Both the position numbers and the translations under genes were made by a program. Source: Microthrixaceae bacterium (GTDB taxonomy: Bacteria > Actinomycetota > Acidimicrobiia > Acidimicrobiales > Acidimicrobilacustridaceae). Taken from it: a stretch of DNA of 58,311 bases. The notes beneath the pieces are model-generated. The model was not told where the DNA came from and searched no databases. It saw only the letters and a list, made by a program, of their open reading frames with translations. Within the stretch, counting starts at the first letter, position 1. The number at the start of each line of letters is the position of its first letter. This document shows, piece after piece, positions 1-58,311 of the stretch. The stretch lies in contig CANFQA010000014.1 in the NCBI GenBank assembly GCA_947449015.1, positions 1 to 58,311 on the forward strand, given 5' to 3'.

Positions 1-235
1 CAACGGCTGCAGATTGGAACGGCTCGTCAAGCAACTGGTCGATAGAGTTTGCGGGTTCCTCAATGTCCGCTTCTACGACTGAACCATCTTGAGAGATGGG
101 GCTTGGATCGCTCGTCGTCTTCCGCATCGCTGGCTGTGTCCAAACAGCCTGGAGGAAATCTGCAATCGGAACGGTCGCTTGCTTTTCGCCCGCGTCGCTT
201 GATTCGGAATCCGGATCAGGGTTTTGATCAGACAC
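1..235 (-). CDS. N-terminal part of an acidic protein, possibly LCP (LytR-CpsA-Psr) family; runs off the window
   Basis: An open frame starts at a GTG (235-233) that overlaps the nadD stop by 8 nt and stays open to the left edge. The roughly 78 visible residues begin VSDQNPDPDSESSD and are rich in Asp, Glu, Ser and Pro, with no membrane segment or catalytic motif yet. This looks like a disordered cytoplasmic N-terminus. In mycobacteria and streptomycetes a LytR-CpsA-Psr gene often follows nadD, and such proteins commonly begin with a disordered stretch before a membrane anchor. The family suggestion therefore rests on position only. Overlap with nadD implies co-transcription and translational coupling. 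Confidence 0.5.
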   Translation of the reverse strand, partial: MSDQNPDPDSESSDAGEKQATVPIADFLQAVWTQPAMRKTTSDPSPISQDGSVVEADIEEPANSIDQLLDEPFQSAAV

Positions 236-827
236 GGTGAACCGCGTAGAGGTCATGTTCGAGGATGTAGTCGCGCACTGCAGGCGCCAGCACTTCGGAA
301 TTCATGAAGCCCAGTTCGCCCTGTCCACGGAGGTCTCGAGAAGCGATATCGATGCCGGGCCCAACCACGTGCATGACGTTCCAACCGATTGGATCGCTCG
401 TAACTGGCGATCCGGGCCTGTCGACGATCACAAGGGTCGCGAGCGCCGGAAGGTCGTCGGGCCTCATCCATGTCGTGAGCCCTGATGCTGCGTCGGCTCC
501 AACAATCAGGAAGAACTCACTCTCAGGCTCTTGCACTCGCAGCTGCTCGAGCGTCTCAACAGTAAACGAGGGACCTCCACGATCGATCTCAAGAGATGAT
601 GCGCTCACCCCCTTAAGACCAGCGACTGCCATGGTGGTCATTGCCATGCGGTCAGCGGCAGGCGAGACATAGTTGGTTGCAGACTTTTGCCATGGATCAT
701 TAGCGACGACAAGAAGTACTTCGTCCAGATCGAGCGACTCCCGGACGGAGAGGGCGACCGAACTGTGTCCACTATGGGGAGGGTCGAATGTTCCTCCGAA
801 AATTCCTACCCTTCGTCTGTCGCTCAT
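228..827 (-). CDS. nadD: Nicotinate-nucleotide adenylyltransferase
   Basis: Transfers AMP from ATP to nicotinate mononucleotide, giving deamido-NAD in NAD biosynthesis (cytosolic). The N-terminus carries the nucleotidyltransferase signature GIFGGTFDPPHSGH (GGTFDPxHxGH). A mid-protein FFLIVGADAASGL and a C-terminal DIASRDLR that corresponds to the family ISST/SxxIR ATP-binding motif complete the fold. About 199 aa is normal. The frame also offers TTG (833) and GTG (830) directly before the ATG at 827; I chose the ATG. It is the first gene of a minus-strand unit divergent from the sigma-factor gene, and its stop overlaps the next minus-strand gene. Confidence 0.95.
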   Translation of the reverse strand: MSDRRRVGIFGGTFDPPHSGHSSVALSVRESLDLDEVLLVVANDPWQKSATNYVSPAADRMAMTTMAVAGLKGVSASSLEIDRGGPSFTVETLEQLRVQEPESEFFLIVGADAASGLTTWMRPDDLPALATLVIVDRPGSPVTSDPIGWNVMHVVGPGIDIASRDLRGQGELGFMNSEVLAPAVRDYILEHDLYAVHRV

Positions 828-844
828 CACCAAAACATTCTAGG

Positions 845-880
845 CCCCCTTCAGACCGGTTCGGAGGAGGCTGAAGGGGG
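845..880. repeat. Perfect 10-bp inverted repeat between nadD and the sigma-factor gene
   Basis: Arms cccccttcag (845-854) and ctgaaggggg (871-880) are exact reverse complements around a 16-nt spacer. It sits in the divergent intergenic region. There is no T-run on either side, so an operator-type site or mRNA leader hairpin is as likely as a terminator. Confidence 0.5.
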
Positions 881-1020
881 TTCGACCGGCCTCCAACATC
901 TTTAGTGACCGAAGTCACCCATGATTCGGGGAACACTGGCGGCGCTGCGTGCGTTCAAGAACATGCCGGGAGAATTTCGATCTCGGTTCAGCAGTAGAAA
1001 CACTTGATGGAGAGTGGTTT

Positions 1021-1851
1021 ATGAGCGATTCAGTCGGTCAGTACCTCAACGAAATCGGTCTTGTCCCATTGCTCACCGCTCTTGAGGAGCGCGAGTTGGC
1101 CCAGATCATTGAAAAGGGCGTCGAAGCCAATACGCGCATTGAGAACGGCGAACGCACAGTTGAGTTACGCCGCGCGTCACGCGCCGCTGCCTCGGCAAAG
1201 GATCGCTTCATTCGAGCAAATCTCCGGCTCGTCGTCAGCATCGCGCGCCGGTATCCGCTGCCGCCCGGAATGGAACTTCTCGATCTCGTGCAAGAGGGAA
1301 ATATCGGACTTGAGCACGCCGTCGATAAATTCGACTGGCGGAAGGGTTTCAAGTTCTCGACGTATGCCACCTTCTGGATCCGTCAGGCAATCGGCAGAGC
1401 GCTTGACCAGAAAGCAAGTCTCGTGCGCCTCCCAGGTGACCGGTCGGCCAGTTTGCGAGCCGCTCTTCGCCAGGTGGGAGGCAACGGCGACGAGCTTGAT
1501 TCAGAGCATGCCGCCCTTCACCGCCTCACCACGCCTACCTCTCTCGACCGACCAATTGGCGAGGACGACTCGAACCAACTTATCGACCTCATCGCCGATG
1601 GGACCCCGGGACCAGAGCAGGTGGTGATGGAACATCTCGACGGCCAGATGCTCACCGATCTCCTCTCCGTGCTCGACACCAGAGCCCGCTTCGCCGTCGA
1701 ACAGCGGTTCGGCCTTGCAGACGGCCAGAGGCGCTCCTACCGGGAAGTCGGCGACGATCTTGGCGTCACCGCCGAAGCCGCCAGGCGCCTTGTGAAGCGA
1801 GCAGTCTCAACCGTCAAGGAGCATGCTGGAGAGCTGATCGACGCCCAATAA
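1021..1851 (+). CDS. RNA polymerase sigma factor, sigma-70 group 2-like
   Basis: Promoter-recognition subunit of RNA polymerase. From the ATG at 1021 the protein is 276 aa. Region 1.2 is DSVGQYLNEIG. Region 2 spans FIRANLRLVVSIARRY through LLDLVQEGNIGLEHAVDKFD and FSTYATFWIRQAI, the core-binding and -10-recognition part. Region 3 starts near LVRLPGDRSASLR. Region 4 with its helix-turn-helix is RSYREVGDDLGVTAEAARRLVKRA. An upstream in-frame GTG at 949 would add 24 residues without homology. The ATG has a purine-rich ggagag just upstream. Lacking region 1.1 and being short, it fits a SigB/HrdB-like alternative factor rather than the main vegetative sigma. Its regulon cannot be told from here. 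Confidence 0.9.
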   Translation: MSDSVGQYLNEIGLVPLLTALEERELAQIIEKGVEANTRIENGERTVELRRASRAAASAKDRFIRANLRLVVSIARRYPLPPGMELLDLVQEGNIGLEHAVDKFDWRKGFKFSTYATFWIRQAIGRALDQKASLVRLPGDRSASLRAALRQVGGNGDELDSEHAALHRLTTPTSLDRPIGEDDSNQLIDLIADGTPGPEQVVMEHLDGQMLTDLLSVLDTRARFAVEQRFGLADGQRRSYREVGDDLGVTAEAARRLVKRAVSTVKEHAGELIDAQ

Positions 1852-1910
1852 CGGCTGATCAGGAGAATGGCTTTGCGTCCGAGGTGCCGTTTCGGTCAAC
1901 GTAGGCACCC

Positions 1911-3257
1911 GTGAACACTGAATGGTCACCCACTTCTTGGCGGCACTTCCCTGCCGTACAGCAGCCCGAATGGGCTGATCCGCTTGAGCTTGAACGCGTC
2001 GTTGCCCACCTGAGTTCACTTCCGCCTCTCGTCTTTGCAGGTGAGGCGCGGCGTCTCACCACTGATCTCGGTCGTGTGGCCGCCGGCGAAGCCTTCCTTC
2101 TACAAGCCGGAGACTGCGCCGAATCCTTCGACTCGTTCTCCGCTGATTCAATCCGCGACAAGCTCAAGGTCATCCTTCAGATGGCAGTCGTGCTGATGTA
2201 CTCCTCCGGTGTGCCGGTCGTGAAGGTCGGCCGCATCGCCGGTCAGTTCGCAAAGCCTCGGTCGGCTTCTAACGAGACAATCGACGGCGTCACACTCCCG
2301 TCTTTCCGCGGTCACATGGTCAACGACATCGGCTTCGATGCCGAGTCCCGTCGGGCCGATCCGAACAGACTCGTTACCGCCTACCACCAGTCCGCGTCGA
2401 CGTTGAATCTTGTTCGCGCCTTCGCGAAGGGCGGCTTCGGCGATCTTTCTCGGGTACACGCGTGGAACCAACAGTTCGTATCCTCGAGTGCCGAGGGTCA
2501 GCGCTACGAGGAAGTTGCTTCAGGTATCGACCGCACGCTGCGCTTCATGGCTGCCTGCGGCATAAACACCGAGGCAACCCCCCAGTTACACACCGTCGAT
2601 GTCTCTACGAGTCACGAGGCGCTGATTCTCGGCTACGAGGAGGCCCTTACCCGCCAGGATTCACTCACGGGCGACTGGTACGACTGTTCAGCCCACATGC
2701 TGTGGATCGGCGAACGCACACGTCAGCTCGACGGCGCCCATGTCCACTTCCTGTCGGGAGTGCAGAATCCACTCGGATGCAAGGTCGGACCGTCGGTCAC
2801 GCCCGACGATGTCCTCGGCCTCTGCGAGGCGCTCAACCCCGAGCGGATTCCGGGTCGCCTCACCCTCATTAGTCGCATGGGAGCCGAGCACGTCGAAACT
2901 GCGCTTCCACCGTTGTTGCGAGCGGTCAAAGACGCAGGTCATCCCGTGGCCTGGGCCTGTGACCCCATGCATGGAAACACCTTCACCGCCCCCAGCGGTC
3001 GCAAGACCCGCCACTTCGACGCTGTGCTCGCGGAGATCGCAGGATTCTTCAGCGCCCATCGCTCGGTAGGCACGTGGCCCGGTGGGGTCCATATCGAGCT
3101 CACGGGTGAAGACGTCACCGAATGCCTCGGTGGCGCCGAGGAGATCCTCGACGCCGATCTCGATACCCGTTACGAGACCATGTGCGACCCTCGACTCAAT
3201 GGACGTCAATCGCTCGACCTTGCCTTCAGGGTCGCCGAACTGCTTCATCGCCCCTGA
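1911..3257 (+). CDS. aroG: Class II 3-deoxy-7-phosphoheptulonate (DAHP) synthase
   Basis: Condenses phosphoenolpyruvate and erythrose 4-phosphate, the first step of the shikimate pathway. The 448-aa length matches the class II (plant/actinobacterial) type, not the roughly 350-aa class I enzyme. Likely metal ligands by comparison with the Mycobacterium enzyme are the Cys in QAGDCAESF, the His in DPMHGNT, the Glu in HIELTGEDVTEC and the Asp in TMCDPRLNG. KVGRIAGQFAKPRS is the substrate-binding loop. The start is a GTG at 1911, with no better alternative. It lies 59 nt after the sigma-factor stop on the same strand and converges on the CoxE-like gene. Confidence 0.95.
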   Translation: MNTEWSPTSWRHFPAVQQPEWADPLELERVVAHLSSLPPLVFAGEARRLTTDLGRVAAGEAFLLQAGDCAESFDSFSADSIRDKLKVILQMAVVLMYSSGVPVVKVGRIAGQFAKPRSASNETIDGVTLPSFRGHMVNDIGFDAESRRADPNRLVTAYHQSASTLNLVRAFAKGGFGDLSRVHAWNQQFVSSSAEGQRYEEVASGIDRTLRFMAACGINTEATPQLHTVDVSTSHEALILGYEEALTRQDSLTGDWYDCSAHMLWIGERTRQLDGAHVHFLSGVQNPLGCKVGPSVTPDDVLGLCEALNPERIPGRLTLISRMGAEHVETALPPLLRAVKDAGHPVAWACDPMHGNTFTAPSGRKTRHFDAVLAEIAGFFSAHRSVGTWPGGVHIELTGEDVTECLGGAEEILDADLDTRYETMCDPRLNGRQSLDLAFRVAELLHRP

Positions 3258-3300
3258 TCTAAGCCCCTGATATCGGAGCCTGATCTCAGAGCCGGAACGA
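3250..3300. repeat. Degenerate tandem array, 12-13-nt units, over the aroG stop
   Basis: Units at 3250-3261, 3262-3274, 3275-3287 and 3288-3300 share a core like gcccctgatct / gagcctgatctc. The array covers the 3' end of aroG and fills the gap to the convergent gene. It resembles the array after murJ. Confidence 0.4.
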
Positions 3301-3301
3301 A

Positions 3302-4765
3302 CTAGTCGAGGACCTCGACGAACTTCTCGAGTTGGCGGAGATTGCGACATTCGTAGGTGCCATCGCAGTGCACGCCATACTCGCCAACGATGGAATCACC
3401 AGTGTCCCAATAGGCCTTCGGTTCAGGGTTCAACCAGTACACGTGACGTGCTTTCTTGCGCATCTCGCCAACGACCCAAGCCTGCGAGGAGTGGTAATTG
3501 TTCCTCGCATCTCCAAGGATGAGAACCGTGGTCTTTGGGCTGATCTCGCGCCCGTAACGCTCCCAGAAAACCTCGAATGCGTGGCCGTAATCAGAATGAC
3601 CATCAACCCACACAACGTCGGCTTCGGTGTTGACGCGGTGAATCGCCACTGAGATGTCTTCGACCCCTTCGAAGAATTTTGTGACTTCATCGATTCCGTC
3701 GATGAACACGAACGACCTCACTCGTGAGAACTGTCCCGAAATTGCGTAGACCAACTGCAGCGTGAATCGCGCAAACGCAGCGACCGAACCGGAAATGTCG
3801 GCAACGACGAAGATCTCCGGCTTGGCGGGACGCGGATAGCGGAACTTCGGATCCACGGGCACGCCGCCGTAGCTCAGAGAGTGACGAACGGTGTTGCGGA
3901 AGTCGAGTGGACCTTTCCGTCCGTGTCGACGCTTCCGGGCAAGACGAACCGCAAGTTTCCGGGTGAGCGGGTAGATCGCCTTGCGAAGACTCATGAGTTC
4001 CTCGCGGCTGGCGTGCATGAAATCAACGTCTTCGGGAAGCGGCTTGCGCAGCGTCTTGGCCATTGCCTCGACGCCACGGTCGGCCACAAGTCGCCTCCGG
4101 ATCTCAGCCTCGATTTCCTGCTTGAGTCGATCGACGCGCGATTCGAACTCGTCCTTTTCGAGCCGCTCTTCAAGCGGGGTCAGCGGCTCAGGAGACTCCT
4201 CACGCGCCTGCGACATCAACTGCTCGAGCACGTTGTCGAGGTCAAGGTTGCGCAGGGTGCGGTAGAGGTAATAGGTGCCGCCGACCGGTCGACCGGGCTC
4301 CATCCCGGCGTATCGGGTCACTGCTTGGCGGGCGAGCGCTTTCATCATCGCCTCATCGCCCTTCTGGAGGGCTTTGAAGAGCATCTCGGCCATCTGCTCG
4401 GGGGTCAGCGCTTCTCCCCCGCCGCCACCGGTGCCAGCTCCGGCTGCCTCAGGATTGGCCGCGGTGTCGTCATCGTCGAGTTCGAGAGGCTCATCGGATC
4501 CGCCAAGGGCATATCCCGGTCCACGCAGTGAGAAATAGACCTCGAACACTGTCTCGAACGCCCGCCAGTGTGCGTTGTTCTTCACCAGCGTGGCGGCAAG
4601 GGCGTACTTGAACGCGTTTCTATCCTCGATCGGGATATGAATGATTGCCTGCATGGCGTCGAGGTTTTCGGTGAGGCTCACCGGGAGACCAGCAGCACGC
4701 AGTTCGACAATGAACCCGGTGAGAAGGTCAAGCATCGAGCCGTCGGACGACATCGTGGCAGTCAT
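3302..4765 (-). CDS. VWA domain protein, CoxE-like
   Basis: A 487-aa protein with a C-terminal von Willebrand A domain. The metal-ion-dependent adhesion site begins VADISGSVAAF (D323, S325, S327). The N-terminal 80 residues look like the CoxE family, followed by an acidic/Gly linker at about 90-120 and a charged helical region (190-290). CoxE-like proteins pair with MoxR/CoxD AAA+ ATPases and act as metal-centre insertion or remodelling partners in known cases such as CO dehydrogenase maturation. The MoxR gene lies 7 nt upstream on the same strand, so the two form a unit. No cox structural genes are present here, so the client protein is unknown. Confidence 0.85.
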   Translation of the reverse strand: MTATMSSDGSMLDLLTGFIVELRAAGLPVSLTENLDAMQAIIHIPIEDRNAFKYALAATLVKNNAHWRAFETVFEVYFSLRGPGYALGGSDEPLELDDDDTAANPEAAGAGTGGGGGEALTPEQMAEMLFKALQKGDEAMMKALARQAVTRYAGMEPGRPVGGTYYLYRTLRNLDLDNVLEQLMSQAREESPEPLTPLEERLEKDEFESRVDRLKQEIEAEIRRRLVADRGVEAMAKTLRKPLPEDVDFMHASREELMSLRKAIYPLTRKLAVRLARKRRHGRKGPLDFRNTVRHSLSYGGVPVDPKFRYPRPAKPEIFVVADISGSVAAFARFTLQLVYAISGQFSRVRSFVFIDGIDEVTKFFEGVEDISVAIHRVNTEADVVWVDGHSDYGHAFEVFWERYGREISPKTTVLILGDARNNYHSSQAWVVGEMRKKARHVYWLNPEPKAYWDTGDSIVGEYGVHCDGTYECRNLRQLEKFVEVLD

Positions 4766-4772
4766 CAGCGAA

Positions 4773-5675
4773 TCACGAGGTGCGCGGAACGCCGGGACGA
4801 CGCTGGGTGGTGTCAGCGGAAAGTTCTTTCGTGGCTCGGGTTATGTCGCTCTGATACTTCAGAAGAATATTCAGCGTCTCGATTGCATCTGCTTCGGTGA
4901 TCGAATCGACACCAAGCATGAGCAATGTGCGAGCCCAATCAATGGTCTCCGAGACTGAAGGCGACTTCTTGAGCTCAAGTTGTCGGATCGATCGAACAAT
5001 TCGAGTGACCTGATCAGCCAAGCTGTCGGTGATCTCAGGCACTCTGGTGAGAACGATCTCCTTCTCACGCTCCATGTCGGGATAGTCGATATGGAGGAAA
5101 AGGCAACGACGCTTCAAAGCCTCAGAGAGCTCGCGGGTGTTGTTCGAGGTAAGGAACACCATAGGAATTTGTTTCGCCGTGATGGTGCCGAGTTCAGGGA
5201 TCGAAACCTGATAATCGGAAAGAATCTCGAGGAGCAGAGCCTCGGTCTCAATCTCGACACGATCAACCTCGTCGATGAGCAACACAACCGGGTCATCGGA
5301 TCGGATTGCCTCGAGCAGCGGTCGGGTGAGGAGAAACTCATCGGAGAAGATGTCGGTCTCGATGTCCTCCCAGGTCGACTCATTGTTTCGTTCGGCTTGG
5401 ATGCGAAGAAGTTGCTTCTTGTAGTTCCACTCGTACAGCGCCTTGGATTCGTCCAACCCCTCGTAACACTGGAGACGGATGAGGCGGGCACCGAGGATTT
5501 CAGCCACCGACTTCGCCAACTGTGTCTTGCCAGTACCGGCTGGACCTTCGACCAAGATCGGCTTCCCGAGTCGGTCAGCAAGGAAAACCACACCGGCAAT
5601 CGCATCGTCGGAGAGGTAGTCGACGTCGCGGAGTCGGGCACGGACGGAAGTGGGTGACTCGAATCGGAAATCCAT
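4773..5675 (-). CDS. MoxR-family AAA+ ATPase (CoxD-like)
   Basis: About 300 aa from the ATG at 5675 (MDFRFESPTS). The Walker A motif GPAGTGKT is at 44-51, the Walker B VLLIDE at about 131-136, and an arginine-rich sensor region follows (ALKRRCLFLHIDYP). MoxR ATPases act as chaperone-like remodelers with VWA partners, and the adjacent downstream gene encodes one. The frame continues upstream to 5777, overlapping proA, and also has an ATG at 5696. I chose 5675 because family homology begins there and it leaves a 76-nt gap after proA. Confidence 0.88.
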   Translation of the reverse strand: MDFRFESPTSVRARLRDVDYLSDDAIAGVVFLADRLGKPILVEGPAGTGKTQLAKSVAEILGARLIRLQCYEGLDESKALYEWNYKKQLLRIQAERNNESTWEDIETDIFSDEFLLTRPLLEAIRSDDPVVLLIDEVDRVEIETEALLLEILSDYQVSIPELGTITAKQIPMVFLTSNNTRELSEALKRRCLFLHIDYPDMEREKEIVLTRVPEITDSLADQVTRIVRSIRQLELKKSPSVSETIDWARTLLMLGVDSITEADAIETLNILLKYQSDITRATKELSADTTQRRPGVPRTS

Positions 5676-5751
5676 TCGGTGGAACTTATCCCGCATCGGC
5701 GGACTGGCCCGATTCGGCGGCCCACAGACCGGAATCGGCAGCGGACCAGGC

Positions 5752-7059
5752 TCAGCCCCGAGTCTGACCATCTCCACGCACGATGAACTTCACGCAGGTC
5801 AGCTCACGCAGGCCCATCGGTCCGCGGGCATGAAGTTTCTGGGTGGAGATACCGATTTCGGCACCGAAGCCGAACTCCTCGCCGTCGACGAATCGGGTCG
5901 AGGCATTGACCAGAACCGCAGCAGCATCGACTTCAGCAGTGAAGCGGTCAGCCGTGGCCAGAGAGCGAGTAACGATGGCCTCGGAGTGCCCAGATCCGTA
6001 GGTGGCGATGTGATCGATGGCCTCATCAAGACCGCTGACGATTTTGACTGCCAAGCGGAGATCAAGGAATTCAGTGCTCCATGCCGCTTCATCGGCCGGA
6101 GTTGCCCCGGGAAGAAGTGCGGCGGCGAGGGGGTCAGCGATGAGCTCAACTCCTTCGAGGGCCTTTGCCGCGAGAGGCAGAAAGGCTTCGGCGACAGAGG
6201 CATGGACAAGCAATGTCTCAGCGGCGTTGCACACCGACGGCCGTTGGGTTTTGGCGTTGACAATGATGGCGACTGCCATCGCAAGATCGGCTTCGGCGTC
6301 GACATAGACGTGGCAGTTGCCGTCACCATCAATGACGTACGGAACGGTTGCGTTGTCGAGGATTGACCGGATGAGCGAGGGGCCGCCGCGCGGAATCAAA
6401 CAGTCGACGTAGGCACGCTGGCGCATGAACTCAACCGCAGCCTCGCGGCTCACGTCCTCGACAAGGATGACGGAATCGGCGGGGAGACCAACCGAAGCGA
6501 TCGCTTCGCGCAGGATTGATGCGATGACAATATTGGAGCGAATGGCCCCCGAAGAACCGCGTAGAAAAGCTGCGTTGCCTGATTTCAGGCAAAGACCTGC
6601 AGCGTCAGAGGTCACGTTGGGACGGTTCTCGTAAATGATCGCCACAACCCCGAGAGGGACCCTGACCCGCGTGATGCGAAGCCCGTTGGGCCGAACCCAA
6701 CCGTCAAGCACCTCACCAACCGGATCGGGAAGATCAGCGACCTGCCGCAACCCTGCAGCCATCGAAGCCACCCGATCAGCATTCAGACGAAGACGATCAA
6801 TCACAGTGGCCGAGACACCTTCAGACTCTGCCGCGGCAACATCAGCAGCGTTCGCGGCAAGCACCTCGTCGGTTCTTGCCACCAGCAGTGCGGCGCTGGC
6901 ACGCAACGCGTCGTTCTTCTGGGAGGTCGGGGCATTTGCGAGCACTCTCGATGCCGCTTTTGCTCGGCGGCCGAGATCCGCTATTTGGGCGCCCATGGAA
7001 CCTGGGGCGGAGGTCTCGCCCGTCGAGGCATCAGTATTCGGCAGAGTTGTCACGGTCAT
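5752..7059 (-). CDS. proA: Gamma-glutamyl phosphate reductase
   Basis: NADPH-dependent reduction of gamma-glutamyl phosphate to glutamate semialdehyde, the second step of proline synthesis. The 435-aa length is normal. The family features VPLGVVAIIYENRPNVTSD, FLRGSSGAI and the catalytic-Cys segment NAKTQRPSVCNAAET are clear. The N-terminal 20 residues (Ser/Thr-rich) may be dispensable; a second Met at residue 22 is an alternative start. proB lies on the same strand but is separated by murJ on the opposite strand, so the usual proBA pair is split. Confidence 0.96.
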   Translation of the reverse strand: MTVTTLPNTDASTGETSAPGSMGAQIADLGRRAKAASRVLANAPTSQKNDALRASAALLVARTDEVLAANAADVAAAESEGVSATVIDRLRLNADRVASMAAGLRQVADLPDPVGEVLDGWVRPNGLRITRVRVPLGVVAIIYENRPNVTSDAAGLCLKSGNAAFLRGSSGAIRSNIVIASILREAIASVGLPADSVILVEDVSREAAVEFMRQRAYVDCLIPRGGPSLIRSILDNATVPYVIDGDGNCHVYVDAEADLAMAVAIIVNAKTQRPSVCNAAETLLVHASVAEAFLPLAAKALEGVELIADPLAAALLPGATPADEAAWSTEFLDLRLAVKIVSGLDEAIDHIATYGSGHSEAIVTRSLATADRFTAEVDAAAVLVNASTRFVDGEEFGFGAEIGISTQKLHARGPMGLRELTCVKFIVRGDGQTRG

Positions 7060-7097
7060 AGGGTAATCCGATCACTGCTCCAAGGACCGCTGAGCTG

Positions 7098-8714
7098 GTG
7101 CAACAGCGCACTACCGTTGGGGTGATGAGCCGACCCGCCGACGAGTCGGCTGCGCCGAGGAGCGAACGTCAGTTGCTGCGCTCAAGCGGCATCGTGGCGA
7201 TCGGCACCGGCCTCAGCAGAATCACGGGCTTCATCCGCGTGGCTGTCATGGCGTATGCCATCGGTGCCACCGCTCTCGCCGAGGCCTACAACTTGGCAAA
7301 CAACACGCCGAACCTTCTTTACGACCTCGTTCTCGGCGGAATCCTCTCCGCCACACTCGTGCCGGTCATCGTCGAGTACATGAACCGCGATGACGACGAG
7401 GCCATCAACGCTGTCGCCACCGTCATCTTTCTTGTGCTTCTTGCTGCGACCGCGGCTTCGATCGCCATGGCGCCGTTCATCATCGGACTATTCAACCTGA
7501 GTGCCTCCGCAGGTCAGGCAAAGACCCAAGCACTCGTCGCAGTGCCGCTGCTGATGCTGTTTCTCCCCCAGATTTTGTTCTACGGGCTGTCGAGTCTCGG
7601 CACTGCACTTCTCAATGCTCGACGCTCATTCGCTGTGCCGGCATTTGCTCCGGTGCTGAACAATCTCATCGTCATCGCACTCTTCCTCGCCCTTCCTCGC
7701 GTTGCCGGAGGTCACTCCCCCAGTTTCGACCAGGTCGCCCACGACAACGTTCTGCTCGCTTACATCGGTGCCGGGACAACTCTGGGCATCGTGGCGATGA
7801 CAGCGGTGCTCTGGCCGGCAATGCGGGCCGCGGGCATCCGACTGCGGTGGAGGTTCCATCCTCGCCACCCAGCGGTCCGCGAGATCGGTCGACTTTCGGG
7901 CTGGACCCTTGGATATGTGATCAGCAACCTGCTGGCGTATGTGGTCATCCAGACGCTGGCCAACGGTGTCGACGGAGTCACTGAATACGCCTACGCCTAC
8001 ATCTTCTTCCAATTGCCCTATGGGCTCTGGACAGTGTCGGTGATGACCGCCTACACCCCGGAGATGGCGAGTGCCTGGGCGCGGGGTGAACTGGATGAAC
8101 TGCGTGATCGATTCACCTCCGGATTCCGACTGCTTCCGATTGTCATCCTGCCGCTCACCGTCGGGCTTGCAGCGCTTGCCCATCCGGTCATTTCGGTAGT
8201 CCTTGAGCACGGGCGTTTCGATGCCGGATCAGCAGATCTCACCGCGAGAACGCTCATCGCATTCGCCGTCGGACTCCCTGCGTTTTCGCTCTACCTCTAC
8301 GCAATGCGCGGCTTTTACGCTCTGCGGGATACCCGCACCCCGTTTCTCATCAATGTCGGAGAGAACCTCGCCAATGTGGTGTTTGGGGTTCTTCTGCTCG
8401 ATCGGTTTGGTGTTGTTGGCCTGGCCGCGTCCTTTTCGATTGCCTATGCGCTGTTCTGCGTTGTTGCGCTCGTAATCCTCCAACGCCGAGTTGGGCGCAT
8501 TTTCGACTCGCGAACGATCCGCAGTGTGGCGAAGCAGGCAACAGCGGCGCTGGCGATGATCACTGTGGTGGTGATTGGCGATCTGCTTCTACCGCTGAAC
8601 GCCATTGCTCAGCTGCTCGTCGTTGGATCAGCTGGACTCACGACCTACGTCATTGCTCTTCTGCTGTTGCGATCAGAGGAAACGAACCAAGTCATCGCTC
8701 GCATCCGGCGCTGA
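7098..8714 (+). CDS. murJ: Lipid II flippase MurJ/MviN
   Basis: Polytopic membrane protein that flips lipid II to the outer face for peptidoglycan synthesis. Up to 538 aa, with about 14 hydrophobic segments and the MurJ-typical start LLRSSGIVAIGTGLSRITGFIRV, where Arg residues line the cavity, followed by AEAYNLANNTPNLLYDLVLGG. No C-terminal kinase-like extension, unlike mycobacterial MviN. The GTG at 7098 has an aagga about 11 nt upstream; an ATG at 7125 is the alternative start. It is inserted on the plus strand between proA and proB. Confidence 0.92.
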   Translation: MQQRTTVGVMSRPADESAAPRSERQLLRSSGIVAIGTGLSRITGFIRVAVMAYAIGATALAEAYNLANNTPNLLYDLVLGGILSATLVPVIVEYMNRDDDEAINAVATVIFLVLLAATAASIAMAPFIIGLFNLSASAGQAKTQALVAVPLLMLFLPQILFYGLSSLGTALLNARRSFAVPAFAPVLNNLIVIALFLALPRVAGGHSPSFDQVAHDNVLLAYIGAGTTLGIVAMTAVLWPAMRAAGIRLRWRFHPRHPAVREIGRLSGWTLGYVISNLLAYVVIQTLANGVDGVTEYAYAYIFFQLPYGLWTVSVMTAYTPEMASAWARGELDELRDRFTSGFRLLPIVILPLTVGLAALAHPVISVVLEHGRFDAGSADLTARTLIAFAVGLPAFSLYLYAMRGFYALRDTRTPFLINVGENLANVVFGVLLLDRFGVVGLAASFSIAYALFCVVALVILQRRVGRIFDSRTIRSVAKQATAALAMITVVVIGDLLLPLNAIAQLLVVGSAGLTTYVIALLLLRSEETNQVIARIRR

Positions 8715-8771
8715 TCGCTAGAACCGATCTCTAGAACCAATCACTGACGCCGATCTCTGGTGCCGATCTCT
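8707..8771. repeat. Five degenerate 13-bp tandem units after murJ
   Basis: Units at 8707-8719, 8720-8732, 8733-8745, 8746-8758 and 8759-8771 follow the pattern nnnnccgatctct (for example agaaccgatctct and ggtgccgatctct). The first unit lies in the last codons of murJ, the rest in the convergent gap to proB. Confidence 0.55.
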
Positions 8772-8813
8772 GGCACAGAGAACTCCAATGGTTATTCGAA
8801 CGACGCCATCGCT

Positions 8814-9875
8814 CTAGGTGAGTATCACGAGGTCGTCAGCGTGAACCAGAACGGTTGACGGGTCGGAAGGGAGATCGCTTGAACGAATCCTTACCAATCC
8901 CTTGGCGAAAACTTCGCCGGATTCATCCACGATTTCGACGGCGTCATCAGAGTCGAACTCTCCCGTGGCCTCGATGAGACCGGCACCAAGAAGCGAAACG
9001 CCACCACGTTCGAGAGCGACGCGAGCCCCGGCGTCCACGCGCAATGTGCCTGAGGCACCAATGGCGAAGGCGATCCACAACTTCCGTGCGGGCAACCGTC
9101 TCTCATGGGGAGCAACGACTGTTCCCACGCCGGGTACTGACGCGATGGCATCGGCGAGGACATGCTCACGCGTTGCAGCGGCAATGACTGTGCGAACGCC
9201 CGACCACGCGGCGATCTTCGCGGCGGCGAGTTTCGATGCCATTCCTCCGCTCCCGCCAGCAGTTCCGGGACCGCCGGCGATCGCCTCGAGTTCTTTATCG
9301 AACTCGACGATCTCCTCGATGAGGGTCGCCTCCGGATTCTGCTTAGGGTCCGCGGAAAGTAATCCGGGTGTGTCTGTGAGCAGCACCAGAAGATCTGCGC
9401 CAAGTAGCTGGGCAACAAGAGCTGAGAGACGATCGTTATCACCGAACCGAATCTCGTCATCAGCGATCGCATCATTCTCATTCACCACTGGCACAACACC
9501 GAGTTCAAGCAATCGCGTGAGCGTCCCTCGTGCCTGCAGATACTGACGGCGTTCCACGAAGTCGAGAGGGGCCAGCAGAACCTGACCAGGAACAATGTCG
9601 TGTCGAGCCAGTTCGGCGTCGTAGACCCCCATGAGACGGCTCTGACCGACTGCTGAGAGCGCCTGAAGAGTGACAGCGTCCCGCGGCCTCCGATCGCCGC
9701 CGAGTCCGAGCGCCGGCAGGCCCGCCCCGATAGCACCCGAGGTGACGATGACGACCGAATGGCCATCGGAGCGAAGATCTGCGACCTCGCTGCAGAGCTT
9801 GGCAATTGCGTCTCGCCGGATGCTGCCCTCAGCGTCAGTCAGCGATGACGTTCCGATCTTTGCTACAACGATCAT
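8814..9875 (-). CDS. proB: Glutamate 5-kinase
   Basis: Phosphorylates glutamate to gamma-glutamyl phosphate, the first and feedback-controlled step of proline synthesis. The amino-acid-kinase domain runs from VVAKIGTSSLTD through VNENDAIADDEIRFGDNDRLSA and GTGGxxSK-like GGSGGMASKLAAA. A C-terminal PUA domain (about 265-353, with LPARKLWIAFA onward) gives the normal long form of 353 aa. It lies 3 nt after obg on the same strand, so obg-proB are co-transcribed. Confidence 0.96.
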   Translation of the reverse strand: MIVVAKIGTSSLTDAEGSIRRDAIAKLCSEVADLRSDGHSVVIVTSGAIGAGLPALGLGGDRRPRDAVTLQALSAVGQSRLMGVYDAELARHDIVPGQVLLAPLDFVERRQYLQARGTLTRLLELGVVPVVNENDAIADDEIRFGDNDRLSALVAQLLGADLLVLLTDTPGLLSADPKQNPEATLIEEIVEFDKELEAIAGGPGTAGGSGGMASKLAAAKIAAWSGVRTVIAAATREHVLADAIASVPGVGTVVAPHERRLPARKLWIAFAIGASGTLRVDAGARVALERGGVSLLGAGLIEATGEFDSDDAVEIVDESGEVFAKGLVRIRSSDLPSDPSTVLVHADDLVILT

Positions 9876-9878
9876 CGC

Positions 9879-11171
9879 TCAGTCCTCCTCGAATTCGAAG
9901 TTGAGCCCACCGATCCGCACGATGTCACCCTCTGTGGCGCCGGCCCGAGCCAGCGCCTTGTCGACCCCAAGCTTCTTCAGCCGGCTTTGCGCGAAGTCCA
10001 AAGCTTCGAGGTTGGTGATATCCGAAAGCGCCACGGCGCGTTCAGCCTGACGTCCAACCACTCGGAAACTGCCATCGTCTTCACGTTCAACCCGGAAACC
10101 CTCAGCAGCAGGGCGGTGCACCACGAAACCATCCGGCTCGGGTTCGACGGAACGGGCGGCTCGCACTGCCGTGGCCATATGTCCGACGAGTCGACTCAGA
10201 CCAGCGCCGGTAACCGCCGAGATACACAGATCAAGCACAAGACCATCCTCGGTTGTTGCACCAACCCCTTCGGCGGCAAAAACCTCGTAACTCGTTGCCA
10301 GATCAGCGCGGGAGCCAATGATGATCCGGGGGCGCTCAAGAAGCTCAGGGCGGTACGCGCCGAGTTCCTCAAGCAGGATTCGTGCCTGCTCGGCAGGAGA
10401 CTCAGCGGTGGTACCTGTCTCACCACCGGCAAGATCGATGAGCAATACCAGTACACGAGCTCGTTCAATATGGCGAAGGAACCGGTGACCAAGGCCACGA
10501 CCCTCACTGGCGCCTTCAATAAGTCCAGGAATGTCGGCGACGACAAATTCATCGCCGTCGTCGAGCCGGATAACACCGAGATTCGGCTCGAGTGTGGTGA
10601 ATGGGTAATCGGCGATCTTTGGTTTGGCGGCCGAAATGCGGGAAATCAGAGTGGACTTCCCGACATTCGGAAACCCGACGAGGGCCACATCAGCCATAAG
10701 TTTCAGTTCGAGACTGAGCCAGTGCTCCTCACCGAGTTCACCCTGTTCGGCAAACGAGGGGGCACGCCGACGGTTGGAAAGGAACCTCGCATTGCCCTTC
10801 CCGCCGCGCCCACCCTCGGCCGCGAGCCAACGGTCGCCCATGTTCACCAGGTCGGCTAGCACCGTCCCATCCCGGTCGAGCACGACGGTGCCCTCAGGGA
10901 CGTACACGAGCAGATCATCGCCACCAGCGCCGTGCTTTTTCTTACCCTGGCCGTGAGTTCCGTTGGGAGCGCGTCGATGGGGGTGGTCCTTGTAGGCGAG
11001 CAGTGACGCCACGTTGCGATCAGCGACAAGCCAAATGCTGCCGCCGGAGCCACCATCGCCCCCGTCAGGTCCACCCTTGGCAACATGAGCCTCGCGGCGG
11101 AACGCGACGCAACCAGCGCCTCCGTCACCACCTCTGACATTGATCTGACATTCGTCGACGAAACCTGACAC
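9879..11171 (-). CDS. obg: Obg-family GTPase (ObgE/CgtA)
   Basis: Ribosome-associated GTPase involved in 50S assembly and stress control. Domain order: glycine-rich Obg fold at the N-terminus (FVDECQINVRGGDGGAGC, GGPDGGDGGSGGS), then the G domain with G1 GFPNVGKST, G2 YPFTTLEPN and G3 DIPGLIEGA, then a C-terminal OCT domain (about the last 80 residues, DGFVVHRPAAEGF onward). The frame extends upstream to 11261, but homology begins VSGFVDECQ, so I place the start at GTG 11171, giving 430 aa. In most actinobacteria it follows rplU-rpmA; here dgt is inverted between them. Confidence 0.95.
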   Translation of the reverse strand: MSGFVDECQINVRGGDGGAGCVAFRREAHVAKGGPDGGDGGSGGSIWLVADRNVASLLAYKDHPHRRAPNGTHGQGKKKHGAGGDDLLVYVPEGTVVLDRDGTVLADLVNMGDRWLAAEGGRGGKGNARFLSNRRRAPSFAEQGELGEEHWLSLELKLMADVALVGFPNVGKSTLISRISAAKPKIADYPFTTLEPNLGVIRLDDGDEFVVADIPGLIEGASEGRGLGHRFLRHIERARVLVLLIDLAGGETGTTAESPAEQARILLEELGAYRPELLERPRIIIGSRADLATSYEVFAAEGVGATTEDGLVLDLCISAVTGAGLSRLVGHMATAVRAARSVEPEPDGFVVHRPAAEGFRVEREDDGSFRVVGRQAERAVALSDITNLEALDFAQSRLKKLGVDKALARAGATEGDIVRIGGLNFEFEED

Positions 11172-11268
11172 TCTGCCCAGCCTAGGAGCAACTGGTCTCA
11201 GGTCCGCGATGGGTTCCCGAACTGCCCGGTTTCGATGCGCTGTCACAGCCCGTGAGCACACTTACACC

Positions 11269-12495
11269 ATGGCGCAAAACTCCCCTTCTCAGAGCTCCGT
11301 TTCAAAGAGTTCCGTTTCAAAGAACTCCGTTGCAAAGGGCTCCCTTTCAAAGAACTCAGCAGAGAACCTCAGCGAGCGGGCCCTGACCTGGGCGTCCACC
11401 ATGCACGCCCACGATGCCGGAACCATCCGTCATGCCCATCGCGACATCGGAGTTCGGCTCGGCCCGATTGGGGCACTTGACCGCTTCCAACGTGAAGATC
11501 GGGAGCACCAGCAACTCTCTGCCGGAGCAACCCTGTCCACAGGTGCAGGAGACCGGGCAATACCCGAAGACCCCGACCCATACCGCACTTGCTTCGAGCG
11601 TGACCGTGACCGAATCCTGCATGGGGCTACCGCGTTCCGGCGCTTGGCGGGCAAGACGCAGGTCTTCATCTTCCCGGACGACCATCAACGTACCCGTCTG
11701 ACCCACGCACTTGAGGTTGCGCAGATCGCCGTCGCTCTCGCCCGCTCACTCGGCCTCAATGAAGCGCTCACCGAAGCCATCGCCCTCGGCCACGACTGCG
11801 GCCATGGCCCGGGTGGACATGCCAGCGAGGATGCATTCGCCCCATATCTCGCCGACGGCTTTGACCATGCCGTCTGGGGAGCCGAGGTCGTGCTTGCCCC
11901 GCTCAATCTCTGTGCAGAAACCCTTGACGGGATCCGCAACCACTCCTGGTCACGACCAACTCCATCCACCGTCGAAGGTGAAATCGTGAGTTGGGCGGAT
12001 CGCATCGCTTACGTCTGTCACGACTTCGAGGACGCCATCAGGGCTGGAATTCTCACAGCTGACGCATTGCCCTCACCCGTCAAGCAGCTGTGCGGAACTG
12101 ATCGCTCGGCATGGATCCGGGGGTTCATCTCCGGCGTGATCAACGGTTCAGTATCTGCCGGCCATATCGCCATGACCACCGATCTTGCCGAAGCACTCGC
12201 AGCCTTCCGAACCCTCAACTACGAGCGGATTTATCTCCGACCCGAATCGCTGCGTCAAGGCCGAGACGTTGTCGCAGTCCTTCAGGCGCTGGTTGAGCAT
12301 TTCGCCGCCAACCCCCAACGGGTCCAGGGCCTCGAAAATGCCACCTTCAGCAGCGGCAGTTCTGAGGCACTCAAGGCTGCGGTCACCTATGTCGCTGGCA
12401 TGACTGATCGTTTCGCCTGCGTCACAGCTGTTCAGGAACTCAGGTGGAACCCTGACGTGCTCCCCAGAGGTCTCGACGGTCGCTTCGCTCTCTGA
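11269..12495 (+). CDS. dgt: dNTP triphosphohydrolase, dGTPase-like HD protein
   Basis: Hydrolyses dNTPs to nucleoside and triphosphate, acting in nucleotide-pool control. Conserved HD-domain segments are visible: FRRLAGKTQVF, RLTHALEVAQIA (first metal His), ALGHDCGHGPGGH (HD motif) and EGEIVSWADRIAYVCHD (distal Asp). The start is the ATG at 11269; an upstream GTG-type extension to 11209 has no support. An odd N-terminal tail of about 35 residues is built from SSVSK-type pentads encoded by 15-bp DNA repeats. It is divergent from obg and convergent with rpmA. Confidence 0.9.
   Translation: MAQNSPSQSSVSKSSVSKNSVAKGSLSKNSAENLSERALTWASTMHAHDAGTIRHAHRDIGVRLGPIGALDRFQREDREHQQLSAGATLSTGAGDRAIPEDPDPYRTCFERDRDRILHGATAFRRLAGKTQVFIFPDDHQRTRLTHALEVAQIAVALARSLGLNEALTEAIALGHDCGHGPGGHASEDAFAPYLADGFDHAVWGAEVVLAPLNLCAETLDGIRNHSWSRPTPSTVEGEIVSWADRIAYVCHDFEDAIRAGILTADALPSPVKQLCGTDRSAWIRGFISGVINGSVSAGHIAMTTDLAEALAAFRTLNYERIYLRPESLRQGRDVVAVLQALVEHFAANPQRVQGLENATFSSGSSEALKAAVTYVAGMTDRFACVTAVQELRWNPDVLPRGLDGRFAL
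11293..11352 (+). repeat. Four 15-bp tandem units in the dgt N-terminus
   Basis: Units 11293-11307, 11308-11322, 11323-11337 and 11338-11352 are variants of agctccgtttcaaag, encoding SSVSK, SSVSK, NSVAK and GSLSK. Copies differ by 1-4 bases. This is in-frame expansion of a flexible basic/Ser-rich tail. Confidence 0.8.
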
Positions 12496-12547
12496 GCACG
12501 TACCGAACTCGCCCAGTGCCTAGTGACCTAGTGGCCAACACGCGACA

Positions 12548-12569
12548 ATGGCGGCCCGCAGGCCGCCAT
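12548..12569. terminator. GC-rich hairpin between dgt and rpmA
   Basis: Perfect 9-bp stem atggcggcc / ggccgccat with a 4-nt loop (cgca), placed between two convergent stop codons. There is no clear T-run, so termination strength is uncertain. It could serve both strands. Confidence 0.5.
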
Positions 12570-12595
12570 CTCGCAAACTGCGTTGGTCTGTTTGT

Positions 12596-12850
12596 TCAGC
12601 TAGCCGGCAGGATGTCGACAAGCTTGCGTCCCTGACGGGAACCAAACTTCACAGTGCCTTCAGTGAGTGCGAACAGAGTGTCATCGCCACCCTTGCCGAC
12701 GTTTTCGCCGGGGTGAATACGAGTGCCACGCTGACGCACAAGGATCGTTCCGGCGGTCACTTCCTGGCCGTCATAGCGCTTCACGCCGAGGCGCTGGGCG
12801 TTTGAATCACGGCCGTTGCGGGTTGAGCCGCCACCTTTGGTTTTCGACAT
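12596..12850 (-). CDS. rpmA: 50S ribosomal protein L27
   Basis: 84 aa. The N-terminus [20 protein letters not shown] is the L27 signature that reaches the peptidyl-transferase centre, followed by [22 protein letters not shown]. It starts directly as the mature-type N-terminus, without the cleavable Firmicutes extension. It follows rplU by 3 nt in the order RNase E/G - rplU - rpmA. Confidence 0.97.
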
Positions 12851-12853
12851 TGA

Positions 12854-13159
12854 TCAGCCCTTCGAGATTCCGGTGATTTCAATGGTCGCGTAGTGCTGAC
12901 GGTGACCCCAGCGACGGCGCTCATTGGCTTTATTCTTGTACGTGAAGCCAGTGATCTTCGGACCCTTCGCCTCACCCACGACTCGGGCGGTGACGGTGGC
13001 ACCGGACAATTGGGCAGGCGTGGCAAGAACAGCATCGCCGTCAACAAGAAGAACGGGCGTGAGGGTGACCTCATCGGCATCGCCGAGGCGCTCGACCTCG
13101 AGACGCTCGCCTTCTTGGACTCGATATTGCTTACCACCGGTTTGGATCACGGCATACAT
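12854..13159 (-). CDS. rplU: 50S ribosomal protein L21
   Basis: 101 aa starting MYAVIQTGGKQYRVQEGE, the L21 hallmark, with the C-terminal YKNKANERRRWGHRQHYATIEITGI. It binds 23S rRNA on the 50S subunit. It lies 45 nt downstream of the RNase E/G gene and just ahead of rpmA, the usual actinobacterial arrangement. Confidence 0.97.
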   Translation of the reverse strand: MYAVIQTGGKQYRVQEGERLEVERLGDADEVTLTPVLLVDGDAVLATPAQLSGATVTARVVGEAKGPKITGFTYKNKANERRRWGHRQHYATIEITGISKG

Positions 13160-13204
13160 AGGGGGGTTACCTTAGCGGACGGGCGGATAGGACAAAAACT
13201 GAGG

Positions 13205-15124
13205 TCAACTGAGCAGAGATCCATCGATGCTGACCCCACGACCCTCGCACTCAGGGCAATTTGAGGCAAAGGACTCAAGAAGCCCCTCCCCAATGCGCTT
13301 ACGGGTCATTTCAACAAGGCCCAGCTCGGAGATATCGAACACCTGGGTGCGGGTCTTGTCCCGGGCGAGTGCGTCCCGGAAGACTCTAATGACATCGTCC
13401 CGATTCTTCTTGATCTCCATATCAATGAAGTCGATAACGATGATGCCACCGACATCGCGGAGACGCAGTTGCTTGGCGATCTCAGTCGCCGCCTCCAGAT
13501 TGTTCCGGTAGACGGTCTCCTCAAGATTCGACGAGCCAACGTTCTTGCCGGTATTTACGTCGATCACCGTCAGCGCTTCGGTGTGCTCAATGATCAGCGA
13601 GCCGCCGGACGGGAGCCAGACCTTGCGATCAAGTGCTCGATGCAGTTGCTCGTGGACATGGTGACGTTCGAAAATCGATAGGGGTTCAACCGTGCGGTCG
13701 TAGTACTGGATCCGGTCAGCGAGAGCCGGCGAGATGCTTGAAACGTAATCGTGCACCTCGTTGTAAAGGGTCAGATCATCAATGATGACCCCCCTGTACT
13801 CATCGTTGAACTCCTCACGGATGACACGCAGCGCCATATCAGGTTCGCGATAGAGCAGCGCAGGAGCCTGCACACTGGCAGCCCGCTGTTCGATCTGCTC
13901 CCACTGCGACAGCAGGCGCCGGACATCGGCGGAGATCTCTTCAGAGGTAACTCCCTCGGCGGCGGTGCGCACGATCACTCCATGCTGCGGTGGCTTGACC
14001 TTGTCCAAGATCGAACGGAGTCGGCGACGTTCATCGTCAGGGAGACGTTTGGAGATGCCATAGGTCGTCGAGTTCGGGATCAACACCACAAACCGACCTG
14101 GCAACGACACTTCCTGAGTGAGTCGAGCACCCTTATGGGCGATGGGGTTCTTGGTGACCTGACAAAGGATTGGTTGCTTCGCTCGAAGAATCTGCTCGAT
14201 TCGAGCGGCTCCCCCGCCTTCGATCTCATCGGCATCGAACTGCAGATCGCCCCGGTACAGCACTGCATTTTTCGGTGTGGAAATGTCGACGAATGCCGCC
14301 TCCATACCGGGCAGGACGTTTTGGACCTTCCCGAGATAGATATTGCCGTGAATCTGAGCAACATCATCGGCCGGCTTCGAGACGAAATGCTCGATCAGGG
14401 TTCGTCCCTCGAGTACTGCGATCTGGGTCGCTTCGGGACGGACACTTACCGTCATCAAATAGCGGCCAACAGGACGCCCATTTCGTTCGCGACCTCGCCG
14501 ACGTTCAAGCGTCTCCTCGTCGAGCTGAGGCCCGTCGCCACCCAGGATCGCCTCAACGGGACGCTGTGAGCCAGCACCTCCGCGTGCTGCAGCCTGGTTC
14601 TGGCGCTGATTGCCGTTCTGACGGTTCTGGCCGTTCTGACGGTTCTGACCGTTCTGACCGTTCTGACGGTTCTGGCCACTCTCAGAGCTCTGGCCGCCCT
14701 GGCCACTTCCGCGACCCCGTCCGCCACGGCGACGGCGAGAACCGGAACGACTTACCGAACTCGGCTCACCAGAGCTGCCGTCCGCTGCTGCCGGAGCTGC
14801 TGCTGGAGCTGGAGTCGGTGCTGGACGACTGTCACCAATCTGTGGCCGTGCCGCGGCCGGAGGCTGCAGCGCGGGTTCCACCGAGCGAGGCGTCTGCGAA
14901 ACCTCCGAGCCATTCTCTGAGTCTTCGCCCTCGGCGCGAGCACCTGCGGGACGGTTCCGGTTACGGCCGCCACGCGAACCGCGGCGACGACGTGACCCTG
15001 CAGAGCCGGGGGCCCCTGAAGTGGCGTCAGTAGCCCCTACGCCAGCGGCTGAATCGGGAGCAGAAGCTGGCCTCGGTTCGACCGGTCGTTCGCCGTTGGG
15101 TTCGGACACTGGAGTGTCGGACAT
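13205..15124 (-). CDS. rne: Ribonuclease E/G
   Basis: Endoribonuclease for rRNA/tRNA processing and mRNA decay, 639 aa. The N-terminal 200 residues are low complexity: acidic/Pro/Ala stretches, RGSRGGRNRNR-type basic patches, and a run of NGQNRQN repeats at about residues 150-170. The catalytic core follows: an S1 domain (about 245-330, GNIYLGKVQNVLPGMEAAFVDI), the DNase I-like domain with catalytic Asp segments LTVIDVNTGKN and IIVIDFIDM, and the Zn-link NCPECEGRG near the C-terminus. The disordered tail is at the N-terminus and the protein stops just after the Zn-link. E. coli RNase E has its large tail at the C-terminus. Confidence 0.93.
   Translation of the reverse strand: MSDTPVSEPNGERPVEPRPASAPDSAAGVGATDATSGAPGSAGSRRRRGSRGGRNRNRPAGARAEGEDSENGSEVSQTPRSVEPALQPPAAARPQIGDSRPAPTPAPAAAPAAADGSSGEPSSVSRSGSRRRRGGRGRGSGQGGQSSESGQNRQNGQNGQNRQNGQNRQNGNQRQNQAAARGGAGSQRPVEAILGGDGPQLDEETLERRRGRERNGRPVGRYLMTVSVRPEATQIAVLEGRTLIEHFVSKPADDVAQIHGNIYLGKVQNVLPGMEAAFVDISTPKNAVLYRGDLQFDADEIEGGGAARIEQILRAKQPILCQVTKNPIAHKGARLTQEVSLPGRFVVLIPNSTTYGISKRLPDDERRRLRSILDKVKPPQHGVIVRTAAEGVTSEEISADVRRLLSQWEQIEQRAASVQAPALLYREPDMALRVIREEFNDEYRGVIIDDLTLYNEVHDYVSSISPALADRIQYYDRTVEPLSIFERHHVHEQLHRALDRKVWLPSGGSLIIEHTEALTVIDVNTGKNVGSSNLEETVYRNNLEAATEIAKQLRLRDVGGIIVIDFIDMEIKKNRDDVIRVFRDALARDKTRTQVFDISELGLVEMTRKRIGEGLLESFASNCPECEGRGVSIDGSLLS
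14614..14685 (-). repeat. Short tandem repeats encoding the N/Q/G/R tract of RNase E/G
   Basis: A series of 9-bp units close to gttctgacc / gttctggcc / gttctgacg encodes alternating NGQ and NRQ triplets. Imperfect but clearly periodic. Confidence 0.7.
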
Positions 15125-15139
15125 CGTTTCGGTCCCTTC

Positions 15140-15871
15140 TCATGTGGCGCTCACGGAGGTGAGCACCATCGACGGCGCGCCCGGCGGAAGAGGCTCCCGC
15201 GTCGCGCCGTTGTCGGTGATGAACTGGTGAATCCTTCGGACCCGACCCTCTTCGAGAGGCGGATCGAATGCGGCCATCAATTCTGACGGACGCACGGAAC
15301 GTGGCTGAGTGGCCAATTCCGCGTGCAGCATTGCGCCCACCGAAGATTCCTCGGTGGAAATGGCGTCGAGCACCTCAAGATGCACGATGCCAGGTCGGAG
15401 GTCGTCGGAGACAGGTCGGCCCTTACGTTCACGCACTACCGGGAGCGTTGAGGCGGACAGCACTCGAGCGACCGCTGTGACGAGTTCCTCGGCGGTTACA
15501 CCAGGAACTTCGATCTGCCAGATACAGGAAGTTACAGACTCCTGCAGCGAGGGTTCAGAGCGATCAATGACTGCCACAGCATCGATATCGATGCCATCAG
15601 GCAGATGGGAAGACAGTTCGATAGGAAGCTGCTCGAGGTCAACCTCGGCGCTCTCTGGGTCGCGTAAGTCGAGGTCGAGGTACTCACCGAGCGACTCATG
15701 GCTGGTCGACAGCGCAAGCCCGAAGTGCATCTTGGGGCGAGGCGAGAAACCTTCGGTGCTGGCGATCGGAAGCCCGCTCGTGCGGAACGCTCGCTCCCAG
15801 CATCGAGCAACATCGCGATGGCTGGTGAACCGGACCTTGCCGAGCTTGCGATATCGGATACGAATCCTCAT
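15140..15871 (-). CDS. DUF2344 (TIGR03936-like) protein
   Basis: 243 aa from the ATG at 15871, which forms an ATGA overlap with the stop of the preceding radical-SAM gene. It begins MRIRIRYRKLGKVRFTSHRD, followed by EGFSPRPKMHFGLALS, the conserved start of this family. The long upstream extension of the frame lies inside the radical-SAM gene and is not coding. Family members are encoded next to, or fused with, TIGR03960-type radical-SAM proteins; I know of no settled function. The overlap indicates a stoichiometric partner, and the RNase E/G gene follows. Confidence 0.9.
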   Translation of the reverse strand: MRIRIRYRKLGKVRFTSHRDVARCWERAFRTSGLPIASTEGFSPRPKMHFGLALSTSHESLGEYLDLDLRDPESAEVDLEQLPIELSSHLPDGIDIDAVAVIDRSEPSLQESVTSCIWQIEVPGVTAEELVTAVARVLSASTLPVVRERKGRPVSDDLRPGIVHLEVLDAISTEESSVGAMLHAELATQPRSVRPSELMAAFDPPLEEGRVRRIHQFITDNGATREPLPPGAPSMVLTSVSAT

Positions 15872-17817
15872 ACCGGAACCCCAGTCGAGGAGCGCAGGTC
15901 GACCGGGACCCACGAACTGCTGAGATCTTGTCCGGTTCCCTGCGATCCACCAGCCGGCGGGGTCGCTGAAGCCACGATGTGCTCGATGGAGTACCCAGTG
16001 CACGCCCCACAGTCGTAGCAGGGAGTCCATCGACAGTCGGGAAGGCCGACCTCAGCGAGTGCGTCGCGCCAGTCTTGCCAGAGAAAGTCCTTGTGAAGAC
16101 CAGCTGAGAGATGGTCCCAAGGAAGCGCCTCATCGACGGTGCGATGACGATGTGTGAACCAGTCGGGGTCAAGCTCGTGTTCGGCCATGGCCGAGAGCCA
16201 AAGGTCAAGATCGAATCGCTCGTTCCACTCCTGGAAGGTTCCACCATTGCGCCAGACCGTCTCCAGCACGTCGCCAACGCGCCGGTCGCCTCGGCTCATG
16301 ATTCCCTCGACAAGCGTCGCCTTGGGGTCATGCCACTTGACCTGCACTCCATGCATTCGCCTGGTGGCGTCGCGAAGCAGGTTGATCTTTCGCTGCAATT
16401 CCTCGATGGTGTTCTGCCCGAACCACTGGAACGGCGTGAACGGCTTGGGGACGAACCCTCCAACGGAAACAGTGACGGAAGGACTCTTGGCGTACTTACG
16501 GCCGATCTCCACGCAGTTGCGAGCCAGTTCGGCAATTCCCAAGGTGTCTTCATCAGTCTCGGTAGGAAGGCCTGTAAGGAAGTACAGCTTGACTCGACGC
16601 CAGCCGTTGGCGAACGCAGCTTCCACAGCTGTGTAGAGGTCTTCCTCGCGAATGAGCTTGTTGATGACCTGTCGCATACGCCACGTGCCCGCTTCGGGAG
16701 CGAAGGTAAGACCGGCACGACGGCCGTGCTGGAGTTGCGTAGCGATTCCCACGCCAAATGCGTCGACACGGAGACTTGGCAACGCCACGGTGATTGCCGG
16801 GCCGTCCCCGCTGGCGCCGACGATGTCAGACACAAGAGACTCGATACCTGAGTAGTCGGCTGTGGACAATGAGGTCAGCGAAACTTCGTCGTACCCAGTT
16901 CGGCGAAGCCCATCGGCCACCATCGATCGCACCTGCTCGGCGGGTCGCTCGCGAACCGGTCGAGTGATCATTCCGGCCTGACAGAACCGGCATCCTCGGG
17001 TGCAGCCACGGAAAACCTCGACGTTGAGCCGATCATGAACCACCTCAGTGAGGGGAACGAGCTGGCTCTTGGGGTAGGGAAAATCTGCGAGATCGGCGAT
17101 AGTGCGCTTTTCGACCAGATCAGGCACCCCACCCGAGACCGGCTCGAGGCCCATGAAATCGAATCCCGAGTACACAGGTCGGTACAGCGATGGGACATAC
17201 ACCCCACTGACTGCAGCCAACTCGCGAAGCACGATCTCGCGATCGCCGTCACTGCGAGCACCGCGCTTCCATGCACCGACCACTTCAGTGATCTCGGCCA
17301 CTACCTCTTCGCCGTCACCAAGCACGACGATGTCGAGGAAATCTGCGATCGGTTCGGGGTTGTAGGTGCAATGCCCACCGGCCGCAATGAGTGGGTGATC
17401 TGCGCGCCGATCAGCGCTGCGAACTGGGACGCCAGCCAAATCCACCATGTTGATGAGATTGGTATAGGTCAACTCTGCCGAGAGATTGAAACCAATGAGG
17501 TCGAAATCAGAGGCCGCCCGGTGCGTGTCGACAGAAAAAAGTGGAATCGAACGCTCACGAAGCAGCGCTTCAAGGTCGTGCCATGGGGCATAGGTTCGCT
17601 CGGCGACACCGTCAGATCGCTCGTTGATGATCTCGTAAAGAATCTGGAGGCCCTGGTTCGGCAATCCGATCTCATAAGTATCGGGATAGGCCAATAACCA
17701 CGCCACCTTGTCGGGTGCATGTTGAGGCTGCTGCGCGCCCCCCTCCATGCCGATGTAGCGAGCAGGTTTGGAGACACGGGCCAGCAGGGGTTCGATCTGG
17801 GGCCACAGGTCGGTCAC
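15868..17817 (-). CDS. TIGR03960-type B12-binding radical-SAM protein
   Basis: 649 aa. The N-terminal part (about 30-190) resembles a cobalamin-binding Rossmann domain. The radical-SAM cluster motif is FRGCTRGCRFCQ (C272, C276, C279). The C-terminus carries a second cysteine-rich motif, CRWTPCYDCGACTGY, near residue 620, which could hold another Fe-S cluster or metal. Neither reaction nor substrate is known for this family as far as I am aware. It is coupled by a 4-nt overlap to the DUF2344 gene and lies between rodA and the RNase E/G gene. This suggests RNA or ribosome modification, but that is inference from neighbours. Confidence 0.88.
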   Translation of the reverse strand: MTDLWPQIEPLLARVSKPARYIGMEGGAQQPQHAPDKVAWLLAYPDTYEIGLPNQGLQILYEIINERSDGVAERTYAPWHDLEALLRERSIPLFSVDTHRAASDFDLIGFNLSAELTYTNLINMVDLAGVPVRSADRRADHPLIAAGGHCTYNPEPIADFLDIVVLGDGEEVVAEITEVVGAWKRGARSDGDREIVLRELAAVSGVYVPSLYRPVYSGFDFMGLEPVSGGVPDLVEKRTIADLADFPYPKSQLVPLTEVVHDRLNVEVFRGCTRGCRFCQAGMITRPVRERPAEQVRSMVADGLRRTGYDEVSLTSLSTADYSGIESLVSDIVGASGDGPAITVALPSLRVDAFGVGIATQLQHGRRAGLTFAPEAGTWRMRQVINKLIREEDLYTAVEAAFANGWRRVKLYFLTGLPTETDEDTLGIAELARNCVEIGRKYAKSPSVTVSVGGFVPKPFTPFQWFGQNTIEELQRKINLLRDATRRMHGVQVKWHDPKATLVEGIMSRGDRRVGDVLETVWRNGGTFQEWNERFDLDLWLSAMAEHELDPDWFTHRHRTVDEALPWDHLSAGLHKDFLWQDWRDALAEVGLPDCRWTPCYDCGACTGYSIEHIVASATPPAGGSQGTGQDLSSSWVPVDLRSSTGVPV

Positions 17818-17845
17818 CCTGACAAGCGTACCGGCCGGTGACCGT

Positions 17846-18991
17846 CTACCGGAACCGCCGCATATGGACGTTCAGGACCAGCCCAATCGCAGCAAACGTC
17901 GTGATCGTGGACGATCCACCGGCGCTCAGCAACAGCAGAGGGATTCCTGTGACCGGCATGATTCCCATGGCCATACCCACATTCTCGAAGATTGAGAACA
18001 GCAATACGGCCAGAACCCCCACGCAAAGCAGGGTTCCGAATTGGTCGCGAGCAATACGGGCTGTCCGCCAGATTCGGTGGCACAGCACGGCATAGATCAG
18101 CAACATAAGGCCGGCTCCGATGAATCCGAACTGCTCGGCCACAGCAGTGAAGATGAAATCGGTCTGCTGCTCCGGGACCGTTCCGAGACGAGTTTGCGCT
18201 CCCGAGAACAGCCCTTGTCCGGTGAGCTGACCATTGCCGATTGCCAATCGACTCTGCGCGATGTTGTACACCGCAGGGTTGCTGCGGTCATCGGGATTGG
18301 CAAATGCCGTCAGACGATCCTGTTGGTATTGCTTGATCACGGGTGAATTGAGAGCACCAACCACGCCTACGACTCCAACAATGGTCAGCACCACGATGTA
18401 GCGGGTCGGAAGTCCACCGATGAGCAGCATGGCCATCATGATCACGGTGAGAATCAGAACGAGTCCAAGATCGGGTTGCAGAAGAATCAACACCATCGGA
18501 AACGCGGACACGCCAAGAAGCGCAATCGTTCGACGGACATCGATGTCGCCACGGAATTCCGAGAGAAGAAAGGCAAGCACCGCTATGAGCGAAAGTTTGG
18601 CGAATTCAGCGGGTTGGAGTTGGAACGGGCCAACTGCAAACCAAGCCTGAGCACCATTCGATTGCGTGCCAAGCGGCGAAATCACCAGAAGAAGCATGAC
18701 GTTGGTTATTGCGTAGAGGACCCAGGCCCAATCGTGCAGCTTTTGGTAGTCGACGATGGTGAACAATGCGAGAACCCCAGCACCAATGATTACGAACGTG
18801 GCTTGCTTGAAGAGATAGGTGTTCTGATAGTCCGGGCCCGGTCCGCGTGTCGCGCTGTAGACCATGACGACACCGATGATTGACAGTGCTGCAGTGCACG
18901 CGAGAATCACTGGGTCGAGGTGACGCCATGGCGAAGTCGGGTCGCGTCGGCTCATCCGCGAGGACCGTTTTGAAACGGAGGCTTGAATCAT
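17846..18991 (-). CDS. rodA: RodA, SEDS-family peptidoglycan glycosyltransferase
   Basis: 381 aa with about 10 membrane segments. SEDS landmarks include LDPVILACTAALSIIGVVMVYSA at the start, GAQAWFAVGPFQLQPAEFAKL, and the C-terminal MGIMPVTGIPLLLLSAGGSS. RodA polymerises glycan strands for side-wall growth with the class B transpeptidase PBP2. Its ATG at 18991 overlaps the mrdA stop by one nucleotide (TGATG), so the two are translationally coupled, matching their function as a complex. Confidence 0.95.
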   Translation of the reverse strand: MIQASVSKRSSRMSRRDPTSPWRHLDPVILACTAALSIIGVVMVYSATRGPGPDYQNTYLFKQATFVIIGAGVLALFTIVDYQKLHDWAWVLYAITNVMLLLVISPLGTQSNGAQAWFAVGPFQLQPAEFAKLSLIAVLAFLLSEFRGDIDVRRTIALLGVSAFPMVLILLQPDLGLVLILTVIMMAMLLIGGLPTRYIVVLTIVGVVGVVGALNSPVIKQYQQDRLTAFANPDDRSNPAVYNIAQSRLAIGNGQLTGQGLFSGAQTRLGTVPEQQTDFIFTAVAEQFGFIGAGLMLLIYAVLCHRIWRTARIARDQFGTLLCVGVLAVLLFSIFENVGMAMGIMPVTGIPLLLLSAGGSSTITTFAAIGLVLNVHMRRFR

Positions 18992-20949
18992 CAGTCTCGT
19001 GTTCCCTGCGTCGCACTCGAAACCTCAGTCAGCGGCTGCTGAGCCAGGAGTTCATAGACATGACGGACGACCTCGCCGGATGCTTCAGCGCCGAAGCCGG
19101 ACTCTTCCATCACGGCAGCAACTGCATATCGGGGAGCGCCAAGCGGGGCGTATGACGCGAACAACGAGGTGTCGGCCTTGCCTTGAACCTGTGCGGTGCC
19201 GGTCTTCCCAACAACCTTGAATGTGGATTGATCGAAGCCCACAAATGCCGATGCGGCGGTACCAAGACCAGTGGTCACACCGGCGAGTCCCTGAACGATT
19301 GGGTCACGGACCTCCGGGGGTAGAGACACGGTTCGAACCACCACTGGGTCGATTGTGCGCAGGATTCCTCCCTCCTCCGTCGGAAGGGTGTTTGCACGAA
19401 GTACCCGCCATGCGACGTGAGGCTGGTACACCGTGCCGCCATTCGCGAACGCTGCGTAGGCACGAGCGATCTGAATCGGCGTTGCGGTGATCACGTATTG
19501 GCCAACAGCGAGCTGCACGTTGTCACCGGTAAACCAGTCGCCGTCGGGATACTGCTTTGGATACTTCTGGTGGAGAGCCTTCTTGTCGGCAGCTGTCCAG
19601 ACATACCCAGCCGATTCATTCGGGAGATCGATCCCGGTTCGAGCGTTAAGTCCGTAGGCAGATGCTGCGTCTTGAATGTGAGTTGTTCCATCCATCCGGT
19701 CCCCAAGCCAGTAGAAGTACACATCAGAGGACACGGTGAGAGCCTGCGGTAGCGCGATGCCGCCGTTCTTCACTCCACCAGCGTTTGAGAACTCCCGCGG
19801 AGGGTTCCCGACTTTGTAGACACCCTCATCGTCGTAATAGGTGTTTCCGTTGATCAGACCATTCTCGATTGCTGCTGTGGCAGTGACCAATTTGAAGGTT
19901 GAACCAGGCGCGTACTGCCCGGAGATCGACCGATCAACGAGTGCGCTCACACCATTTTGATTGAGCAGCTCGTTGTATCGATCTTGGCTGATGCCACCAG
20001 CGAATTCGGCAGGATCAAATGTTGGATAGGTGGCGAGAGCAATCACACCCCCATCAACCGGATTGAGCGCAACGACCGAACCCGCTGGAGCTCTCCGGAT
20101 CGTTCCATCGCGCTGAGGGCTACCCCTTAGAACGTCGAGCTTGTCCCGAAGCGCCTGTTCAGCCCGCATCTGCACGTCAATATCGAGGTGAAGCTGAACA
20201 TCGCTACCGGGCTTTGGGGCGGCGTAATCGACTCGCCTGACAGGACGACCTTTGGAATCAACTTCGATGGTTTCGACGCCTGGGGTTCCACGGAGGTCCT
20301 GCTCGTAGGTCGCCTCAATCCCGGCAAGTCCAACAATTGAGTCCGAACCGTAGGTTTTCGTCGCGCCGGTCTCGGGATCAGTGCCCGCTGTCAGCGTCTT
20401 GAGACCATCAGCGGTGATGTGGCCCACATAACCGAGAACGTTTGCTGCGGCCATGCCATAGGGGTAGACACGCATTGACTGTCGGGTAACCGAGACACCT
20501 GGAAAGTCTGCGGAATGTTCGGAGAGATACACCATGACTTCTTGAGAAACATCACTCGCTACGGGTGCACCACGGAGCTGTTCAGACTGAGGAGCCGAGA
20601 GCCGACGCTGGACTGTGGCTGTTTTGATCGGAGCACCGAATCGTGTGAGTACATCGGCGATTGCGGACTCGTACGCATCCTTGTTCTTCACCTTGGCAAA
20701 CACGGTGCGGTCCACTTCCACGACAAGCGATGTGCGGTTGTCGACCAGAATCTTGCCATTCGCATCAAGAATGCGGCCCCGAGGAGCCTCCACCGACAGC
20801 GTCCGGCGAGTCTGCGCACTTGCCTGCTCGACAAGCGTCGGCGCTTCCATGATCTGCAGATACCAAAGTCGGGCGAAGAGCGCGACGAAACACGCGACCA
20901 CCAGAACGCCGAGCACGCTCATCCGGATACGCGGAGACGCTGTGTCCAT
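18991..20949 (-). CDS. mrdA: Penicillin-binding protein 2, class B transpeptidase
   Basis: 652 aa. One N-terminal membrane anchor (about 10-30), then a dimerisation/pedestal domain with the class B signature EAPRGRILDANG and the transpeptidase domain with nucleophile STFK (S350-K353), SSDVYFY (SxN-equivalent, here SSD) and GKTGTAQV. Crosslinks peptidoglycan in the elongasome together with RodA, MreB, MreC and MreD encoded around it. It lies about 65 nt downstream of mreD in the same minus-strand run. Confidence 0.95.
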   Translation of the reverse strand: MDTASPRIRMSVLGVLVVACFVALFARLWYLQIMEAPTLVEQASAQTRRTLSVEAPRGRILDANGKILVDNRTSLVVEVDRTVFAKVKNKDAYESAIADVLTRFGAPIKTATVQRRLSAPQSEQLRGAPVASDVSQEVMVYLSEHSADFPGVSVTRQSMRVYPYGMAAANVLGYVGHITADGLKTLTAGTDPETGATKTYGSDSIVGLAGIEATYEQDLRGTPGVETIEVDSKGRPVRRVDYAAPKPGSDVQLHLDIDVQMRAEQALRDKLDVLRGSPQRDGTIRRAPAGSVVALNPVDGGVIALATYPTFDPAEFAGGISQDRYNELLNQNGVSALVDRSISGQYAPGSTFKLVTATAAIENGLINGNTYYDDEGVYKVGNPPREFSNAGGVKNGGIALPQALTVSSDVYFYWLGDRMDGTTHIQDAASAYGLNARTGIDLPNESAGYVWTAADKKALHQKYPKQYPDGDWFTGDNVQLAVGQYVITATPIQIARAYAAFANGGTVYQPHVAWRVLRANTLPTEEGGILRTIDPVVVRTVSLPPEVRDPIVQGLAGVTTGLGTAASAFVGFDQSTFKVVGKTGTAQVQGKADTSLFASYAPLGAPRYAVAAVMEESGFGAEASGEVVRHVYELLAQQPLTEVSSATQGTRD

Positions 20950-21015
20950 GTCAGATCCACACAGGGACTGAGATAGTGCGCTTCACGATGGTCACGATGC
21001 GACCAGTCCAGCAGA

Positions 21016-21531
21016 TCACTGCCATCGATGGAGGGCGGGGTTGAGGGAATTACTCGGAGACTCAGCCCAGTGAACCGCTCGCCGGCATGGGAGAACCAGC
21101 ACCGCAGTAGATGCCGAGACGATCAGAAGTACCACCGGGAGGTGGCCATCAATCAAGCCAGCAACGCCGATGATCGAACCGACCACAACGAAGAAGAGGA
21201 GCCCGACGAAGGCCGAAACGAATCCAACGAGCATCGTGAGAGACCTGCCGCTGTGCACGATCAGCTTCTCCATCGATCCGGCAACCACTCCGGCGACGAG
21301 ATAGGACAGCGCTCCGAGGCCGAACGGCGTCACCACCGTGAGGTCGAGTGCAATTCCTGCCGCAAATCCGACAATTGCACCTCGGCGCGGGCCAGCAACG
21401 AGCCCTGCAGTGACCGAGAGGGCGAGGAATGCGTCCATACCGACATCGTCGATGCGGGCATGCTGGAAAAGAAATTTCTGGAGCACCGTGACGGTTATGA
21501 GCATCAGGGCATAGCGAAATGCGGAACCCAT
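21016..21531 (-). CDS. mreD: Rod shape-determining membrane protein MreD
   Basis: About 171 aa, nearly all hydrophobic with 5-6 membrane segments (for example FRYALMLITVTVLQKFLF, GFAAGIALDLTVVTPFG, GLLFFVVVGSIIGVAGLI). The order mreB-mreC-mreD-mrdA-rodA supports the name; MreD sequences are weakly conserved. The ATG at 21531 leaves 5 nt after the mreC stop. A GTG at 21555 would overlap mreC by 19 nt and is less likely. Confidence 0.85.
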   Translation of the reverse strand: MGSAFRYALMLITVTVLQKFLFQHARIDDVGMDAFLALSVTAGLVAGPRRGAIVGFAAGIALDLTVVTPFGLGALSYLVAGVVAGSMEKLIVHSGRSLTMLVGFVSAFVGLLFFVVVGSIIGVAGLIDGHLPVVLLIVSASTAVLVLPCRRAVHWAESPSNSLNPALHRWQ

Positions 21532-21536
21532 TTCAG

Positions 21537-22367
21537 TTACGACGCTGCCTTCCACAGAACGACATCGGCGTAGGTGAGATCGCGTGTCGAAGCGAGGAGC
21601 GTGATATCGACTCGCGTCTGACGAGCTGCCTCATCAGGGCGCACACTGGTAATCGTTCCTACCGGAATATTCGGAGGGAACGAACTTCCACGTAGCCCCG
21701 CGGTCACGGCAATTTGACCGAGCTCCACGTTCTGACTGATATCGACGTTGGTGCCCTGGAGAACCTGCGGATTTCCTGATCCCTCAGCTACTCCCACTGC
21801 AGAAGTACCGATGACAAGAAAGCCAATCTTGAAACCGCCGCCTGAAATCAGTTCGACGGTCGATCGGTTCTCTCCAGCCAACCGAACTCTCCCTATCAAC
21901 CCCTGACCGGTAATGACAGGCATCCCGTTTTGAATGCCGGCCGCTGTCCCCTTATCGAGTTCGATCGTGTCACCAAAATTTCCGGCTGTTCCTGCAACTA
22001 CACGTGTATGCACAACGGGTGTGTCGCCAACAAACGGGATGCCAACAAGCTGCAGTAGTTCTTGGAGCTGCTGTGTCGCAACCGCCGACTGGGTGACCTC
22101 CCCACGAAGTCGGTCGTTCTCTTCCTGCAACCGCTGGTTTTCTTTCTCGGCATCGTTCTGTGAGAACGCCGCGTCCCACGCATTACTCAAAGGCCGAAAT
22201 ACCCACGAGGCAGCATCGCCAACCGGGGAAAGTCCCGATCCGACCGCGGACCGAAGGGAGTCGAGCGGGCCGAATCCACGGCCACTCAAGGTGAGCAGCG
22301 TTATTGCAGTGAGGACCAGCAGGATCACTGTCGAACGTGACCGGCCGGACGATCCTCGCGAGGCCAC
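21537..22367 (-). CDS. mreC: Rod shape-determining protein MreC
   Basis: 276 aa. A basic N-terminus and one membrane segment (about 13-29, STVILLVLTAITLLTL) are followed by a coiled coil (about 70-105, KENQRLQEENDRLRGEV) and the periplasmic beta-barrel region (VVAGTAGNFGDTIELDKGTAAGI, GMPVITGQGLIGRV). MreC links MreB filaments to the PBP2-RodA synthase. It starts 10 nt after the mreB stop. Confidence 0.94.
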   Translation of the reverse strand: MASRGSSGRSRSTVILLVLTAITLLTLSGRGFGPLDSLRSAVGSGLSPVGDAASWVFRPLSNAWDAAFSQNDAEKENQRLQEENDRLRGEVTQSAVATQQLQELLQLVGIPFVGDTPVVHTRVVAGTAGNFGDTIELDKGTAAGIQNGMPVITGQGLIGRVRLAGENRSTVELISGGGFKIGFLVIGTSAVGVAEGSGNPQVLQGTNVDISQNVELGQIAVTAGLRGSSFPPNIPVGTITSVRPDEAARQTRVDITLLASTRDLTYADVVLWKAAS

Positions 22368-22377
22368 GACCCGAATT

Positions 22378-23451
22378 TCAGTTAATGGCCGAGGAGAACA
22401 AAACGCCCTTGAGCGCGTCGAACTCCTCGAGCGATTGACCGGAGCCGATGGCTACGGCGAAGAGCGGATTCGGTGCGACAAGAATGGGCATACCTGTCTC
22501 ATGTTCGAGTCGAGCGGCCAAACCATGCAGGAGCGCTCCACCACCTGCGAGCACAATGCCTTGCTCCATGATGTCGGCGGCCAACTCAGGCGGCGTCTTG
22601 TCAAGGGTCACTTTGACGGCGTCGACGATGCCGGACACGGGCTCCTCAATTGCCTCCCGGATCTCCTCGGTGGTAGTCACGACGGTTTTGGGCAGCCCTG
22701 TGACAAGGTCGCGACCGCGGATCTCCGCGTGGAGCTCAACCTCAAGGGGCCACGCGGAACCCATAGCCATCTTGATCTCCTCGGCGGTTCGATCTCCTAG
22801 GGCGAGGCTGTACTGCTTCTTGATGTATTGAATGATTGCTTGATCAATGGCGTCGCCACCGACGCGCGCAGACTGAGAGGTAACCACGCCGCCAAGCGAG
22901 ATCACTGCGACCTCGGTGGTTCCGCCGCCGATGTCAACGATCATGTTGCCCGTCGGTTCCTGCACCGGAAGTCCCGCACCGATAGCTGCGGCCATGGGCT
23001 CTTCGATGATGTATGCCGGCTTGCGAGCGCCGGCGAATTCAGCAGCCTCTTGCACGGCGCGCTGCTCGACCGCTGTGATGCCCGACGGCACGCAGATGAC
23101 CATTCGTGGCTTCGCCCATCGCGAGGTGTGCACCTGCTGGATGAAATACCGAAGCATCTTCTCGCAGATCTCAAAATCCGCGATGACTCCGTCCTTGAGG
23201 GGCCGAATAGCCTGAATATGCGCCGGCGTTCGACCGATCATGCGCTTCGCTGCCGAACCGACGGCAACAGGCCGCCCGTCCTTGACATTGATGGCAACTA
23301 CGGACGGCTCGTTAAGGACGATGCCTTCGCCGCGTACATAAATCAGGGTATTTGCCGTCCCGAGATCGACTGCCATATCGCGGCCCATCAGCCCAGGGAA
23401 CTGCGCACGCGACGTGAGAGCCCCAAGTGTCGAGCGGAAGCTTGCAGCCAT
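22378..23451 (-). CDS. mreB: MreB, actin-like cell-shape protein
   Basis: 357 aa from the ATG at 23451. This start has a clear ribosome binding site (gggagg) 10 nt upstream, and the longer GTG frame at 23469 begins within that site. Actin-fold motifs: phosphate-1 [14 protein letters not shown], connecting [16 protein letters not shown], phosphate-2 [15 protein letters not shown], adenosine [14 protein letters not shown]. It forms membrane-bound filaments directing side-wall synthesis. First gene of the shape operon; a hairpin lies between it and ndk. Confidence 0.97.
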
Positions 23452-23574
23452 GATCGGTGAACCTCCCACTGGAACTCGGGCCCGTGGGGCGGCACAGCAT
23501 GCAGCACACGAGCGAGGTGATGGCGGGGGCCGACAGGATCTGCGATCGGCCGGGTCGCCGGGGAGTGAACGCTA

Positions 23575-23594
23575 GCGTTTCGTAACAGAAACGC
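23575..23594 (-). terminator. Hairpin just downstream of ndk, upstream of mreB
   Basis: gcgtttc / gaaacgc form a 7-bp stem with a 6-nt loop, starting 9 nt past the ndk stop in the minus direction. No strong T-run follows. It may partly separate folC-ndk transcription from the mre operon. Confidence 0.4.
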
Positions 23595-23602
23595 AAAACG
23601 GT

Positions 23603-24004
23603 TCAGCCGAAGAAAATACGAATTTCCCGATCCGCAGCCTCTTGGCTGTCAGAACCGTGAATCAGGTTCTCAGTGAAGAGAATTCCGAGGTCGCCACGAA
23701 TCGTTCCGGGGGCGGCATCACGGGGGTTCGTCGACCCCATCATGGTGCGGACCACCTTCCATGTGTCCTCTGGGCCTTCAACGATGAGAATCATGGCAGG
23801 ACCACGGGTGATGAAATCGACCAACTCACCAAAAAACGGCTTCTCAGCGTGCTCGGCGTAATGCACACCAGCAGTCTCCGCAGTAATGGTTCTCAACTCG
23901 GCGGCCACGACGCTCAGATTCCGACGTTCGAAACGGGAGATGATCTCTCCGACCAAGCCACGTTCAACAGCATCGGGTTTGCAGATAACAAGAGTGCGGT
24001 CCAT
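23603..24004 (-). CDS. ndk: Nucleoside diphosphate kinase
   Basis: 133 aa from the ATG at 24004 (MDRTLVICKPDAVERG). Transfers gamma-phosphate from ATP to NDPs through a phosphohistidine; the active-site His is in ENLIHGSDS. MMGSTNPRDAAPGTIRGD is the conserved nucleotide-binding segment. The frame begins 9 codons earlier (24031), but that would overlap the folC stop and adds non-family residues. Confidence 0.96.
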   Translation of the reverse strand: MDRTLVICKPDAVERGLVGEIISRFERRNLSVVAAELRTITAETAGVHYAEHAEKPFFGELVDFITRGPAMILIVEGPEDTWKVVRTMMGSTNPRDAAPGTIRGDLGILFTENLIHGSDSQEAADREIRIFFG

Positions 24005-24027
24005 GGGTAAAGACGCTAGACCACGAC

Positions 24028-25323
24028 TCACCGACGGAGCGATTCCATCGCAGTTCGTGCCGCTCCGGCCACGTACAGCGAACCTGCGATGAGAACGGCG
24101 TCGTCGTCAGTGGAGATCGAGACTGCGCGGGCGACGGCTGTAGCGACATCGTCGATCGATTCCGTGAGCACCCCCATCGCTCGAGACACTGCGGCAATGT
24201 CTGATGCCGGGACTGCACGGGGGCTATCGGGGGTGCATGCGATGATCAGATCCATACTGCGAGCGCCAATCTGCTCCAGCATTTCGACAACATCACGTCC
24301 GCCGAGCATTCCGACCACCAGCACCCGGCGACCAGCGATATCAAACTCTTCTTCGAGGGTCCGTGCCGCCGCCAGCGCACCCTGAGGATTGTGTGCTCCG
24401 TCGATGATCACGAGAGGCGCATGGGAAACCACCTCGAAGCGTCCTGGCGATGTCACGCCGGCGAAAGCACTGTGCACAATGTCTTCGTCGAGCGAACGAC
24501 CGAAGAAGGCCTCGACCGCCGCGAGGGCACACGACGCATTCAACGACTGATGCCGGCCGTGGAGCGGCAGGTAGATATCTGAGGTCATGCCATTTGGTGT
24601 GCGCACGTCGAGTAGGTGCCCACCAAGCGCGGTTTGATCGCTGGCAAGGTCAAAATCCACACCGCGGACCCACATCTCGGCCGGACCTTCAGCTTCGAAG
24701 GCACCAAGCAACGATTGATCAGGCTCCCCCACCACTGCGAAGGATTCCGGCTTGATGATGCCCGCCTTCTCCGAGGCAATCGCTCCACGCCAGTCGCCAA
24801 CCCCATCAGTGTGGTCACGCCCGATGTTGGTGATCACCGCAACACCGGCGTCGCAGACGTTGGTGGCGTCGTAGCGGCCCAGCAGGCCGACTTCGACAAC
24901 GGCAACATCGACAGCACACTCAGCGAACCACAGCAGTGCTCCCGCCGTGAGAAGTTCGAAATAGGAGGGCTCGATTCCAGCCAGAGGCGCCAATCTCGCA
25001 AGCTCGGTAACAACTGACGCGAATTCATCGTCACCAATGGGCTCGCCGTTCCATGCAATTCGCTCGTTGATGCGCTGCAGGTGTGGGCTCGAATAGGTAC
25101 CGACCGAGAGTCCCGTCTCGGCAAGCAGCGAGGTGATCATCCGCGATGTCGAACCCTTCCCGTTGGTCCCAGTGACGTGGATGACCTTGAAAGACTTCTG
25201 GGGATCGCCCAGAACATCAACGAGCGCCCGCATCTGATCCAACGACAATCCATGAATGGACCCCGCCGATGCCTCGAGATTGATATGCCGGTCGAGGAAC
25301 CGGAGTGACTCGATGTAATTCAC
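24028..25323 (-). CDS. folC: Folylpolyglutamate synthase / dihydrofolate synthase
   Basis: 431 aa Mur-ligase-like enzyme that adds glutamate to (dihydro)folate. The P-loop TGTNGKGS is at about 51-58, with the family features YSSPHLQRINERI, TNIGRDHTDGVG and IIDGAHNPQGALAAA. It lies 23 nt upstream of ndk and 34 nt downstream of clpX on the same strand, within the tig-clpP-clpX-folC-ndk run. No valS gene sits before it as happens in some actinobacteria. Confidence 0.95.
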   Translation of the reverse strand: MNYIESLRFLDRHINLEASAGSIHGLSLDQMRALVDVLGDPQKSFKVIHVTGTNGKGSTSRMITSLLAETGLSVGTYSSPHLQRINERIAWNGEPIGDDEFASVVTELARLAPLAGIEPSYFELLTAGALLWFAECAVDVAVVEVGLLGRYDATNVCDAGVAVITNIGRDHTDGVGDWRGAIASEKAGIIKPESFAVVGEPDQSLLGAFEAEGPAEMWVRGVDFDLASDQTALGGHLLDVRTPNGMTSDIYLPLHGRHQSLNASCALAAVEAFFGRSLDEDIVHSAFAGVTSPGRFEVVSHAPLVIIDGAHNPQGALAAARTLEEEFDIAGRRVLVVGMLGGRDVVEMLEQIGARSMDLIIACTPDSPRAVPASDIAAVSRAMGVLTESIDDVATAVARAVSISTDDDAVLIAGSLYVAGAARTAMESLRR

Positions 25324-25357
25324 TGCGGGCAGTGCCCCGCTGGCCGAATCGTCGCCC

Positions 25358-26629
25358 TCACGATGCAGCGCGACGCGGCTTGGCGGTTTTGGTCTCGGTC
25401 ACCCGAGGAACGAGGGTCGGGTTGACCTGCTCAAGAACTACCGCCGCATCAACAATCACCTTGCCGATGTCTTCGCGACCTGGAAGGTCGTACATAACCC
25501 CGAGCAGCACCTCTTCGAGAATGGCACGAAGACCACGTGCTCCGGTCCCGCGCAACAGCGCCTGATCGGCGATGGCAAGAAGAGCGTCCTCGGTGAACTC
25601 GAGTTCGACATCTTCGAATTCGAAAACCTTCTTGTACTGCTTCACCAAGGCGTTGCGAGGCTCAACGAGAATCTCAACGAGTGCGTCGCGATCCAGATTG
25701 GCCACGGCGCCGATGACTGGAAGGCGACCAATGAACTCAGGGATGAGACCGAACTTGAGCAGATCCTCGGGGAGCACGCTCGTATAGAGCTTGCCAAGAT
25801 CCTTGGTTTCAGTTCGCAATTCAGCGGAGAAGCCAATCCCCTTCTTGCCGATACGACTCTCGATCATCTTGTCGATGCCGGCGAACGCTCCACCGCAGAT
25901 GAACAGGATGTTCGTCGTGTCGATCTGGATAAATTCTTGATGCGGATGCTTCCGGCCGCCTTGCGGAGGAACCGAGGCTGTTGTGCCTTCAAGAATCTTG
26001 AGTAGAGCCTGCTGCACGCCCTCGCCGGACACATCGCGGGTGATCGAAGGGTTCTCGGCCTTGCGAGCGATCTTGTCGATCTCGTCGATGTAGATGATGC
26101 CCGTCTCAGCCTTTTTCACGTCGTAGTCGGCAGCCTGGATCAACTTGAGCAGGATGTTCTCAACATCCTCTCCGACATAGCCAGCCTCGGTAAGTGCGGT
26201 GGCATCGGCGATGGCGAAGGGCACGTTCAAAATCCGCGCCAGGGTCTGAGCCAAAAGGGTTTTGCCGCAGCCTGTCGGGCCAATCAACAAAATGTTGGAC
26301 TTCGCCAACTCCACGTCGGTATGGGCGGTGGCCCCGAACTGCACACGCTTGTAGTGGTTGTAAACCGCGACGGACAGAATCCGCTTGGCTTGTTCTTGAC
26401 CGACGATGTAGTCGTTGAGGAATTCGAAAATCTCTCGAGGCTTCGGAAGGTCGCCGAACTCGAGATCTGAGCTCTCCGAAAGCTCCTCCTCGATGATCTC
26501 GTTGCAGAGGTCGATGCACTCGTCGCAGATGTACACACCTGGACCGGCAATGAGCTTTTTCACCTGCTTCTGGGACTTGCCGCAGAAGGAACACTTCAGC
26601 AGCTCGCCACCATCTCCGAACTTCGCCAC
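25358..26629 (-). CDS. clpX: ATP-dependent Clp protease unfoldase ClpX
   Basis: 423 aa. An N-terminal C4 zinc-binding domain (C13, C16, C35, C38) selects substrates and adaptors. The AAA+ module has Walker A GPTGCGKT, Walker [11 protein letters not shown], the pore loop in the [11 protein letters not shown] region, and the IGF-equivalent loop that docks on ClpP. ClpX feeds substrates, including ssrA-tagged proteins, into the ClpP chamber; clpP2 lies 31 nt upstream in the transcript. Confidence 0.97.
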
Positions 26630-26660
26630 GATGTGCTCCGATGTCAGGGGGTTGAGCGGA

Positions 26661-27326
26661 TCAGCTCACTGCGGTGATTGGGCCACTGGTATCTGCCAGC
26701 TGACGGGTGGAGATCACCTCATCGATGATCCCGTACTCCTTTGCCTCTTCTGCAGACATTACAAAGTCGCGGTCGGTATCGCGGTGGATCTTCTCTTGAG
26801 TCTGGCCGGTGTGCTCCGAAAGAAGCTCTTCGAGGAGGCTGCGCATCCGAAGGATTTCTTTAGCCGCAAGCTCGATATCAGTTGCCTGACCCTGTGCGCC
26901 GGCATAGGGCTGGTGGATCAGAACCCTCGCGTGCGGGAGGGCGAGCCGCTTCCCTGGGGTACCAGCAGCAAGCAGAACGGCGGCGGCAGATGCTGCCTGA
27001 CCGAAGCAGATCGTCATGATGTCAGGCTTGACGAATTGCATCGTGTCGTAAATGGCGAAGAGTGCAGTGATGTCCCCGCCGGGTGAATTGATGTAGATGT
27101 TGATGTCCTTGTCGGGGCTTTCCGACTCGAGATGCAAAAGCTGCGCGCAGATCAGGTTGGCGACCGTGTCATCGATCGGTGTGCCCAAGAAGATGATGTT
27201 TTCCTTGAGCAGACGAGAGTAAAGGTCGGCCTGAATGGTCTGGCCACGGCTGGTCTCATAGAGAACTGCTGGGTTCGGGATGTAGTTGCTGATCTGAAGA
27301 CCGCTAAGGCCAGTTGACTCGTTCAT
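26661..27326 (-). CDS. clpP: ClpP protease subunit, ClpP2-type
   Basis: 221 aa serine peptidase subunit. Triad by alignment to E. coli ClpP: S113 (FGQAASAAA), H138 (VLIHQP), D187 (HRDTDRD). The [17 protein letters not shown] segment and C-terminal [20 protein letters not shown] resemble actinobacterial ClpP2, not ClpP1. It lies between tig and clpX. A second subunit of ClpP1 type is encoded 18 kb away (45143-45739). In mycobacteria the two are adjacent and form a mixed tetradecamer. Confidence 0.95.
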
Positions 27327-27331
27327 CGCTG

Positions 27332-28735
27332 CTACCCCTCCTCGGTGGGGGTTGACGCCTCGGCCTCGGCCTCGGCGGTATCGGAATCGATGATGTCGTT
27401 AAGAAAATCTTCGTCCTCGTCAAGGGCGAGTTCAGCGAAAGCAATGACAGCACCCGACTCGTCAACGATGGTGACCGATTCGGTGAGCCAATCAAGCGCC
27501 TTGCGCTTGGTAATATCAGTGCGCAATGCCGGAATGTGACCAGCCTCGGTGAGCTGCGTCCTCACAACTTCAGCGTCCTGCTCGACACGCTGAGCGACGG
27601 CATCGAACTCAAGCTCGAGATCTTCCTCAGCTGCCTCGATCGACTCGGCGACGGCGACAGCTCGCAGCGCAAGGTCGACACGAGCAGAACGCTCGGCGGT
27701 CTGGCGAAGATCGGCGATGAACTGATCTGGCTCTGTACCTGAGAACTGCAGCCACTGATCGAGCGAGAGGCCCTGGGCCTCAAGTCGCATCGCCATATCC
27801 TGCAGACGCTCCTGCATCTCGGCTGCGACAAGTTGCTCAGGGATCTCATCGGCTACGAGCTCGGCGAGCGCCTCGCCGATTTTCTCGCGCACAGCCATCT
27901 GGCTCTGAGCCCGCTTGACCTGCGTCATGCGTCGGACAAGGTCCTCACGCCACTGCGCGATCGTCTCGAACTCTGAGGCTTCGGTGGCGAGCTTGTCGTC
28001 AAGATCTGGGAGAACTTTCGATTTGACCTCCGTCACTGTGACTTCGAAGTGCAGCGGATCCTCGCCCTCCTCTGCGTTGGGATGGGGAGCATCGAATGAA
28101 CGGGTATCACCAGCCGACGTGCCGGCGAGTTGCTCGTCGAGCGCGGGCACGATGGCGCCGGATCCGACTTCGTACAGATACGCACTGGCGACCAGACCTT
28201 CGAGAACCTCGCCGTTTTGGCTGCCCTCGATGTCGATGGTGACGTAATCGCCCTCCGCAGCGCTGCGCTCGACAACCTCAAGCTCCGCGTATTGGTTCCG
28301 AACCCGCTCGAACTGTTCGTCGATCTCGTCATCGCCAACGGTGGGAGACGGAACCGTGATGCTCAGAGCCCGATAGCCATCAAGCGTGATGATCGGGCGA
28401 ACCTCGACAACGGCCTCGAAGACAACCGGGCCGGATTCCTCACCCGAAGTGATGCTGATTTCCGGCGGCGCAATGACGTCGACCTCATGATCACGAACAG
28501 CGTCGGAGTAATACTCGGGCAGCGCATCGTTGAGCGCCTGGGAGCGACCAGCCGCTGAACCGAGGCGGGTTTCAAGGAGGCGCCGGGGAGCCTTGCCGGG
28601 CCGGAAGCCGGGCATACGCACCTCTTGCGCGATCTTGCGGAACGCCGCATCGACAGCCTTCTCGAACTCCTGCTCATCAATCTCGATGGACAGCTTGACT
28701 TTGTTGCCTTCTTGGGGCTCGACAGTTGCTTTCAC
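27332..28735 (-). CDS. tig: Trigger factor
   Basis: Ribosome-bound chaperone and prolyl isomerase, 467 aa. The N-terminal ribosome-binding loop has the signature [12 protein letters not shown] (about 43-54). The FKBP-like domain starts near [17 protein letters not shown], and the C-terminal helical chaperone arms run to about residue 430. The tail is acidic ([20 protein letters not shown]). First gene of the tig-clpP-clpX run; its stop is 5 nt from the clpP start. Divergent from tRNA-Pro. Confidence 0.95.
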
Positions 28736-28849
28736 AGACCGGCGAGTGTACCGGTGCTCGGCGACACCCGGTGCACCGGGCGGTCAGTGGGCGGCCAGTG
28801 GACAGGGACCCGGCAATGACCACGTAATTCTTTGCATCCCAACCGGCAC

Positions 28850-28855
28850 TAGCAT
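28850..28855 (+). promoter_or_regulatory. Possible -10 element of tRNA-Pro
   Basis: tagcat ends 8 nt before the tRNA 5' end. The -35 region (about 28828-28833, ttcttt) is weak. Position and composition fit, but nothing more. Confidence 0.3.
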
Positions 28856-28863
28856 CTCATCTA

Positions 28864-28940
28864 CGGGGAATGGCGCAGCTTGGTAGCGCGCCTGCTTTGG
28901 GAGCAGGAGGCCGGGAGTTCGAATCTCCCTTCCCCGACCA
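28864..28940 (+). tRNA. tRNA-Pro (TGG)
   Basis: A complete cloverleaf can be drawn: acceptor cggggaa/ttccccg, D stem gcgc/gcgc, anticodon stem cctgc/gcagg around loop tttggga (anticodon TGG), and T arm gggag-ttcgaat-ctccc. CCA is encoded (28938-28940). It starts in the divergent gap from tig. Confidence 0.97.
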
Positions 28941-29005
28941 TCTCAGCAGTAGCATGCGACGGATTTCACAAGGGCGATCAGCAGGCACGAGCAAAAGGGG
29001 TCACC

Positions 29006-30268
29006 ATGACCGAGTCCGAGACCATGTCCGACACGAAGAGCGATGCCTTCTCCGGATCCGATCGTCCCACGGTGGGTACCTATGTCCGCTGGTTCGCCGC
29101 CGCGCTCTCCGTTGCGTCAGCAGCCATTCACTATGGCTATGCCCCTCATCATCTTCAGGATGACTGGGCTCATGGCTGGTTCTTCGTACTCATCGCCACT
29201 GCGCAACTTGGGTTTGCGTTCCTCGTTGTCACCCGACCCAGCCGCTTGCTCTGGGCTCTAGCTGCGCTGCTCAATATCGGCATCATTGGAACCTGGGTCG
29301 TGTCACGCACAGCGGGACTTCCGTTCGGGCCACAGGCGCTTCGCAAAGAGGCCGTGGGAACTGCAGATGTGGTTTCCACCATTCTCGAGGTCGCTGTCGT
29401 CCTCCTTGCAGTCGTCGCCATTTTCGCCCCCAAGCTCATGAATCGTGAACTACGAGATTCGTTGGGTGCGCGTTTCACCACTGGTGCACTGAGCGGCATT
29501 GCCCTTGCCGCCGCATTCGTCATGCTCACGCCCACGTACACCAACGCGCACGCAGCCGGCGGCCACACCCATGCCGCGGCCGGAGTTCTCACTGGGAACA
29601 CGCCCTGTGAACAGTCCGGAGCTGCCGCGTCGCCTGGCCAGGAGAACACCGACGCTGAAGGACACAGCCATCGCGGGCCCACCGCTCAGCAGCCGGTATC
29701 GGAAGCCGACCGTGAAACCCTCGTCACTCAGCAGCAGCAGGCTCGCCAGGTCGCACTTACCTATCCAACGGTCGCCGACGCTGAAGCCGCCGGCTACCGC
29801 TTGTCCACCGTGTACGTCTCATGCATCGGGGCGCATTACACCAACACCAAGTTGGCATCTCGCTTTGATCCGGCCCATCCCTCCGAGCTGCTCTACGACG
29901 GCACGAACCCTGACTCGAAGATCGTCGGACTGAGCTTCCTGGTATGGCATCCGAATGGCCCGCCGGAGGGATTCGCCGGACCGAATGATTCATGGCACCA
30001 GCACAACTTCAACGGCGGCCTCTGCTTGAAGGGCGGCGTCGTTGTCGGCGCAGAGGCTCTTTCCGACGCTGAATGCGCAGCTCGCGGAGGAGCGAAAATG
30101 GGACTCCAAGATATTTGGATGGTGCACGACTGGGTCGTTCCGGGTTGGGAATGCTCATGGGGAGTATTCGCCGGCGAATGTCCCGAACTTGGTGGCGTCA
30201 CCGGTGGCACTGCTTGGGACACGCAGGATGGCAACACCAAGGATCCGCTTCAGGCTCTCGGCAGCTGA
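29006..30268 (+). CDS. Polytopic membrane protein with His-rich extracytoplasmic domain
   Basis: 420 aa from the ATG at 29006, which has aaaagggg just upstream. The open frame extends back into tRNA-Pro but that part is not coding. Roughly five hydrophobic segments span about 25-175. Then comes a His-rich stretch (NAHAAGGHTHAAAG, EGHSHRG) and a 190-residue hydrophilic domain ending with MVHDWVVPGWECSWGVFAGECPE. Six Cys residues lie in this outer domain. His clusters and a run of Trp/His (FLVWHPNGP, SWHQHNFNGG) suggest metal binding, perhaps copper or zinc; that is inference. I do not recognise a named family. It stands alone between two tRNA genes. Confidence 0.85.
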   Translation: MTESETMSDTKSDAFSGSDRPTVGTYVRWFAAALSVASAAIHYGYAPHHLQDDWAHGWFFVLIATAQLGFAFLVVTRPSRLLWALAALLNIGIIGTWVVSRTAGLPFGPQALRKEAVGTADVVSTILEVAVVLLAVVAIFAPKLMNRELRDSLGARFTTGALSGIALAAAFVMLTPTYTNAHAAGGHTHAAAGVLTGNTPCEQSGAAASPGQENTDAEGHSHRGPTAQQPVSEADRETLVTQQQQARQVALTYPTVADAEAAGYRLSTVYVSCIGAHYTNTKLASRFDPAHPSELLYDGTNPDSKIVGLSFLVWHPNGPPEGFAGPNDSWHQHNFNGGLCLKGGVVVGAEALSDAECAARGGAKMGLQDIWMVHDWVVPGWECSWGVFAGECPELGGVTGGTAWDTQDGNTKDPLQALGS

Positions 30269-30345
30269 GCCCGTTCGCGGGCCGAGCGGCCTGCGGTACG
30301 CTCTCCAACGGTCGTTCGCTCCGTACGCATTCGACCAACACCTTT

Positions 30346-30420
30346 GCGGGTGTAGCTCAATGGCTAGAGCGCCGTCCTTCCAAGTCGGATACGCGGGTTC
30401 GACTCCCGTCACCCGCTCCA
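30346..30420 (+). tRNA. tRNA-Gly (TCC)
   Basis: Acceptor gcgggtg/cacccgc, D arm, anticodon loop cttccaa (TCC), T arm cgggt-tcgactc-ccgt type, encoded CCA. The anticodon stem ccgtc/gtcgg has a T-T mismatch at its fourth pair (30-40). Confidence 0.95.
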
Positions 30421-30436
30421 TTCATCCCACCGATTC

Positions 30437-30460
30437 GCACCGACCGCTCAGAGGTCGTGC
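30437..30460 (+). terminator. Weak hairpin after tRNA-Gly
   Basis: cgacc / ggtcg with a 7-nt loop, extended by gca/tgc across a one-base bulge. No T-run. A possible terminator between tRNA-Gly and the next gene. Confidence 0.3.
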
Positions 30461-30519
30461 CAGCGACTCGCCGGCTTCATCGGCACCAGACACCGCCGCA
30501 TGCTCGCTAGCCTCGGCCC

Positions 30520-32082
30520 GTGCGAGTGACGTCTTTGGGCCATGCAGGAATGTTGATCGAAGCTGATGACGGTTCCATCGTCTGCGATCCGTGGTTCCTG
30601 CCGCAGTTCTTCGGCTCCTGGTTCGTCTTCCCCCGCAACGATCAATTGGACAGCACACTTCTGAGCCGTGTGTGCGCGCCCGATTTCCTCTTCATCTCCC
30701 ATATCCATGCAGATCATCTCGACGAGCAGTGGCTACTGGAGAACATGGACAAGGGGGTCACCGTCCTGCTTCCGGACTTCCCCACCGGTGAACTCGAGCG
30801 AACCCTTCGCAACCTCGGATTCAGCCATTTTCTCCACACCACCGATCAGCAGGAGATCACCCTTCGTGGGAGCCTGGTCGTTGCCATACATACCGAAACA
30901 AGCATCACTGATGGTCCCGGGGGCGACTCTGCCATCGTCGTGAGCGATGGTTCTGCGCGCATCGTGAACCAAAACGACTGTCGGACCAACGACCTTGGCG
31001 CACTTCGTCAGCACGGTCCCGTCGACCTTCATTGGCTTCAATACAGCGGGGCTATCTGGTATCCAATGGTCTACGAGGAGTCTCCCGAGCAGATGCGGGA
31101 GCTCGTCGATGCGAAGGTGGCCAGCCAGACCACGCGAGCAATGCGCTACGTGGAATCAATCGATGCCACCGCCGTTGTTCCCAGCGCCGGCCCGCCATGC
31201 TTCCTTGATCCGGACCTCTTCGGGTTCAACATGATCACTGGCGAAGAGTTGACGATCTTCAGCGATCAGCCCCGCTTTCTTGATGCACTCAGCAAGGCTG
31301 ACCGCAACGGCATTCTCGCCATTCCCGGAACCACGATCACGATCGACTCCGGAGCGCTCAGGATCGACCACTCCTTGCCCCCCGCTGAGATCGACGCGAT
31401 CTTCGCCGAGAAGGAGCAGTACCTGCGCTGTTACCAGCAGGACTGGACGCCGTGGCTCGATGCTCACCGAGCGACCTGGCTCCCGGCTACACCCGAGCTC
31501 CTTGCCACAGTGAGTAGCTGGTGGGAGCCGCTTATGGTCGCGGCGCCAACTGTCTGCGACGCGATCGGAGCATGTGTTTTGCTACGCCTCGGCGATCTCA
31601 ACATCATTCTCGACTTTCCTGCTCGCCAGGTGCGCCAGTGGCAGGGTGAGCCCGCTCCGTTCCGCTTCGAGATCCAACGAGAACTCGTCGAGACAGTCGT
31701 TGCTCGCCGAGCGCACGATTGGAGCAACGCGCTTTTCCTTTCCTGCAGATTCACTGCGTGGCGAGAAGGCCCCTTCAACGAATACGTCTACAACTTCTTC
31801 AAATCCCTCTCCGAGGAACGAATGGTGCGCACCGAGGCCGAAGCGAAACGAAAGCTCGACCCTGATCGGGGCGGGATCGCAGACGAAACCATCATCATCG
31901 GAGGCTACGAACTGCAACGCACCTGTCCGCATCGAGCCGCCGACCTCACGGTGTTCGGCGAAATCAGCGGAGATGACCTCGTCTGCACGCTGCACGGTTG
32001 GCGCTTCGACCTCGCCACAGGTGTCTGCCGCAATGCTGATGATCGATCGCTTCGGATTCGGCCCTGTCCTCAGCCCGACTGA
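30520..32082 (+). CDS. Metallo-beta-lactamase-fold protein with C-terminal Rieske [2Fe-2S] domain
   Basis: 520 aa from a GTG start. The N-terminal MBL fold opens TSLGHAGMLIEADDGSIVCDPWF and has the metal motif SHIHADHLDE (H61, H63, D65, H66), as in the UlaG-like branch. The middle (about 200-440) has no motif I recognise. The C-terminus is a Rieske domain with canonical ligands C469-P-H471 and C489-T-L-H492 separated by 17 residues. The pairing recalls CMP-N-acetylneuraminate hydroxylase, which also joins Rieske and MBL-like domains, there with the Rieske at the N-terminus. An oxygenase-type role on a sugar or other small molecule is inference. Convergent with the acyltransferase gene. Confidence 0.85.
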   Translation: MRVTSLGHAGMLIEADDGSIVCDPWFLPQFFGSWFVFPRNDQLDSTLLSRVCAPDFLFISHIHADHLDEQWLLENMDKGVTVLLPDFPTGELERTLRNLGFSHFLHTTDQQEITLRGSLVVAIHTETSITDGPGGDSAIVVSDGSARIVNQNDCRTNDLGALRQHGPVDLHWLQYSGAIWYPMVYEESPEQMRELVDAKVASQTTRAMRYVESIDATAVVPSAGPPCFLDPDLFGFNMITGEELTIFSDQPRFLDALSKADRNGILAIPGTTITIDSGALRIDHSLPPAEIDAIFAEKEQYLRCYQQDWTPWLDAHRATWLPATPELLATVSSWWEPLMVAAPTVCDAIGACVLLRLGDLNIILDFPARQVRQWQGEPAPFRFEIQRELVETVVARRAHDWSNALFLSCRFTAWREGPFNEYVYNFFKSLSEERMVRTEAEAKRKLDPDRGGIADETIIIGGYELQRTCPHRAADLTVFGEISGDDLVCTLHGWRFDLATGVCRNADDRSLRIRPCPQPD

Positions 32083-32101
32083 AAATTACAAAGCTTCAGA
32101 T

Positions 32102-33100
32102 CTATCGACCTGCGTGACGAGACTGAGCAGCGCTCATAGCCGCAGCAACTGATCGATCGAGATGCAGCCATCGAGAGTCGAGCCACTCAACAAAGTGTTC
32201 GCCTTCGGGAATCGTTTTACGGTCCTGTAGTTCAAACACCACCTGGGCACGCACTGGACCGGCCGCAAGCCGGCGACGAATGCGCGAAAACGTGTCGAGG
32301 CCATCGAAACCGATATGCCACATGAGCGCGAGTTCCGCGTCCGCTGCAGCATCGAGAAGCGCCCGCGCTCCGGCTGGCTTGGGTGGCAGAAGGTGCTGCA
32401 AACCTTCCAGCCGATCTGAACGCTGCGGATCGCGGCGACGAATTCGATCTATCGAACTCACACGTTTCGAGTCGTTTGCTCGCGTCCCTTCCGGGAAAAT
32501 AACAGCAACGTCAGTGGGCTCGAGATCAACGGCAAGAGTGGCGATCCCTTCGAGTTCACGCGCTACTGCTGCGCTGGAGCGGTCAACGAAGTAGTTCGGC
32601 AGCCGCCGACCCACAATGTCGAGACAGGGGTCGAACGACAGTTCCTTCTTCAGCACATAGCGCGGAGTCCGTTTGGCGAGAGAGCCGAGTGCCCAGGCGC
32701 TCACGAGTGCATCTCCGAGACTGGCATGACGGCCGAACACAACAAGCGGGCCGGTTCCAAACGTGTCGGCTCCTCGTACTTCGATGATGAATCCACAGGT
32801 CAACCGCAGCGATCCAATGAGTCGTGCCGCCCACCAACGTTGCAGCGCATAGTTGGCTCGTCGATTACATGACTGCCCCACACACCAAAAGACAACGCTC
32901 GCAATCACTCCAGCAAGCTCCAGCCAACTCCACAGCAAGGCGAACGCAAGCAAGCGAACCGTTGGCAACCTGAAACGACCCTCAACGAGGTCGACGAAGG
33001 CGGCGATCGGAACCCACAACGGCAGCAAACCAAGAAGAAGCACAGCAGCGAGGCCCACCCCGCCGATCGTCACCGGACGCCGCAACCATGCGCTTGACAT
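32102..33100 (-). CDS. PlsC-like 1-acyl-glycerol-3-phosphate acyltransferase family protein
   Basis: 332 aa. Two or three N-terminal hydrophobic segments (about 11-75), then the acyltransferase motifs: block I FGRHASLGD (H125-x4-D130, catalytic) and block III VIFPEGTRAN (202-207). The predicted reaction is acyl transfer to a lysophospholipid or related alcohol at the membrane. The C-terminal third (220-330) has IDRIRRRDPQRSD and MWHIGFDGLD and resembles the actinobacterial long form, not the minimal PlsC. Divergent from the TauD-type gene, with about 90 nt between them. Confidence 0.85.
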   Translation of the reverse strand: MSSAWLRRPVTIGGVGLAAVLLLGLLPLWVPIAAFVDLVEGRFRLPTVRLLAFALLWSWLELAGVIASVVFWCVGQSCNRRANYALQRWWAARLIGSLRLTCGFIIEVRGADTFGTGPLVVFGRHASLGDALVSAWALGSLAKRTPRYVLKKELSFDPCLDIVGRRLPNYFVDRSSAAVARELEGIATLAVDLEPTDVAVIFPEGTRANDSKRVSSIDRIRRRDPQRSDRLEGLQHLLPPKPAGARALLDAAADAELALMWHIGFDGLDTFSRIRRRLAAGPVRAQVVFELQDRKTIPEGEHFVEWLDSRWLHLDRSVAAAMSAAQSRHAGR

Positions 33101-33191
33101 ATGGCGACAGTAGTTGCAGTCCCCCCTTTTGCGTGACCTTCCGGCGTTTGGCGAGGTACCGTAAACTCGCAGTCAACAAATGGGGGGAACT

Positions 33192-34154
33192 ATGACAGAC
33201 ACTGAGATTCTTGCCACCAAAGATCCGGGGCAGCGACTCGGCGCCATGCGCCACTCCCTTCCCGACTCAATCGTTCAGGTCGGACCTGTGACGCATCTGG
33301 CCGCAGAGCGCGAGCGACTCGCCGCGCTGAATTGGAACCACTTCACGGTCAACCAGTTGGGTTCCACCATCGGCGCTGAACTGATCGGCGTTGATCTCCG
33401 CGACGACCTCTCTGATGAGGTGATTGCGGAGATTCGCCAGGCACTCTTCGAGTTCAAAGTGATCTTTTTCAGGGATCAGCCGTTGAACCCCGACCAGCAT
33501 GTTGCCTTCGCTGCACGTTTCGGAGAGCTTGAAATACACCCGTTTATTCCATCCAATACCGGCCGCCCCGAACTTGTCCGCTTCGAGAAGTCCGCCGAAA
33601 CCGGCGGCTACGAGAATCTGTGGCATCACGATGTCACCTGGCGTTCCAGTCCATCCATGGGAGCGGTACTGCATGCTTTGGAAGTGCCACCAGTCGGCGG
33701 GGACACCCTCTTCTGCGACATGTACGCCGCATATGAAGGCTTGCCCGACGATGTCAAAGAACTCATTGAAGGACGCACCGCGATGCACGATTTCGTGAGG
33801 GCGTTTGGGGCGCAGGTTCCCGCCGAACGCAAACAAGAGATGCGCGAGATGTATCCGATGGTCGAGCATCCAATCGTTGTCACCCATGCCGACACTGGTC
33901 GACGACACCTCTACGTGAATCGAGTGTTCACCTCTCATATCGTCGGCATGGACAAGTCCGAATCCGATGAGTTACTCGATCTGCTGTGCTATCAGGCAGA
34001 GACCGTGGAGTATCAGGTGCGATTCAGTTGGCGGAAGGATTCGGTCGCGTTTTGGGACAACAGAGGGGCCCAGCACTATGCCTCGAGCGACTATTGGCCC
34101 CAGCGCAGAGTGATGGAGCGAGCCAGCGTTATGGGCGGAACCCCGCTCGCGTAA
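33192..34154 (+). CDS. TauD/TfdA-family Fe(II)/2-oxoglutarate dioxygenase
   Basis: 320 aa. The iron ligands are visible: HxD as H145-H-D147 in LWHHDVTW, and the distal His H295 in WDNRGAQHYASSDYW. Arg306/Arg310 (QRRVMER) are candidates for 2-oxoglutarate binding. FEFKVIFFRDQPL and VGGDTLFCDMYAAYEGL are typical family segments. About 45 residues precede the core. The ATG at 33192 sits 8 nt after a ggggg ribosome-binding stretch; an ATG at 33180 lies before it. Substrate unknown: sulfonates, phenoxyacids and alkyl sulfates are all possible for this family. Convergent with the MFS gene. Confidence 0.9.
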   Translation: MTDTEILATKDPGQRLGAMRHSLPDSIVQVGPVTHLAAERERLAALNWNHFTVNQLGSTIGAELIGVDLRDDLSDEVIAEIRQALFEFKVIFFRDQPLNPDQHVAFAARFGELEIHPFIPSNTGRPELVRFEKSAETGGYENLWHHDVTWRSSPSMGAVLHALEVPPVGGDTLFCDMYAAYEGLPDDVKELIEGRTAMHDFVRAFGAQVPAERKQEMREMYPMVEHPIVVTHADTGRRHLYVNRVFTSHIVGMDKSESDELLDLLCYQAETVEYQVRFSWRKDSVAFWDNRGAQHYASSDYWPQRRVMERASVMGGTPLA

Positions 34155-34171
34155 TCATCGACGACGCAACG

Positions 34172-35731
34172 TCACAGTCCGTGACTGGCGGTGTCCACAA
34201 GGGACACCTCTTCAGGTGCAAGGGCAAGTTGTTCCCGTACCCGACGACCCGGTATGAGGGCTACGACAATGACCCCCAGCACCATGATCGGAACGGCCAC
34301 CCGAAATGCCGTGCTGAGTCCGGTCGCGAATGACTCCTGCAACTGAACCCGAACATCGGTAGCGAGTGAAGCCACCCGGCCCGGCGTCCCTTGAATGTCA
34401 GCCACAGCGAATCCAGGAACCCGACGATGCACCTCAGCGATAAGGGTTGAGGTGAATACGCTGCCGAGGATCGCCACACCAAGCGAACTACCCATCACGC
34501 GGGCAAGCATGACCGTGGAGGTAGCGACCCCCATATCGCTCGCTCGCGAGAACCGCTGGACCACGTAAAGCAGTGTCTGCATCACGCAGCCCACACCTAA
34601 GCCAGCGAGCATGCCGTAAGCCATCACAGTTGTTGCTGAGGTGGTCACCGAGATTGTGCTGAGCAGGAAGAAGCCGACTGCTTCGCACACCATGCCGAAC
34701 AATGGAATGACCTTGTGTCCTCCGAATCGGTCGGCGATTTGCCCGGCGAACAGTGTCGAAGCGGCGCAGGTAAGGGCGAATGGTGCAAGCAAAAGACCGG
34801 AGTTCTGGGCATTGAACCCGGCGACAGCTTGGAAAAACAACGGCGGGTAAATGATCCCGCAGGTGAAGGCAACCCCCGAGATCAGGTTGGCGAGCGTGGA
34901 CAGTGAGGTCACCCGGCTTTTGAGAATGCGCAACGGCAGCAGCGGCTCAGACGCCCGAGATTCCCACCACAAAAATCCAACGCCGAGCGAGATGAATGCA
35001 GCAAGGAGGACGAGGATCCGAGGAGAAGTCCATGAGGCGTCGCTCCCCCGCCCACTGAGCGCGAGCAACAAACTCGAGATACTGAGCGCCAGCATGATGG
35101 CGCCTGCGTAATCAACTCGATGCTTAACCCGAACGCCAATGATCGGTGTGGTGGAAATGAGGGCGAGACACAGCAGGCCACTGGGCACATTGACAAGGAA
35201 AGCGAACCGCCAGGTGAAGTGGTCGACGAAGAAGCCGCCGGCGAAGGGTCCGATCACGCTCGTTCCAGCAAAGACCAAGCCCGTGTACCCGAGGTAGCGA
35301 CCGAGGCGATCGCTAGGAACGAGATCGGCCACCAGTGCCATAGCAATTCCTGTGATGCCTCCAGCCCCAACACCCTGCAGGACCCGAAACGCGATCAGCA
35401 TGGTCATCGACTGGGCGAGACCACACAGGACAGAGGCGACAAGGAAGATCGAAATGGCGATCGCGAACATGCGTCGCCGTCCGTAGATGTCGCCAAGCTT
35501 CCCGAACACCGCCATGATCGAAACCTGCGCCACCAGGTAACTCGTAGTGAGCCACGGCAGCAATGACACGTTTCCAAGATCGCCAATGATGGTTGGGGCC
35601 GCAGTGGCCACAATGGAAGCATCGAGACCCGACAACGTGGCACCGAGAAGGATGCCGAAGAACACGATGATGATTCGTCGATTTGAGATCGGTGCGTTGG
35701 TGGGCGCGCTTGACGCGATGTCGGCTGTCAC
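34172..35731 (-). CDS. DHA2-type MFS transporter (EmrB/QacA-like)
   Basis: 519 aa with about 14 membrane segments, the number typical of the DHA2 drug:proton antiporters. It begins IIIVFFGILLGATLSGLDASIVATAAPTI, with motif A as GKLGDIYGRRRMF and motif C as LVFAGTSVIGPFAGGF. Likely exports an amphipathic or toxic compound. The start is a GTG at 35731 that overlaps the enoyl-CoA hydratase stop (GTGA), so export is coupled to that gene and to the LLM oxidoreductase before it. Confidence 0.9.
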   Translation of the reverse strand: MTADIASSAPTNAPISNRRIIIVFFGILLGATLSGLDASIVATAAPTIIGDLGNVSLLPWLTTSYLVAQVSIMAVFGKLGDIYGRRRMFAIAISIFLVASVLCGLAQSMTMLIAFRVLQGVGAGGITGIAMALVADLVPSDRLGRYLGYTGLVFAGTSVIGPFAGGFFVDHFTWRFAFLVNVPSGLLCLALISTTPIIGVRVKHRVDYAGAIMLALSISSLLLALSGRGSDASWTSPRILVLLAAFISLGVGFLWWESRASEPLLPLRILKSRVTSLSTLANLISGVAFTCGIIYPPLFFQAVAGFNAQNSGLLLAPFALTCAASTLFAGQIADRFGGHKVIPLFGMVCEAVGFFLLSTISVTTSATTVMAYGMLAGLGVGCVMQTLLYVVQRFSRASDMGVATSTVMLARVMGSSLGVAILGSVFTSTLIAEVHRRVPGFAVADIQGTPGRVASLATDVRVQLQESFATGLSTAFRVAVPIMVLGVIVVALIPGRRVREQLALAPEEVSLVDTASHGL

Positions 35732-36573
35732 GAATCGGACTGGCCGGAAGGACGCGCATGTCGCGCATCGCGTCGCGCAGCATCGGCCGCGTTGTGTTTC
35801 TTCATGGTTCCAAGCGGATCGGCTTTGAATGATTCAACCGAGGCCTGATGGCCTGCAAGCGCTTGAAACTCCGAACCGGCCCGGATGGCCGAGCGCACAC
35901 CCATAATTTCTGCCTGCCGATGGACGAGTCGCTTGTTAATCGACATGAGGTCACTTGCGGTTCCGGCGATGGTTTCGGCCACGGCAAGAACCTCACCATC
36001 AAGCTGATCGACAGGGAACGACCGGTTGGCCCATCCAATAGCGACTGCCTCGGGGCCCAACATCTCGCCACCAGTAAGCATGATCTCCATGGCGCGCCGC
36101 ATGCCAAGCAATGGGGCGTGGTACTGCCAATCCGGCGGCGAGGCCACGCGAACAATGGGATAGCTGATGCGGGCATCGTCGGCCACGTACACAAGGTCGC
36201 AGGCCTGCACTAGTTCAGTCGCGCCAGCAATTGCGTAGCCATGCACCTGCGCGATGACTGGTTTGGCAAGATCCCAAAACGAGAACCAGTTCTGGGTGAC
36301 CTGTCTCGCCCACGCTCCGTCACCAGGGGCCGTATGGAATGGGGGTTTGGCCATAAGGTCACCGGCGAGGTCGTAGCCCGCCGAGAAACACGCACCCGAC
36401 CCACGAATGACGCTCACCCGCACATCGTCATCGAAATCGTTGCTCTCAAGAACCTCGAGCAATTCTGATCGCATCGTGGTGGAAATGGCGTTGCGCTTGT
36501 CGGCCCGATCAAGAGTGATTCGACAGACACCCTCAGAAGGATGATCAACAAGAATCGTTTCGTAGGTGGTCAT
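35728..36573 (-). CDS. Enoyl-CoA hydratase/isomerase family protein
   Basis: 281 aa crotonase-fold protein. ITLDRADKRNAISTTMRSEL and SGACFSAGYDLAGDL form the first oxyanion-hole region. KPVIAQVHGYAIAGATELVQACDLVYVADDA holds the second, with the Glu in GATEL at the usual position of a catalytic acid. The C-terminal tail is basic and Ala/Arg-rich. The exact reaction (hydration, isomerisation or other acyl-CoA chemistry) cannot be read from sequence. It is linked by 4-nt overlaps to the LLM gene upstream (ATGA) and to the MFS gene downstream (GTGA). Confidence 0.88.
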   Translation of the reverse strand: MTTYETILVDHPSEGVCRITLDRADKRNAISTTMRSELLEVLESNDFDDDVRVSVIRGSGACFSAGYDLAGDLMAKPPFHTAPGDGAWARQVTQNWFSFWDLAKPVIAQVHGYAIAGATELVQACDLVYVADDARISYPIVRVASPPDWQYHAPLLGMRRAMEIMLTGGEMLGPEAVAIGWANRSFPVDQLDGEVLAVAETIAGTASDLMSINKRLVHRQAEIMGVRSAIRAGSEFQALAGHQASVESFKADPLGTMKKHNAADAARRDARHARPSGQSDS

Positions 36574-37622
36574 GAGTGCTCCTCAATGGTGTCTCGCGTA
36601 CCTGCCAGTTCGGCGACGAGTTGGAGACCTTCATCGGTCTCGCTTCGCACGATGAGACCGGTCAGACCCTGCCGGGTGAGTGGTCCCCACCGCTCGCGGA
36701 TGCGCGCCACAGAACCAATGAGTGCACCATCATCGAGATACTCATCGGGAACAGCAGCGACAGCCTCATCTCGTCGACCGGCCAACCAGAGTTCGTGGAT
36801 ACGAGCCGCAGCCTCAGGGAACCCCCGTCTTGCCATGGCCTCACGGTGATAGTTGTGCGTGGCCGAACCCATCCCTCCGACGTACATCGCGGTGAGGGGT
36901 TTTTTGGCATCGAGTGCAGCGCGAACGTCGTCGGTGATCTCAACGGAGGTGCCGCCGAAGATCTCGAAATTGGCTGGACGCGAACCCCTCCGGGCGAAAC
37001 CCTTCTCAAGCGAGGGCCCGTACACATTCGTCCCATCGGCGCCCCAACCCATGGGCAATATTCCATCAGCAATCTCGGCCGACAGCGCGGTGTTGAGCGG
37101 ACCACCGGCAGCGAGCCATAACTCGACCTCACCAACCGGATGGAGAATGGATCGCAGTGGCTTGCCTTGGCCGACTGCGCCATCGCCACGATATGGAAGC
37201 GGAAACTCCGGCCCGTCGTTGGTGAGCGGTTCGCGAGCGAAGACCTTGCGCATGATGGCGATGTATTCGCGCAGTCGTTGATTGGGATTGCCCCATGGCT
37301 GGCCATACCAGCCCTCGACGATCTGCGGACCGGACACGCCAAGACCAATGATGACTCGGCCTCCGCCAGCGAGGGCATCGATGGTGAGCGCGTGCATCGC
37401 AGTCGCCGCTGGCGTGCGCGCCGCGATCTGCACCACTCCGGTTCCCAACTTGATCCGAGTCGTGACCGCCGCGAGATACGCAAGCGGCGAAAGCGCATCG
37501 GACCCGTAAGCCTCTGCTGTCCACACCGAGTGGTAGCCGAGCGACTCCGCCAGTTGCACCTGTGCAACTGGCATCTCGAGGGTTGCACCGCGATAGAGAT
37601 CCAGGCCGAGAGCAAGCTTCAT
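36570..37622 (-). CDS. LLM-class flavin/F420-dependent oxidoreductase
   Basis: 350 aa from the ATG at 37622 (MKLALGLDLYRGATLEM). TIM-barrel features of the luciferase-like monooxygenase class: SLGYHSVWTAEAYGSDALSPLAYLAAVT, KLGTGVVQIAARTPAATAMHA, GGGRVIIGLGVSGPQIVEGWYG. The pattern closely resembles actinobacterial F420-dependent enzymes, though FMN use cannot be excluded. The frame extends to 37739, but that part overlaps the upstream MFS gene. The substrate is probably an acyl-CoA or lipid/xenobiotic intermediate, given the coupled enoyl-CoA hydratase; inference only. Confidence 0.88.
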   Translation of the reverse strand: MKLALGLDLYRGATLEMPVAQVQLAESLGYHSVWTAEAYGSDALSPLAYLAAVTTRIKLGTGVVQIAARTPAATAMHALTIDALAGGGRVIIGLGVSGPQIVEGWYGQPWGNPNQRLREYIAIMRKVFAREPLTNDGPEFPLPYRGDGAVGQGKPLRSILHPVGEVELWLAAGGPLNTALSAEIADGILPMGWGADGTNVYGPSLEKGFARRGSRPANFEIFGGTSVEITDDVRAALDAKKPLTAMYVGGMGSATHNYHREAMARRGFPEAAARIHELWLAGRRDEAVAAVPDEYLDDGALIGSVARIRERWGPLTRQGLTGLIVRSETDEGLQLVAELAGTRDTIEEHS

Positions 37623-37656
37623 GGTTCGATTCTCGCACGCACGGGGATCGCCCGTG

Positions 37657-39015
37657 TCACAGATGATGCACGGTGTTTGGCACTCTTCGGCCGACGCCGG
37701 CACCAGCGATGGCCACAGCCGCCGCCACGATGAACACAATGAGCAGACCAGTGGTTTCTGAGTTGAGAGTCACTGCCCCAAAGGTGACGATCGCCCCGGC
37801 CACGCCCGTTCCCAGCGCTGTGCCCAGCATGTCGGACAACTGGAGCCCGGCTGTCGCACGACCCTCCTCCCCCGGCGGGGCAACTGCGAGGGTGACGAGC
37901 GACAAGGGGGCATACGCAAGACCAATCCCGAACCCGCCAACTGCCCAACTGAGCAGGCCGATCCAGGCAGGGATCGTTGGTACGAGCACAGCGAGCATCG
38001 ATAAGGACCCTCCGCCAATGACGAGGAGGCCGACCACAACAAGCCGTCGAGGGCCCGTGCGCTCGACCCAGCGGGCCTGCAGCCAAGACGCAATGGTCCA
38101 GGTGAACGTGGCCGCAGTAAGGGCAAGTCCGCCAACAGTGGCCGGAAGCCCCCGTACCGTGGTGATTGCGAAAGGCACATAGGCATCCGCGGCGAAGAAG
38201 GCGAACCCAAGGAGCCCTCGCACCAGCACCGTTGCTGGCAATCCAACTCGCCCCGACAGCGTTCCCGCAGGCGTGAGACGTCGAAACGCCGGAAGCAGAA
38301 GCGCAAGACCCCCGACTGCGAGCACTCCTGCGGCGAAAACAGAGCGAGAGCTAAGGCCGGCCAGCAACAGACCAGCGCCAGCCGCGATCTGTATGGCGGG
38401 CAGCACATTTGCGGGACCGGCTTCCTCCTGTGGCGCCGCGACGGTGAGGACCCCGAGCAACGCGACCAGGCCGATAACTCCGCAGAGCGGAAGCAATCCG
38501 AGGAACACCCAACGCCACCCAACTGTGGCGCCGATGGCGCCGGCAAGCGCAGGGCCAGCAACCGAGGGGATCACCCAGGCACTGGACATGAGCGCGAACA
38601 TCCGCGCCCTTGTCTCGGGTCGGTAGCCACGCCCGATGCAGACATACGAGATCGCCGGCATCGCTCCCGCACCGAGACCCTGAAGCAGCCGCCCAGCGAC
38701 GAGCACGGGCATGGAGTTCGCCAAGCCACCGATGAGCAATCCGATCGAAAACAACGCAAGACCGAAGGCGAACGGAATCGCTGGCCGCATGCGGTCAGCG
38801 GCGCTCCCCGCCACCACGACGCCGACCAGATTGCCGAGAAAGAACGCGCTGAACACCCAGCCATAGAGCCAGAGGTCTCCGAGATCAGCCTCAATAACAG
38901 GCATAACCGTCGCCACAGCCATGGACTCGAACGCCACCAGCGTGACGATGAGGACCATCCCCACTGTGAGAAGGCGAACGCCGGGCGCGAAGACCGACGA
39001 CGCCTCCTCACTCAT
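37657..39015 (-). CDS. MFS transporter, DHA1-like
   Basis: 452 aa with about 12-14 hydrophobic segments. It starts LTVGMVLIVTLVAFESMAVATVMPVIEADLG. A motif A-like AGSAADRMRPAI and a motif C-like WVIPSVAGPALAGAIGATVGWRWVF are visible. This is a proton-driven exporter by family. It lies 34 nt upstream of the LLM gene, so it may be first in a four-gene unit with two exporters of different subfamilies. Confidence 0.88.
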   Translation of the reverse strand: MSEEASSVFAPGVRLLTVGMVLIVTLVAFESMAVATVMPVIEADLGDLWLYGWVFSAFFLGNLVGVVVAGSAADRMRPAIPFAFGLALFSIGLLIGGLANSMPVLVAGRLLQGLGAGAMPAISYVCIGRGYRPETRARMFALMSSAWVIPSVAGPALAGAIGATVGWRWVFLGLLPLCGVIGLVALLGVLTVAAPQEEAGPANVLPAIQIAAGAGLLLAGLSSRSVFAAGVLAVGGLALLLPAFRRLTPAGTLSGRVGLPATVLVRGLLGFAFFAADAYVPFAITTVRGLPATVGGLALTAATFTWTIASWLQARWVERTGPRRLVVVGLLVIGGGSLSMLAVLVPTIPAWIGLLSWAVGGFGIGLAYAPLSLVTLAVAPPGEEGRATAGLQLSDMLGTALGTGVAGAIVTFGAVTLNSETTGLLIVFIVAAAVAIAGAGVGRRVPNTVHHL

Positions 39016-39053
39016 TGGCTACGCCACGCAATCCGAGGTGGTTGTGCAGCGAA

Positions 39054-39485
39054 TCAGGCGGAAGCAGGCGAAGCGACGACCGGTCCGCGATAGGTCGAGG
39101 AACCAAACCCGAGAATGATGAAGAAGAGCGGTCCAAGGAGCCAAAGCCCAACGCCGAAGCCAGCTCCCTTTCCGAAGCATCGAGAGAGTTCGAGCGACAC
39201 GATCAACAGAATCACGATGTTCACAATTGGGACATAAAGGAGCACGGTCCACCAGGTTGGGCGTCCGACCATACGCATGATCGGGATGAAACTGAACGGA
39301 AGCAAGCAGGTCACAAAGTTCAGCAGCGAGAACACTCCCGGCTCACCGCCCTTGACCAACACCTTCCACATCCCAATGACATGCAGTAGACCGATGACGA
39401 CTGCAAAAACGATGAGACCAAAAAGTGCGCCACCGGAGAGCCCATTTGAGTTGCTGGTGGCCGCTGCCACTACCTGTACCGACAT
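39054..39485 (-). CDS. Small polytopic membrane protein, DUF5684-like
   Basis: 143 aa from the ATG at 39485, which has aggagg 4-5 nt upstream. Four hydrophobic segments: GALFGLIVFAVVIGLLHVIGM, SLLNFVTCLLPFSFIPI, WWTVLLYVPIVNIVILLIV, and GLWLLGPLFFIILGF. The PTWWTVLLYVPIVNIVI pattern matches a family of small membrane proteins of unknown function often annotated DUF5684. It lies 38 nt upstream of the MFS gene on the same strand. Confidence 0.8.
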   Translation of the reverse strand: MSVQVVAAATSNSNGLSGGALFGLIVFAVVIGLLHVIGMWKVLVKGGEPGVFSLLNFVTCLLPFSFIPIMRMVGRPTWWTVLLYVPIVNIVILLIVSLELSRCFGKGAGFGVGLWLLGPLFFIILGFGSSTYRGPVVASPASA

Positions 39486-39567
39486 AACGCCTCCTGTGTC
39501 CGCAATCTCCACAAGTTAGGGGCCGCGGTCGAAGCGGACGGCGATACACCCTCGGCGATGACAGGAG

Positions 39568-39641
39568 CGCCTCCGCCAGGAATCGAACCCGGAACCTGCC
39601 GGGTAGAAACCGGCTGCTCTATCCAATTGAGCTACAGAGGC
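39568..39641 (-). tRNA. tRNA-Arg (TCT)
   Basis: On the minus strand: acceptor gcctctg/cggaggc, D stem gctc/gagc, anticodon stem gccgg/ccggc around loop tttctac (TCT), T arm ccggg-ttcgatt-cctgg, discriminator G. CCA is not encoded. Confidence 0.95.
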
Positions 39642-39715
39642 AACTCGCCAAGAGTAGGTCGGGCGACGGCGCAAAAGAGACCCAGCCAGTTGGCAGGCCT
39701 CCCCACTGCGTGCCG

Positions 39716-39721
39716 TATGCT
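39716..39721 (+). promoter_or_regulatory. Possible -10 element of tRNA-His
   Basis: tatgct lies 11 nt before the tRNA 5' end. ttggca upstream (39690-39695) would be a -35 with a long 20-nt spacer. Confidence 0.3.
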
Positions 39722-39732
39722 GTCGGCTTCAT

Positions 39733-39811
39733 GGTGGCTGTAGCTCAGCCCGGTTAGAGCGCCAGGTTGTGATCCTGGATGTCGGGGGTTCAAGTCCCCT
39801 CAGCCACCCCA
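39733..39811 (+). tRNA. tRNA-His (GTG)
   Basis: Acceptor gtggctg/cagccac with the extra G-1 (39733) opposite the discriminator C, as required for histidyl-tRNA synthetase. Anticodon stem ccagg/cctgg, loop ttgtgat (GTG), encoded CCA. Confidence 0.96.
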
Positions 39812-39819
39812 CTGTGAAC

Positions 39820-39850
39820 GGTGGTCCCCCTCTCCGGAGGCGGGACCACC
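39820..39850 (+). terminator. Strong hairpin after tRNA-His
   Basis: Perfect 9-bp stem ggtggtccc / gggaccacc with a 13-nt loop that can pair further. It starts 9 nt after the tRNA CCA. No T-run follows. Confidence 0.55.
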
Positions 39851-39953
39851 GGCCCACAGCGGTTGAATACATGCAACGATCGCAGCAAGCCTTCGCACCA
39901 AGCAGAAGCTGTACCAAGAGATACCGCAGCACGCAGTACCATCGGCAGTTCAA

Positions 39954-40026
39954 GCGCCTCTAGCTCAATTGGCAGAGCGTCGGACTCTTAATCCGCAGGT
40001 TCTGGGTTCAAGTCCCAGGGGGCGTA
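39954..40026 (+). tRNA. tRNA-Lys (CTT)
   Basis: Acceptor gcgcctc/ggggcgt (first pair G-T), D stem gctc/gagc, anticodon loop ctcttaa (CTT), T arm ctggg-ttcaagt-cccag, discriminator A. CCA is not encoded. Confidence 0.93.
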
Positions 40027-40031
40027 CAACG

Positions 40032-40063
40032 GAGCCGGGACCCACAGGGTTCCGGCTCTTCAC
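40032..40063 (+). terminator. Rho-independent-like terminator after tRNA-Lys
   Basis: gagccggga / ttccggctc form a 9-bp stem (one G-T pair) with a 9-nt loop, followed by ttcacttt. Confidence 0.6.
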
Positions 40064-40214
40064 TTTCACCGCACCTCGACGATACGTAACAACGACATGG
40101 TTGCAACTGCGTCCCCGGTGCGATGCAGGTCGGTGAAGCATGCAGAACGCGAAACGGCCGGCCCGTCCATCACACCGAAGTGGATGACCGGACCGGCCGC
40201 CAGAAACTCTGGGC

Positions 40215-40622
40215 TCAGCGCTTGGTGGCCTTCTTGGCCGGAGCCTTCTTGGCCGGAGCCTTCTTGGCCGGAGCCTTCTTGGCCGGAGCCTTCTTGGCCG
40301 GAGCCTTCTTGGCCGGAGCCTTCTTGGCGGCCTTCTTCGCAGGCTTGCCGGCGATGACGGCATCCTTGAAGCCCTTGAGTGCAGTGATGCGGGCGGCCTT
40401 CTTGGCAGGAACCTTCACCGTGGCGCCAGTCTGCGGATTGCGGGCAAGACGCGGTCCTCGCTGCACGCGAACGAACTTGGCGAAGCCGCTGAGGATGACC
40501 GGCTCGCCACCAGCGACGGTGTCGGTGATCGTGGTCTGAAGCTCGTCAATGAAGGCGAGCGCCTGCTTCTTGTCGATCTCGAGCCGCTCTGCGAGTTCAG
40601 CGGCCAGTTCTCGTTTGTTCAC
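40215..40622 (-). CDS. hup: HU-family DNA-binding protein with Lys/Ala-rich C-terminal tail
   Basis: 135 aa. The first 90 residues are a standard HU fold: [19 protein letters not shown], then the DNA-binding arm [34 protein letters not shown]. The tail from about residue 93 is a run of KKAPA repeats ending KKATKR, like the histone-H1-like tail of mycobacterial HupB/Hlp. It compacts DNA and may bind RNA. The tail is encoded by perfect 15-bp repeats. Single gene with a divergent-looking upstream gap of about 135 nt to the MDR gene. Confidence 0.95.
40231..40320 (-). repeat. Six perfect 15-bp tandem copies in hup
   Basis: Plus-strand unit ttcttggccggagcc is repeated six times without a single change, each encoding one APAKK-type pentad. 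Flanking sequence (40221-40230 and 40321-40335) has degraded copies. Confidence 0.95.
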
Positions 40623-40759
40623 AACATTCTCCTTGGTTTCCGGACGGCCGCCGGATGAGCGACCTCAACGTGAGCCGGTGATAGAGCGTCGCGCATCGCG
40701 CGCATGAAACCGCGGCAATTCGCCCACAAAACCGAGGAAAATCCGTCACATGGGGTGGG

Positions 40760-41731
40760 TCACTCGAGGCTGAACACGATCTTGCCGAAGCCCTCACCAC
40801 CGAGCATCCGTTCGAATCCCGATCGAGCCTCCGACAACGGTCGCACCGAATCGATCACTGGACGTACGCCGCTGACGTCGCAGAAACGTATGAGTCGTTC
40901 GAGTTCACCACGCGTACCCATCGTCGAACCTATAACTGACCGTTGCATGAAAAACACCTGGGTGAGATCAGCCGACGGATCATCTCCAGTCGTTGCTCCC
41001 GAAACAACAACGACACCTCCAGTCCGAAGCGCGCGGATGGACTGTTTCCATGTGGCCCGACCAACCGTCTCCATCACGGCGTCGACTCGCGCCGGAAGCC
41101 GATCCTCAGGTGCGAACGCATCATGCGCGCCGAGCGCAACGGCGCGCTCGCGTTTCGATGCATCGCGACTTGTTGCCCACACCCGAAAACCAGCTGCACG
41201 GGCGAGGACGATCAGCGCGGTGGCGACACCGCCACCGGCGCCATGCACCACAACCGTGTCTCCGGGACGCAACGAGGCACGGGTGAAGAGCATCCGATAC
41301 GCGGTCAACCACGCAGTTGGCAGACAGGCAGCTTCGGGGAAGCTGAGCGATGCAGGTTTCGGGAGAATGTTGCGACGAGGCACAGCGATCCGCTCGGCCA
41401 GTGTCCCCGGATGAATTTCTGAAAGCAGCGAACGACGTGGATCGAGCGTCTCGTCACCGTCGCCGGCATCGGGATCGGCGATCACCGCATGCACGATCAC
41501 CTCATTGCCCTGCTCATCAACGCCAGCGGCGTCACACCCAAGGATCATCGGCAACCGCTCCGGCGCCAGCCCGACTCCCTTCAAGCTCCAGAGGTCGTGG
41601 TGGTTAAGTGCGGCGGCCCGGATGTGCACGAGTGCCCAACCGTCAGGAACTTCCGGCTCAGGCACCTCTCCGATCTCCAATCCGGAGAGCGGGTCATCAG
41701 GATCGATCCGGACCGCGCGAACTGCGAGCAT
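40760..41731 (-). CDS. Zinc-type alcohol dehydrogenase-like / quinone oxidoreductase (MDR family)
   Basis: 323 aa medium-chain dehydrogenase/reductase. GroES-like N-terminal domain with AAALNHHDLWSLKG and MILGCDAAGVDEQG, then a Rossmann domain with GDTVVVHGAGGGVATALIVLARA binding NAD(P)H. The zinc-ligand Cys cluster of the structural site is absent. Some family members of this type act on quinones or enones. Substrate unknown. It lies upstream of hup and 54 nt downstream of the DUF4395-thioredoxin gene. Confidence 0.88.
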   Translation of the reverse strand: MLAVRAVRIDPDDPLSGLEIGEVPEPEVPDGWALVHIRAAALNHHDLWSLKGVGLAPERLPMILGCDAAGVDEQGNEVIVHAVIADPDAGDGDETLDPRRSLLSEIHPGTLAERIAVPRRNILPKPASLSFPEAACLPTAWLTAYRMLFTRASLRPGDTVVVHGAGGGVATALIVLARAAGFRVWATSRDASKRERAVALGAHDAFAPEDRLPARVDAVMETVGRATWKQSIRALRTGGVVVVSGATTGDDPSADLTQVFFMQRSVIGSTMGTRGELERLIRFCDVSGVRPVIDSVRPLSEARSGFERMLGGEGFGKIVFSLE

Positions 41732-41785
41732 GTGTTCTCCTTCGGTGCAACAGACCTGCGTGAGACGCGGATCGAAGCGTTGGGG

Positions 41786-42583
41786 CTAAGCCACCATCGG
41801 GCGGTTATGCGTCAGTGCATCGAGTTCGGCAAAGACAGCGTCGGCTCCAGCAAGACGAGCGAGAATCTCGCCGGTTGGAGCCACCCGCAACACCGTTGGG
41901 GCACGACGAACCCGGTGCGCTGCGGCCAGCACAGTGTGATCAGCTACGTCGAGCACGTGCACCGCGTCCTGCGGGTGGGCTGCGCGAATCGCCTCGACAA
42001 CTCGCGGACAGACTGCGCAGTACTCGGTGGTGAACACGAGCCATGCGTTTGCGCCATCGATGAACTCGGCAGGTACTCGAAGTCCGCCGCCATGCTGAAT
42101 ATCGCGGGCGCTGGCGCCATGCCCGGCTTCGCGATCGATGGTTACGAGGCGAACACCCCCGCGAACCCGCACGTACAGCACATACATCTCACAGCCCACG
42201 CAGATTCCCGAGATCGCAGCAAGAGCCGCAAGCGCTGCCACGATGAGAGTCAGAACCCAGCCGACTCCACTGAACCCAAGTGCGAAGCAGGCTGTGGCGA
42301 CCGAGAGAAACACCACGCCCACGGCCGCAGCGAACCTCGGCGGACGTGGATCCTCAAGCTCAGTGGGCGGAGCAAGGCGCGGCTTGATGAAGCGCTGATA
42401 GAGGCGAAGTACCGGACCATAAGAAGGACCGAATGCAGCACCGAGGAACAACACCACGGCAAAGACCAAAGAGACCCATCTAGCCCCGAGAAGGAAGGCT
42501 CCGATGAGCGCAATCGAGAGAACCGCTTGGTTCGTGCGCGGGCCCCGGGGATCGATCGGTGCGGGTGCAGCGGTGGATGTCAT
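41786..42583 (-). CDS. DUF4395 membrane protein fused to a thioredoxin-like domain
   Basis: 265 aa. The N-terminal half (about 17-135) is hydrophobic with four membrane segments and matches the DUF4395 pattern. It ends with a cysteine pair in GICVGCEMY (C128, C131). The C-terminal half (about 165-265) is thioredoxin-like, with the active-site pair TTEYCAVCPRV (C189, C192) and the cis-Pro segment RRAPTVLRVAPTG. Two CxxC pairs, one at a membrane edge and one soluble, suggest a disulfide relay like that of DsbD or VKOR-Trx fusions. That comparison is inference. Confidence 0.85.
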   Translation of the reverse strand: MTSTAAPAPIDPRGPRTNQAVLSIALIGAFLLGARWVSLVFAVVLFLGAAFGPSYGPVLRLYQRFIKPRLAPPTELEDPRPPRFAAAVGVVFLSVATACFALGFSGVGWVLTLIVAALAALAAISGICVGCEMYVLYVRVRGGVRLVTIDREAGHGASARDIQHGGGLRVPAEFIDGANAWLVFTTEYCAVCPRVVEAIRAAHPQDAVHVLDVADHTVLAAAHRVRRAPTVLRVAPTGEILARLAGADAVFAELDALTHNRPMVA

Positions 42584-42641
42584 CTCCCTACCCTAATCCC
42601 GACCTACTCGATCAACAATAGGGGCGGTCTCCGAAGCCGTA

Positions 42642-43892
42642 TTACCGCTCTTGGCGCTGGAACGCCGTGACAACCTCGGTGTGATGCGTGTGCGGAAACA
42701 GGTCAACCACAACTGACTCGATTGCTTCATAACCGGCGTCGGCAAGCAGACGTGCATCACGGCCAGCCGATGCGGGGTCACAGCTGACCAGGACGAGACG
42801 AGATGCTCTAGTCGAGGTCAAAACTTTGACCGCTGATCGACCGAGACCAGAACGTGATGGATCGGCAACAACGAGGTCCGCTCGCGGCGCGCGCAACCGT
42901 TCGATCGACGTCCCGACGACTCTGACATCGAGGTCGGCAAGGTTCTGCCGAGCGTCAGCGACCGAGGACCGGCTCCGTTCAGCGGCAACAGCACGCCATC
43001 GGTTGGTGCCCTCGAGTAGCGACCCTGCGAAAAGTCCGACACCGCAGTAGGCATCGAGCAGAGTGCGCGGATGGTCGGTGTCGACTGGCTCTGCAAATAC
43101 GTCCGCACACAGCGACCGAACCACCGACACGAGAGCTTCGGCTCCATCGGCACGGGTCTGGAAGAACGATTCTGCCGAGATGCGCCAGCGGCGTCCGGCT
43201 ACCTCTTCATGAATCCACGCACGTCGACCCGAAGCAAGTTCGTCAGCACCTACGACGAGCACATCTTTGGGCAACGAAACACCTGTGGTGCCGGGTGTGA
43301 CAACCGCCATTCGCTCCCCCGTTGACGCCCCCACACGCAGCATCACTTCAGTCGCGTTTCCGAAACGTCCCTCGACGATCAGTTGATCAAGAAGGGGATG
43401 AGCCACAGCGCAGTGATCGAGTTCAACCACCTCATGACTATCGGCCTGGCGCAGTCCGGCGCGACCCTCGACGACGGCCATGCGCAGCGTTGTGCGGAAC
43501 GACCATGGCGACAGCACCGGACCGGGACGAACGATCGGCTCGGTCAGTCGTCCAAGCCGCCGCAACGAATCGGTGACCAGATCCAACTTTGCTGAACGCT
43601 GACCGTCTTCGGAGAGTGCCGCAAGATCGCATCCTCCACACCCTTCGAGAACATGAGGACAGACCGGTTCAATACGATCGACCGAAGCCTCGACGATGCG
43701 CAGCAGCCGTCCGCGTTCGGCACCGTGACGTCGTTCCACCCTGACCTCGACCACTTCACCCGGTAGGGCGCCGTCGACCAGCACGATGCGCCCATCATCG
43801 CGACGTGACAATGCGGCTCCACCAGCGACAAGACGCTCAGCGGTGACGGTCTCTGTCGGCCGTGATGGGTACTCGTCGAAATTGTCGGTCAT
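42642..43892 (-). CDS. TrmA/RumA-type RNA 5-methyluridine methyltransferase
   Basis: 416 aa from the ATG at 43892 (MTDNFDEYPS). An N-terminal TRAM-like RNA-binding segment (about 15-65) is followed by [4Fe-4S] ligands in CPHVLEGCGGCDL, a SAM-binding domain with LLDAYCGVGLFAGSL, the DPSRSGL motif IV, and catalytic Cys segment LVLVSCDPASAGRD (SCNP in many relatives, here SCDP). Target is a uridine in tRNA or 23S rRNA; which one cannot be settled here. Divergent from rpe with 58 nt between them. Confidence 0.9.
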   Translation of the reverse strand: MTDNFDEYPSRPTETVTAERLVAGGAALSRRDDGRIVLVDGALPGEVVEVRVERRHGAERGRLLRIVEASVDRIEPVCPHVLEGCGGCDLAALSEDGQRSAKLDLVTDSLRRLGRLTEPIVRPGPVLSPWSFRTTLRMAVVEGRAGLRQADSHEVVELDHCAVAHPLLDQLIVEGRFGNATEVMLRVGASTGERMAVVTPGTTGVSLPKDVLVVGADELASGRRAWIHEEVAGRRWRISAESFFQTRADGAEALVSVVRSLCADVFAEPVDTDHPRTLLDAYCGVGLFAGSLLEGTNRWRAVAAERSRSSVADARQNLADLDVRVVGTSIERLRAPRADLVVADPSRSGLGRSAVKVLTSTRASRLVLVSCDPASAGRDARLLADAGYEAIESVVVDLFPHTHHTEVVTAFQRQER

Positions 43893-43950
43893 GCCCGCAG
43901 CGTAGGGCTGTAACGTCGTGTCGCCCGCTTCCTCTCCCCACAAGGCCCGC

Positions 43951-44643
43951 ATGTCGAGTTCGATGCAGTCACGTCCGGTGGAAATCCTGCCCTCAGTCCT
44001 CACCGCCGACTACTCCAAGCTCGGCGAAGCCTGCGTGGGCCTCGAGGCAGGCGGCGTTGATCGCATCCATTGGGATGTCATGGACGGCAATTTCGTCCCG
44101 AACCTCTCCTTTGGTGCCGATGTCATCGCCTCGACGCGACCGATCGTCGGACTTGCCTTTGAAGCGCACCTCATGGTTACCGAACCCACATGGATCCTCG
44201 AGTCCATGGCGAAGGCAGGCTGCACACGAATCACCGTGCATGCCGAGGCTTGTACGCATCTCCATCGAACGCTCGGCCGAATCAATGAACTCGGAGTGGC
44301 CGCAGGAGTGGCGCTCAATCCGGGAACGCCAGCCGATGCGGTGGCCGACGTGCTCGATCTTGTCGACCTTGTTTTGGTGATGACTGTGAACCCAGGTTTT
44401 GGCGGACAGTCCTACCTTGCCTCGATGGAAGCAAAAATTTCTCGTATCCGCTCAATGATCGACAACGCCAACAGTGCGATTGACCTTGAGGTCGACGGCG
44501 GAATCGCTCCGTCCACTATCGCTGCTGCGTCAGCGGCTGGGGCGAATGCATTCGTGGTCGGCAGTGCAATGTTCCGCGATCCCGAAGGATTTGCGCACGC
44601 AACCACGCAATTGCGTGCACTTGCCGAGGCCGCAGGCCGCTAA
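43951..44643 (+). CDS. rpe: Ribulose-phosphate 3-epimerase
   Basis: Interconverts ribulose 5-phosphate and xylulose 5-phosphate in the pentose phosphate pathway. The 230-aa TIM barrel has all landmarks: EILPSVLTADYSKLG, HWDVMDGNFVPNLSFG (metal His/Asp), AHLMV, MTVNPGFGGQ, EVDGGIAPSTI and VVGSAMF. An aagg precedes the ATG at 43951; an ATG at 43963 is also possible. Confidence 0.95.
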   Translation: MSSSMQSRPVEILPSVLTADYSKLGEACVGLEAGGVDRIHWDVMDGNFVPNLSFGADVIASTRPIVGLAFEAHLMVTEPTWILESMAKAGCTRITVHAEACTHLHRTLGRINELGVAAGVALNPGTPADAVADVLDLVDLVLVMTVNPGFGGQSYLASMEAKISRIRSMIDNANSAIDLEVDGGIAPSTIAAASAAGANAFVVGSAMFRDPEGFAHATTQLRALAEAAGR

Positions 44644-44659
44644 CCCCGTGGACGCTCCC

Positions 44660-45142
44660 ATGGACGAACCCACGGGAAGCTCGCGTCGGCGACTCATCCT
44701 CGTTATCGCTGGTGGTGTTCTCATCATCGCCGGTGTTGTCGCTGCGACCCTGATCAAACATTCCAGCGAACCGGTGCGCTCTGTCACCGGGACCTGCGCG
44801 CAACTCAGCCAGGCGAAGGACCTTGACCGATCGCTGGCATCGTTGGATCCCGCCACTCTGCGCGACCGCTTCACCGCTCTCGAAAATGCAGTCGCAATCG
44901 CACCCGCCGATATCGAACCGCAGATCGCAACGTTGTCGGTTTTCATCTCCGGGCTCATCGGAGAGATCGATCGAGCACCAGGACCCGACCGGCGGGCCGC
45001 ACTTGCAGACGCGCTCGCGGGGCGCGCTGAACAGATCGACTCGATTACCGCTGCCGGAGCGGCGGTTCAGGATTGGGCGGCTACGAACTGCCAGTTAGAA
45101 CTGGGCGACGCGTCAACGACATCATCGTCGAGCGTTCGCTGA
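44660..45142 (+). CDS. Single-pass membrane-anchored protein of unknown function
   Basis: 160 aa from the ATG at 44660 (a GTG at 44648 is possible). A short basic N-terminus (SSRRR) is followed by one hydrophobic segment LILVIAGGVLIIAGVVAATLI. The outer domain of about 120 residues is alpha-helical in character (LSQAKDLDRSLASLDPATLRDRFTALENA) with two cysteines (GTCAQL and TNCQLEL) that could pair, and a Ser/Thr tail. I do not recognise a family. It follows rpe by about 16 nt, and its stop directly abuts the clpP1 stop on the other strand. Confidence 0.75.
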   Translation: MDEPTGSSRRRLILVIAGGVLIIAGVVAATLIKHSSEPVRSVTGTCAQLSQAKDLDRSLASLDPATLRDRFTALENAVAIAPADIEPQIATLSVFISGLIGEIDRAPGPDRRAALADALAGRAEQIDSITAAGAAVQDWAATNCQLELGDASTTSSSSVR

Positions 45143-45739
45143 TCAGAGTTCCCCGCGACCTTCGATGACGCGATCGACAATGCCGTATTCCATGGCCTGC
45201 TGCGCGGTGAACCAGCGGTCGCGCTCGGAGTCACGCTCGATCTGATCAACCTCTTGGCCGGTGTGCGATGCAATGCGCTCAGCCATAAGTCGCTTGATGT
45301 AGGCCATCTGCTCTGCCTGAATGGCGATATCGGATGCCTGACCCTGAATACCACCGAGGGGCTGATGCATCATGATGCGGGCGTGCGGAAGCGAGTAACG
45401 CTTGCCTGCAGCACCGGCGCACAACAGGAACTGGCCCATTGAGGCAGCCATACCCATGCAGATCGTTCCGACGTCGGGCTTGATGAACTGCATGGTGTCG
45501 TAGATCGCCATGCCAGCGGAGATGGAACCACCGGGTGAGTTGATGTAGAGCCAGATGTCCTTGTCAGGATCCTCGCCTTCGAGGAACAACAACTGGGCGA
45601 CGAGCTGATTCGCCACGGTGTCGTTGACATCACTGCCGAGCACCACGATTCGATCTCGCAGCAACATACGGAAGATGTCCCCGCCCGGGTCAGCGATGGA
45701 GGTGGCTGCCACCTGCGGTGCGATCGGGGGTTGCTGCAT
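45143..45739 (-). CDS. clpP: ClpP protease subunit, ClpP1-type
   Basis: 198 aa. Triad S100 (GMAASMG), H125 (MMHQP) and D174 by spacing to E. coli Clp[36 protein letters not shown] and the [18 protein letters not shown] end resemble mycobacterial ClpP1. The partner clpP2 lies with clpX and tig far away (26661-27326). It is encoded alone, convergent with the membrane-anchored protein gene and sharing a TGATCA at the junction of their stops. Confidence 0.95.
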
Positions 45740-45861
45740 CGGGATTCCTCCAGAGAAGTCGTGGCGGGCCTGCGCCCGTGGGGTCAGAGGCTACAGCCAC
45801 TCCCCCGCCCTGCGACGCGTCGGGGCTCGCCCGCGGCCACTACGGTGCCGGCAGGTCACCA

Positions 45862-45945
45862 GCGAGCGTGGCGGAATTGGCAGACGCACCAGGTTTAGGT
45901 CCTGGCGTTCGAGAGGACGTGGGGGTTCGAGTCCCCCCGCTCGCA
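45862..45945 (+). tRNA. tRNA-Leu (TAG)
   Basis: Class II tRNA: acceptor gcgagcg/cgctcgc, anticodon stem ccagg/cctgg with loop tttaggt (TAG), long variable arm (cgttcgagaggacgt), T arm gggggttcgagtccccc, discriminator A. CCA is not encoded. Confidence 0.96.
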
Positions 45946-45980
45946 CTGCTCGGCATATCGCCGGTGCTCAGTTGAATCAT

Positions 45981-46805
45981 TCAACCGAGATAGAGCGCGC
46001 CGATCACCCCGACGCCGTTGACGACTGCGTGGGCGATGATTGACGGTCCAAGACGGCCACCGGCTCGCACGACCAGAACAGCGAATACAGCCCCATAGGT
46101 GGCGGTAACTCCAGAGATGAACAGTCCGTGGAGTCCGGCGCCCTGGAAATGCAGGAGGCCAAAGACGATGGAGCTGGCCACCACTGCCCACGGCAGACCG
46201 AATCGCCTTCCAACTGCGCGCAGGAACAGACCGCGGAAGAACAGTTCTTCGACAACGGGCGTGCACACCGCCACGAGAAACAGAAGTGCGAAAGCAGTGA
46301 GCGCTGAAGGGTTCGACGGCAAGAAGTCCGCGTTGGAGGGCTCTGGCGAGTCAGAAATAAGTCGCCAGAAAATGCCGGCAACGATCGACAGGCTGAGAGC
46401 GAGAACGCCCCCGAGCACACCCCAGCCGATGTCAACGGCAGCGATGGACAGACCAAAATCCTTCACCAGGCTCTGCTGACCCTTGAACCAAGAAGCGATC
46501 GCCGGCCAGCCCAGAAAACCCGGCCAGCCCGCCACCAGACTCACCACGAGCGCTCCAAGGCTGAGGTCGGTGAGTTTTGTCGTGGAGAGGCCACCGGAAG
46601 TGGCGACCACGATGATCGACGCCACGATGCCGCCCACAAGCCACAGCAGCAGACCAATCAGTACATCGCCCATTCCCCATCGGACCACCGGCTGTCCGGA
46701 GGAAGGCACCATCGAGGATGGCGAATCGGGAGGCCCCGGCGGTGTTGTCTCAGGCGGTGTTCGTGGTGGCGGCGGCGGTAGGAACTGCGGCAGATCGGAA
46801 GTCAT
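45981..46805 (-). CDS. CPBP-family intramembrane metalloprotease
   Basis: 274 aa from the ATG at 46805, which overlaps the rdgB stop (ATGA). A Pro-rich cytoplasmic N-terminus (FLPPPPPRTPPETTPPGPP) precedes about 8 membrane segments. The Abi/CPBP motifs are EELFFRGLFLRA (catalytic EExxxR), FGLLHF (His) and a downstream H in IIAHAVVNG. Family members cleave membrane-anchored substrates, such as prenylated proteins; its substrate here is unknown. Last gene of the mec-cysM-murI run. Confidence 0.9.
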   Translation of the reverse strand: MTSDLPQFLPPPPPRTPPETTPPGPPDSPSSMVPSSGQPVVRWGMGDVLIGLLLWLVGGIVASIIVVATSGGLSTTKLTDLSLGALVVSLVAGWPGFLGWPAIASWFKGQQSLVKDFGLSIAAVDIGWGVLGGVLALSLSIVAGIFWRLISDSPEPSNADFLPSNPSALTAFALLFLVAVCTPVVEELFFRGLFLRAVGRRFGLPWAVVASSIVFGLLHFQGAGLHGLFISGVTATYGAVFAVLVVRAGGRLGPSIIAHAVVNGVGVIGALYLG

Positions 46806-47395
46806 TGCGTCCCGAGCGTGTCGGCCAATGCACGTAGCGCCCGTCCGCGATGGCTGATTGCGTGCTTCTGTACTGGTTGCATCTCCGCAAACGTTCGCCC
46901 CCCGGCCTCGTCGGGCGCGAAGACCGGGTCGTATCCAAAACCGCTGTCGCCGCGCCGCTCCGCGGTGATCGTCCCGGCGCACACACCATCGACGACAATC
47001 TCTCGACCATCGGGCCACCGAACAATCACGACTGTGCGGAACCTGGCATTGCGCTGCGCGGCCTCGTTCGCGCCGCTCGCCTCGAGTTCGGCGAGGAGGC
47101 GATCGATGTTGTCCTCATAGGACGCGTTCTCGCCTGCGTAACGGGCAGACCACACTCCAGGTGCGCCGCCGAGCGCATCAACCTCAAGCCCGGTGTCATC
47201 AGCCACGGCCGGAAGACCAGTGGCGTCGGCAAGCGCCGCTGCTTTCAGTCTTGCGTTGCCTTCCAATGTGTCGGCGTCCTCAATGACCTCAGGAACTGAA
47301 TCGGGTCGAGCCAGAAGTTCGACGTCACATGACGCGAGGATTTCAGCGATCTCGGCGACCTTGTCGGGATTCGCGCTCGCGCACATCAGGCGCAT
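46802..47395 (-). CDS. rdgB: XTP/dITP diphosphatase (non-canonical purine NTP pyrophosphatase)
   Basis: 197 aa. Removes inosine and xanthosine triphosphates from the nucleotide pool. Begins MRLMCASANPDKVAEI, with the family substrate motifs ARLKAAALADATGLPAVADDTGLEVDAL, SGFGYDPVFAP and SHRGRALRAL. It follows rph by 6 nt, a very common pair, and overlaps the CPBP gene. Confidence 0.96.
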   Translation of the reverse strand: MRLMCASANPDKVAEIAEILASCDVELLARPDSVPEVIEDADTLEGNARLKAAALADATGLPAVADDTGLEVDALGGAPGVWSARYAGENASYEDNIDRLLAELEASGANEAAQRNARFRTVVIVRWPDGREIVVDGVCAGTITAERRGDSGFGYDPVFAPDEAGGRTFAEMQPVQKHAISHRGRALRALADTLGTQ

Positions 47396-47401
47396 TGGTG
47401 A

Positions 47402-48145
47402 TCAGCGACCGATCGGTCGGGGGTCAGGCGTATCGGCAATGAGGAGCCGCTGCAGGAGAAAGAGTTCTTCGATGCCGGTGCTCGCCAGTTCCAGCATCTG
47501 GTCCAGTTCATCGCGACTAAAGCTCATGCCCTCGGCAGTGCCCTGCACCTCAAGAAACTTGCCGCTCTCGGTCATGACCACATTCATGTCGACCTCTGCA
47601 GCTGAATCCTCGACATAGGGAAGGTCAAGCACCGGCGTGCCATTGACGATGCCGACAGAAATGGCAGCACACAGTTCAGTCAGCGGATGAGTAGGAATGG
47701 TTCCAGCCTGGACAAGTCGAGTCAGTGCGTCATGCAATGCGAGATATCCGGCGGTGATGGATGCAGTGCGGGTGCCGCCGTCGGCCTGCAAGACATCACA
47801 GTCGATCTGGATCTGACGCTCACCCAATGCCTTCATATCGCAGACACCGCGCAGCGAGCGACCGATGAGTCGTTGGATCTCATGGGTGCGACCAGACGGC
47901 GAACCCTTGGAAACTTCACGACGAACCCGCTCCGGCGAAGCCCCCGGCAGCATCGAGTATTCAGCAGTGACCCAGCCCTTCCCGCTCCCACGCATCCAAC
48001 GGGGCACATCCTCATCGACAGACGCGGTGCACAACACCGTGGTCTTGCCGGCGCGGATCAGCACCGAGCCGGCAGCGGCATCGGTGAAATCGCGTTCGAT
48101 CACGATGTCGCGCAGTTCATCTGGCTGACGTCCGTCTGGTCTCAC
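47402..48145 (-). CDS. rph: Ribonuclease PH
   Basis: 247 aa phosphorolytic exonuclease that trims tRNA 3' ends. Begins [20 protein letters not shown], followed by [17 protein letters not shown] and the RNA-binding stretch [16 protein letters not shown]; the phosphate-binding [18 protein letters not shown] and C-terminal [16 protein letters not shown] are clear. Its start overlaps the stop of the preceding MBL gene by 4 nt. Confidence 0.97.
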
Positions 48146-48879
48146 AGGAGGTACCTCTCGTTGGGGGATGCGATGGTGACTGGTGAACCGTAGGCCTCAG
48201 CGCCGTTGCGCGCGTGCACGTCAAGATCAGTGTCGGGCCAGAAATGAGTAAGCACAAGTCGTCGGGCGCTCACGGAGCGGGCCATTGCTCCGGCATCGGA
48301 GGCGGAAAGATGAAGAAGGTCTCCGCGCTCGGCGTCAGTGCCGTAGGTGGCTTCGAGCAATGCGAGATCGATTCCAGAACCAAGTTTCGAGATCGACCAC
48401 TCGGGACCGGTGTCGGCCGAATACACAATTGAACGGCCCTCGGGGTCGTCGATACGCATGGCATGGGTCTCCACGTAGTGATCAGTGGCCGACATGGTGA
48501 ATCGAAGATCGCCGATGACAAAGACGTCCTCATCACCGGTATCGCTCCACGTAAATGTGGGCTCGAAGGAGCCGGTGATCAGCGAGGCCATCTCTCGGTT
48601 TGCAGCAGTGCCGAAGATCGGGAGCCCTTCAGCACCGAACCGATGTTTCAGCGCCACATGCAGTCCGGAAATATCGACCCAGTGGTCGGGATGGGAATGA
48701 CTCAGCACCACACCACTAAGCGCGGGTAGCTCAATATGGCGTTGCAGATTCGAGAGACATCCAGGTCCCAGATCGACGGCAACTGCGGTGGCTCCGTACT
48801 GCACGAGGTACCCGCTGCACGGGCACTCCGCCCCCGGATAACTGCCCGAACACCCAAGCACAGTGAGGTTCAGGTCCAT
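48142..48879 (-). CDS. MBL-fold phosphodiesterase, Rv1339-like
   Basis: 245 aa. Metal motif [11 protein letters not shown] (HxHxDH), further ligands in [10 protein letters not shown] and the Asp in YSADTG, and terminal His in [10 protein letters not shown]. Its context between murI and rph matches Mycobacterium Rv1339, reported as a cyclic-nucleotide phosphodiesterase. RNase Z-like activity is less likely because the family-specific arm is missing. Overlaps murI by 10 nt and rph by 4 nt. Confidence 0.88.
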
Positions 48880-49676
48880 GCCACCGACCTCACATCATCG
48901 AGTTCGGGCCCGAGCATGCTGCGCCCCAGCCGACGGAACATGTCAACGTCACCAGAGGATTCGAAGATGTGGCAACCAACCCGACCACTCTCGGTGCGTT
49001 CAAGTCCGAGCTCAGCGAGAAGTTCACGGATACGAAACGCCGTTTCATCGGCTGAGTCAACCAACACAACCTCGCGACCCATCACGTCGGTGATGGTGCG
49101 TGCAAGGAACGGATAATGGGTACAGCCGAGCAGCAGCGTGTCGATTCCAGCATCACGTAGCGGGGCAAGAAGTCGCTCGGCGAGCACATGGACCTGATCG
49201 GAATCGGTGTCTCCCCGTTCGACGAACTCCACAAACCCGGGACACGCAGCACAGGTAAGCGTCACCTTGGCTTCGGTTCGTTCGACGGCAGACTGATAGG
49301 CCCCCGAACCGATCGTGCCGACTGTGCCGATGACGCCGATGTGTCCGCTGCGGGTGGCGCTGACCAGCGATCGCACGCCGGGTTCGATCACGCCGACCAC
49401 AGGAATCGGCATTGAGCCTTGCAGCTCTGCGAGCGCCGCGGCCGATGCGGTATTGCAGGCCACAACAATGAGCTTCACATCATGGTGTTCGACAAGGTGG
49501 TCAGCGATCTCGAGGGCGAATTCCCGCACCTCATCAAGCGGACGAGGCCCATAGGGATAGCGACCGGTGTCGCCCACATACACAAGGTCCTCAGCCGGCA
49601 GCAGGTCGATCAGTGCGCGGGCCACGGTGAGCCCGCCGAAACCACTGTCGAACATGCCAATAGGACGAGAATCCAC
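48870..49676 (-). CDS. murI: Glutamate racemase
   Basis: 268 aa. Makes D-glutamate for peptidoglycan. Both catalytic cysteines are present: ACNTASA and LLGCTHYP. It starts with GTG (DSRPIGMFDSGFGGLTVARAL). Its 3' end overlaps the next gene by 10 nt. A rhomboid gene normally found between cysM and murI in mycobacteria is absent; the gap is 65 nt. Confidence 0.96.
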   Translation of the reverse strand: MDSRPIGMFDSGFGGLTVARALIDLLPAEDLVYVGDTGRYPYGPRPLDEVREFALEIADHLVEHHDVKLIVVACNTASAAALAELQGSMPIPVVGVIEPGVRSLVSATRSGHIGVIGTVGTIGSGAYQSAVERTEAKVTLTCAACPGFVEFVERGDTDSDQVHVLAERLLAPLRDAGIDTLLLGCTHYPFLARTITDVMGREVVLVDSADETAFRIRELLAELGLERTESGRVGCHIFESSGDVDMFRRLGRSMLGPELDDVRSVAWT

Positions 49677-49741
49677 GCCACGAGGGTAGTTCGGACACTG
49701 CGGTGCCCGGCCGATGCGTCAACCCGCAGAAGCGGTGATGA

Positions 49742-50692
49742 CTAGAAGTAAATGATCTTCTTGGCCCGCTCGACAACGGTGTCGATATCGTCGGTCCATG
49801 CGCCAGTGGAGAGGTACTTCCATCCGCCGTCGCACACGATGAACACAATGGTGCCCGATTCGATCTGCGAGGCCACGCGCACTGCGCCCGCCAGCGCAGC
49901 TCCTGCCGAGATACCGCAGAAGATGCCGCATTTCTCGGCAAGAAGACGGGTGTACTCGATGGATTCGCGTGGCCGAACGATGCGTTTTCCGTCGAGTAGC
50001 TCGGGTCCACCCCATTTTTCGTACACCGGAGGGATGTAGCCCTCGTCGAGATTTCGGAGTCCTTCAACCGATTCACCGAGCGGCGGCTCAACCGCCAGCA
50101 CCTTGATGTCGGGATTCTTTTCCTTTAGGAAGCTGCCAACGCCCATGAGCGTGCCGCTGGTGCCAAGACCGGCGACGAAATGGGTGATCTCGGGACAATC
50201 CGCCCAGATCTCAGGGCCGGTGTGTTCATAGTGCGCACGCGGATTGGCTTCGTTTGCGTACTGATAAAGGAACGCCCACTCCGGATGCTCTTCGGCGAGA
50301 ACGATGGCCCTCTTGACGGCACCGTTGGATCCTTCGCTGCCGGGCGACAGGATGATTTCTGCACCGAAGATCTCGAGCAGCTGACGCCGCTCGATGGAAA
50401 CGTTCTCGGGCAGAACGATCTTGATTGGGTAGCCCTTGATGCGGGCGATCATGGCCAGGGCGATACCGGTGTTGCCCGATGAAGGCTCGATGATGGTTTT
50501 TCCCGGCGTCAGGGTGCCGTCGGCCTCAGCCTCAAGGACCATGTTGAGCGCAATGCGATCCTTCACTGAACCAGCGGGGTTCTGACTCTCCATCTTGCCG
50601 AGGATGCGCACCGCTGGATTGGGACTCAGCACCGAGACGTCGACCATCGGCGTATTGCCGATCATGTCGAGAACCGAGGAGTACACAGCCAT
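49742..50692 (-). CDS. cysM: CysM-type cysteine synthase (O-phosphoserine sulfhydrylase-like)
   Basis: 316 aa PLP enzyme. The PLP lysine is in NPAGSVKDRIA, phosphate is held by GLGTSGTLMG, and the substrate loop is EPSSGNTGI. Matches to M. tuberculosis CysM include PEITHFVAGLG and the C-terminal KYLSTGAW. CysM uses O-phosphoserine and, in mycobacteria, sulfide carried as CysO thiocarboxylate. Mec, which releases cysteine from CysO, is encoded just upstream. No cysO gene is found in the 81-nt gap. Confidence 0.93.
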   Translation of the reverse strand: MAVYSSVLDMIGNTPMVDVSVLSPNPAVRILGKMESQNPAGSVKDRIALNMVLEAEADGTLTPGKTIIEPSSGNTGIALAMIARIKGYPIKIVLPENVSIERRQLLEIFGAEIILSPGSEGSNGAVKRAIVLAEEHPEWAFLYQYANEANPRAHYEHTGPEIWADCPEITHFVAGLGTSGTLMGVGSFLKEKNPDIKVLAVEPPLGESVEGLRNLDEGYIPPVYEKWGGPELLDGKRIVRPRESIEYTRLLAEKCGIFCGISAGAALAGAVRVASQIESGTIVFIVCDGGWKYLSTGAWTDDIDTVVERAKKIIYF

Positions 50693-50773
50693 GGAAGCCT
50701 TCAGGGGGTTGTGGGAATACAGATGGGGGGACCGAACACTGCAGCCAGATTGTTGACCGAAGAGGTAGGGATT

Positions 50774-51190
50774 CTAGTCCTGTGCGACTGAAACTGCCTC
50801 TTCGGAGATGGAACCTTCAATGATCCGGTACGAACGCAATGCTGGCGCCCCGGAGCGGAACGACACGATGATGTAATGCCATGCAGGATCTGGAGCCTGC
50901 TGAACATCGGTCAGCGAGGGATACGGCTCGGTGTGGGTATGGGAATGGACCACTCCAAGGATCTCGAGACCGGCGTCCTCCGCGTCCATATCGGCCCGCA
51001 GATGGGTTTTCGGATCAATGGTGTAGATCCGGCTGGAGGCTGCCACATTCACGCTCGGATAGAACCGGGACACCGTCGCTGTTCCATCAGCCTCGGCGAT
51101 GCCGGCGAACAGACCACAGGCCTCATCGGGCAAGCCATCGATGAGATGGGCAACGAGGTCGAGATACACCGACCGAGCAATGGTGAGCAC
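50774..51190 (-). CDS. mec: JAMM/MPN metalloprotease, Mec-like
   Basis: About 138 aa from a GTG at 51190. The zinc motif is complete: Glu in DEACGLFAG, then HSH-x7-S-x2-D in VVHSHTHTEPYPSLTD. In mycobacteria Mec hydrolyses the CysO-cysteine adduct. The frame continues upstream to 51322 through a Cys/Arg-rich stretch that comes from intergenic tandem repeats, so I reject that start. The true start is uncertain (51190 or 51169). It is followed by cysM. Confidence 0.85.
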   Translation of the reverse strand: MLTIARSVYLDLVAHLIDGLPDEACGLFAGIAEADGTATVSRFYPSVNVAASSRIYTIDPKTHLRADMDAEDAGLEILGVVHSHTHTEPYPSLTDVQQAPDPAWHYIIVSFRSGAPALRSYRIIEGSISEEAVSVAQD

Positions 51191-51250
51191 GGCCGACAGG
51201 ATAGAGGTGTCGGTGTCGTCCCGATGAGGACTGGTCCCGAGGCCACGCCG

Positions 51251-51298
51251 AGACCGGCACACAGACCGGCACACAGACCGGCACTGAAAGCGGCACCG
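51251..51298. repeat. Four 12-bp tandem units between mec and the AhpD-like gene
   Basis: agaccggcacac at 51251-51262 and 51263-51274, agaccggcactg at 51275-51286, aaagcggcaccg at 51287-51298. They occupy the divergent upstream region shared by mec and the plus-strand gene. Confidence 0.7.
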
Positions 51299-51342
51299 AC
51301 ACGAAGACGGCGGGAGTGCCACACCGCCCGTAACCTATTGAC

Positions 51343-51864
51343 ATGCCGAGACTCTCCGTTCCCGAAGGCCAGGATCCACTCATGCACGCATGGGTTGGCG
51401 CGGCTCCTGATCTGACCATGCCTGCAGCCCAGCTTTCCTCTGCCGTTTACGAACATTCGAAGCTTCCGTTGCGAGAGTTCGAAGCAGCCCGGGTACGCAT
51501 TGCCCAGATCAACGATTGCTCGCTCTGTCTGAACTGGCGCTCGGCTCGCGATGTGGCCTCCCGTTCTGCTGAGGCAGATTCCATTGACGAGGAGTTCTAC
51601 ACACATATCGGCGACCTCACCTGGAACGGCTTCAGTGAGCGTGAATCACTTGCCGCAGAATTCGCCGGATTGTTCGCCACCGATCATTTGTCAATGGATG
51701 ACGCGTTCTGGATCCGAATGCGCGCTGCATTCTCCGATGCCGAGATCGTGGATCTCAGCATCTGTGTCGGCATGTGGTTGTCTCAAGGGCGACTCAACCG
51801 GGTGCTCGATATCGACGGCCCGTGTCGTATTCCTACCCCAGGCGCCTCGGTAATCGGCGGCTGA
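51343..51864 (+). CDS. Carboxymuconolactone decarboxylase / AhpD-like protein
   Basis: 173 aa all-helical protein with the AhpD-type redox pair in AQINDCSLCLNWR (CxxC). LPLREFEAARVRIAQIN leads to the pair, and the His/Glu relay region ERESLAAEFAGLFATDH follows. Probably a peroxide-linked thiol reductase or a related disulfide enzyme; decarboxylase activity is unlikely with the CxxC. Lies 50 nt before smpB on the same strand. Confidence 0.85.
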   Translation: MPRLSVPEGQDPLMHAWVGAAPDLTMPAAQLSSAVYEHSKLPLREFEAARVRIAQINDCSLCLNWRSARDVASRSAEADSIDEEFYTHIGDLTWNGFSERESLAAEFAGLFATDHLSMDDAFWIRMRAAFSDAEIVDLSICVGMWLSQGRLNRVLDIDGPCRIPTPGASVIGG

Positions 51865-51913
51865 GTCCGCTGCAGTCCTCTGCCGTCGCTGACGCCGATA
51901 GCCTGCTCCCACT

Positions 51914-52405
51914 ATGGCTTCGGGCAACGACACCGCTGGCGTGAAAGTCGTGGCCACCAACCGGTCGGCCCGTCACGACTACACCATCCTCGACACGGTC
52001 GAGTGTGGCGTCATGTTGCGCGGTAGCGAGGTCAAGTCGCTGCGAGATGCTCAGGTGCAGATCAAGGAATCACACGCCCGGTTTGAGGGCGGCGAAGCTT
52101 GGCTGATTGGCATGCACATCGCACCGCACCCAAGCACTGGCGCCCATGATCTTCCCGAACCCGATCGCAAGCGGAAGCTGCTTTTGCATCGTGAGCAAAT
52201 AGACCGCTGGCGCATGCGGGTGGATCTCGAACGACTGCAACTGGTGCCGCTGTCGATTTATTTCAAGGATGGAAAGGCCAAGATCGAACTCGGTCTTGCC
52301 CGTGGACGCTCGAAGGGCGACAAGCGACATGCCATCGCAGAGCGTGATGCCATGCGCGAGGCCCAGCAGGCGATGGGTCGGGCCCGCAAACGCGGCGAAG
52401 ACTGA
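51914..52405 (+). CDS. smpB: SsrA-binding protein SmpB
   Basis: 163 aa. Binds tmRNA and enters the ribosomal A site in trans-translation. Family features: TNRSARHDYTILDTVECGVMLRGSEVKSLR, with the OB-fold segment WLIGMHIAPH and the basic C-terminal tail (RKLLLHREQIDRW, GDKRHAIAERDAMREAQQAMGRARK). The N-terminal 9 residues are variable. Its RNA partner ssrA lies about 2 kb downstream on the same strand. Confidence 0.97.
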   Translation: MASGNDTAGVKVVATNRSARHDYTILDTVECGVMLRGSEVKSLRDAQVQIKESHARFEGGEAWLIGMHIAPHPSTGAHDLPEPDRKRKLLLHREQIDRWRMRVDLERLQLVPLSIYFKDGKAKIELGLARGRSKGDKRHAIAERDAMREAQQAMGRARKRGED

Positions 52406-52447
52406 GTCGAACCTGCGGCGAGTCGCGCTGGAACGTCCGATTCGACT

Positions 52448-52909
52448 TCAGGCGCTGTCGGCCGAACCATCGGATTCCGCCACCCGCTCGGACTCAGCAA
52501 CAAGTCCCTTCGCGAATCCGTTGACCATCCGGGTGATGAACCAGCCCATCCCCGGCATGGCGGACTGAAACGACCCCTTCCAGGAGATCACTGTTCCACC
52601 GTTGACATCGACGCTGAGGCGCACATCAGCCCGATAATCCTTCATCGGTAGTGGCCCCGAAACTGAGATGTAGGCGAAGTGGTGATCGGGTTCGTACTCC
52701 ACAACCTGTTCGCGGGATTTTGGTCCGAAGCCTGCTCCGAAAAGTCGGATGGCGCCGACACCATGCGGAGCGGGTGTGCCCTCCACCTCGTAGGTGGCAT
52801 GACCGAGGCTGGTCCACCGTATCCAACCAGGGCCGTCAACGAGCACTGCGAACACGACTGCTGGCGATGCCGATGATCGAGCAGCGATGTCGTAGCTCTT
52901 CTCCCCCAT
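52448..52909 (-). CDS. SRPBCC-family (START-like) protein
   Basis: 153 aa with the START/Bet v1-like start MGEKSYDIAARSSASPAVVFAVLVDGPGWIRWTSL and a helical C-terminus (GWFITRMVNGFAKGLVAE). Such proteins bind hydrophobic ligands in a helix-grip fold. A distant likeness to CoxG-type proteins is possible, but no cox context is present. Faces smpB and the lipase gene from the opposite strand. Confidence 0.8.
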   Translation of the reverse strand: MGEKSYDIAARSSASPAVVFAVLVDGPGWIRWTSLGHATYEVEGTPAPHGVGAIRLFGAGFGPKSREQVVEYEPDHHFAYISVSGPLPMKDYRADVRLSVDVNGGTVISWKGSFQSAMPGMGWFITRMVNGFAKGLVAESERVAESDGSADSA

Positions 52910-52988
52910 GGGAGGACCTCCTTTTGACGTATCGAAACGCTCCGTGCTGTATCGCTAGCCTTGCACCACCTTGACCATCTGGAGAACC

Positions 52989-54239
52989 TTGCGCCCGATC
53001 CGAAGCACCGCATTCCTGCTCATCGGTCTGCTGACGATCATCACTGCCGCGTGTGGCGGTTCGACGAAGGACTCCACGGCGCCGATCAAGTTCACGGCTG
53101 AAATCCATGAGACTCCGATTTCCGATGCGGAGTTCTATGCACCACCGACCATGACTCCTCAAGCGCCCGGCGTGCTCATCCGGGCTGCGGCGTTCGAGTC
53201 CTCGATCGCTCATGCCCGCGGTTGGCGGGTCATGTTCACCTCAGAAGGGACCCATGAGGGATTGACGCCACAGATCGCCTCGATCGAAACAGGCGTCGTG
53301 CTGCTCCCCGACGGGTCGGGCGATACGCGACCCGTCGCCGTCTGGGGGCATCCCACCACCGGCATCGCCACTGCATGCGCGCCATCGCGGCAGAAGGTGC
53401 CCGACAGCAACATCGCAGGCGCCCAGCAACTGATCGATTCCGGATGGATTGTCGCTGCGCCCGATTATGAAGGTCTGGGTATCGACGGATTCGGACCGCA
53501 CCCGTACATGGTCGGCGACAGCCTCGGACATTCGATGCTCGACATCGTGCGCGCCATTGAAGGAGTGCCCGACTCGAAGCGCAGCGATACTTTCGCCGCC
53601 TACGGCCATAGCGAGGGGGGGCAGGCCGCGCTGTTCGCCGGGCAACTCGCTGCGAGTTACACACCGGAACTTCATCTCACATCAGTTGCGGCGATGGCAC
53701 CTTCGGGCGAACTCGACCAGATCTTCAGCGAGGACCACACCACGGTCACTGGCGCATTGCTCGGTGGATTCCTCGGCGGCTCATGGTCGAAATGGTTCCC
53801 TGACACGAACGGGTCCGTGCCCCTTGATGACGGTTTCACTTCCGAATCGCTGTTTGACCATGCCTCATGGAAACTGGCCGACAACATCGCTGCTGCCTGC
53901 TCGGTGGGTGAGCCTTCGGTGATTCCGCTGTGGGGACAGATCCAGACCGCCCTCGACGCCGGCACGTTCTGGAGGCGCAATCCGGGAACCGATTCGCCAT
54001 GGTCGGTGAAATTGGCGGAGAACTCAGCTGGCCAGGAGCCGATCTCTGTGCCTGTTCTGCTCACCGTGGGAGCAGCCGATGACATCGTCTCCCCCGCTGC
54101 TGTGTCGGCAACCGAGGCGCGCTATCGAGCAAACGGCACCAACGTGACTATGCGAACCTTCGCCGGCGGCGATCACATGTCTGGGGTTTCGTTAGCCCTT
54201 TCCGATGTTCTCCTCTTTCTTCAGAACCCGCCGAGGTAA
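52989..54239 (+). CDS. Secreted lipase-like alpha/beta-hydrolase lipoprotein
   Basis: About 416 aa from a TTG at 52989, which has ggag 4 nt upstream. A TTG at 52971 is the alternative. The N-terminus is a lipoprotein signal: RPIRSTAFLLIGLLTIITAAC, cut before Cys22. The hydrolase has a GxSxG nucleophile elbow YGHSEGGQ. The acid and base are probably in VGAADDIVSP (Asp) and GGDHMSG (His). It resembles the secretory-lipase (LIP) family found in actinobacteria. Anchored to the outer face of the membrane; substrate likely an ester lipid. Confidence 0.88.
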   Translation: MRPIRSTAFLLIGLLTIITAACGGSTKDSTAPIKFTAEIHETPISDAEFYAPPTMTPQAPGVLIRAAAFESSIAHARGWRVMFTSEGTHEGLTPQIASIETGVVLLPDGSGDTRPVAVWGHPTTGIATACAPSRQKVPDSNIAGAQQLIDSGWIVAAPDYEGLGIDGFGPHPYMVGDSLGHSMLDIVRAIEGVPDSKRSDTFAAYGHSEGGQAALFAGQLAASYTPELHLTSVAAMAPSGELDQIFSEDHTTVTGALLGGFLGGSWSKWFPDTNGSVPLDDGFTSESLFDHASWKLADNIAAACSVGEPSVIPLWGQIQTALDAGTFWRRNPGTDSPWSVKLAENSAGQEPISVPVLLTVGAADDIVSPAAVSATEARYRANGTNVTMRTFAGGDHMSGVSLALSDVLLFLQNPPR

Positions 54240-54330
54240 CTCGCGACCGACCCCAGAGTTCGGCGTCTCGCTGGTCCTCGTGGGCAAAACCGACAGATCA
54301 GAAGTCTGGGCCAGCCGCTAGCGTGTGGGG

Positions 54331-54350
54331 GTCGCCAGAGAAAAGGCGAC
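54331..54350 (+). promoter_or_regulatory. Leader hairpin just upstream of ssrA
   Basis: gtcgcc / ggcgac form a 6-bp stem with an 8-nt loop ending 8 nt before the mature tmRNA 5' end. It may be part of the precursor cut by RNase P. Confidence 0.35.
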
Positions 54351-54358
54351 AACGATCT

Positions 54359-54744
54359 GGGGCTGATCGGTTTCGACGTTGAGACCGGAGGCTGGATCGT
54401 GCGACCAGAGTTGCCTCAGACTCTTTAAACGGGGGCAAAAATAGAACCGCCGATGGCGAGTTCGCTCTCGCGGCCTGATAACTCAGACCAAAGAGAGACA
54501 CAGTGACCAGTAATGGCGCACGGGGCCATCTCACTGCAGCCCGGCAACAGAAGCAGAGAGTGACAGCCTGAAAGAAGGCTGACGGTGGGAAAGACCACTG
54601 ACATCGGAGAAAGATCCGGCGGCGGGACTTCGGTCCCAACCGACCCGGCGGAGTGGCAGCCGTAAGCCACAAAACTCGGGAATGGTCGTAGCGCGGACAG
54701 TCATCACTTAGCGGACGGGGGTTCGATTCCCCCCAGCTCCACCA
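54359..54744 (+). ncRNA. ssrA: Transfer-messenger RNA
   Basis: Rescues stalled ribosomes with SmpB. The 5' end ggggctgatcggtttcgac is the tmRNA hallmark and pairs with the 3' end cagctcc-a-cca to form the tRNA-like acceptor. The T arm is gggggttcgattccccc. The tag reading frame runs 54434-54478 and encodes GKNRTADGEFALAA and a TGA stop; the tag end ALAA is the ClpXP degradation signal. Total length 386 nt is normal. Two minus-strand open frames covering this RNA are spurious. Confidence 0.95.
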
Positions 54745-54881
54745 CAGCTTCTTCGTTTGAATACGTGCTTTCACAGGCCACGTGATTCGCCGCCGTTTCA
54801 TTCACAGAAGTTTCGTCAGCAGGGTTTTCGACTTCGACTCGATAGCCGGTTTTGCTCCTCGGTAATGCATAACATGCGCAA

Positions 54882-56006
54882 ATGACGACCTTCATCACCC
54901 CGATGTCCGGCGTTGGGTCCGGGCCCCGTCTGGCAGTCAAGGACCTCATCGATGTGGTAAACACGCCGACAACGGCGGGGTGCAAGGCAGTCGCCGACCG
55001 CGCGCAGCCAGCCACCACTGACGCCGCATGCATGGCCGGTGCCCGCGCCGCCGGCGCTCGCATCGTGGGCAAGACCAACCTCACCGAATTGGCGGCGACT
55101 GGCGTTGGCACCAATCCGTGGTTCGGGACACCGATCAACCCGATCGATCCCAGCCGCATCCCCGGGGGATCATCAAGCGGATCGGCGGTCGCTGTGGGTG
55201 CTGGTGACGCCGACGTCGCCTACGGAACCGATACTGGCGGCTCGGTGCGCATCCCAGCCGCTTGCTGTGGTGTGGTGGGGCTTAAGACCACGTTCGGTCG
55301 GATTCCTCTCGACGGGGTTTGGCCGCTGGGCCGCTCTCTCGACTCCGTCGGCCCGATGGCACGTGACATCGCCGGCGCCGAGTTGGGCATGCAGCTACTC
55401 GAGCCCGGTTTCACCCGGGCCGATGTCGCTGCCACCGTCATTGGCAGGATCGCCACCCAGGCTGACCCTGTGGTTGACGCTGCGGTTGACGACGCGCTGG
55501 CGGCCGCCGGCTTCGAGGTGGTCGTGATCGACCCAGTCGAAATCGAGGCTTTGGGGAACGCGTTTGTCACTCTGTACTTCGCGGAACTCTGGGAGGCAGA
55601 CCATCACCTCGCTGAGACCAACCAAGACGGCCTCAGCGTTGAAGTGCTCGAGATGATCGCCCTCGGATCGGTCTTCGCTCCCCTACGTGACGAAGCCCGA
55701 GCCGAGGCCGACCGCCTCACCGCCTCGTTCTGTCAGATCTTCGAGCGGGTGCAACTGCTCGCCATGCCGACCATCGGCATACTGCCGCCTCGCCTCGATG
55801 ATCCCCTCGTGGGCACCGAAAGCCTCACCTTGGCGCTGGTCCAGTTCACTCCGCTGGCCAACGTCACCGGCCTACCCGCCTTGTCCATCCCCGTCCCGGT
55901 CGCAGGCGGCGGATTCCCGTCGAGCCTTCAACTCATAGGACCGCACAACGGCGAGGACCTACTTCTCGCAACTGGCCAAACGGTCGAACGCGCTGTCGCT
56001 CCCTGA
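54882..56006 (+). CDS. Amidase-signature family hydrolase (compact form)
   Basis: 374 aa. Ser-Ser-Lys catalytic set: K20 (LAVKDLIDV), cis-Ser in PGGSSSGSAVAV (about 97-99), and S121 in TDTGGSVRIPAACC. The catalytic Lys lies unusually near the N-terminus (usually about residue 60-80), and the whole protein is about 100 residues shorter than typical members such as GatA. So it lacks the N-terminal helical region. Substrate unknown: small amides are likely, not glutamyl-tRNA. It starts about 140 nt after ssrA. Confidence 0.88.
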   Translation: MTTFITPMSGVGSGPRLAVKDLIDVVNTPTTAGCKAVADRAQPATTDAACMAGARAAGARIVGKTNLTELAATGVGTNPWFGTPINPIDPSRIPGGSSSGSAVAVGAGDADVAYGTDTGGSVRIPAACCGVVGLKTTFGRIPLDGVWPLGRSLDSVGPMARDIAGAELGMQLLEPGFTRADVAATVIGRIATQADPVVDAAVDDALAAAGFEVVVIDPVEIEALGNAFVTLYFAELWEADHHLAETNQDGLSVEVLEMIALGSVFAPLRDEARAEADRLTASFCQIFERVQLLAMPTIGILPPRLDDPLVGTESLTLALVQFTPLANVTGLPALSIPVPVAGGGFPSSLQLIGPHNGEDLLLATGQTVERAVAP

Positions 56007-56066
56007 ATCAGGCTCCTTGGAGCGGTGGGAATGGTCGGAATCGTCGCTGTTGTCTCGCAAAGACTC

Positions 56067-58311
56067 CTAACGGCTGAAAGCCCACACCGAGAATGCAGAT
56101 GCTGTAGCCGCCACATGTAGAGGCTCCGTCCCTCGCTGAAGCAACCCAGGTGGAGTGCAGGCCACCTGGCAGCGCAGCAACCTCATGGCGGTCAGAGCAT
56201 TCGCCGGGCGACGTGTCATGCCCGAGGATGCGGCGGAGGTTGAGCCCGCTGCATTGGTCGCAATGACTAATACGTCATAGTTCCTCCAGTTCGCCAGATT
56301 GCCGATGAGCGCCGAAGAGTCGTTGACCCCGGCATCAACGCAAGAATTTCGGGAAACCAACTTGACGCACACCTGTATCCCCGTGAGTGGTGAACCACCA
56401 TTGAACCCGGCTGTCCAGTTAACTCGGAGTGCTCCAGTCAAACCCGACACCGTCGTGATCACCGGAGCATCGGGCTTTGTGAACGGAGTGGCGACGGATT
56501 TCGATGCTGTCGAATCGCCGTACCTGTTGTAGGCGTAGACCGACACGGCATATGACTTTCCGTTGGACAGGCCTGAGATCACCGTTGACCGAGCGTCGGC
56601 CGACACCGAGGAGCACAAAGAATCGAGACAGATCCGATATCCAGTGACTGGACTGAATTCGACACCGCTAGGAGGATTCCATGCGACGTTGACAGAGGAA
56701 TTACCAGCCGTCACCGACGTGATCTGAGGCGCCGGTGGAACTGACGTCACCGCAAGTGTGCCGTCGGCGATCTTCCACACTGATGGCAGCAACTGGGTAG
56801 TGCCAACGAGCAAACGAGCAGAGGCCCAGGTCCCTCTCAACGCACGAAAATCGGTGGTGGAGCTGAGCGTCGCCGAGTCGAAATTAGCCCCTGAGAAATC
56901 AGCGCCGTAGAAGTTGGTGCCGGAGAGATCTGACCCTCGCAGTACGACCCCCGCAAGATTCGCCCCAGACAGGTTCGACCCGTTCAGGTCAATCCAGCGG
57001 AGATCCTGCCCGTGCAGATCGATACCTGCAAGATTCACGCCGGGCCACACTCCCGTTCCATTCACTACGGCCACCCGCACCGGGGAACCCCACCCGACGC
57101 TCGAACGAGCTTCGATGGTAATTCGCATGTCTCTGGTGAGACCATCAAGCTTTGCGACTCTTGCGTCGGCCCGGAGCCATTGACAGCCCCTCTTAATCGA
57201 GAGGCAGATCCTGTAGTCAGTGACCGGACGTCCGCCGCTGGCGAGAGGCGCTGACCACTCGAGAGAAATCGCTGATCCGACAATGCCAACGAACCGGACA
57301 ACGGGGCTCGAGGGCGCAACGAAAGGAGTGGGCGTGGCCGCGGTCGTCGCAGCGAGGGAATCCCCCGCTACGTTCACTGCGAACACACTCACCGAATACT
57401 CGGTTCCGCCAGTGAGTCCAGTGATTTCAGCGGTAAGCGTTGCGCTATCTGTCGACACGCACCGCGACTCAATACACATGCGGTAACCGGTGATGGGGGT
57501 ACCACCATCGGAAGTTGGGACAGTCCAGGTCGCAGTGATCGCCCGATCGGCAATTTTGGTAGCAAGCGAACGCACCGTCGACGGTGCCACCCATGGCACC
57601 ACGCTCTGTTGCGAAGCGGGCGAATCCCCAGCTGCATTGTGTGCAGCCACCGACACGACCACGGATCCGCCACCGGTGAGTCCGCTGATCACACCTGAAC
57701 GGATCTCAGCGCCGAAGAGTTGACACACCAAGCCGGCGCAGACGTTGTAATCGGTGATTTCGTCGCCGGTATTTGCGGCAGGCGCAGTCCATGTGACCGA
57801 TGCTGAATACCCTCCCGGCGAAACAGTGACGATGGACGGGGAATCACTCGGCACCTTTGTGACGATGAGCGTGCGGTCGACGATTCTCCACATGGGGGGA
57901 AGCTGACTCGTCGTGCCATTAAGCAGCGAGCCCGTCGCACGCACCCCATTGACCGTTGAGAAGTTTGTGCTCGAGTTGATCGTTACCTTGTCGAGTGTCG
58001 TGCCGCGGAAATCGGCGTTGCTGAAGTTCGAGTTGTTCAGATCTGCAGACGTGAGGTTGGCACCGGTGAAAATCACCCCGGGGAACTGATGATCGTTCTG
58101 GGAGAACACCACACCGCGAAGGTTCGCGTCAGTGAAATTCGTGTCATGGAACGTGGTCCACTGGAAGAAATTCCCCCAGGTGTTATGAAGATCCGAACCA
58201 GTGAAATCAGTTCGAGTCAGATTCGCATAACCAAGCGCATTCGTCGTCACCGCAGTCAGATCAGTTTTGATGAACTTCGCGTCAGTCAGAGTCGCGTTGT
58301 AAAAGGTCGTC
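56067..58311 (-). CDS. Large secreted pentapeptide-repeat / Fn3 protein, N-terminus beyond the window
   Basis: The frame is open to the right edge. The ATG-equivalent at 58250 is an internal codon; pentapeptide-like repeats (NATLTDAKF) already appear before it. Visible layout (numbering from 58250): pentapeptide block 1 (to about 95), a linker (SLLNGTTSQLPPMWRIVDRTL, 108-128), three Fn3 domains (about 137-400), pentapeptide block 2 (405-470), a second matching linker (RLLVGTTQLLPSVWKIADGTL, 479-499), two Fn3 domains (505-680) and a short tail. Each Fn3 domain has a conserved Cys pair. Probably a cell-surface protein; no anchor is seen at the C-terminus. Convergent with the amidase gene. Confidence 0.85.
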   Translation of the reverse strand, partial: TTFYNATLTDAKFIKTDLTAVTTNALGYANLTRTDFTGSDLHNTWGNFFQWTTFHDTNFTDANLRGVVFSQNDHQFPGVIFTGANLTSADLNNSNFSNADFRGTTLDKVTINSSTNFSTVNGVRATGSLLNGTTSQLPPMWRIVDRTLIVTKVPSDSPSIVTVSPGGYSASVTWTAPAANTGDEITDYNVCAGLVCQLFGAEIRSGVISGLTGGGSVVVSVAAHNAAGDSPASQQSVVPWVAPSTVRSLATKIADRAITATWTVPTSDGGTPITGYRMCIESRCVSTDSATLTAEITGLTGGTEYSVSVFAVNVAGDSLAATTAATPTPFVAPSSPVVRFVGIVGSAISLEWSAPLASGGRPVTDYRICLSIKRGCQWLRADARVAKLDGLTRDMRITIEARSSVGWGSPVRVAVVNGTGVWPGVNLAGIDLHGQDLRWIDLNGSNLSGANLAGVVLRGSDLSGTNFYGADFSGANFDSATLSSTTDFRALRGTWASARLLVGTTQLLPSVWKIADGTLAVTSVPPAPQITSVTAGNSSVNVAWNPPSGVEFSPVTGYRICLDSLCSSVSADARSTVISGLSNGKSYAVSVYAYNRYGDSTASKSVATPFTKPDAPVITTVSGLTGALRVNWTAGFNGGSPLTGIQVCVKLVSRNSCVDAGVNDSSALIGNLANWRNYDVLVIATNAAGSTSAASSGMTRRPANALTAMRLLRCQVACTPPGLLQRGTEPLHVAATASAFSVWAFSR

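Follow-up and report, generated by a model that had tools for sequence, protein, structure and literature searches.

A NamH-family protein with MBL, SCP2-like, and Rieske domains encoded in a divergent clade of Acidimicrobiia

The DNA analyzed here, referred to as the window, is a 58,311-nucleotide stretch of the Microthrixaceae bacterium assembly GCA_947449015.1 (contig CANFQA010000014.1). It contains a gene with a GTG start codon and no internal stop codons, whose 520-amino-acid product combines an N-terminal metallo-β-lactamase (MBL) domain, an SCP2-like domain, and a C-terminal Rieske domain (Table 1). The motif SHIHADHLDE (residues 60 to 69) and the four Rieske ligands had been recognized in a first-pass annotation of this protein, and all of them are found at the residues given there. 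The PlsC-like acyltransferase and TauD dioxygenase genes that it named as neighbors are likewise present. On the other side of the gene, a 462-amino-acid open reading frame (positions 28880 to 30268) starts within a tRNA-Pro gene (28864 to 28940) and is probably translated from a start codon further downstream.

Table 1. Features at and around the NamH-family locus, in window coordinates
Feature	Position	Strand	Basis
tRNA-Gly	30346-30420		Upstream of NamH-family gene
NamH-family gene (MBL - SCP2-like - Rieske)	30520-32082	+	Single ORF, 520 aa; Pfam
N-terminal MBL domain, about residues 1-283	30520..31368	+	Lactamase_B_3, model, fold search
HxHxDH metal motif, residues 61-66	30700..30717	+	Sequence, conservation
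H124-T-E126	30889..30897	+	H and E kept in window's clade, absent in mycobacterial NamH
D153	30976..30978	+	Aligned by profile with CmlA aspartate; 148/148 homologues
SCP2_Rv3818 (PF25451), residues 327-441	31498..31842	+	Pfam, 2.4e-43; SCP2 fold in predicted model
Rieske [2Fe-2S] domain match (PF00355), residues 466-507	31915..32040	+	Pfam, 1.3e-8, above cut-off
Rieske ligands C469, H471	31924..31932	+	148/148 homologues
Rieske ligands C489, H492	31984..31995	+	147/148 homologues, one gap
PF01553 acyltransferase	32102-33100	-	Pfam
TauD	33180-34154	+	Pfam

The Pfam match to Lactamase_B_3 covers residues 2 to 101 (E value, 1.3e-5; 25.6 bits versus a cut-off of 24), and the end of the MBL domain near residue 283 was taken from the secondary structure of the predicted model. 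The match to SCP2_Rv3818 scores 147.6 bits against a cut-off of 28.2, and the domain was recovered at the same place when the organism's own genome was searched. This assigns about half of the middle region, which had previously been left unassigned in full. No NCBIfam model scored above its cut-offs for the window protein.

To judge conservation, we chose rows by a phmmer search of the window protein against every locus. The 179 loci and the window gave 180 rows, with L140 omitted because its match is cut by the contig end and begins only at residue 111; removal of duplicates left 149 distinct sequences, and 148 were counted after omission of a fragment (L124). H61, H63, D65, H66, D68, D136, N152, D153, C469, and H471 are invariant in all 148, and D131 is kept in 147. 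Near-invariant histidines in the MBL domain are limited to H8, H61, H63, H66, and H171 (137/148). Both motifs lie in one open reading frame in 30/30 loci kept from the searches of the class and of the organism's own genome and in 30/30 further loci kept from the search of the phylum. Judged by the conservation of the ligands over 148 homologues, the pairing of the two motifs is not a product of chance.

Structure prediction and a Foldseek search, both suggested in the first-pass annotation, returned MBL, SCP2, and Rieske folds. The model of the full protein has a mean pLDDT of 90.7 and a pTM of 0.85. Its first Foldseek match in the PDB is FrsH (4.2e-11), practically tied with a Thermotoga MBL protein in third place (6.5e-11), and CmlA and NAPE-PLD are within the top ten; the top TM-scores of 0.33 to 0.37 are normalized by the whole query and reflect coverage of one domain. 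The VIA Z-scores lie close together, at 20.0 to 21.3 for hydrolases, 19.9 for CmlA (230 residues, 3.4 Å), and 18.9 for FrsH (228 residues, 3.0 Å), with matches that span model residues 1 to about 275 to 279. A separate model of residues 286 to 520 (pLDDT, 91.8; pTM, 0.73) matched SCP2 folds with a best Foldseek E value of 2.1e-4 and a Z-score of up to 9.6 (100 residues, 2.8 Å), as well as a Rieske-domain fold (4p1b_H; E value, 6.8e-3; 35% identity over 49 columns). Within this model, residues 451 to 520 matched Rieske-domain folds with Z-scores of 7.0 to 7.4 (62 to 68 residues, 2.3 to 2.9 Å); a Z-score below 8 may by itself reflect a common arrangement, and the independent evidence for a Rieske domain comes from the Pfam match and the ligands. 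The CxH/CxxH segment thus matches Rieske domains by sequence as well as by predicted fold. In sequence searches of the PDB, no chain matched over the whole window protein.

We conclude, with a probability of about 0.75, that the window protein is a NamH-family monooxygenase that hydroxylates a MurNAc precursor. The family assignment follows from the presence of SCP2_Rv3818, Rieske, and Lactamase_B_3 on one chain and in the order of NamH. In alignment A4, SCP2_Rv3818 and Rieske are present in 60/60 members and Lactamase_B_3 is present in 53/60. The connection to Rv3818 was made through the name of the Pfam family and through homologues from Rhodococcus, Nocardia, and a Mycobacterium-like genus rather than through the Rv3818 sequence itself. 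The Rhodococcus ruber and Nocardia farcinica homologues are 42.4% and 41.5% identical to the window protein, respectively, each covering 99% of it, and this full-length similarity supports the assignment, since both genera are described as possessing NamH in a review (PMC10234563). In the literature (PMC3605390, PMC6194230, PMC10050696), Rv3818 is identified as namH (in one paper, as the namH homologue), encoding the hydroxylase that converts N-acetyl to N-glycolyl muramic acid, and one paper gives it an N-terminal UlaG domain and a C-terminal Rieske domain. The order with MBL first and Rieske last is therefore that of an already characterized enzyme and is not new. The first-pass annotation had taken CMP-Neu5Ac hydroxylase (CMAH) for the only well-known relative with this pairing and proposed a new oxygenase; NamH displaces CMAH in that role, and the oxygenase part of the proposal is retained while the claim of newness is lost. 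The discovery of NamH is reportedly due to Raymond in 2005.

In the proposed reaction, the Rieske [2Fe-2S] domain would accept electrons singly from a reductase and hand them to a metal site, most likely iron, in the MBL domain. This site would activate O2, and the methyl group of the N-acetyl substituent would be hydroxylated on UDP-MurNAc or on a later UDP-muropeptide. Some of the peptidoglycan would then carry N-glycolylmuramic acid. The reaction and the use of O2 are taken from papers on NamH, which is said to act on UDP-MurNAc with molecular oxygen in the review cited above (PMC10234563); the gene, domains, ligands, family, and predicted fold come from this analysis.

When the MBL domain was searched as a profile, FrsH was the best match both with alignment A3 (2.5e-11) and with A4 (5e-9); CmlA was second with A3 (4.5e-6), and with A4 NAPE-PLD (6.3e-5) came just ahead of CmlA (9.6e-5). 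In a single-sequence search of the PDB, NAPE-PLD was the best match (5.4e-5) and FrsH scored 9e-4. The oxygenase reading is weakened by this competition from NAPE-PLD and other hydrolases in sequence and fold searches, and an MBL hydrolase carrying a regulatory or redox-sensing Rieske domain would fit the NAPE-PLD match and the Z-scores of up to 21.3 for metal-dependent hydrolases. Typical zinc MBL enzymes have a third and a last histidine ligand, and we did not find these among the near-invariant MBL-domain histidines of the 148 homologues, which makes the electron-coupled hydrolase suggested earlier less likely. Together with the fact that the characterized member of the family is an O2-dependent hydroxylase, the same histidines make a hydrolase with a regulatory or redox-sensing Rieske domain highly improbable.

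From the comparison with CmlA and FrsH, we infer that the MBL site of the NamH-family protein may be a diiron centre of their type, fed by the Rieske cluster; the site may alternatively be mononuclear. D153 aligns with a CmlA aspartate that we take to be D403, a bridging ligand. A second CmlA residue, E377, which is presumably a metal ligand and whose E377D mutant is named in a PDB title, aligns with S128 of the window protein and with alanine in mycobacterial NamH, as counted by hand in the profile alignment and assuming a two-residue numbering offset in 4jo0. On this alignment, in which the HxHxDH region also corresponds, the full set of CmlA diiron ligands appears not to be conserved; the last histidine of the set was not located. 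Replacement of E377 by E126 or H124 is an attractive idea that is unproven, as the profile alignment places E377 on S128. Among the matches listed, only the Rieske part of the protein matched chains of mononuclear-iron Rieske non-heme oxygenases. No open-licence PMC paper was found that joins CmlA-type diiron MBL enzymes to a Rieske domain or a diiron centre to a glycolyl-forming hydroxylase. We offer it as a rather doubtful conjecture that NamH-type proteins form a distinct class of oxygenases, in which a Rieske domain would feed a diiron MBL domain on the same chain with SCP2 between them, and that the pocket has been retooled in Acidimicrobiia (H124, E126), so that the product, a modified sugar precursor of the envelope, need not be N-glycolylmuramic acid.

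In a 77-row tree, the family splits with 100/100 support into clade A (31 rows), which comprises the window protein and Ilumatobacteraceae-type Acidimicrobiia, and clade B (46 rows), which includes the Mycobacterium-like genus, Rhodococcus, Nocardia, and Streptomyces as well as Thermoleophilaceae and Chloroflexi metagenome-assembled genomes (MAGs) and further families from the class to which the window belongs. The root was placed at the midpoint, and neither side is claimed to be ancestral. The same split was obtained at 95 SH-aLRT in a 132-row quick tree, from which the clade groups were taken; this tree omitted the partial rows L080, L125, L128, and L130 and most of L160 to L179, included a thinned set of Mycobacterium-like loci, and had L180 to L182 added. 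The 77-row tree is a further thinning of it, with L182 omitted. The window protein is on the opposite side of the 100/100 branch from Mycobacterium, Rhodococcus, and Nocardia, and we file it in the NamH-like family (PF25451), not in the mycobacterial-type NamH orthologue group. H124 is found in 64/65 and E126 in 63/65 clade A rows, while these positions hold I or V and L, respectively, in the 19 rows of the family that contains the Mycobacterium-like genus (f80); I129 is a further MBL-domain site that distinguishes the window's clade. Because of this branch and these conserved residues of its own, MurNAc is a substrate that we infer for the window protein rather than demonstrate.

The gene neighborhood was compared over 80 named loci, assigned by best BLASTP hit to tree rows (62 to clade A and 18 to clade B). 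Among the 57 clade A loci whose upstream part is longer than 600 bp, 49 carry a DUF2510 gene there on the same strand; it is missing at L080, L092, L094, L095, L097, L098, L121, and L138, three of which (L092, L094, and L098) fall with the window's genus. Of the 43 clade A loci whose upstream part exceeds 2 kb, 34 have an ABC ATPase gene, and of the 38 whose downstream part exceeds 4.5 kb, 19 have a gene for an L,D-transpeptidase (YkuD). The named clade B loci have neither DUF2510 (0/14) nor YkuD (0/9). At L091 (positions 2894 to 5953) and many other clade A loci, genes for a DUF6297-related permease, an ABC ATPase, and DUF2510 precede namH on the same strand. The permease was considered as a partner of NamH and set aside as not specific, being found in 63/296 genomes, 34 with and 29 without NamH; in the window's genome it sits on another contig (C20).

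In Rhodococcus ruber, genes for an N-acetylmuramoyl-L-alanine amidase, a HAD hydrolase, and an acyltransferase lie upstream of namH. At a threshold of 1e-5, the window has no match to DUF2510, YkuD, LacZ, the permease, or the mycobacterial HAD or PlsC proteins, and the gene context of the Rv3818 region is absent from it. Over the 179 loci, many too short to be informative, the window's acyltransferase was found at seven (L001, L020, L027, L092, L094, L098, and L177) and its TauD at L092, L098, and L177, with one further TauD match at L167. Apart from L167, these loci belong to the window's genus or to rows that group with it. An operon with the acyltransferase and TauD was therefore rejected, and the two genes, being local to the window's genus and its near kin, say nothing about function. 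Mycobacterium-like genomes and Rhodococcus also have an acyltransferase gene close to namH; the window's acyltransferase has no match among the Mycobacterium-like loci at 1e-5 and the mycobacterial one has none in the window, and we treat the occurrence in both groups as coincidence.

The MurT-GatD complex amidates D-isoglutamate of peptidoglycan. At the clade A locus L138, genes for MurT and a GatD-like GATase_3 protein (positions 55 to 1952) are divergent to namH (2009 to 3562), linking two modifications of peptidoglycan precursors at one locus. MurT also adjoins NamH at L170 and L056 (one genome), L057, and L158 in clade B; in all, MurT was matched at 1e-10 at only 5 loci in 4 genomes among those fetched, many of which are too short to show it. 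The organism's own genome encodes seven Mur-ligase middle domains, one of them in the gene at window positions 24028 to 25323.

These data can be read in two ways with regard to the substrate. The Ilumatobacteraceae-type clade might perform the same chemistry on another N-acylated nucleotide sugar or envelope precursor, as its own side of the 100/100 branch, its residues H124, E126, and I129, and its DUF2510 and ABC ATPase neighbors would allow. The MurNAc reading is weakened by the same branch and sites, by the small number of MurT loci, and by the absence of the Rv3818-region neighbors from the window. However, it is supported by the peptidoglycan genes, MurT and L,D-transpeptidase, beside NamH-family loci; L138 belongs to clade A itself, the metal- and cluster-type residues are common to both clades, and no genome of the class has two copies, and thus none has both clades. 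We consider another substrate unlikely, and the divergent clade A would, on the favored reading, have kept MurNAc.

The frequency of the MBL-Rieske order in Acidimicrobiia had been raised in the first-pass annotation. Of 296 genomes sampled from the class, 54 carry the family, each in exactly one copy; the organism's own genome has one copy. Since every positive genome of the class has one copy, none holds members of both clades, which fits one shared role but falls short of proof. In an overlapping sample of the phylum, 51 of 396 genomes were positive. In the Mycobacterium-like genus (that of G607), the family is present in 60/60 genomes and in one copy in 59/60. We call this genus Mycobacterium-like on the assumption that PPE genes are a mark of Mycobacterium; they were found in 6/6 tested members, with best E values of 2.6e-48 to 2.3e-68. 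A genome from another genus of the same family (G341) had eight weaker PPE matches (best, 1e-24), and G519 had none.

Most of the nearest named relatives, judged from the best 80 of at least 576, are MAGs whose titles read Ilumatobacteraceae, Acidimicrobiaceae, Acidimicrobiia, or simply actinobacteria. Some titles, such as Bifidobacterium breve and Acidobacteria, are probably wrong: the NamH loci of seven records titled Bifidobacterium breve (L092, L100, L102, L134, L135, L136, and L145) group with Acidimicrobiia, and these records are probably mislabeled MAGs. Three Streptomyces records (L146, L149, and L151) carry a clade B homologue, and Streptomyces sp. is listed among bacteria without namH in a review. 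An MBL protein of a haloarchaeal plasmid (L182, positions 5001 to 6425), 26% identical over 69% of the window protein and with no CxH motif, may be distantly related to the MBL part while lacking Rieske. Scattered NamH homologues outside Corynebacteriales, Rubrobacter included, are reported in a 2018 survey of 72 actinobacterial genomes, the main text of which does not mention Acidimicrobiia. We found no report of N-glycolyl muramic acid in Acidimicrobiia in the open-licence PMC literature, where absence carries little weight.

The architecture is thus a known one, encountered here in a divergent clade of little-studied actinobacteria. The presence of a NamH homologue leads us to predict N-glycolylated peptidoglycan in some of the Acidimicrobiia, and the naturally divergent sequences of clade A could help to locate the catalytic site of NamH. 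If true, the diiron-MBL hypothesis would bear on CMAH also.

Among the systems to which the window protein can be compared, NamH (Rv3818 and its orthologues) is the closest, with equal domains, order, and ligands, PF25451, and usually a single copy; the window protein differs in its separate 100/100 clade, its own residues around 124 to 129, and its gene neighborhood. CmlA and FrsH share the MBL fold, the HxHxDH region and D153 can be aligned with them, and FrsH is the top match of the MBL domain in both profile and Foldseek searches; however, their MBL part is at residues 251 to 532, no Rieske or SCP2 match to these chains was seen, and E377 is not conserved in the window protein. The MBL alkylsulfatases SdsA1 and Pisa1 are zinc hydrolases that are matched only via their C-terminal SCP2-like part, which is similar in fold to the middle domain described here (Z-scores of 7.4 to 8.4). 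CMAH has an N-terminal Rieske domain and a C-terminal MBL-like part, and it also converts N-acetyl to N-glycolyl on a nucleotide sugar. A CMAH-like CMP-sialic acid hydroxylase would agree with the NeuB-family gene in the window's own genome, but NeuB is absent from 8 of 10 tested gene-carrying genomes, five of which belong to the window's genus. With NeuB in only 2 of 10, the window's own included, there is no need to invoke sialic acid as a substrate, and this is the least probable of the readings weighed here. CMAH is described in the literature as distantly homologous to the prokaryotic genes for the synthesis of UDP-N-glycolylmuramic acid; it was compared by description rather than by sequence, and with the order of MBL, SCP2, and Rieske in the window protein being that of NamH and opposite to that of CMAH, CMAH is not its nearest relative.
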